Shown: one piece after another, positions 1 to 33,979 of the stretch | How the letters are laid out: each line of letters opens with the position of its first letter | Position numbering within the stretch: the stretch's first letter is position 1 | Assembly (NCBI GenBank): GCA_946415265.1 | Contig: CAMKRV010000009.1 | Coordinates: 1-33,979 of the forward strand | Source: an uncultured Candidatus Saccharibacteria bacterium | GTDB lineage: Bacteria; Patescibacteriota; Saccharimonadia; Saccharimonadales; Saccharimonadaceae | DNA: 33,979 nucleotides | Direction of reading: 5' to 3' | Made by a program: the position numbers and the translations under genes | Notes under the pieces: generated by a model | Databases searched by the model: none | The model's input: only the letters and a program-made list of their open reading frames with translations | Told to the model about the DNA's origin: nothing

Positions 1-77
1 CTGACAATCTTTTCGGTAAATTACTATAAATCAATAACTATAAAATTGTAATTTCGCACACAAAATGAAGTAACAAA

Positions 78-105
78 GAGAGACGCCTAGCCAATAGCGT
101 CTCTC
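78..105. repeat. 9-bp perfect inverted repeat GAGAGACGC / GCGTCTCTC (hairpin)
   Basis: gagagacgc (78-86), 10-nt loop, gcgtctctc (97-105); no strong T-tract follows. Confidence 0.6.
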
Positions 106-232
106 AAAGTGCTCTTCTATTTGAAACCGGGCGGAAAACAAAAATTTTAAAAGAAACCGACCGGCTACCTCCCAAATAGTAGCACCAAGACCATTTTAGC
201 TTAGAATCCTTTTATTTACAAATTGTTTATGG

Positions 233-238
233 TATAAT
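233..238 (+). promoter_or_regulatory. Predicted extended -10 promoter (TGGTATAAT) ahead of the prophage structural operon
   Basis: tatggTATAATcg upstream of the scaffold gene; weak -35. Confidence 0.55.
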
Positions 239-262
239 CGAAATATACATTAGTTAATTGCG

Positions 263-286
263 ACAAGGACATCCTTGCCGTTTTTT
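263..286 (+). terminator. Leader terminator/attenuator-like hairpin with T6
   Basis: CAAGGA-ca-TCCTTG then ccgTTTTTT, between predicted promoter and first CDS. Confidence 0.5.
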
Positions 287-327
287 ATAGCTAATCACTA
301 GCCGATGGGCGTAAAACAGAGGATTCT

Positions 328-858
328 ATGGATAAAGACAATAATCCTGCACCGGATAATAACGACTCCGGGGATAAAGGCCAAGAAGACAAGCCTACAA
401 CGTTTACGCAAGAACAAGTTAACGATATCGTGAGCAAGCGTCTTGCCGAAGCCAATACTAAAGCCGAGAAAAAGCTTAAAGATGAAGTCTCGAAAGCTTT
501 AGCTGAGGCCGAGCGTCAGAGTAAACTCTCTGAAGCTGAACGCGAAAAGGAATTCAAAGCCAAACAGCAAAAGGAACTCGATGATCGCGAGCGTACAATT
601 ACCCTCCGCGAACGCAGAGCTGACGCTAAAGATGCACTGTCTGATAGAAATATCGACACAGACCTCGTAGACTTCGTTATTGATATTGACGAGGATAAAA
701 CCAATGCCAATATCGATAAGCTAGAAAAAGCTTTCAATAAGGCCGTAGAAGCCGGAGTCAAAGCCAAACTAGCCGGAACTTCTCCCGAAGATTATGGCGA
801 GGGTACAAAGCCGAAAACCGAGATCAAAAAGTCTCAAGCAGGTTTACGGTCATTCTAA
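328..858 (+). CDS. Phage scaffolding protein (DUF4355/GP20-like)
   Basis: Acidic N-terminus, TFTQEQVNDIVSKRLAEA, coiled-coil; directly precedes capsid gene. Confidence 0.8.
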   Translation: MDKDNNPAPDNNDSGDKGQEDKPTTFTQEQVNDIVSKRLAEANTKAEKKLKDEVSKALAEAERQSKLSEAEREKEFKAKQQKELDDRERTITLRERRADAKDALSDRNIDTDLVDFVIDIDEDKTNANIDKLEKAFNKAVEAGVKAKLAGTSPEDYGEGTKPKTEIKKSQAGLRSF

Positions 859-869
859 AGGAATAAACT

Positions 870-1718
870 ATGGCAAGAACTGATGCTTTAAGCATTAATA
901 TCGACGCAAGTACCGCCGATAAGCTCGCCGAGATTCAGGGATTCGTCATTGAGACTATCCAAAAAGGTGCTGTCTCAGAAAAGATGAAGAATACCGAATA
1001 TTCTGGCGATCCTACGACTGGTAGCGTCGAGATTGACCGCTTCAAGAACGCACAGGTAGATGACTACGGTACTGCTCGTGCGGCCGGAGCTGGCAAGAAG
1101 ATTCTAAACACCGGTAAGGTCACCATTAATATAAACGAAGATAAAGAAATCGTTGAAGAAATCGCCAAGAAAGATGTCAAACTCTACGGCATTGCGTCCA
1201 TTATGGACAAGCGCAAGAAAAACCAAGCGCTCCGCATGATCGCAGATCTTGATACTCGCTTCTTCGCGCAGATGGTTACCGATGGTACCGAAGTCACCGG
1301 ACTTACTACCGCAACCCCACTCGTGGATAATCTCGAAAGTATCATTCAATCTGTCGAGACTACTCAAAACGACTGGGTAGATGGCGTTGATCGCGAGATG
1401 ATCGAAATCTCCGTCAAACCGGCAATCTATGGCAAGCTGCTCAATTATATTGACTCCGTGCCAAACCCAATTAGTGGCCTCAAAGAAGATGTCTTCCATG
1501 GCGTGAAGATTTACTCTAACCACCGCCAGACCAAAGACATCATCTGTGCTATCCATGGCGCAGTTGGTCAGCCGGTCACTGTCGACGACTACGAGCCGGA
1601 GAAAATCCAGCTCTCCAATAACTACGATTGTAGTCTCTTCTACTCTCGTGGCACCAAAGCTGTCATGCCGGACTTAATCCGCTACGCAGATATCGCGGAG
1701 GCTCAAAACAATGGCTAG
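870..1718 (+). CDS. Phage major capsid protein (HK97-fold type)
   Basis: Position after scaffold; size and composition typical of siphovirus capsid proteins. Confidence 0.8.
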   Translation: MARTDALSINIDASTADKLAEIQGFVIETIQKGAVSEKMKNTEYSGDPTTGSVEIDRFKNAQVDDYGTARAAGAGKKILNTGKVTININEDKEIVEEIAKKDVKLYGIASIMDKRKKNQALRMIADLDTRFFAQMVTDGTEVTGLTTATPLVDNLESIIQSVETTQNDWVDGVDREMIEISVKPAIYGKLLNYIDSVPNPISGLKEDVFHGVKIYSNHRQTKDIICAIHGAVGQPVTVDDYEPEKIQLSNNYDCSLFYSRGTKAVMPDLIRYADIAEAQNNG

Positions 1719-1881
1719 ATTCAAGCAAGTATCAACCGGACTTACGCTCGTCTGTGAACGCAAGGATGTAATCGAGCAGTACGAAAAGTATCCTGATCTT
1801 TACATTCCGCTAGACAAAGCGAAATCCGCTCCAAAGGCCGAAGAAAAGCCTGCGGAAACCAAAACCCCGGAGAAGAAATAA
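1711..1881 (+). CDS. Small hypothetical phage protein (56 aa, MARFKQVSTGLTLVCERKD...)
   Basis: My translation; ATG overlaps the capsid stop (ATGGCTAG) and stop abuts the next ATG; not in the ORF track because of size. Confidence 0.65.
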   Translation: MARFKQVSTGLTLVCERKDVIEQYEKYPDLYIPLDKAKSAPKAEEKPAETKTPEKK

Positions 1882-2259
1882 ATGACCGACTCAGAGCAAG
1901 AAACCAGAATCAAAACTTATGCCAAGCTCCTTAATAACAGAATCGAGGATGGTGAACTCCTAGATTTTGTTACGCTCGAAGTTCTAGATCGTGTGCTCGT
2001 TTATCTAAACGACAACACGCTAGATCAGAAACTAGAGCGTATCGTGGCGCGAATTGTTTCTGGCGTATTCGCCGAGAGTCAGGAATCTTCAGACGGAGAA
2101 CTTTCTCGTAATATCAGTAGCATATCGGATAACGGCCAGACGATTTCATATTCTGAAAAAGTCAAAAGCTATCTTGTATCTACGGATGACGAGGAACTCT
2201 TTAGCGGTTTTTCGAAACTGCTCGCACCTTACAGGAGAGTAAATGTTGCTTCCGAATAA
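1882..2259 (+). CDS. Phage head-tail connector protein
   Basis: Size and position after capsid. Confidence 0.6.
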   Translation: MTDSEQETRIKTYAKLLNNRIEDGELLDFVTLEVLDRVLVYLNDNTLDQKLERIVARIVSGVFAESQESSDGELSRNISSISDNGQTISYSEKVKSYLVSTDDEELFSGFSKLLAPYRRVNVASE

Positions 2260-2584
2260 TTTCGAGAATGAAATTTCTAGTCGCTTCTACGATAAAGAAG
2301 TCACCGTTCTTGAAACTCGGGAGAGGATAGAGCCAGACGGCGGAGTGGTTCGCGAGGACAATACCGAGAAATGTAAATTCTTCGGAAATGTGCGATTCAA
2401 CGCGCAAGAAGAACTCCAAAGCGATATCGGGCTCCATCTCGACGCAGATATCACCATAACTTGTAGAAATGAGACAAATGTCTCACTAAACGATTGTCTC
2501 GTTTATCTCGGGAAAAGATATAAAGTAAATAATCTGATCCCGAGCGACTCGCACTTAACAATCACAGGTAAAGAATGCAAATAA
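2243..2584 (+). CDS. Phage head closure/minor capsid protein
   Basis: Size, position, translational overlaps. Confidence 0.55.
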   Translation: MLLPNNFENEISSRFYDKEVTVLETRERIEPDGGVVREDNTEKCKFFGNVRFNAQEELQSDIGLHLDADITITCRNETNVSLNDCLVYLGKRYKVNNLIPSDSHLTITGKECK

Positions 2585-3048
2585 AAGTCGTAGGTTTAAA
2601 GAAATTTGCCACGAAACTAGGCCGAATGAAGTCGGATATTCTACCGGATGTAGAGCGCGGAGTGAAACTAGCGACAGTCGTGGTTGAGGGGAGAGCCAAA
2701 GCGCTCTGCCCCACCAACAAGTATCGTGCCGGTGGCGAACTTAGACAATCGATTCATCCTGATACGCAAGCCCTAAAAGACAGCGTGATAGGAAAAGTAT
2801 CGACGATTAAGGAATATGCCGCCTTTGTCGAATTTGGCGTCGGTATTAAAGGCCAAATGACGAATCGAAATCATAAGATTCCTCTAGCATACCGTCAAAC
2901 TCCCTGGACTTATACTCCAGACGACGGCGAGACCTTTATCCGTACAATCGGTAATGTCGCTCAGCCGTATCTCTATCCAGCTTTCCACCAAAGCAAAGCA
3001 CAGGTCAAAGATCTCATTATTAAATCAGTTCAAGGAATCGCAAAATAA
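2575..3048 (+). CDS. HK97 gp10-like phage protein
   Basis: ALCPTNKYRAGGELRQSI... and AAFVEFG motifs typical of the gp10 family. Confidence 0.7.
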   Translation: MQIKVVGLKKFATKLGRMKSDILPDVERGVKLATVVVEGRAKALCPTNKYRAGGELRQSIHPDTQALKDSVIGKVSTIKEYAAFVEFGVGIKGQMTNRNHKIPLAYRQTPWTYTPDDGETFIRTIGNVAQPYLYPAFHQSKAQVKDLIIKSVQGIAK

Positions 3049-3383
3049 TGTATCAGCCAAAACAAGATATCTACGAAAAGCTTCAAGAAACCGGCGTAAC
3101 GGTTCTCCAAAGCGCCCAAGAAACTTATACTGAGACTCCGACGATTACATTTTCTGTGAGTGACAATTCAACCGAACTAGATCTAAATAACGAGATAGTT
3201 TCGCAATCCATTATCGTCTCAATTGATATTTGGACTGATACAAGCATGGAAGCCTCGGCGCTTCAGAATGCCTGTGAAATATTAATGCGCGAACTAGGAT
3301 ATAAGATGACCTACTCGGCGGACGTTCCGTTCCCTGAGGGCGCATTACATCATATCAACTGTCGTTTCGAGACGACAAGATAG
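3048..3383 (+). CDS. Phage tail terminator/completion protein
   Basis: Position between gp10-like and major tail protein; size. Confidence 0.6.
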   Translation: MYQPKQDIYEKLQETGVTVLQSAQETYTETPTITFSVSDNSTELDLNNEIVSQSIIVSIDIWTDTSMEASALQNACEILMRELGYKMTYSADVPFPEGALHHINCRFETTR

Positions 3384-3391
3384 GAGAAAAT

Positions 3392-3829
3392 ATGGCTGGA
3401 ACCCGAACCATGGGTACTACCCTAACTATGAAAAGAGCCGGATCAGAAACGGCAGATACCGTTATCGCTCACTTAACCTCTATTGGCGAAGTGACTGGCG
3501 AACGCGAAGAAATCGATGTAACTACGCTTGATAGCCCAAATGGCGCTAAAGAGTTCATTTCGGGCGTTGTAGATTTCGGCTCATTCGATGTGGCTGGCAA
3601 CGTAATCGACGGCGTACAGGTATCGACACTCTACGACGTCTTTAACGGCCAACAGAATCGCGACTTTGAGATCCAGACTCCATCTGGTACCAAATTATCG
3701 CTCAATGGCTACTTCAGCTCATTTGGCTTCGGCGAAAAGACTACCGATGGCCTTGATACATTCAAGGCGACCATTCGTGTATCCGGTGCGCCAACTTATA
3801 CTCCTGCCGGAGTAACTACTACCCCTTAA
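3392..3829 (+). CDS. Phage major tail protein
   Basis: GEVTGEREEIDVTTLDSPNGAKEFISG... typical of siphovirus major tail proteins. Confidence 0.8.
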   Translation: MAGTRTMGTTLTMKRAGSETADTVIAHLTSIGEVTGEREEIDVTTLDSPNGAKEFISGVVDFGSFDVAGNVIDGVQVSTLYDVFNGQQNRDFEIQTPSGTKLSLNGYFSSFGFGEKTTDGLDTFKATIRVSGAPTYTPAGVTTTP

Positions 3830-3851
3830 TAACTTAAACAAGGAATAAATA

Positions 3852-4211
3852 ATGTCTACTAAACTAAACCTCAAGTTTACAGCACGCGACGTGGCCGCCG
3901 TAGAAGAAGCATTAGACGGCTCACTCGAAAAGATTATCGCGTCATTCAAACTAACCACCCTGATTCAATTCTTGATGGTAGGACTCCGCGATAAAGATGG
4001 CAAGAAACTAGATTTAAGCGAAGATGCCGCATTTGATGTGGTAGATGGCGCCATTAAAGAGCATGGCAAAATCGAACTCCAAATTCAGGTTATCGACGCA
4101 TTGATTGAAGCCGGTTTTTTACCAAAGGCGATCGACACCGGACAACTCAGAGCAACCTTGTCCGAAGCGATAGACGAAGCTTCAAAGATAACTGGCAAAG
4201 CCACGAAATAG
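3852..4211 (+). CDS. Phage tail assembly chaperone (G product)
   Basis: Between major tail protein and tape measure; contains slippery heptamer. Confidence 0.75.
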   Translation: MSTKLNLKFTARDVAAVEEALDGSLEKIIASFKLTTLIQFLMVGLRDKDGKKLDLSEDAAFDVVDGAIKEHGKIELQIQVIDALIEAGFLPKAIDTGQLRATLSEAIDEASKITGKATK

Positions 4212-4507
4212 ACGCTCTCTATATCGGGGTTTCTCTAGAACTTTATTGGAACTTAACCCCGAATGAGTTTATCAAGTACTGCGAGGCTCATTCGAGGCGA
4301 GAGAAATTCCGTATAGAGGCAAGCGATGCGCTAAATTACCTACTCGGTCAGTATATCGGACTAGCGATACGAGCGCCAAAGAAGTATCCAGACCGACCAT
4401 TCCTAACGAAGACGCAGGAAAAGAAGATGATGCCGATTACAGACGACATACTTCTTAAAACTGCCACTATGCTCGGAGCGAAAATAAATGGCAATGACCG
4501 TAGATGA
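4115..4507 (+). CDS. -1 frameshift extension giving a G-T tail chaperone fusion (gene begins at 3852)
   Basis: T_TTT_TTA at 4115-4121; -1 frame open to TGA at 4505-4507; encodes DALYIGVSLELYWNLTPNEFIKYCEAHSRREKFRIEASDALNYLLGQYIGLAIRAP. Confidence 0.8.
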   Translation, partial: FFTKGDRHRTTQSNLVRSDRRSFKDNWQSHEIDALYIGVSLELYWNLTPNEFIKYCEAHSRREKFRIEASDALNYLLGQYIGLAIRAPKKYPDRPFLTKTQEKKMMPITDDILLKTATMLGAKINGNDRR

Positions 4508-7475
4508 GCTACAAGTTCTCATCACCGCACAAACAAGTAAATTCAACTCGGAAATAGCGAAAGTCCAGAGTCAGATTTCTGGGCTTGATAAAAACGTAAA
4601 AAATACGAGTTCAAATCTCACTAAAAGCTTTGGTAGTCTAGCTGCCAAAGTTGTTTCTGTTGGTGCAATCATAAAGGCTACCGCAAGTTCAATAAATGCG
4701 GCAATGAACTTTATTGAAGATGAGAACTTGTTCCAAGTCTCAATGGGCAAATGGGCTGACGCGACACGCGACTGGTCTAATGAAGTTCAAAACTCGGTCG
4801 GCGTAAGTGCCGCATGGCTACGCAAATACTCTGGCGTAATGACGAATATGACCGCCTCAATGGGCCTAGCACAGGATCAAGCCGTAAAGCTAGGCAAAGG
4901 TATTGCCCTTTTGTCTAACGATATCGCTTCGTTTTATAACATCTCTGCCGAATCAGCCTTTGAGAAGATTCAATCAGCTATGGCCGGAATGCCGAGACCA
5001 CTTCAGGAACTCGGTATTATGGTACGCGATAGCGAAGTCAAACAAGTAGCTTACGCAAATGGAATTGCTAGAACCGGCGATGAACTAAATACTACTCAAA
5101 AGGCGATGGCAACTTATCTTGCTATCTTGCAAAGAACTTCGAACGCGCAAGGTGATCTAGCAAGAACCGTCAATAGCCCGGCAAACCAATTCCGAATGCT
5201 TAAAACATCTATTAAAGATCTAGCCGTAGCAATCGGCACGATGTTTCAACCGCTTCTGCAAGTCGTTCTTCCCGTCCTAAACGCGATCGTAATTGCTACT
5301 ACAAGAGCATTTCAGGCAATAGCAAAATTATTTGGAATCGAATTCGACGCAAGTGCTTATGCGGATGGTTTTTCTGATATAAGTGCTGGCGTGGAATCCG
5401 TTGGCGACGCGGCCGACGATTCAAGCGGAAGTGTCAAGAAACTCGCCAAACAGTTAGCCGCTTTTGACGAAATGAACACTCTCAACAAAGATACTTCATC
5501 TGGTGGAGGTTCTGGTGGCGGAGGTGGTGGCGGAAACATAGATTTGCCAACAATAGATTGGGATAAGTTATATTCCGGTGGCTTTGATAAGGTCACGAAT
5601 AAAGCCCTAGAGATGGCTGATAAGATTTACAAGGCATTCGAGAAACTCGGCAAGAAACTCAATAATACTTTCAAGAAAATAGACTGGGCGAAAATAAGTA
5701 AAGGCATAAATGAAGTCTGGGAAGCCCTAAAACCGTTCGGCGAACGAATCGGAGCCGGGCTTGAATGGTTTTACGACAACGTGCTTGAACCGCTCGTAGT
5801 TTGGGCGGCAAATAATTTAGTGCCAACCGTACTTCATCTAATAGCAGGAGCTCTGAAACTTATCGGCGCCGTAATCGACGCTTGCGCACCGACTTTCGCT
5901 TGGCTTTTCGATAATTTCCTAAGACCAATCGCCGAATTCACCGGCGGAATCATTATTGGAGTTCTTCAAGGAATTGGCGATATGCTAAATTGGATCGCCG
6001 AACAACAAGCCGTCGTAGAACTCATAAAGAACATTGCTTTAACAATAGGAATTATGGTCGCGGCATGGGAAGCTTACCAATTAGTAGCCGGAATAGTAAC
6101 TGGTATCCAAATCGCCATGACCGGCGCGATGGTAGCCGGCACTACAGCAAGCGGAGCGTACGCAGCTGGACTTGGAATAGTAACTGCCGCACAAAGTGCC
6201 TGTGCGACCGCCGGTACGGTCTTAAATGCAGTATTTAGTACGACTAGTATTGTTGGTCTCGCGATAACCGCTGTCCTTACTGGTATTAGTGTAGTAAACG
6301 AGGCTTTGAAACTCTCCACAATGGAAGCCGAACTCGCCGAGAGAAATCGCATGGATACGATCAAACTCTCAACTCAAACAACCGAATGGCATAACGAGGC
6401 AATCCAAAGGCAAAAAGAGTTGATAGACGAGCTAGAAGACGCTGAATTAAATGCCGTCGATTCCGAACTGGCCTATATTAATGCACAAGAAATGGCAACG
6501 CAGAAACGCGAGAAATATAACCAAATGCTTCAAGCTGGTACTTATAGTACAGACGAACTCCATAAAGCGGAGCTAGAAGCGCTTTCTGCGGAAGGTCGTG
6601 CTACGGCCGCCAAAAATAAACTTGCCGAAGCCCAACAGAATGTAACTGATAAGACTGAAGAATACGGCAATATGGAGTGGAAACGTATTATGACCGAGAA
6701 ACAGGCCGAAATGCTTGATCTAGCTAAGGCTGGGCGCTATGAAGAAATAAACAAAAGACTTCTTGAGCTAGGCACTTCTTGTGTTGAGTATAAAGATGCG
6801 CATGGTAATATGGCCAAATTTACAATGGAAGATTCAGAGAATATGGCATTCTTTATTGGCGACCAATTAGCTAAAGCAGACTCTGCTTATAAAGAATACT
6901 GGAATTCAAGTTCAGCGACAATCCAAGAAGCGGTTAGAATAACGGAATCTGTAGAGCCACAATTTGAACAGAGCGGTAAAAGCTTTGACTCCGGTCTTGC
7001 GACAGGTATTAATCAAAACTCATGGCAGGTATCAAACGCCGCAAAGAACAGCGCGCTTGCGGCCAAGAATGCATTTAACTCTACACTCCAAATCAAGTCG
7101 CCGAGCCGAGTCATGAAGAAGTCTGGCGGATTCTTCGTGGCCGGTATTGCGACAGGAATTGCTGACTCGATAAAAGAAGCCGAGACCGAAGTCGTCTATA
7201 TGGCCAATAAGCTAACCGGAGCCGTAGATAATGTCTTCTCAAACTACCAGATGGCCGATATCGCACCGAATCTAGAAATAGGTACAGATATTAGCAATGA
7301 TATCGAAACGCGCTTAAAACGCGATAATATGCGCCAAGAGATGCAAGAAAAAGATGATGATGATGAACCAATCTCACTAACCGTCAAAATCGGCGAAGAC
7401 ACGATCCTGGATAGAATCGTCAACGGAATAAACGAAAAATCGTTCATGAATAATATGGGAGTAATAAGCATATGA
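4488..7475 (+). CDS. Phage tail tape measure protein
   Basis: 995 aa, central hydrophobic segments, Gly-rich linker, IKSPSRVMKKSGGFFVAGIATGI motif. Confidence 0.9.
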   Translation: MAMTVDELQVLITAQTSKFNSEIAKVQSQISGLDKNVKNTSSNLTKSFGSLAAKVVSVGAIIKATASSINAAMNFIEDENLFQVSMGKWADATRDWSNEVQNSVGVSAAWLRKYSGVMTNMTASMGLAQDQAVKLGKGIALLSNDIASFYNISAESAFEKIQSAMAGMPRPLQELGIMVRDSEVKQVAYANGIARTGDELNTTQKAMATYLAILQRTSNAQGDLARTVNSPANQFRMLKTSIKDLAVAIGTMFQPLLQVVLPVLNAIVIATTRAFQAIAKLFGIEFDASAYADGFSDISAGVESVGDAADDSSGSVKKLAKQLAAFDEMNTLNKDTSSGGGSGGGGGGGNIDLPTIDWDKLYSGGFDKVTNKALEMADKIYKAFEKLGKKLNNTFKKIDWAKISKGINEVWEALKPFGERIGAGLEWFYDNVLEPLVVWAANNLVPTVLHLIAGALKLIGAVIDACAPTFAWLFDNFLRPIAEFTGGIIIGVLQGIGDMLNWIAEQQAVVELIKNIALTIGIMVAAWEAYQLVAGIVTGIQIAMTGAMVAGTTASGAYAAGLGIVTAAQSACATAGTVLNAVFSTTSIVGLAITAVLTGISVVNEALKLSTMEAELAERNRMDTIKLSTQTTEWHNEAIQRQKELIDELEDAELNAVDSELAYINAQEMATQKREKYNQMLQAGTYSTDELHKAELEALSAEGRATAAKNKLAEAQQNVTDKTEEYGNMEWKRIMTEKQAEMLDLAKAGRYEEINKRLLELGTSCVEYKDAHGNMAKFTMEDSENMAFFIGDQLAKADSAYKEYWNSSSATIQEAVRITESVEPQFEQSGKSFDSGLATGINQNSWQVSNAAKNSALAAKNAFNSTLQIKSPSRVMKKSGGFFVAGIATGIADSIKEAETEVVYMANKLTGAVDNVFSNYQMADIAPNLEIGTDISNDIETRLKRDNMRQEMQEKDDDDEPISLTVKIGEDTILDRIVNGINEKSFMNNMGVISI

Positions 7476-7837
7476 TAGGAACTCTACTGAAGATCAATGG
7501 GCAAACTATTCCAAATATTAAAACATACAAGGTCGGCAACAATAAACTTTGGGCCGACGCGGAACGCAATATGGATGGCGATGTTAGAGCGACTTTCATT
7601 GGTGTATTCCCAAAGCTCGAATTAGAGATTGGTGGTGTTTTAACTTCTGCGATCGTAGCGAACCTCTGCGCTCTACTTGATCAACCATATTTCTCCGTTA
7701 CATTCTATGATCCAAAAACCAGAGTCAATCGGACTGCCCAATATTACGCGTCAGATTATACTGTAGAACTGATGGATAAATACCGGGAGCTCTACCAACC
7801 ATTCTCGGTCAACTTAATACCTGTGAGTAAAAGATGA
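7472..7837 (+). CDS. Phage protein, DUF6711-like
   Basis: LLKINGQTIPNIKTYKVGNNKLWADAERNMDG...; follows tape measure. Confidence 0.55.
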   Translation: MIGTLLKINGQTIPNIKTYKVGNNKLWADAERNMDGDVRATFIGVFPKLELEIGGVLTSAIVANLCALLDQPYFSVTFYDPKTRVNRTAQYYASDYTVELMDKYRELYQPFSVNLIPVSKR

Positions 7838-9768
7838 TAGAGGTAAGTAACACATTTAAAGAAGCAGCCAGGGCGCCGGTAAAAGTTATCCGGGTTTCGA
7901 TAGTCTGCGAAGATGACACTTATACTTCGTCCAATGTACTTGTCTCATTATCAAAAGAAGATGCCGGATTCTATTTTAGTACAACTACCAAAAGTCTTTC
8001 ATTTAAACTATTAGGAACTGACTATGACTTAGTCGGCAAAAATGTAACGGCCACATACGAAATCCAATCTGGCAACAGTTGGGATAGTTGTATACTCGGT
8101 CGATTTACTATCTACGAACAGACCGCTAATCTTGAAAAAGGAATGACCGAATTCAAAGCCTATGATCCAATAGGCATGATGGGGAGAGTCAATTATGATG
8201 CTGGAAGCCTAAATTTCCCTTGTACCGTAGAAAATCTATTCGAGCAAATATGCAACAGATTTGGATTAACAAGATATGCAACAAGTGTCGCAAATCTCTC
8301 TTATCAAATTAACGAAGATTTATATGCAAAAATAAACGGAACAACATTTCGTGATATTCTCGCAGAAATAGCCGGAGCGACGGCTTCTGTAGCCGAGGTC
8401 AATAATGAGACAATTCGACTTAGACCAATTGAAATGATTTCAGCAGAAACTCTAACCTATGCGAACCTAAAGAAAGCAAAACTAGAACCAAAATACGGCC
8501 CGGTCAATAGCGTCGTCCTTGCGCGAACTCCGACCGAAGACAATATTGCAGTAACAGATGAAGAAAGTATCGCCGAAAACGGCAAAACCGAAGTTAAGTT
8601 AGCTAATAATGAAATTCTGGATGATGACCGAGAAACTCTGGCGCAACCAATTCTTGACGCAGTCGACGGATTCTACTTTTATCCTTTCGAAATAACTACC
8701 GAGGGCCATGGTTGGTATGAAGTAGGAGATCGTCTAACCATAACGGACGGAACAAACTCTTGGGAAATAATAGTTAGCAACATTTCGTTAAGTATTGGTA
8801 ATGGAATAAAAGAAGTAATCAAAGGCGTTGCGCCATCTGAAACACAAACCAACTATGCGCTTGCCGGCGGAATTACGAAGACGATTTATAACACCGAAAT
8901 AAAAGTCGACAAACAAGGCCAAGAAATAACATCTGTAGTCTCGCGGCAAGATCAATTTGAAAATCAAACGCTGGAGAACTTCTCACAAGTTACGCAGAAT
9001 ATCAATAGTATAACGACCACAATCCAAACGACAGGTGGCGGAAACCTAATTCACAATTCTGTTGGCTACAATATAGACAGCAATCGAAACCTCGTCGGCT
9101 GGGATAAAACCGGAACGGTTAGTTCAGAAACTAGCCCGGAGTCGGTTTCCTATGGCGCAATTTCTGGGAATCAAATAGATATTGGTGTTTCCAGTTCCAT
9201 GACGCAAAGGATAATCGTAGATGGATCCGGAAACCAACTTTATACATTTAGTTTGCGTGCCAAAAAGAGTGCTACTGGCAATGCTATAATTCATTTAAGA
9301 AATAATATCGATGATTACACTATTGAAATCCCTGAGGGCGAAACAGTACTCTGGAGTAATTATAGTTTAGTAGGAATAGAACCGCATTCTACATATTTTG
9401 ACGTTGTAATTCAGACCGATGGAGCAGTAACCGAATTATCAGTTACTGACTTAATGATGACGGTTGGCAATAGTACAACTCCTTGGGTTTCTGCTTCAGA
9501 TGAGATATTAAGCAAAAACGTAGCCGTAGATAGCTCCGGAGTAACAGTACGTTCAAACACCACTAATGATTACGTCCAACTTAACGAGCTAGGGCTAAAT
9601 GGCTTTTCAGATGCGTCCGGGAGCATGGAAAATGTGTTTACGGTTAACCGAGACACAACTGAAGTATCAAAGCTTAAAACGCGAAATCAAATTACGATGT
9701 CGCCAATAAAAATAATCCCAATAAAAAGCGGCACGCGTGCTGGCTGGGCATTCGTAAAGGAGAGCTAA
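7834..9768 (+). CDS. Phage tail-tip/minor structural protein
   Basis: Size and position after tape measure; LGRFTIYEQTANLEKGMTEFKAYDPIGMM typical of tail-tip proteins. Confidence 0.7.
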   Translation: MIEVSNTFKEAARAPVKVIRVSIVCEDDTYTSSNVLVSLSKEDAGFYFSTTTKSLSFKLLGTDYDLVGKNVTATYEIQSGNSWDSCILGRFTIYEQTANLEKGMTEFKAYDPIGMMGRVNYDAGSLNFPCTVENLFEQICNRFGLTRYATSVANLSYQINEDLYAKINGTTFRDILAEIAGATASVAEVNNETIRLRPIEMISAETLTYANLKKAKLEPKYGPVNSVVLARTPTEDNIAVTDEESIAENGKTEVKLANNEILDDDRETLAQPILDAVDGFYFYPFEITTEGHGWYEVGDRLTITDGTNSWEIIVSNISLSIGNGIKEVIKGVAPSETQTNYALAGGITKTIYNTEIKVDKQGQEITSVVSRQDQFENQTLENFSQVTQNINSITTTIQTTGGGNLIHNSVGYNIDSNRNLVGWDKTGTVSSETSPESVSYGAISGNQIDIGVSSSMTQRIIVDGSGNQLYTFSLRAKKSATGNAIIHLRNNIDDYTIEIPEGETVLWSNYSLVGIEPHSTYFDVVIQTDGAVTELSVTDLMMTVGNSTTPWVSASDEILSKNVAVDSSGVTVRSNTTNDYVQLNELGLNGFSDASGSMENVFTVNRDTTEVSKLKTRNQITMSPIKIIPIKSGTRAGWAFVKES

Positions 9769-9769
9769 A

Positions 9770-11653
9770 ATGGCAACTACTGAATTTCAGATTTCAACTT
9801 ATATGCGAGCCAGACTTGAAACATGGGAATCCGACGTAAGCACAGCAAACAACACGTCAGTAGTTCACGCAAGAATCGTAATATGGCGTACAAATACTTG
9901 GAGCGGACAGACCTATTCATCAAGCGTACGCAGAATTATTTCGATAGATGGAACAACGGTCTGCGACTGGACTGGCGAAATTAGTCATTATAAATCTTAC
10001 GGAGAAATCGAGGTCGCCTCTGGCTCAAAAACTGTTACGCATAATAGTGATGGCTCAAAATCTGTCGGAGTCTCTGCTTCACTTCAAGACAATGTCGGAT
10101 CGTACTTTACCGGTAGCGGTTCTCTAACAATGGGGTTGACCACCATCGCCCGAGCTTCGCAACCATCAATAAACACATGGCCAGACAACTCTCCAAATTT
10201 CAATATTGGAGATACAATCACGATCCATATGAATCGTAAATCAACTAGCTTTACACACACAGTTAAGATCAATTACGGATCGTCATCTTATACGATTGCA
10301 ACTAACGTTGGAGACAACTGTACTCTGAACACGGCAAATATAGCTTCGCAACTTTATGCCCAAATGCCAGCCTCAACCTCATACAGTAACACGATTTCCG
10401 TGACAACCTATAATGGTTCAACGAACATCGGTACAAAGACTTGCGCTTATACCGCAAAAGCTGTCGAAACCAACGTAAAACCAACTTTCTCAAACTTTGC
10501 TTATCAAGATACCAATTCAACTATTACAACGATCACCGGCAATAACCAATATCTAGTGCAAGGCAAATCAAATCTACGAGTGATTATTAGTGCAGCAAAT
10601 AAAGCAACCGCCAAGTATAGTGCTTCAATTCTTAATTACAATGCGTCTATTTCTGGACTTTCAGCGTCAGCGGATTATACAACATCCGCCCTGAATATAG
10701 ATTTCTCAAGCAACGCATTTACTGCCGGAACGCAAACATTGTCAGTAAGAGCAACTGATTCGCGCGGATACTCCACTTCTGTAAGTAAAGATGTAACGGT
10801 GCTAGCTTATGTATCACCGGTTATAAATGCAACGGCAACACGCTTAAACAATTTCGAAAACCAAACCACACTCGTAATAAAAGGCTCCTATTCACCCCTT
10901 ACGATCAATGGAACTGCAAAGAATACAGTATTATCTGTCGAATATCGGTATAAAAAACAATCCACCTCTACATGGGGAGAATGGACTGCTATGACTGGAT
11001 TATCGCCAACTTCCTCCGGAGCATACACAACTACAAATAAAGTTTTAGATCTCGACAATAGCTCGGCTTATGATTTTGAAATTCGAGTAGCAGACAAGCT
11101 TGAAACGATTACTACTACACTAGTAGTATCAGTTGGTATTCCGATTTTTAGAATTGGTATAGATGGCTTTATCTACAACAACGAGCAACCACTCATGCCA
11201 AGCCATGTTGGACAAATCATTATGTCTACAACACTAAACACCGCAGCAAAAGTCAAAGCAATCTATGGTGGAACATGGGTAGCTTGGGGAGCTGGACGCG
11301 TACCGGTAGGAGTAGGTTCAAACGGAACGACAAACTACTCTAGCGCAAATGCAACAGGTGGTTCGGAAAAACACCGGCACGATTTTTGTATTGGTATGCA
11401 CGCGTTTTATGGCGCACTCGTCGATGATGACTGGGTTCAAGGCGCAAACGGCTCAGGTGCCTACTCCTATTCACAAGGAACTTTCTCAAAAAGTCTAAAC
11501 TGGAGCGGAAGCGCTTCGACGAAGAGGAATAATAGCTTGGGAACCAGTATGACCAGTTATTCAGAAACTTGCCGTAGATCATATGGCGATACGGACACTG
11601 GCGATAGTCGCCAACCGTACATTACCTGCTATATGTGGCGTAGAACTGCTTGA
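9770..11653 (+). CDS. DUF859-like phage minor structural/tail fibre protein
   Basis: Beta-rich repeats; C-terminal collar-like IYGGTWVAWGAGRVPVGVG...HRHDF...RQPYITCYMWRRTA. Confidence 0.75.
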   Translation: MATTEFQISTYMRARLETWESDVSTANNTSVVHARIVIWRTNTWSGQTYSSSVRRIISIDGTTVCDWTGEISHYKSYGEIEVASGSKTVTHNSDGSKSVGVSASLQDNVGSYFTGSGSLTMGLTTIARASQPSINTWPDNSPNFNIGDTITIHMNRKSTSFTHTVKINYGSSSYTIATNVGDNCTLNTANIASQLYAQMPASTSYSNTISVTTYNGSTNIGTKTCAYTAKAVETNVKPTFSNFAYQDTNSTITTITGNNQYLVQGKSNLRVIISAANKATAKYSASILNYNASISGLSASADYTTSALNIDFSSNAFTAGTQTLSVRATDSRGYSTSVSKDVTVLAYVSPVINATATRLNNFENQTTLVIKGSYSPLTINGTAKNTVLSVEYRYKKQSTSTWGEWTAMTGLSPTSSGAYTTTNKVLDLDNSSAYDFEIRVADKLETITTTLVVSVGIPIFRIGIDGFIYNNEQPLMPSHVGQIIMSTTLNTAAKVKAIYGGTWVAWGAGRVPVGVGSNGTTNYSSANATGGSEKHRHDFCIGMHAFYGALVDDDWVQGANGSGAYSYSQGTFSKSLNWSGSASTKRNNSLGTSMTSYSETCRRSYGDTDTGDSRQPYITCYMWRRTA

Positions 11654-11667
11654 ATTCCGTCTCATGA

Positions 11668-11673
11668 TATAAT
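11668..11673 (+). promoter_or_regulatory. Extended -10 (TGATATAAT) placing transcription start at about the ATG
   Basis: TATAAT ends 6 nt before ATG 11680. Confidence 0.55.
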
Positions 11674-11679
11674 AGAAGT

Positions 11680-12792
11680 ATGGTAAAAAGCGATTACCAA
11701 GATCGAGCTCGCGGCATGCTCGTCGGCCTCGCGGTTGGCGATGCTCTTGGTGCGCCCGTAGAATTCTTACCTGATCCGTCAGATGTTTATATTAAAGAAA
11801 TGGGCGATAAAATTGAACATTTCCACAAGAATTACCGCGTGCCAAAAGGTGTTTGGACTGACGATACGGAAATGGCGCTCTGTATGGCAGATAGTTTACT
11901 AGTCAACGAGGGATATGATTCGTATGACATCATGCGCAGATTCCAGGCCTGGAGTGAAGAAGGCTATCGAACATACGACGATAAGCCGGCCTGTGATGTA
12001 GGAATGCAGACATCTCGTGCTATTGACGAATTTATCGCTCACCCAGTAGTACCAAAAGATTATCCAAAAACCGAATCTGCCGGTAATGGCGCAATCATGC
12101 GTCTCGCGCCGATTATTATCGCCAATACTTTCTTAAATAAAAAATACCCAACCCTCCAAGATGGTTTTAAAAAAGGAAATCTTATAATTAATCCAAAAAA
12201 TGATGACGGAGAATTTATCGATCTAAAAGATATCACGCCTACGATCGATATGGCAGTTCTGTCATGTCGTGAAACGCACAATTCTATTGCCGCCGAGGCA
12301 ACGACAGCACTGTTTGCAACGATGCTTTACTGCGCCTTGCATGGGCTTCCTAAAAACCATATTGCTTCGTATTGTTCACGTTGGATTATGAATGAAGAAT
12401 ACGACCACTTTTATCTCGATAACTCCGAAAAACTAATAAATAGAGCTTTAGAAAAAGACGGGGAGAAACTATGCAATCTCGGCGGATACATCGTTGATGC
12501 CTTTGCTATTGCTCTCTGGGGTTTGATGAACTTCAATAATTTCAAAGATGGCATGATGGCAGTAATTAGATTAGGTGGAGACACCGATACTAATGGCGCA
12601 ATCTATGGCCAACTCGCAGGTGCTTATTATGGCTATAATGCGATACCTGAAGAATGGCGAAAAGAAGTTTATCTATCTGACGAGTTAGTCGAAATAGCCG
12701 ATAATCTGCTTAAAATACCAAAATGTCCAATTATTAGAACCAGATTTGAAGATGATAAATACTTTAACGAGCCAGATGAAAGGAGAATTTAA
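11680..12792 (+). CDS. ADP-ribosylglycohydrolase (DraG/ARH family)
   Basis: GMLVGLAVGDALGAPVEF, WTDDTEMALCMADSL, GNGAIMRLAP, RLGGDTDTNGAIYGQLAGAYYG. Confidence 0.93.
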   Translation: MVKSDYQDRARGMLVGLAVGDALGAPVEFLPDPSDVYIKEMGDKIEHFHKNYRVPKGVWTDDTEMALCMADSLLVNEGYDSYDIMRRFQAWSEEGYRTYDDKPACDVGMQTSRAIDEFIAHPVVPKDYPKTESAGNGAIMRLAPIIIANTFLNKKYPTLQDGFKKGNLIINPKNDDGEFIDLKDITPTIDMAVLSCRETHNSIAAEATTALFATMLYCALHGLPKNHIASYCSRWIMNEEYDHFYLDNSEKLINRALEKDGEKLCNLGGYIVDAFAIALWGLMNFNNFKDGMMAVIRLGGDTDTNGAIYGQLAGAYYGYNAIPEEWRKEVYLSDELVEIADNLLKIPKCPIIRTRFEDDKYFNEPDERRI

Positions 12793-12798
12793 TTTATT

Positions 12799-13506
12799 AT
12801 GGGTATTTTTAAGCGCGAAAAGAAGTTTTGGCTAGTTGACCTCAACAGAATAGAGTCAATCATAGCTTATTTTTATGATAAAGATAATAATCTACCGCCC
12901 GGATATGGACCAGTAATTCTCCAAGCCTTATCTACTATTAATCACTTCTGTAGTAGTTATGTTGCGCTGGACCAAACTCCAGACAAAGAAGAAACAAAAG
13001 TCATGGCGCTTAATTCTCTGGGATTTATCGAAAAATCCCTCGCCCACGATAATGGCGAGTATCACGAAAAGTTTACACATCATTTAGTTGAATACTGGTC
13101 AGACTATCTGGAAAATGAAGACGACAAAGATGTTCTTTCATTTCTACTACGATGCTCCATTGTGTCTGGAATCTTTAAGTTTTATTATCAATACAAAAAA
13201 TACGGAACTGATCCGAGTAAAAATGAAGAATATGCCAAAATTACAGATGATCTGCTAGAGATCTTAGATAATAACGGTACGACCTATGACTTAATTGGGT
13301 ACCTGAATGAAAGGAATCTAAAGAATAAAGAAGATAATCTACTATTCTTACTCCAGGGCTTTTCTGCAATTTGCATAAAAAAGGGTTACAGGCCGTCATG
13401 TGATAATAAAAAGCTCGATAGACTTTTCGATAACTTTGAGAAGAATCAACTAGAAAAACTAAAGAGAGGCGCTTATTTTAGCTCATCTAAATATCTGCAT
13501 ACATAA
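12799..13506 (+). CDS. Hypothetical protein, 235 aa
   Basis: ORF 6 nt downstream of the ADP-ribosylglycohydrolase stop. Confidence 0.6.
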   Translation: MGIFKREKKFWLVDLNRIESIIAYFYDKDNNLPPGYGPVILQALSTINHFCSSYVALDQTPDKEETKVMALNSLGFIEKSLAHDNGEYHEKFTHHLVEYWSDYLENEDDKDVLSFLLRCSIVSGIFKFYYQYKKYGTDPSKNEEYAKITDDLLEILDNNGTTYDLIGYLNERNLKNKEDNLLFLLQGFSAICIKKGYRPSCDNKKLDRLFDNFEKNQLEKLKRGAYFSSSKYLHT

Positions 13507-13510
13507 AGCC

Positions 13511-13751
13511 AAGTAGCCTTTCCTGAGCCGACGCATTTATAGATAAAACGATAATCGCGAGGAATTACCGTCTGGCGATTGAATGTGCTAGACGCTTTTA
13601 TCGCCAATTAATTAATTGCGGCCGTCGGCTCGGGAAAAACTACTTAGATCCTGTTCCGGCTTAACCTCCCGACAACAATATAATTATTAGTGGAGTAATT
13701 ACCTTGGCTCGTTTGGTTAAGCCGGAGCATATATGGCAAAGAATTAGGATC
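13511..13751. other. Highly structured non-coding region with two large stem-loops
   Basis: 23-nt arms 13511-13533/13623-13645 (two mismatches, one G-T); perfect 12-bp arms TCCGGCTTAACC 13655-13666/GGTTAAGCCGGA 13715-13726; GATCCT/AGGATC outer clamp; TAATTATT/AGTAATTA inner hairpin. Confidence 0.65.
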
Positions 13752-13866
13752 AGGTTTTCATAATGATTCCTCCTAGATTAGTTTGATATTGGATGTACTA
13801 ATGGGTTGACCATTCTGAAACCATTCTCAACGAAATTGCGAATATTGAATAACGGCTCCAACGAAA

Positions 13867-13915
13867 AACACCTCGTCTCACGTAGTCAATTGACTAAATG
13901 AAACGAGGTGTTTCT
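13867..13915 (-). terminator. Terminator hairpin downstream of tRNA-Thr
   Basis: Minus strand AAACACCTCGT ... ACGAGGTGTTTTT. Confidence 0.65.
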
Positions 13916-13924
13916 GATGCTATA

Positions 13925-14000
13925 TGGAGCCGCCAACCAGGTTTGAACTGGTGACCTTCGCCTTACCATGGCGACGCTCTACCAACTGAGCTATAGCGGC
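13925..14000 (-). tRNA. tRNA-Thr(GGT)
   Basis: 76 nt; acceptor GCCGCTA/TGGCGGC, anticodon arm TCGCC-ATGGTAA-GGCGA, T-arm ACCAGTTCAAACCTGGT, CCA encoded. Confidence 0.93.
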
Positions 14001-14055
14001 ATAACCAAAATGTACTTTTTCTCCGCCTAAATCGCTTCAGAGGTGGCACCATGGT

Positions 14056-14094
14056 CTTACCATGGATGCGCTCTACCAACTGAGCTATCGCGGC
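14056..14094 (-). pseudogene. Truncated tRNA-Thr copy (5' half to anticodon loop)
   Basis: GCCGCGATAGCTCAGTTGGTAGAGCGCATCCATGGTAAG matches the tRNA-Thr 5' half, then diverges; no T-arm or 3' acceptor. Confidence 0.75.
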
Positions 14095-14213
14095 ATACAA
14101 CCATAATATCATATTTCGGTACAAAAATAAACTATATTTATTGACTGTTCTTAAAGAGTATGTAATTATTATGCCAAGCCTCGTACATATCAGGAGTTTA
14201 GTCGTCGGCGGGG

Positions 14214-14501
14214 GTGGTCACAATCAAACATGACACAATTAAAAGAGGCCTTCGTAGCATGAACGAAGAAGTCACACTTATCACAACGAGATACTGTAAA
14301 AATAGGAATATTCCATTGTGTACTATTGAAGAGTGGGCAAACAGCGACTTCTGGATTTATCAGTGTGCCGCACTTTATGCTTCTAATGGAAAACCAGAAA
14401 AAGAATATACATTAATTATCGAAAATCTCTGTAAAAGTTCCGACGATTTCGTAAAACAATTAGCAAAAGAAATTCACGCTCAACAAAATAACAACGACTA
14501 A
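14214..14501 (+). CDS. Small hypothetical protein (GTG start; ATG alternative at 14259)
   Basis: 95-aa ORF followed by a strong terminator; start uncertain. Confidence 0.5.
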   Translation: MVTIKHDTIKRGLRSMNEEVTLITTRYCKNRNIPLCTIEEWANSDFWIYQCAALYASNGKPEKEYTLIIENLCKSSDDFVKQLAKEIHAQQNNND

Positions 14502-14518
14502 ACTCCACCCATAAATCC

Positions 14519-14541
14519 AGCCCGCTAAAAAAGCGGGCTTA
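14519..14541 (+). terminator. Rho-independent terminator-like hairpin
   Basis: AGCCCGCT aaaaa AGCGGGCT TAT. Confidence 0.6.
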
Positions 14542-14647
14542 TACTATTCTTCTCATCATAAGAACGCAAAAAGTTCCCCTAAAGTCATAGTACTGTAAAT
14601 CTTTTACTAAAAGAAAAAAGACCCTTCAGGTCTATTTCATTTACTGA

Positions 14648-14666
14648 TGCTGGAAGTAAGACTCGA
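14648..14666 (-). pseudogene. Partial copy of tRNA-Tyr 3' end
   Basis: tgctggaagtaagactcga vs tgctggaagtaggactcga (14719-14737): 18/19 identical, diverging at the T-loop. Confidence 0.65.
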
Positions 14667-14715
14667 TTGGAGCAAAGTGACAACGATGTCCTGTTTTTCA
14701 ACAACCTGTCAAGGT

Positions 14716-14800
14716 TGGTGCTGGAAGTAGGACTCGAACCTACGAAGCCCGAAGGCGAGAGATTTACAGTCTCTTGTCATTGCCACTAGACGATTCCAGC
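14716..14800 (-). tRNA. tRNA-Tyr(GTA)
   Basis: Acceptor GCTGGAA/TTCCAGC, anticodon arm AGAGA-CTGTAAA-TCTCT, long variable arm, CCA encoded. Confidence 0.93.
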
Positions 14801-14841
14801 ACTGATATAATTATAGCAAAATTATCTAAAAAAGCAACAAA

Positions 14842-15615
14842 CTAAATCCGCTTTCGCCCCACATGCTGCTTGATAATCTTTGGTGTAGCTTTTTTGGCAC
14901 TAGATTTCACAACTTTACGCGTAGCTGCACCAGCCTGCATCATTTTCGCCCGCGCCTCACGCGTACGTTTCACGGCAGTACGTTTTGCCTTAGCCGCATT
15001 ATCCTTCGCAATTTGCTCTTCAATGCGCGCAGCAGTAGCCGTAGCCGCTTCAGTATCTTCTGCCGCCTCGTACAAGGCCAAAATCTGCCTCAGAGTAGAA
15101 ACTTTCGGATCAAGTTCATACGCGTTTTCCAAAGCTTCCACTGCCTTTTTAGTACTACCTAATTTTTCTTGAGCCTTTGCCAACGCAATATATCTCGCTG
15201 GCACATCGCCTTCCATCGCAATTGCCTGCTCAAATGCCATTGCAGCTTTTTCATATGCTCCAGTCTCTAAGTAAATCAAGCCAACGTTATGAATAGAAGC
15301 CGGGTTGCTATCTAAAGACTGCGCAATTTCAAAACATTCCACCGCTTCATCATATTTTTGACCCTTAGCATATAAAATACCGAGCCTATTATACGCCGCC
15401 GCATTTTTTTCATCAAATTTCAAAATAGTAAGTAAGGCCTTTTCCGCTCGAAACGGCTTTCGCTCCTTCATCGAAGTCTGCGCAATCTGCCACAGCTTTT
15501 TCATCTGCGCCGTATATTTAGGTGATTTCTCCTCTTCCTTCTTTGCGCGTGGCTCCATCGGAAAAAAGAAAATCAAATAGACGATAAAAATCAATATTGC
15601 AAATATCGCAACCAT
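14842..15615 (-). CDS. TPR-repeat protein with N-terminal membrane anchor
   Basis: Hydrophobic N-terminus; TPR units AAAYNRLGILYAKGQKYDEAVECFEIAQSLD; basic Ala/Lys C-tail. Confidence 0.8.
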   Translation of the reverse strand: MVAIFAILIFIVYLIFFFPMEPRAKKEEEKSPKYTAQMKKLWQIAQTSMKERKPFRAEKALLTILKFDEKNAAAYNRLGILYAKGQKYDEAVECFEIAQSLDSNPASIHNVGLIYLETGAYEKAAMAFEQAIAMEGDVPARYIALAKAQEKLGSTKKAVEALENAYELDPKVSTLRQILALYEAAEDTEAATATAARIEEQIAKDNAAKAKRTAVKRTREARAKMMQAGAATRKVVKSSAKKATPKIIKQHVGRKRI

Positions 15616-15624
15616 ACACCAATT

Positions 15625-16272
15625 TTAACACAAGTTAGATACAATTTGCAATTTTATATGTCCGTTTCGCAAAATCCCCTCATATGCCGCCAGAAATTGC
15701 GGTAGTTTTTTTACAAAAACATCTTTACCAGTCAAAAAATAAGTTTTATAAAACATCTCTATTGCTACGCCCAAAACTTCCAAAGCATACGCCCGCACAC
15801 CATCCTTTTTTTTCGTAATCTCTTCAGCTAAGCTCACCAAATCCGCCGGCTTTGCCACCATTAAGCGCTTTGCTAAATCTTTTACTTTTTCATCCGCATT
15901 AATCCCACCATCAATCGCTCTATGCTCTCGCAAAAAATACACCGCCGCCCGACTCAGTATCGTCGGCAATAATTTAGACGGGCTATCTGTAATCAGCACA
16001 AAATGTACTTTATCGCCCGGCTCTTCCAAGTTCTTTAAGAACGCATTTGCTGCCGCATCACTCATTACATCCGCTGGACGTATTACTACAAAAACATCCC
16101 CTACTTGCCGCACACTAATTCTTTGCGTAGCTTCACGTACCTGTTCTATAGTAATTACACTTTTTTCTTCCGGCTGCAAAACAATCGCATTTTTTATTTT
16201 TACCGGTGTATCTTTCGGCACCACAAACACCGCCGTACCAGTTTTTTTAGCTATTTCAGCAATTTCACTCAT
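15625..16272 (-). CDS. holB: DNA polymerase III delta'-like subunit
   Basis: VVIRPADVMSDAAANAFLKNLEEPGDKVHFVLITDSPSKLLPTILSRA; likely start MSEIAEIAKK at 16272 overlapping the upstream stop. Confidence 0.75.
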   Translation of the reverse strand: MSEIAEIAKKTGTAVFVVPKDTPVKIKNAIVLQPEEKSVITIEQVREATQRISVRQVGDVFVVIRPADVMSDAAANAFLKNLEEPGDKVHFVLITDSPSKLLPTILSRAAVYFLREHRAIDGGINADEKVKDLAKRLMVAKPADLVSLAEEITKKKDGVRAYALEVLGVAIEMFYKTYFLTGKDVFVKKLPQFLAAYEGILRNGHIKLQIVSNLC

Positions 16273-17161
16273 CTGCTCGAAAAACATCCGCAAACTCCTT
16301 CGGTAATTTTGCCTCAAACGTTACGCGTTTATCGCCTGGTAAAGTTATCTCTAACTTATTAGCATGTAGGTATAGTCTATCCGCCTTTTTCTCACCATAT
16401 ATTGGATCACCCAATATCGGATGCCCTAGATATTTCATATGTACCCTCAGCTGGTGCGTCCGCCCGGTAGTCGGCCTCAGCTCCACTAAACTATATTTGT
16501 CATTACTCTTCAAAACCTTATAATATGTTTCCGATGCCTTACCGTTTGGGTCCACCCGGAACGTAGTCGGCCTTTTCAGATCACGCGCAATTGGCAAATC
16601 TATCTTTGCCTCATCCAATTTTGGCCGACCAGACACCACGGCGTAATAAGTTTTGTGCGTTGTGCGATCTTGAAATTGTTTTTTCAAAAATTCTTGCACT
16701 TCTGGACTTTTTGCCATTATCACTACGCCACTGGTGTCTCTATCTAGTCGATGCACTAACAATCCATAATTCTCCAAAGTTTTCTCCGGGCAATACTGTG
16801 CCCGCGGCATAGAAAGTAATCCCGCCGGCTTATCCAGTACTACTACATTGCCATCTTCATAAATCACTTCCGGCACTAAATCAGCATTTTTAATTGTATC
16901 CGGCACTTTCAAATCAATCTTTACACCACGCTCAAACTTTTGGTTAGCCTTTTTTGCTATGTCGCCATCCACCGTCACAAAACCAAATTCAATGAACTTT
17001 TGCAGAGAAGATCTGTTGTAGCTCTTATAACATTCGCCCATTAAAATATCTAGCCTTACCTTCTCCGGCTTTTCCGCTTCTTCCGCCAATTTCACATCGC
17101 CATTTATCACTCGCGACATCTCTGGCTTACTAAATTTCTTCCCTGTTCGTATCATATACAA
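16265..17161 (-). CDS. RluA-family pseudouridine synthase
   Basis: LLVHRLDRDTSGVVIMAKS, RPTTGRTHQLRVHMKYLGHPILGDPIYG, S4-like N-terminus. Confidence 0.93.
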   Translation of the reverse strand: MYMIRTGKKFSKPEMSRVINGDVKLAEEAEKPEKVRLDILMGECYKSYNRSSLQKFIEFGFVTVDGDIAKKANQKFERGVKIDLKVPDTIKNADLVPEVIYEDGNVVVLDKPAGLLSMPRAQYCPEKTLENYGLLVHRLDRDTSGVVIMAKSPEVQEFLKKQFQDRTTHKTYYAVVSGRPKLDEAKIDLPIARDLKRPTTFRVDPNGKASETYYKVLKSNDKYSLVELRPTTGRTHQLRVHMKYLGHPILGDPIYGEKKADRLYLHANKLEITLPGDKRVTFEAKLPKEFADVFRADE

Positions 17162-17177
17162 ATTATACCATATATGT

Positions 17178-17183
17178 TATAAT
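17178..17183 (+). promoter_or_regulatory. Predicted -10 for the HD hydrolase gene
   Basis: TATAAT; predicted start about 17190, just before GGTGGGAG. Confidence 0.6.
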
Positions 17184-17222
17184 ATGGCCAAGGTGGGAGT
17201 ATTTTTACAGGGAGGTGTTTAT

Positions 17223-17912
17223 ATGATTGACTTTGAGACTATGAAAAACCTGAGAGAAAAACGCGACAAAGTCAAGAAAAACGACACTCATGATATGACC
17301 GTTTTTCTTAGAGGCTTTTGCAGCGACAAGCACAATCCCAAGCCAGAAACTTTACGCGCTCTTGGATACGCGCGTAAAAAACACCAGAACCAATTTAGAG
17401 ACAATGGTGAACCTTACATAGTTCATCCTCTCTCTATGGCCTGCTTCGCTATCGGACTCGGACTCACAGACGACAATCTGCTTGCCGTCATCCTACTGCA
17501 TGACATTTGCGAAGACACCGGTACCGCAGTCAGCGATTTACCCAACAACGAAATCGTCAAGCATGGGGTCAAGTATATGACCATTCAAAAATTGCCGAGC
17601 GACGAAGATAAAGCCGAAACCAAAAGACGCTATTATTGGTCATTATTGGAGGATAAAAACGCTCTTATCTGTAAGGCTTTAGACCGCTATTCCAATCTCA
17701 ACGATATGCTCGGAGTCTTCGAACCCGAACGTATCATTAAGAATGTCCGCGAAACACACAACTTGCTACTGCCGGTTCTAAAACAAGCCAGAGATATATA
17801 CCCCGAATATACCAACGAAATCCATATCCTACGCAAGATTCTTCGCAATCTAAATAATAATCTTGCAATTGTATTCGGAGTAGATCTTTACGCCGAACAG
17901 GACAACCAATAA
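17223..17912 (+). CDS. Stand-alone RelA/SpoT-type HD hydrolase (small alarmone hydrolase-like)
   Basis: ARKKHQNQFRDNGEPYIVHPLSMACFAIGLGLTDDNLLAVILLHDICEDTG, no synthetase domain; SD GGGAGGTG ahead of ATG 17223. Confidence 0.85.
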   Translation: MIDFETMKNLREKRDKVKKNDTHDMTVFLRGFCSDKHNPKPETLRALGYARKKHQNQFRDNGEPYIVHPLSMACFAIGLGLTDDNLLAVILLHDICEDTGTAVSDLPNNEIVKHGVKYMTIQKLPSDEDKAETKRRYYWSLLEDKNALICKALDRYSNLNDMLGVFEPERIIKNVRETHNLLLPVLKQARDIYPEYTNEIHILRKILRNLNNNLAIVFGVDLYAEQDNQ

Positions 17913-17929
17913 TCACATCTCCCACCCAA

Positions 17930-17958
17930 AATCCCGACCATTTCGGCCGGGATTTTTT
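17930..17958. terminator. Bidirectional-type terminator hairpin
   Basis: AATCCCG ... CGGGATT TTTT, A-tract on the other side. Confidence 0.75.
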
Positions 17959-17994
17959 CAAGATCAGGGCACACAAAAACACCCATCTCTCTTC

Positions 17995-18023
17995 ATTATA
18001 TCACACTTATGCTATTTTGTCAA
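17995..18023 (-). promoter_or_regulatory. Consensus sigma70-type promoter TTGACA-17-TATAAT with TGn
   Basis: Minus strand TTGACAAAATAGCATAAGTGTGATATAAT; no minus-strand gene downstream before a terminator. Confidence 0.7.
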
Positions 18024-18037
18024 CTTATATCCACAAA

Positions 18038-19048
18038 TCACCGCAAGCGGAAAGCTTTTTGCGCCTCTAACAGCTTAACATTGGCTACCTTATTTGCGTA
18101 CTTCTCACCCTGTTCCAGTAGTTCATATACTTGCTCATCAGAAATAGCCGCCAGTTTTTCTTGAAACACAGTAAGCATGCCAGACACACTTTCAGCCACT
18201 TTTTTCTTTAGATCACCATAGCGAGTTTCTCCTGCCCAGGTACTAATCACATCCTGCAAAGGAACACCGGTCACCAAAGATTCTATCTGTAATAAATTCG
18301 AAATCCCAGGCTGATTAAACATATCAAATTTTACTTTGCCAAGCGAATCCGTCGTAGCAGACATAATCTTTTTCGCCGCTTTAGCCGGCTCGTCATCTAA
18401 CATAATTTTCGAATTTTCAGCCTTGGTAGATTTGCTCATCTTTTTCTCAGGATTCAAAAGATCACGAATCCGAATTCCCTCGTTCACCCCCATAAACGCA
18501 ATCTGATCAGAAGTCTTGGCCGGTACAGTAAAAATCTCGCCGAACTTGTGGTTAAACCGCATCGCAAGATTACGCGTGAGCTCTATGTGTTGGAACTGAT
18601 CCTCGCCAATTGGTACATACGTTGCATCATACAGCAAAATATCCGCTGCCATCAAAATAGGATAGTCAAAAATTCCTACATTGCAACTTTCTTGCCCCTT
18701 TGACTTCTCTTTATATTGAATCATCCGAGAAGTTTCACCCATCGTGGCCACACAATTCAATATCCAGCACAACTCACTATGCGCCGGCACATAACTTTGC
18801 CGGTAAATGTGTACGTTTTCGTTAATTTCTAACCCCGCCGCCAAATAATATTTAATGGTTCGAATAATATTACTGCGCAAATCTCCATCCACATCCGAAA
18901 TAATAGAGTGGAGGTCTGGTACAAATATGTTAATATTAGAATCCTTGGAATGTTTGTTGGCTAGCCGCACCATCGGCAAGAGTGCCCCCAAATAATTCCC
19001 TAGCGTCAACACGCTATTTGACCTAATTCCAGTTAAAATCGTTTTCAT
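18038..19048 (-). CDS. trpS: Tryptophanyl-tRNA synthetase
   Basis: TGIRSNSVLTLGNYLGAL, PIGEDQFQHIELTRNLAMRFN, KKMSKS. Confidence 0.96.
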   Translation of the reverse strand: MKTILTGIRSNSVLTLGNYLGALLPMVRLANKHSKDSNINIFVPDLHSIISDVDGDLRSNIIRTIKYYLAAGLEINENVHIYRQSYVPAHSELCWILNCVATMGETSRMIQYKEKSKGQESCNVGIFDYPILMAADILLYDATYVPIGEDQFQHIELTRNLAMRFNHKFGEIFTVPAKTSDQIAFMGVNEGIRIRDLLNPEKKMSKSTKAENSKIMLDDEPAKAAKKIMSATTDSLGKVKFDMFNQPGISNLLQIESLVTGVPLQDVISTWAGETRYGDLKKKVAESVSGMLTVFQEKLAAISDEQVYELLEQGEKYANKVANVKLLEAQKAFRLR

Positions 19049-19083
19049 AAAAATAATGCTCCTTTACAGGGCATCTTACACTG

Positions 19084-19159
19084 TGGTGGAGCGTAGGAGA
19101 TTCGAACTCCTCACCTCTTCTATGCCATAGAAGCGCTCTACCAAATGAGCTAACGCCCC
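19084..19159 (-). tRNA. tRNA-Ala(GGC)
   Basis: Acceptor GGGGCGT/ACGCTCC with G3-U70, anticodon arm CTTCT-ATGGCAT-AGAAG, CCA encoded. Confidence 0.95.
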
Positions 19160-19239
19160 ACTACCAACATCATATCATATATTGACATTTTGTACAACTT
19201 ATGCCATAATCGAGTAATGCTTCGTCTGCAATGTAAGGA

Positions 19240-19635
19240 GTGATAAAAATGAGACGAATCTTGAACCTTTTCATCACAGGGCTTATCCTATGGATGGCAT
19301 CAAAAATGGTCCCCGAACAAGTCCAAATCAAAGATTTTGGCACGCTCGCTTTAGCTACTGTCTCGCTGTGGCTTGTCACCATTATAATCTATGTCATATC
19401 TTTACTCTTTATGGCTGGTGGCCTCATCTTTGAAAGCTGTAGTTGGGCAATCCTCGGCCTCTTTATCATGGCGGCAGCAAAAATCCTTGCCCTATATGCC
19501 ATCGATAGCTGGGTACCAGGTCTCAGTATAGTGGGCTTTTGGCCAAAATTTTGGATTGCTATTGCCTGTTCGTTATTCACTCTATCTGGTCCTTCAGGCA
19601 GATATGAATATCATGACGATAATAGATACTGGTAA
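19240..19635 (+). CDS. Small multi-pass membrane protein, hypothetical
   Basis: Hydrophobic 131-aa ORF; TTGACA-17-CATAAT promoter and AAGGAG SD upstream. Confidence 0.6.
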   Translation: MIKMRRILNLFITGLILWMASKMVPEQVQIKDFGTLALATVSLWLVTIIIYVISLLFMAGGLIFESCSWAILGLFIMAAAKILALYAIDSWVPGLSIVGFWPKFWIAIACSLFTLSGPSGRYEYHDDNRYW

Positions 19636-19643
19636 TCCCACTT

Positions 19644-19668
19644 AGTCCCCGCCTTGCGGGGACTTTTT
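19644..19668 (+). terminator. Rho-independent terminator
   Basis: AGTCCCC gccttgc GGGGACT TTTT. Confidence 0.8.
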
Positions 19669-19722
19669 CTGCGGCCTTAAGTCTACAGTATTCGTTTTTT
19701 GCAAATTATTTTGTGGTTGTGC

Positions 19723-19728
19723 TATAAT
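19723..19728 (+). promoter_or_regulatory. Predicted -10 upstream of the palindromic element
   Basis: TGCTATAAT (extended -10). Confidence 0.6.
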
Positions 19729-19736
19729 GAAAGAGT

Positions 19737-19887
19737 CATATTCAATTATTCGAACAAAAGTTAGCACATTTTTTATAATTCGTTAAACTATACAGAATTA
19801 AAACGGCGCCGTAAGGTTTCAAATTATTCTGTATAGTTTCATGCTAACACGAATAATTGGATATGACACCCCTTGCGGTGCCATTTT
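19737..19887 (+). ncRNA. Candidate structured ncRNA or leader: three nested stems followed by a terminator-like hairpin
   Basis: CATATTCAATTATTCG/CGAATAATTGGATATG; GTTAGCA/TGCTAAC; AAACTATACAGAAT/ATTCTGTATAGTTT; then ATGACACC ccttgc GGTGCCAT TTTT. Confidence 0.6.
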
Positions 19888-19957
19888 TGTTAATCCCCAT
19901 TAATATAGTGGCACCACATGGGGGAGTAGTAGTAATCATATATAAGTGAGGTAAAAG

Positions 19958-21559
19958 ATGGGCCACAAAGTAAAACAATCATTAATGAGTAGTAGAATAG
20001 ATTTCTTCTACTATGCTTTCCGTAATGTATTGTTAGTTTCTGTTCCTCTTCTCGTTATCTCTACCTTTGTCCTTGGTTTCAGTGTTTCTCATAGTTCCGC
20101 TACAAACTCTGGGTCAGACAATCTAGCTATTACTATCTCATCATCTTGTACTTTATCTAGTGTAGTTAATGTTCCTCATAATGCAGAAGTATATAACGGT
20201 AACTATTTAGGGGATATAGGAAAGACTACCATTACTACACTATGTAATGATGGTAATGGGTATAGTGTATATGCAATGGGATATAGTAATAATGAAGAAG
20301 GTAATAATAAACTTATTAACTCTGAAAGACCTGAATACAGTATAGATACAGGATTAGATACTAGTGGATTAACATCTGCTTGGGCTATGAAGTTAAACAA
20401 TATACCAGATGATCCTTCTCCTACTCCTCCTACCATAGAAAGTGACTATAATAATACATATGGTATAGTACCATCATATTGGACTAAGGTAGCAGGAAGA
20501 CAATCTGGTACTACAGATATGGCTGAGGGGTCTAGTTTTACTACTACTTATGCCGTATATGCATCATCTAGTCAGTATGCTGGGACGTATGTAGGGCAAG
20601 TTAAATATGCTTTACTCCATCCATACAAAAACGAAAACATGTTGACTATTGAAGACGCCTTTGCCTTATCCGGGAAAAATAAAATCAATATATCTGGCGT
20701 TGGTGAATATTATGCTATGCAAGATATGAGTCCCAATATCTGTAATGCAGCTAGAATTACAAATGAAATATCACAAACGCAATTAGTAGATATTAGAGAC
20801 AATAAACTATATTGGGTAGCAAAATTGGACGATGGACATTGTTGGATGACGCAAAACTTAGATTTTAATATAGAAGCTAATACTGTACTTGATTCCAATA
20901 CTACAGACCTAAATGTAGCTTACGACTCTAGTACTGGACAATATGCAGAATATAATGATGGGTATACAGAAAGTAATGGAGTAATATACTATGTTCCAGC
21001 CAGTAGCGCTAATACTATAGACTTTACTGACACTACTGTTTCTGGTTGGCAGAATAGTAATACTACACCATATACTGCTAATAAAACAGATAGTACAAAA
21101 ACAGGACATGCTTCACTGGGTAATTACTATAACTGGTCTGCAGCTATAGCTAGTAATAACTCTTCTTCATTAACACAAGATACATTAAGTGATATATCTA
21201 ATAATCCTAAGAACTCTATTTGTCCTAAAGGATGGAGACTACCTACTATATCCAACCAATCTGAAGCATCACCCGGTTCTACCAATGAGTTTGCGAGGTT
21301 GAATTATCTATATAACGGCGGTAAAACGAGTGGGTTGGATGGTCTATTGTCGTCTCCATTGTATATTGTGGGCGTAGGAGCGATATCGGGAAGCAGCCAT
21401 AGTTGGGGCATGTATGAAGCTGGCTATTATTGGACCAGCACGGACTATAATGTTAGTAATACTTGGTACTTTCATTTTAATGCGGGCGGATCAATTTTAC
21501 CAAAATATAACGGTCGACCCAAAGCGGATGGTTTCTCTCTCCGCTGCGTCACCCATTAA
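19958..21559 (+). CDS. Surface protein with C-terminal FISUMP (Fib_succ_major-like) domain
   Basis: N-terminal TM segment; DGHCWMTQNLDF ... NSICPKGWRLPT ... YYWTSTDYN...GFSLRCV. Confidence 0.85.
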   Translation: MGHKVKQSLMSSRIDFFYYAFRNVLLVSVPLLVISTFVLGFSVSHSSATNSGSDNLAITISSSCTLSSVVNVPHNAEVYNGNYLGDIGKTTITTLCNDGNGYSVYAMGYSNNEEGNNKLINSERPEYSIDTGLDTSGLTSAWAMKLNNIPDDPSPTPPTIESDYNNTYGIVPSYWTKVAGRQSGTTDMAEGSSFTTTYAVYASSSQYAGTYVGQVKYALLHPYKNENMLTIEDAFALSGKNKINISGVGEYYAMQDMSPNICNAARITNEISQTQLVDIRDNKLYWVAKLDDGHCWMTQNLDFNIEANTVLDSNTTDLNVAYDSSTGQYAEYNDGYTESNGVIYYVPASSANTIDFTDTTVSGWQNSNTTPYTANKTDSTKTGHASLGNYYNWSAAIASNNSSSLTQDTLSDISNNPKNSICPKGWRLPTISNQSEASPGSTNEFARLNYLYNGGKTSGLDGLLSSPLYIVGVGAISGSSHSWGMYEAGYYWTSTDYNVSNTWYFHFNAGGSILPKYNGRPKADGFSLRCVTH

Positions 21560-21576
21560 CAAATAACGCCCACCAC

Positions 21577-21609
21577 AAAATATAGACCCACACTAGGGTC
21601 TATATTTTT
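21577..21609. terminator. Bidirectional terminator between convergent genes
   Basis: AAAATATAGACCC acacta GGGTCTATATTTTT. Confidence 0.8.
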
Positions 21610-21621
21610 ATCCCACGTATA

Positions 21622-22104
21622 TTATTTCTCTACAAACTCCTGCAAAGTCTCAATCATGTAGTACAATGGCTCTTTCTCTACTACTTTACCAGTAATCACT
21701 ACGCGGTCTTTATCAGCCGGATAATCAGCCGCCGCAGCATCTATGATATCAAACTGCGTACCAATTTTGGAAGATCCAGCCCCATTAGCCTGACCAATAC
21801 TGTAGCTAGTGCCAGGATGCATCACTATACCATCAATTTTTACAACCTTACCAGTCATTTCGCCATTTTGAATAGACTTAGATAATTTCTCCATACCATC
21901 ATAATCGCCATATTCTATTTCTACATCTACCTTGGCCAAATCTGCCGCAGTTAGCCCAGCATCTTGCGAAGTGCCACCATTATCACTATCCCCACCATTG
22001 TTGCCACTATTCCCCTTCACCGCCACAATCACGCCAATAATCACCGCAATTAATACTACCACTGCAATACAGATATAAATCAAGTTATTATTTTTCTTCG
22101 CCAT
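21622..22104 (-). CDS. Membrane-anchored hypothetical protein
   Basis: N-terminal TM, Gly/Asn/Asp linker, compact C-terminal domain. Confidence 0.65.
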   Translation of the reverse strand: MAKKNNNLIYICIAVVVLIAVIIGVIVAVKGNSGNNGGDSDNGGTSQDAGLTAADLAKVDVEIEYGDYDGMEKLSKSIQNGEMTGKVVKIDGIVMHPGTSYSIGQANGAGSSKIGTQFDIIDAAAADYPADKDRVVITGKVVEKEPLYYMIETLQEFVEK

Positions 22105-22170
22105 AATAGCTCCTTATTTATATTACTAATTTCATTTTAGCATGCGGGGCAGCATTACATCCATTCAAAA

Positions 22171-22203
22171 ACCAAATCCAAAAATATAGGCCCCTATGGC
22201 CTA
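22171..22203. terminator. Bidirectional terminator-like hairpin
   Basis: AAAATATAGGCC cctat GGCCTATATTTT. Confidence 0.75.
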
Positions 22204-22226
22204 TATTTTATACCATCTTAATACTA

Positions 22227-23177
22227 CTATATTTGCATTAATTCAGCCGTATCCAAATTGTAATCGCTCATCGCTATTTTTTGAATAGCTGGGTTTTCGT
22301 AGGTATTATAGTAATAGGTTTTGGCCGTGGCAGAATACCCACCAGTATAAATAGTAAGCTCACACTTGCCGTCACCCATCTGTGCCGCACCATCAATCAT
22401 CGCAACGCCCGCAAGAGTATGAAACAAGCGCGATACATTCTCTTCTTCAGTGCCCTTTACCGGATAATGAGTATTAAGATAAGCCGCTCGTACAAAACGT
22501 GATGGAGAATAATAATCACCCGGCAACCCCTGCATCAACGACCCAGTACCAAAAGCCGTCATTTTGGCTTTACCCCACCGCACTTCTTTTGGCATTTGCG
22601 AAAAGAGATTCATGTAGTTGCGCAAGTTTTCTTTGTGCCAACCATAGCCCGGCTGATTAGTGAGAATATCTACGTCGTTTTCAAAAATCTCCATCCCATT
22701 TGCAGTATATTCCACTACAATAGAGCGCTTTGCATCACCAATCATATAGTGTAATTCCGACACAGGGTACTGGTCATTTATCGGCTGTGCCACAATCGCA
22801 GTATTTTTTAAAGCAGCCTCCACTTCGTCTACCGTTTTAAAATTCATCACAATCCATAGCGGGAACTCGTAGGCCGCAACATTTGTTTTGCCATCCACTG
22901 CAGTCTTTTCATAAACAGCGTAGCCCGGAAAATTTAATCCTGCAATCGCAAGACCAGCTTCATTAGCGCAATCAAAATACAGCGGTTTATCATCGGCCAC
23001 TACCGCCATCCCGATAATCGCACCATTTTTTGGCGCCATTTCGCCCAAAAACGCCGAATTATATTTGTATCCACGTGGTGTAATTACTACCTTCTCACCA
23101 TAGCCCGTAGCCCAATCCAAATTCCGCCCAAAATACATCCCGCCATCCGCACTATTAAACCTCACTCCTGTACACAT
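22227..23177 (-). CDS. Choloylglycine hydrolase-family Ntn amidase (bile salt hydrolase/penicillin V acylase-like)
   Basis: MCTGVRF (Cys2), YFGRNLDW, NEAGLAIAGLNFPGYAVY, DILTNQPGYGWH, LPGDYYSPSRFVRAAY. Confidence 0.93.
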   Translation of the reverse strand: MCTGVRFNSADGGMYFGRNLDWATGYGEKVVITPRGYKYNSAFLGEMAPKNGAIIGMAVVADDKPLYFDCANEAGLAIAGLNFPGYAVYEKTAVDGKTNVAAYEFPLWIVMNFKTVDEVEAALKNTAIVAQPINDQYPVSELHYMIGDAKRSIVVEYTANGMEIFENDVDILTNQPGYGWHKENLRNYMNLFSQMPKEVRWGKAKMTAFGTGSLMQGLPGDYYSPSRFVRAAYLNTHYPVKGTEEENVSRLFHTLAGVAMIDGAAQMGDGKCELTIYTGGYSATAKTYYYNTYENPAIQKIAMSDYNLDTAELMQI

Positions 23178-23201
23178 TTTACCTCCCTTTCGTTTTAAAT
23201 A

Positions 23202-24512
23202 TTAAACTTCTATTACATTTATATCATAAGCGGGATGGTTTTGGTAGCGCTCCGTACCATATTCTTGCTCCATATAGTCGTACCGCGCACTCAGCCACTG
23301 CAACATCTTTTTGATATCTGTTACATAGCCATCTTTTTCCCATTTTTCACTATCCCGCATTGCCGCATCATATATCCGTGCCGCCTGCGTAAATACGTAC
23401 CATAAAAGTTCATCTTTTCGGCCCGCCAACCTATCATTAAATACTCTATCCACTTCCGCCCTAAATTCCGGAATATCAATCAACCTGGCAAATAATCGCG
23501 ACCACTGCAAATACTGCTCGTCTGGCGGCAAATATTCTGTTTCTATCGCCGGAGTAAACAGCCATACAGGGGCATTATTTTGTCCCCGCCGATAATTATT
23601 CAGCGATATATCAAAATCCCACGCTGGCCCAGCATGAATTTTATCATCCAGCCCATCTTTATAAAAATATTGGCTGGTAAAATACGCATCCGTATTGACA
23701 ACCAGCTCTTCAACTAAATAATATTCCGCAAAAGATTTTACGTCTATCAGTTCTCTTATTGTGTCATAATCATGATTTTTAATAGCCTCTTCTAGAGCAT
23801 TAAAATTCGCTACAAAATCTTCCATCGCCGTAGCTGTATTATCTTCATTAACCGCGTCTTTTACGGTCAAATGTTCACCATTACCCGTCACATAGTATAA
23901 TTCTTCCGCCTGTCCATATACATTGTCTAGCTCCACAAGTACCCCATACGGATCCCTCAAATCTACCGCATTCTTACCAACTTCTATCCCACGCGTTAAA
24001 TAATACAGCCCTTGATATTCATCATCTACACTTAACTCCACAAAATCCCCATAGTAGGCATATTTCTCCCCCACCATCTTCTCAATATAAAACGCTGTAT
24101 CCGTCCGTAGATTCGTCCAATCCATGTAGTTAGCTAGTAATATCCATTTTTTGCGCGACCCCAATCCCAATAAATCCACTTTTTGCCTAAATTTTATCTG
24201 CAAAGGTTTTTTAATTTGCGCCCAAGTCGCGTTTCCGCGTCCCTTTATTTCCACATCTTCATATACTTCTTCCTTATCGCCATCCGTTACCGTCACATTA
24301 TTCCCTAGATATTTAATCTCTTTACCATTTTCATAAATCTCCTCAAGAGTAACACCATTCAGGTCTATTTCCATGCGCGGAATTTCATTATTTACCGTTA
24401 GAGTAGGTTTTTGCGGAACATTAATCTGTGCCAATATTACACCAATTAAAATTACAAATACGGCAGCAAAAAACAGTGTAACAAAAACACCTTTATGCTC
24501 TCGCTTTCGCAT
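23202..24512 (-). CDS. CotH-family protein, membrane anchored
   Basis: N-terminal TM; EIKGRGNATWAQIKKPLQIKF, KKWILLANYMDWTNLRTDTAFYI, GLYYLTRGIEVGKNAVDL, GPAWDFDISLNN. Confidence 0.88.
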   Translation of the reverse strand: MRKREHKGVFVTLFFAAVFVILIGVILAQINVPQKPTLTVNNEIPRMEIDLNGVTLEEIYENGKEIKYLGNNVTVTDGDKEEVYEDVEIKGRGNATWAQIKKPLQIKFRQKVDLLGLGSRKKWILLANYMDWTNLRTDTAFYIEKMVGEKYAYYGDFVELSVDDEYQGLYYLTRGIEVGKNAVDLRDPYGVLVELDNVYGQAEELYYVTGNGEHLTVKDAVNEDNTATAMEDFVANFNALEEAIKNHDYDTIRELIDVKSFAEYYLVEELVVNTDAYFTSQYFYKDGLDDKIHAGPAWDFDISLNNYRRGQNNAPVWLFTPAIETEYLPPDEQYLQWSRLFARLIDIPEFRAEVDRVFNDRLAGRKDELLWYVFTQAARIYDAAMRDSEKWEKDGYVTDIKKMLQWLSARYDYMEQEYGTERYQNHPAYDINVIEV

Positions 24513-24533
24513 AGCTATATTTTATCACATTCC

Positions 24534-25154
24534 CTATACGGCGTTTGCAAAAACCACCAAACGATGCGAAGCGTCCCCATTACCATAAGACGTGCCATAA
24601 CAGGTAAATAAAGCTATATCATGCCCCATAGCGGTATTGGCAATATTAGACATCAATTTACGGTTATTTTCCAAATATCCATCTTCAGTTTTTCTATAGA
24701 TCTGAATATCCGACACAACATATTGTTTTGCCACGCCGCCCTCCGTAATCGTAAAGTTTTCGCCGACATAGCGCCCCGTCAAACTACCCAACAAATTTCC
24801 AGTATTGTGTCCATAAATCATTTTTCTAAACTTATATATGCCATCGTAGCGCAAGCTATTTACGGTGTTCGTATATTCAGCAACAGAATTAATATAAAAC
24901 GATACGGTATAATTTGCAATCTGTGGCGCCACATATACTGGAGCGGGTGCCGCATATGTAGTAGTCGTTATGGGTGCTGGTGCAGTAGATTCCTCTGCTA
25001 CTTCTACAGCAGGCTCTTCCACCGGTATCGTCTCTACAACACCAGCATTACTTATCCCGACCAATTCGTAGCTATCCGAAGCCATCAAAACCTCAGGACT
25101 ACCAATTATCCCTATAAAAGCTGAAAATAGTAACAAAAAAAGGCGTTTCGCCAT
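24534..25154 (-). CDS. Sortase-like protein (class D/E type)
   Basis: MIYGHNTGNLLGSL (His), ALFTCYG (Cys), SHRLVVFA (Arg); signal-like N-terminus; GGGAG SD favours ATG at 25154. Confidence 0.8.
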   Translation of the reverse strand: MAKRLFLLLFSAFIGIIGSPEVLMASDSYELVGISNAGVVETIPVEEPAVEVAEESTAPAPITTTTYAAPAPVYVAPQIANYTVSFYINSVAEYTNTVNSLRYDGIYKFRKMIYGHNTGNLLGSLTGRYVGENFTITEGGVAKQYVVSDIQIYRKTEDGYLENNRKLMSNIANTAMGHDIALFTCYGTSYGNGDASHRLVVFANAV

Positions 25155-25185
25155 AATAACTCCCATAATGACCAAGTTATACTCT

Positions 25186-25214
25186 CATTATAGCACACTT
25201 TACTCAAAATGTCA
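25186..25214 (-). promoter_or_regulatory. Consensus promoter for the sortase-like gene
   Basis: Minus strand TTGACATTTTGAGTAAAGTGTGCTATAAT (17-nt spacer). Confidence 0.7.
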
Positions 25215-25271
25215 ATGGTTAAATCATATTCAGGTAAAATTTTCTCCCTAGACACGTTCCCTGGTATCTCT

Positions 25272-25277
25272 TATAAT
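25272..25277 (+). promoter_or_regulatory. Predicted -10 for the second HD-type gene
   Basis: TATAAT; predicted start about 25284, just before GGGTGGAG. Confidence 0.6.
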
Positions 25278-25317
25278 ACTCTTTAACAGGGTGGAGTACA
25301 TTTACAGGAGGTGCAAA

Positions 25318-26184
25318 ATGGATATTAAAACATACGATTTATTCAACGAGTACGATAACGCCCTAGCAGGAGAAGAAAAAATATCTGGGGGCTCTTTCAA
25401 TGTCCCCACCTGTCCCGCTCAAGAAGTTCTTGGCATTGTTCAACAACTCGAATGCGTAGCTAAATCCAACACGGTATTAAGGTGTTGTAGCACACGCTAC
25501 GGCTCCTTCGACCCCAGTCAAATAGGGCCAGAAACAGTAGCAGCTCACACCAATCTATTGCAAGTAATTGTAGACCGAGTGTTAGCATATTACTACGGCC
25601 CGCTTTTCACTGCAACTCACGACGGCAACTTTACCTACCGAGAGATCATGGAAGTAATCAGGCGTCACGACTTACCCGAAAATGTCATCGGCGACATCGC
25701 CGACAACGGTAACCGCGACGACGTCAACCTGCGCCATATCGAGCAGTCTTATCTTTACAACTTCGCCAAAGCGTCTCCCAGACGCGACGTCAATTCCGAG
25801 GAGAAAATCCGCTTGCTCCAGTACAATATGGATAATCAGCTCGGTTTTACCGGCCAGCTTCTCTACGCAGCAGATAAGATGTCGGCGATTTTCGCCACAC
25901 TCGAATACGATTGCAATGGCGCTTCGCCCACCATGTCTACCGCCTTTACGGGCGCATCAAGGAAAGAAGCTAAAGCTATGGAGCTCTGCGAATTCTATTC
26001 CACATCCGGTCAAGATAAAATTTGTCGCGCCAGCGAAATGTGGACTATTGATTACTTCAAGTTCCGCAAGTTGTATCAGTACGACAGCACCGGCCTCATT
26101 ACCGCAATACTGATCATGAAAAGCATCATCACTAACGGCAAATGGTACTCTTGGCGTAAAGCAGACTACGCAAAAGTTCAATAA
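25318..26184 (+). CDS. HD-domain phosphohydrolase-like protein
   Basis: AAHTNLLQVIVDRVL ... IRRHDLPE ... LLYAADKMSAIF; SD GGAGGTG ahead of ATG 25318. Confidence 0.65.
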   Translation: MDIKTYDLFNEYDNALAGEEKISGGSFNVPTCPAQEVLGIVQQLECVAKSNTVLRCCSTRYGSFDPSQIGPETVAAHTNLLQVIVDRVLAYYYGPLFTATHDGNFTYREIMEVIRRHDLPENVIGDIADNGNRDDVNLRHIEQSYLYNFAKASPRRDVNSEEKIRLLQYNMDNQLGFTGQLLYAADKMSAIFATLEYDCNGASPTMSTAFTGASRKEAKAMELCEFYSTSGQDKICRASEMWTIDYFKFRKLYQYDSTGLITAILIMKSIITNGKWYSWRKADYAKVQ

Positions 26185-26200
26185 CCACCTCCACCCCCTT

Positions 26201-26233
26201 AAAGCCTCGAGATTTTTACATTTCGGGGCTTTT
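26201..26233 (+). terminator. Rho-independent terminator
   Basis: AAAGCCTCGA gatttttaca TTTCGGGGCTTTTT. Confidence 0.75.
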
Positions 26234-26284
26234 TCCTGCTTTTACATCGCCTTTTCATGCTATAATCAAAAAAACGGAGGCAAA

Positions 26285-27250
26285 ATGAGCAAATTCGACG
26301 ACCAATATATAGACCTTTGCCGGCGTATTTTAGACCACGGCGAAAAAATCACCAATTACAAGAAATCTGACGCTCGTAGTGCCACCACAGCTACCGCCAT
26401 CCCAGACCATACCGCTCAAGGCTCATCCGAAGCTCGCACTATCCGCCTACCACATCAAGTTTTGCAATTTGATTTATCCGAAGAATTCCCAATTCTAGTT
26501 TCTAAAAAAGTCGGGTTCAAGACCGCCACTTTAGAGTTGCTTTGGATTTACCAGGTCGCTTCCAACGATGTTCGTTGGCTACAAGAACGCAACGTCAAAA
26601 TCTGGAACGAATGGGAAATCGCCGAAGACGGCACCTATCAAGGACGAAATATCAACGACATCTATGCCAAATCTCACCCTACCGAACCTAAAGAAAATTT
26701 TGCCCACACCATCGGCACTGCCTATGGCTGGATTGTTAATCGCTATCATCTAATTGACAATTTGATCGAAACCCTCAAAAAGACCCCCGGTAACCGTCGT
26801 ATGGTACTTTCTCTCTGGCAAAACGAATGGCTACCTACCGCCGCTTTACCTTCTTGCGTCTGGAATTCGCAATGGAACTTAATAGACGGCAGGCTTAATT
26901 TACTAGTCACTTCTCGTTCTACCGATGTGCCGCTTGGACTGCCCTTCAATATTGCCCAGTACGCAGTACTTTGCCACCTGGTAGCCCAATGTATCGGCGC
27001 CCAGCCTGGTCAATTCACCTTTATCACTAATGATGCACATATCTACGAGAACCAAATCGATGGCATCCGCGAGCAAATCGCCCGTTACGACAAAGCAGTA
27101 GAAGATGGCACCCTACCACCAGCACCTAAGCTTTGGATTAATCCAGAAATTACCGATTTCCATAAATTTGACAATTCCCGCGAGCTCAAAGATATCCGCC
27201 TAGAAAATTACGAAAACCTCGGCACCATCAAGATGCCAGTTACGGAGTAA
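26285..27250 (+). CDS. thyA: Thymidylate synthase
   Basis: IGTAYGW, ALPSCVWNSQWNLIDGRLNLLVTSRSTDVPLGLPFNIAQYAVL. Confidence 0.96.
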   Translation: MSKFDDQYIDLCRRILDHGEKITNYKKSDARSATTATAIPDHTAQGSSEARTIRLPHQVLQFDLSEEFPILVSKKVGFKTATLELLWIYQVASNDVRWLQERNVKIWNEWEIAEDGTYQGRNINDIYAKSHPTEPKENFAHTIGTAYGWIVNRYHLIDNLIETLKKTPGNRRMVLSLWQNEWLPTAALPSCVWNSQWNLIDGRLNLLVTSRSTDVPLGLPFNIAQYAVLCHLVAQCIGAQPGQFTFITNDAHIYENQIDGIREQIARYDKAVEDGTLPPAPKLWINPEITDFHKFDNSRELKDIRLENYENLGTIKMPVTE

Positions 27251-27251
27251 A

Positions 27252-27725
27252 ATGTTTAGTATTATTGCAGCTATCGGCAAAAACAAGGAACTAGGTAAAA
27301 ATGGCGATCTAGTTTTTCATATCAAAGAAGATATGAAATATTTTCGCGACACCACCAAGGGCCATAAAATCATCATGGGCCACAAAACTTGGGATAGTCT
27401 GCCCGGCAAACTTCCTAATCGCGAAAACATCGTCATTTCCAGAAACCCAGTAGAAGGCGCCGACCTTACCGTCACAAATCTTAGTGAATATATAGAGCAA
27501 AATAAAGATACTGCCGAAGAAATTTTTGTAATTGGTGGCGGTATGGTATATTTTGAATTTATGAATTATGCCAAAAATCTCTATCTCACCGAGATTGACG
27601 CCACTATTTCCGATGCTGACACCTTTTTTCCCGAATTTGATAAAACTAAGTACCACAAAACTATAATTAAGAAAGGATCAGAAGATGATCTAACCTACAC
27701 TTTCGTGAAGTACGTTAAAATCTGA
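27252..27725 (+). CDS. folA: Dihydrofolate reductase
   Basis: SIIAAIGKNKELGKNGDLVFHIKEDMKYFRDTTKGHKIIMGHKTWDSLP; VIGGGMVYFEFM. Confidence 0.95.
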   Translation: MFSIIAAIGKNKELGKNGDLVFHIKEDMKYFRDTTKGHKIIMGHKTWDSLPGKLPNRENIVISRNPVEGADLTVTNLSEYIEQNKDTAEEIFVIGGGMVYFEFMNYAKNLYLTEIDATISDADTFFPEFDKTKYHKTIIKKGSEDDLTYTFVKYVKI

Positions 27726-27892
27726 ATAATATATTTGACGTGCATTGAGCCAACCCGAGAAATTTTTCCTTAATTTTAGAAAAATCGACGAGCGAGGCCC
27801 CCCATCCGGCGCGAGACGAGCGATTTTTCGTTAAAAATTTAGGAAAAATTTTCCCGGAGTGCAGCGAAGTCGCACAAGAATATATTATTTAG
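27722..27892. repeat. About 170-nt imperfect inverted repeat between folA and glyA
   Basis: ctgaataatatatttgacgtgc vs rc of gcacaagaatatattatttag; cccgagaaatttttccttaattttagaaaaatcg vs rc of cgatttttcgttaaaaatttaggaaaaattttcccgg. Confidence 0.7.
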
Positions 27893-27922
27893 ATTCAAGA
27901 GATAGTTAATAAAGGAGAAATT

Positions 27923-29308
27923 ATGCAAGATCCAGTATTTGATTTAATAGATAAAGAGAAAAAACGCCAAAGCGAAGGTCTAGAATTAATTCCTAGCGAA
28001 AACTACGTTTCCGCTGAGGTTTTACAGGCGATGGGTTCTATTCTTACCAATAAATATTCTGAAGGCTACCCCCATTTTGATGGCACCGGCGTAAGTCGCC
28101 CAGACGACAAATCCTTCAAAGAGTGGGACGAAAAAGATATCGCCACCAAAATTTTGCCAAATTACCGCTATTACGGTGGCCAGACCAACATAGATCGCAT
28201 TGAACGCCTTGCCATAGATCGCGCTTGCCGCCTTTTTCATGCCGACCACGCCAATGTTCAGCCTCACTCTGGCGCCAACGCCAACGAAGCAGTTTATTTT
28301 GCCTGGTGTAATCCCGGCGATAAAATCCTAGCCATGAGTTTGCCCGCTGGCGGCCACCTTACTCACGGCGCACCCGTTACGCGTTCTGCTAAAATTTATA
28401 ATTTCATCGGCTACGGTGTCACCGCAGACGGCGATATAGATTACGACGAGCTAGAGCAAAAAGCCCTCGCCGAACAGCCTAAAATTATCTTGGTAGGATA
28501 TTCCGCTTTTATGAAAATCCCAGATTTTGCCAGAGTTGCTAAAATCGCTGCCCAGATTCCAGATTGTTTACTAATGGCTGATATGGCTCACGTGGCTGGG
28601 CTTATTGCTGGCGGCGTACATCCAAATCCATTAGATTACGGCTTTAATGTTATGACCACTACCACCCACAAAACCCTTCGTGGGCCGCGTGGCGGTTTGA
28701 TTCTCTCCAAAGGCAATGTAGCTTCGCCCCTAAGAAAACCAGAAAAAACTCTAGAAAATATTCCTATTTTAATAGACCGCGCCGTATTCCCTGGCACCCA
28801 AGGTGGCCCACTAGAACATATCATCGCCGCCAAAGCCGTAGCCTTCGGCGAAGCTTTAAAACCAGAATTCAAAACTTATGCCAAAAATATTGTCGAAAAT
28901 GCCAAAATCTTAGCTAAAGAGTTAAAAAAGCTCGGTTTCACCCTGCAAGGCGATGGCACCGAAAACCACTTAATTCTCGCCAACGTCAAAGATAGCTTTG
29001 GTTTTGATGGCAAAATCTATGAAAAAGCCCTAGACATGGTAGGCCTCACCCTCAATGCCAATGCTATCCCTACAGATAAAGGTGGCGCCTTCCGCCCCTC
29101 TGGCGTACGTCTCGGCACACCAGCCATTACTACGCGTGGCCTCAGCAAAGAAGAAATGATCACTCTAGCACATTGGATGAAAAAGGTCGCCGATATCTGC
29201 GCCGAAGCCGGCACCGAAGAAAAACTCGCCAACTTTGCCGCCGAGTTAGAAACCATTAAGAGCGAAGTGCGCACTCTCGCCCTCAAATTCCCCGTTCCTG
29301 GAATATAA
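27923..29308 (+). CDS. glyA: Serine hydroxymethyltransferase
   Basis: LELIPSENYVS, NVQPHSGANANEAVY, TTTTHKTLRGPRGG. Confidence 0.97.
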   Translation: MQDPVFDLIDKEKKRQSEGLELIPSENYVSAEVLQAMGSILTNKYSEGYPHFDGTGVSRPDDKSFKEWDEKDIATKILPNYRYYGGQTNIDRIERLAIDRACRLFHADHANVQPHSGANANEAVYFAWCNPGDKILAMSLPAGGHLTHGAPVTRSAKIYNFIGYGVTADGDIDYDELEQKALAEQPKIILVGYSAFMKIPDFARVAKIAAQIPDCLLMADMAHVAGLIAGGVHPNPLDYGFNVMTTTTHKTLRGPRGGLILSKGNVASPLRKPEKTLENIPILIDRAVFPGTQGGPLEHIIAAKAVAFGEALKPEFKTYAKNIVENAKILAKELKKLGFTLQGDGTENHLILANVKDSFGFDGKIYEKALDMVGLTLNANAIPTDKGGAFRPSGVRLGTPAITTRGLSKEEMITLAHWMKKVADICAEAGTEEKLANFAAELETIKSEVRTLALKFPVPGI

Positions 29309-29341
29309 AAGTTTCCAAAATACAGGAAAATCCAAAATACA

Positions 29342-29370
29342 AAATATAGCCTCAAAACGGGGCTATATTT
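29342..29370. terminator. Terminator-like hairpin after glyA
   Basis: AAATATAGCC tcaaaacg GGGCTATATTT. Confidence 0.6.
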
Positions 29371-29372
29371 CC

Positions 29373-29401
29373 ATTATATCACACTTATTTTAAAAAGTCA
29401 A
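29373..29401 (-). promoter_or_regulatory. Near-consensus promoter TTGACT-17-TATAAT facing the glyA terminator
   Basis: Minus strand TTGACTTTTTAAAATAAGTGTGATATAAT. Confidence 0.5.
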
Positions 29402-29509
29402 GTTTCAGATAAAATGGTGGGGCTTAATTAACCAGGTTTTAACGGTATACAAAAAAGAGCCACGAAAAAAGCTAGATAGGAAGTGCCATAAAAATGTTAT
29501 AATGAGGGT

Positions 29510-30094
29510 ATGAAGAATGAAATTGAAGCCCAGTTTTTAGATATTGATAAGGATGACATACGTTCAAAGCTAAAAGAAATTGGTGCAAACCTAGAGAAAC
29601 CCGAAGTTTTAATGCGACGTGTCGTTTTCTATACTGGCGAACATTCTTTTGCTCGTGTTCGAGATGAAGGTGATAAAATCGTTATGACCTATAAGAATGT
29701 CAGTGATGATCATTCTATTCTTGGCACGAAAGAAGTTAATATCGAAGTAAACGATTATGATGATGCAATTCTTTTTTTGAGGGGCTGTGGGCTTAAAACT
29801 AAAGCTCACCAAGAAACTAAGCGAGAAATTTGGAAGTTCGGCGAAGTAGAAATTTGCATCGATACCTGGCCATGGTTACCGACTTTCATAGAGATAGAAG
29901 GGCCAAGCGAAGAATTGGTCTGGGAAACAGCAGACAAACTTGGATTTGAGAAAAATCAAGCAAAATTTGGCTCGGTAGATACTACTTATCAACACTATTA
30001 CGGAGTAGAACCTGATATAGTGAATTTACACACGCCAGAGATTATGTTTGGCATGAAACCACCGAAGTGGGCAAAGCGAAATATTAATGAATAG
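29510..30094 (+). CDS. CYTH-domain protein (CyaB/ThTPase-like)
   Basis: MKNEIEAQFLDID, FARVRDEGDKIVMTYK, EIWKFGEVEICIDTWPWLPTFIEIEGPSE. Confidence 0.85.
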   Translation: MKNEIEAQFLDIDKDDIRSKLKEIGANLEKPEVLMRRVVFYTGEHSFARVRDEGDKIVMTYKNVSDDHSILGTKEVNIEVNDYDDAILFLRGCGLKTKAHQETKREIWKFGEVEICIDTWPWLPTFIEIEGPSEELVWETADKLGFEKNQAKFGSVDTTYQHYYGVEPDIVNLHTPEIMFGMKPPKWAKRNINE

Positions 30095-30277
30095 AAACCC
30101 TATTAGTTCAATTCGCTAAGTTGTAGGGAATTTAACAGACAAAATTATAGAGTTAGATTATAGTTTTTGTCATGTTTTTGTCGCAAAAATGGCACAAAAA
30201 TAGCCCTCTATTTTCGCGAGGGATTTAACAGACATTTATAGCTTACGAAATAGTTGAAAAATATTTTATAACCTGAA

Positions 30278-30353
30278 TGGTGGAGTATGCGGGACTTAAA
30301 CCCGCGACCTCCGCAATGCGAATGCGGCGCTCTATCAGCTGAGCTAATACCCC
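30278..30353 (-). tRNA. tRNA-Ala(CGC)
   Basis: Acceptor GGGGTAT/ATACTCC with G3-U70, anticodon arm CCGCA-TTCGCAT-TGCGG, CCA encoded. Confidence 0.94.
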
Positions 30354-30386
30354 ATATTGTTAATATGACTACCCATATTATACCAT

Positions 30387-30415
30387 AAAAATAAGCCCTT
30401 GTGGGGCTTATTTTT
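30387..30415 (-). terminator. Terminator downstream of rpsI
   Basis: AAAATAAGCCC ttgt GGGGCTTATTTTT. Confidence 0.75.
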
Positions 30416-30428
30416 ACAGTCGCGCGTT

Positions 30429-30830
30429 TTAACGCTTCGAGAACTGTTCGCGTCGACGAGCCGAGCGAAGACCGTACTTTTTGCGTTCTTTTTCGCGTGG
30501 ATCGCGCTTCATCATGCCAGCCTTCTTGAGCACTGGACGTAGATCTGGCGCTTCTGTTACCAAAGCTTTAGAAATAGCTAGCTTAATAGCATCTACTTGC
30601 CCTGCCAAACCACCACCCTTCACCAAGATAGTAATATCGTACTCTTTTTGCTTTTCAGCAAGAGCCAATGGATCAGTGATTTCTGCAAGATAAGTCTTAT
30701 TGCCAGAAAGATATTCCAAAGCTGGTTTATTATTGATTGTGATTTCACCTTTACCCTTGTAAAGCCGTGCAGTAGCTGTAGCGGCCTTGCGGCGACCCAA
30801 GCCATAGGTGTATTTCTTCGTAGCAACCAT
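30429..30830 (-). CDS. rpsI: 30S ribosomal protein S9
   Basis: YGLGRRKAATATARL ... KYGLRSARRREQFSKR. Confidence 0.97.
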   Translation of the reverse strand: MVATKKYTYGLGRRKAATATARLYKGKGEITINNKPALEYLSGNKTYLAEITDPLALAEKQKEYDITILVKGGGLAGQVDAIKLAISKALVTEAPDLRPVLKKAGMMKRDPREKERKKYGLRSARRREQFSKR

Positions 30831-31255
30831 TACTTAATCTCCTTTGGATTTTGCGCTGTATGAGCGTGCTCTGCGCCATCAAAGATACGTAGACGCTTCA
30901 AACGCTCTGCAGCTAATTTATTCTTCGGGAGCATACCCTTTACCGCAGCCGTAATAGCCACAGCAGGATTTTTCTCGATTACTTCCTCAAGTTTGAGCTC
31001 AGTTAGTCCACCGGGGAATCCACTATGACGATAATACTTTTTCTGTACCATCTTGTCGCCAGTCACTACTAAATTCTTAGCGTTAACCACTACAACATAG
31101 TCACCATTATCGATATGTGGAGTATAGGTAACTTTGCTTTTACCCATCAATTTATCAGCAATTACTACTGCTAATTTACCTAAAGGCATAACAGAAGCGT
31201 CAATTACCCACCACTCGCGCTTAATTTCAGAACCTTTTTGAGAGTAAGTTTTCAT
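30830..31255 (-). CDS. rplM: 50S ribosomal protein L13
   Basis: WWVIDASVMPLGKLAVVIADKLMGKSK; GMLPKNKL. Confidence 0.96.
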   Translation of the reverse strand: MKTYSQKGSEIKREWWVIDASVMPLGKLAVVIADKLMGKSKVTYTPHIDNGDYVVVVNAKNLVVTGDKMVQKKYYRHSGFPGGLTELKLEEVIEKNPAVAITAAVKGMLPKNKLAAERLKRLRIFDGAEHAHTAQNPKEIK

Positions 31256-31665
31256 TACTTAGCCTCCTTTTTAGCCTTAGCTGGCTTTTCTTCTGGTTCT
31301 TCAAATGAGATTTCATCAACAAAACTAATTGTACCCATCTCAGAATTGTCACCCCGACGATAGCCGGCATGTTCAATCCGAAGATAACCAGAATCACGCT
31401 TAATCTGCGGTGCGATTACGTCTACCAATAAAGTAGCTGCTTCGAGATCATTTAGGCGCGCAATAATCAAACGACGATTAGCTAAGCCGCCTTTTTTAGC
31501 CATCGTAATCAACTTTTCAGTTGAACGACGGATCTCTTTGGCACGCGCAAGCGTAGTTGTTATAGATTGATATTTAATCAGAGAACACATCAGCCCACGC
31601 GTGAGTGCTAGCCTCTGATCGGTTTCGCGGCCGAACTTACGGCCTTTATATCCGTGGCGATGCAT
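31255..31665 (-). CDS. rplQ: 50S ribosomal protein L17
   Basis: MHRHGYKGRKFGRETDQRLALTRGLMCSLI. Confidence 0.97.
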   Translation of the reverse strand: MHRHGYKGRKFGRETDQRLALTRGLMCSLIKYQSITTTLARAKEIRRSTEKLITMAKKGGLANRRLIIARLNDLEAATLLVDVIAPQIKRDSGYLRIEHAGYRRGDNSEMGTISFVDEISFEEPEEKPAKAKKEAK

Positions 31666-31666
31666 A

Positions 31667-32617
31667 TTAAATATTTAACTCCGTTAATTTTTCCTTAACT
31701 TCGTCTAATGCCTTTTGTCCAAAACCTTTCAAATCTTTCAGATCAGTTTCCGACAAAGTTACTAAATCACGAATTGTCTTAATATCGTTATTTAGCAAAG
31801 CATTAGCCGTACGCGCAGACAAATCTAATTCTTCAATTGGGAGCATAAGCCCAGAATCATCATCATCTTTGCTAGACCCAGGCGCAGGAGTAGATTCTAC
31901 TTTGGTACTCCCGGCAAGAGCCGTATATTGATTTACTAAGATAGCCGCAGCTTCTTCAAAAGCTTCACGTGGCGAAAGTGTGCCATCCGTATCTACAGTC
32001 AAAGTAAGTTGCTGCAAATTAGTATCCTGACCCACACGTGTGTTCTCTACCTTGTAGCGAACGCGTAAAACTGGGGTAAATACCGCGTCTACTGCAATCA
32101 TATCACTGTGCACGCGATCTTCACTAGCTTGTTCAATGGTAAGATAACCACGGCCAGTCTCTACGATAAAGCGCATCTTGAGAACCATTTTTGGATCATC
32201 AATATGACAAATCGTTTGATTAGGGTTAGCGATTTCCACTTCGGAAGGAAGCTTGATATCGCCAGCAATCACCCGCTTGTCGCCATCTTTTTCAGATTGC
32301 TTATCACCCTTCATCTCTAGAGTTAATTCTACAGGCGCGTCAGTGTGACACTTAAAGCGGATATTCTTGAGGTTAAGCATGATATCTACAACATCTTCGC
32401 GTACCCCAGGCACCGTAGTGTATTCGTGACTTGCGCCCTCAATAGAGAAAGCTGTAATAGCGGCGCCTTTTACAGAAGAAAGTAATACTCGGCGCAAGGA
32501 GTTACCTAGAGTATTGCCATACCCATAGTAAAGTGGCTTGATTACAAATTCTGCACTGTTTTCGCCAAGATCCTTGACCTCTGCAAGTGCTGCTTCGTGA
32601 ATATTTTTGGTAGTCAT
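31667..32617 (-). CDS. rpoA: RNA polymerase alpha subunit
   Basis: PLYYGYGNTLGNSLRRVLLSSVKGAAIT; alpha-CTD LSARTANALLNNDIKTIRDLV. Confidence 0.97.
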   Translation of the reverse strand: MTTKNIHEAALAEVKDLGENSAEFVIKPLYYGYGNTLGNSLRRVLLSSVKGAAITAFSIEGASHEYTTVPGVREDVVDIMLNLKNIRFKCHTDAPVELTLEMKGDKQSEKDGDKRVIAGDIKLPSEVEIANPNQTICHIDDPKMVLKMRFIVETGRGYLTIEQASEDRVHSDMIAVDAVFTPVLRVRYKVENTRVGQDTNLQQLTLTVDTDGTLSPREAFEEAAAILVNQYTALAGSTKVESTPAPGSSKDDDDSGLMLPIEELDLSARTANALLNNDIKTIRDLVTLSETDLKDLKGFGQKALDEVKEKLTELNI

Positions 32618-32628
32618 TTAATTCCTCC

Positions 32629-33246
32629 TTAACGTGAGTAATACTCAACGATTAACTGTTCGTTAATGCCAGCCTCAGCTTCTTCGCGCTTTGGCAAGCC
32701 GGTAACTTCAATTTTCATTTTCTTCGCGTCGACCTTCATCCAGGAGAGCGGAGTTACATTAGCCGCCCCAATGATATTCGGAAGATTTTTGAAATATTCA
32801 GACTTCGTAGATTTTGGACGAACTTCCAAGACATCACCCGGGTTCAAACGAATTGATGGAATATCAATCCGCCGACCGTTCAATAGAAAATGTCCATGCG
32901 AGACTAGTTGCCTTGCCTGACGACGGGTCAAAGCGAACCCAGAGCGGAACACTACGTTATCTGCACGACGTTCCAAGAACTCCAAGAGCTTCTCACCGGT
33001 CAAGCCTTCGGCCTTTTGAGCCTCTTTCATTAATTTAGCAAATTGCTTTTCTAGTAAACCGTACATCCGGCGTACTTTTTGCTTTTCGCGGAGCTGTGTC
33101 AGATACAAGCTACCGCCACGCACGCGCATATCACCGTGCTCGCCTGGAATACCAGACTTTTTAGCCATCACTTTGTGCGCTTTTGGTGCAAGTGCATACC
33201 CTTCACGACGGCTCTGCTTTACGATTGGAGAATGATCCCTAGCCAT
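32629..33246 (-). CDS. rpsD: 30S ribosomal protein S4
   Basis: KSGIPGEHGDMRVRGGSLYLTQLREKQKVRRMYGLLEKQF; S4 domain. Confidence 0.97.
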   Translation of the reverse strand: MARDHSPIVKQSRREGYALAPKAHKVMAKKSGIPGEHGDMRVRGGSLYLTQLREKQKVRRMYGLLEKQFAKLMKEAQKAEGLTGEKLLEFLERRADNVVFRSGFALTRRQARQLVSHGHFLLNGRRIDIPSIRLNPGDVLEVRPKSTKSEYFKNLPNIIGAANVTPLSWMKVDAKKMKIEVTGLPKREEAEAGINEQLIVEYYSR

Positions 33247-33683
33247 TATGGTTTCCTTTCTCCCTTAGGTCGCACACCACCGTGAGCGATCGGGGTTACA
33301 TCTGTAATACTGTCAATCTTAATGCCAACCGTAGAGATAGCTCTTACCGCTGCATCGCGACCCAAACCAATTCCAGATACATACACATCTACAGAATTGA
33401 GTGCATGATTCTTTTTGGCGAGTTCCAAAGCTTTTTCTGCTGCAACACCAGCCGCAAAAGCCGTACCCTTCTTAGAACCACGAAAACCGTTCGCGCCAGC
33501 CGATGAAGCAGTTAATACTCCACCAGTTTTGTCGGTGACACTAATGATTGTATTGTTGAAAGTCGCTTGGATATGTACCGCGCCACTGTTAACAATTCTT
33601 TTACCTTTTTTCGCTTTAGCCTTTGGAGCTGCGGTAGCTTCAGTAGCTTCTGCGACAGTCGTTTTAATTTCTTCTTCTGCCAT
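33246..33683 (-). CDS. rpsK: 30S ribosomal protein S11
   Basis: AVHIQATFNNTIISVTDKTGGVLTASSAGANGFRGSKKGTAFAA. Confidence 0.97.
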   Translation of the reverse strand: MAEEEIKTTVAEATEATAAPKAKAKKGKRIVNSGAVHIQATFNNTIISVTDKTGGVLTASSAGANGFRGSKKGTAFAAGVAAEKALELAKKNHALNSVDVYVSGIGLGRDAAVRAISTVGIKIDSITDVTPIAHGGVRPKGERKP

Positions 33684-33692
33684 ATTTTACTC

Positions 33693-33979
33693 CTAGGTCT
33701 TACTTGCTGCTTTAGGTTGTGCCCCACCGACCGCGATCGCCTTACCCTTACGAGTACGTGCATTCGTACGAGTACGCTGGCCGTTGACTGGTAACTTCGC
33801 CTTGTGACGCATTCCCTTGTAGGAATTGATATCCTTTAAACGTTTGATATTGTTACTCACTAGGCGTCTGAGATCACCCTCAACGTGGTATTTCTTCGAA
33901 ATAATATCGTTGATTTTTTGTTCGTCAGCCTCGGTGAGATCTTTCACCCGAGTGGTAGGCTCGATTTTAGCCTCCGCAA
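33693..33979 (-). CDS. rpsM: 30S ribosomal protein S13 (5' end beyond window)
   Basis: [12 protein letters not shown]...[44 protein letters not shown]; frame open to the window edge. Confidence 0.95.

Follow-up and report, generated by a model that had tools for sequence, protein, structure and literature searches.

When a gene for an HD-domain protein in an uncultured Saccharibacteria genome carries, close to its predicted transcription start, eight nucleotides that are perfectly complementary to eight nucleotides just past its stop codon, the question arises whether the two ends of its mRNA pair with each other and what such a pairing would do to the message. Gene regulation in these very small, host-dependent bacteria has been little studied. 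The stretch of DNA analyzed here (the window; 33,979 nucleotides) corresponds to contig 9 of a genome of 0.77 Mb, and the relatives used for comparison belong mostly to the same genus. In four genomes of the same order, the 16S rRNA genes bear TM7-type signatures known from published primers (three of three signatures in three genomes, two of three in the remaining one), which makes a saccharibacterial affiliation very probable. The HD1 and HD2 features given below are on the plus strand.

The gene in question, HD2 (25318–26184), encodes a 288-aa HD_3/YfbR-like HD-domain protein, which family profiles place in the HD_3/YfbR/HDDC2-like group and which is probably a nucleotide phosphohydrolase. 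A promoter was recognized upstream of it, consisting of TAGACA (25249–25254), a 17-nt spacer, and TATAAT (25272–25277), from which transcription was predicted to start at approximately 25284–25285, about 4–5 nt upstream of the 5′ block GGGTGGAG. The leader contains the 5′ block (25289–25296), a box GTACATTTA (25296–25304) located between the helix and the Shine–Dalgarno (SD) sequence, and the SD sequence GGAGGTG itself (25307–25313). Behind the ORF, the heptamer CACCTCC (26186–26192) is complementary to GGAGGTG and overlaps the 3′ block CTCCACCC (26189–26196), which forms the other arm of the end helix and is directly followed by a predicted intrinsic terminator (AGCCTCGA ... TCGGGGCT and a T-run; 26203–26234). 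The two blocks, the heptamer, and the SD sequence were all found exactly where the original prediction had placed them. CACCTCC also lies right after the stop codon as claimed, but not at a distance of 2 nt, as the TAA occupies 26182–26184 and a single base separates the two.

Taken by itself, the 8-bp match between the 5′ and 3′ ends of HD2 in the window is weak evidence. When the 5′ and 3′ regions were shuffled between genes, a duplex of HD2 grade was reached in approximately 11 of 754 genes (~1.5%), that is, mispaired genes attain its score at this rate.

The window contains a second gene with the same arrangement. HD1 (17223–17912) encodes a 229-aa protein with a stand-alone HD_4 domain resembling the hydrolase domain of SpoT; from its family alone, it was assigned a putative SpoT-type (ppGpp hydrolase-like) function. 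The claim that the two genes are both of HD type and yet distinct was thus borne out (HD_4/SpoT-hydrolase-like versus HD_3/YfbR-like). Upstream of HD1, a −10 box TATAAT (17178–17183) follows TGT, as in an extended −10 element, and no clear −35 box was seen. The leader (17192–17217) has the same layout as that of HD2, with the 5′ block GGTGGGAG (17192–17199), the box GTATTTTTA (17199–17207), and the SD sequence GGGAGGTG (17210–17217), and its 5′ block forms a self-consistent pair of its own with the 3′ block CTCCCACC (17919–17926). Compared with the HD2 pair, GGTGGGAG/CTCCCACC represents a compensated change. The overlapping segment ACATCTCCC (17915–17923) pairs with the SD region GGGAGGTGT over 9 bp, including one G-U, and a predicted terminator follows at 17929–17958.

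Some neighboring genes may be recorded here. Directly downstream of HD2 come thyA, which encodes thymidylate synthase, and a gene for dihydrofolate reductase (25318–27725). Between HD1 and HD2, a protein of the choloylglycine-hydrolase family adjoins one of the CotH-kinase family on the minus strand (22227–24512), and a 533-aa protein (19958–21559) shows a sub-threshold match to the Fib_succ_major domain.

To the question of whether the end pairing extends beyond the window, the homologues gave a clear answer. HD2 homologues were present in 36 of 150 relatives, all within the window's genus, and in 21 of 21 non-redundant loci the leader block pairs with a stop-adjacent block over 6–12 bp (median 8), although one locus (L045) required a search region extending further into the ORF, and some of the helices are short and score below certain swapped pairs. 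For HD1, the 5′ end of the RNA pairs with a stop-adjacent block in 15 of 20 homologues. When own pairs were compared with pairs swapped between loci, the observed energy was reached in none of 20,000 permutations for HD2 and in one of 20,000 for HD1. The original prediction was staked on further instances in close relatives, and the pairing does recur there in the homologues of both genes, conserved and covarying.

The 5′ and 3′ blocks of HD2 vary in step across homologues. Leader boxes were placed by eye, blind to the pairing, and the helix columns anchored on them contained several pair types each, with a maximum of five. The block sequences differ between loci, so that complementarity is all they have in common, and in nearly all HD1 and HD2 loci the blocks are G-rich. 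In most loci, the −10 box of a promoter immediately precedes the 5′ arm, and the 3′ arm is near the stop codon and terminator; the 3′ block of HD1 and HD2 is mostly directly upstream of the terminator and usually 0–15 nt from the stop codon, and in L042, L045, L082, L165, and L177 the 3′ arm lies inside the last codons or across the stop codon. Thus, as judged from the swap tests and the column pair types, the ends show the above-chance, conserved complementarity that characterizes mRNAs with base-paired 5′ and 3′ UTRs, such as icaR and hbs (see below). We consider it very probable on these comparative grounds that the element is a conserved RNA pairing of mRNA ends. Since the matching end sequences change together in evolution, the mRNA probably closes into a loop. 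In three HD1 homologues (L083, L086, and L088), inspection by eye suggests that a local hairpin in the 5′ leader replaces the 5′–3′ helix.

Pairing ends were also found in genes unrelated to HD1 and HD2. A family of 132-aa proteins with no confident assignment in Pfam or NCBIfam, present in 4 of 150 genomes (L138–L141), carries the ends AGGATTATTC/GAATAATCCT, of which GAATAATCCT includes the TAA stop; the stop codon lies within the 3′ arm of this family or next to it. Because the four loci are nearly identical in sequence, this family cannot contribute covariation evidence of its own. In an accessory ClpP-like family, part of the loci have pairing ends (L143, L160, L177, L195, L199, and L202), and the family-wide swap test was weak (p = 0.02 and 0.13). 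AU-rich helices that do not compete for the SD sequence are found in the 132-aa family and in several of the ClpP-like loci. The ClpP-like protease paralogue (L143, L160, and L176–L205) occurs alongside the canonical ClpP in many genomes of the genus.

Whole-genome scans were made for two genomes. In G024, 8 leaders reached a score of at least 22, where the controls averaged 3.0; the corresponding figures for G145 were 9 and 3.45. Genes with the full geometry, which were picked afterwards by their terminator and stop-codon geometry, numbered approximately five in G024 and three in G145. Two of those in G024 are orphans (L252 and L253; 169 and 197 aa) with pairing ends, and homologues of them were absent from 119 other genomes. 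End pairing is therefore gene-specific, and the notion that it is a general trait of all mRNAs in these genomes was rejected. A search of the window and six related loci against Rfam at the gathering score returned tRNAs only, so that a known RNA family or riboswitch class was rejected as well.

The box between the 5′ block and the SD sequence follows the consensus NNCWTTWA. Combined with the SD sequence, as GTACATTAAAAGGAGG, it was counted at 88 sites, which fall in 66 of the 170 genomes of the genus (permuted control, 3), and in other genera it was nearly absent, with 2 sites among 182 genomes. It stands upstream of many unrelated genes, for example at around 1501–1516 in L142–L171. The idea that HD1 and HD2 share ‘the same leader’ is thus correct for the box and the SD sequence, but the paired blocks are variable and the box also precedes many other genes. 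Since the majority of the box-bearing genes show neither end pairing nor an adjacent hairpin, the box and the end helix are separable. We also considered that the box always follows a 5′ hairpin, and rejected this because only 2 of 27 box-bearing leaders had a significant adjacent hairpin; the box is accordingly a separate leader motif. Nor could it be explained as an extended match to 16S rRNA: past AAAGGAGG, there was no fit to the ACCTCCTTTCTAG tail, which is that of relatives in the order, no 16S gene having been found for the genus of the window.

The original prediction had further described the heptamer overlapping the 3′ block as an mRNA-encoded anti-SD-like sequence that mimics the 16S anti-SD core. 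In swap tests, the SD regions of HD2 loci matched their own 3′ block better than those of other loci (p = 0.00065 by energy), whereas the result for HD1 was marginal (p = 0.07 by energy and 0.03 by score). These values should be read against the fact that C/U-rich 3′ blocks, being the partners of G-rich 5′ blocks, pair with any SD sequence to some degree. A 3′ anti-SD element of the icaR type, complementary to the SD sequence of the same mRNA, was found in HD2, marginally in HD1, and not in the 132-aa family.

Whole-mRNA partition functions were calculated, and the 5′ block was knocked out by substitution with A. In the intact ensembles, the end helix exceeded a probability of 0.5 in 14 of 21 HD2, 12 of 15 HD1, and 4 of 4 loci of the 132-aa family. 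The model results showed that replacing the 5′ block raised the pairing between the SD sequence and the 3′ block from 0.18 to 0.81 in HD2 and from 0.07 to 0.61 in HD1, and left it unchanged in the 132-aa family. In the window itself, the HD1 ensemble favored the helix state (0.97), and that of HD2 favored the SD-paired state (0.87 versus 0.20 for the end helix). The proposal thus holds to the extent that the anti-SD match is locus-specific in HD2 and, in the models, vies with the end helix, but it does not extend to the 132-aa family; SD competition is for this reason not general. End pairing does define a class of several genes in a single genus, whereas a ligand-sensing switch or a shared regulon signal would go beyond these results.

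What the computations show is how the ends are arranged, that the arms of the end helix covary, and that competition for the SD sequence is predicted. These results suggest a scheme in which a long-range helix would join the very start of a monocistronic mRNA to a block located at the stop codon or shortly behind it, beside the terminator, and so close the mRNA into a loop. The helix would probably serve to cap both ends and so slow decay, while the ribosome-binding site would stay exposed behind the short leader box. In HD1 and HD2, where the 3′ block could double as an anti-SD sequence, an intact 5′ block would hold the 3′ block and leave the SD sequence free; if the 5′ end were lost or unpaired, the 3′ block would seize the SD sequence and translation would be shut. 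We infer that the helix may form in cells and protect the mRNA, and that its loss may turn translation off.

How do these observations compare with other explanations? Chance, that is, short complementary words in GC-skewed ends, is compatible with the single HD2 locus of the window, whose score ~1.5% of mispaired genes also reach. The swap tests refute it for HD2 and HD1 as families, and the same geometry recurs in further gene families, which leaves chance a negligible probability. Covariation could in principle also stem from inverted repeats in the DNA, bordering a mobile or exchangeable cassette or serving as protein-binding sites. Several carrier genes are accessory or orphan, as this would lead one to expect, and G-U and A-C mismatches were equally common in a symmetric count, a measure that does not separate RNA from DNA repeats. 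However, neither the shared repeat nor the variable genomic position of a mobile cassette was found: the blocks differ between loci and are merely complementary, and, where the flanks of HD2 homologues were read, most of them keep the start of thyA behind the gene. Moreover, the promoter and the terminator lie outside the repeats, as would be expected of a structure formed by transcript ends. Since the blocks are located between promoter and terminator and share no repeat sequence, RNA is favored, and we regard an origin at the DNA level as very improbable.

Two further explanations accept the RNA pairing and differ in its effect. The full-length mRNA might be mainly off, folded back so that the 3′ anti-SD sequence covers the SD sequence, with 3′ trimming or some other event activating it, in the manner of the hok and AapA mRNAs, and the 5′ block acting as a modulator. 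The ensemble of window HD2 described above agrees with this, as does that of L037 (0.96), and in L037, L047, and L057 the complementarity to both partners runs past the SD core. Yet most homologues favor the end helix with the SD sequence not paired to the 3′ block, the strongest covariation of the 3′ block is with the 5′ block and not with the SD sequence, and a toxin-like small peptide is not evident, the products being enzymes of 229–288 aa; we therefore think that such inhibition is improbable as the main function. Alternatively, the helix might do nothing but shield the ends from ribonucleases, an effect reported for hbs, and the anti-SD match would be a by-product of G-rich 5′ blocks. 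The AU-rich helices of the 132-aa family and the ClpP-like loci would fit, and so would the local hairpins that seem to substitute for the helix in some HD1 homologues, but this does not account for the locus-specific fit of the HD2 SD regions (p = 0.00065) or for the G-richness of nearly all HD1 and HD2 blocks, and pure protection appears to us a rather doubtful, if reasonable, account.

We thus prefer the reading in which the paired ends close the mRNA. That this closure affects stability or translation seems to us somewhat probable; that HD1 and HD2 are in addition switched through their SD sequences is a tentative proposal drawn from the folding models, for which we would give slightly less than even chances. 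Still bolder, and in our view rather unlikely, is the proposition that closed-loop mRNAs operate genus-wide with the intact 5′ terminus as an anti-anti-SD element, so that only 5′-complete mRNAs would be translated and loss of the first nucleotides would at once expose the end and silence the message. HD1 and HD2 both code for hydrolases of the HD type, so nucleotide metabolism in these host-dependent bacteria may be what the element tunes. Within one Saccharibacteria genus, unrelated genes share this architecture, and in two of the families covariation supports it.

We found no description of this end-pairing element of Saccharibacteria in the open-access literature; the bacterial 5′–3′ mRNA pairings covered by one review are single cases (PMC7821165). 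In the icaR mRNA of Staphylococcus aureus, a UCCCC motif of the 3′ UTR pairs with the SD sequence of the same mRNA and can block initiation (PMC3868564), and S. epidermidis lacks the motif (PMC7821165). The likeness lies in a C/U-rich 3′ element complementary to the mRNA's own SD sequence. The icaR 3′ UTR is, however, longer than 100 nt, whereas the Saccharibacteria block is usually 0–15 nt from the stop codon, has a competing and covarying partner at the 5′ end, and recurs in unrelated genes. The hbs mRNA of Bacillus subtilis similarly has its 5′ UTR paired with its 3′ UTR, over 14 nt, which has been reported to protect against cleavage by RNase Y (PMC7821165). It is a single gene for which a competing anti-SD sequence is not described, whereas the present elements form a covarying multi-gene class in which protection is inferred.

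The type I toxin mRNAs hok and AapA, which encode small toxins controlled by antisense RNA, have a 5′–3′ long-distance interaction and are activated by 3′ trimming (PMC6733600). Both systems share closure of the full-length mRNA by its ends, an anti-SD sequence close to the 3′ terminus, and alternative structures, but the products here are HD enzymes and the closed form leaves the SD sequence free in most models. A type I toxin mRNA was accordingly rejected, as the genes encode HD-domain proteins of 229–288 aa. Finally, a 5′–3′ interaction is known in RNAIII of S. aureus (PMC7821165), which resembles the present case in the long-range pairing of the ends of a translated RNA and differs in being a single multifunctional regulatory RNA.
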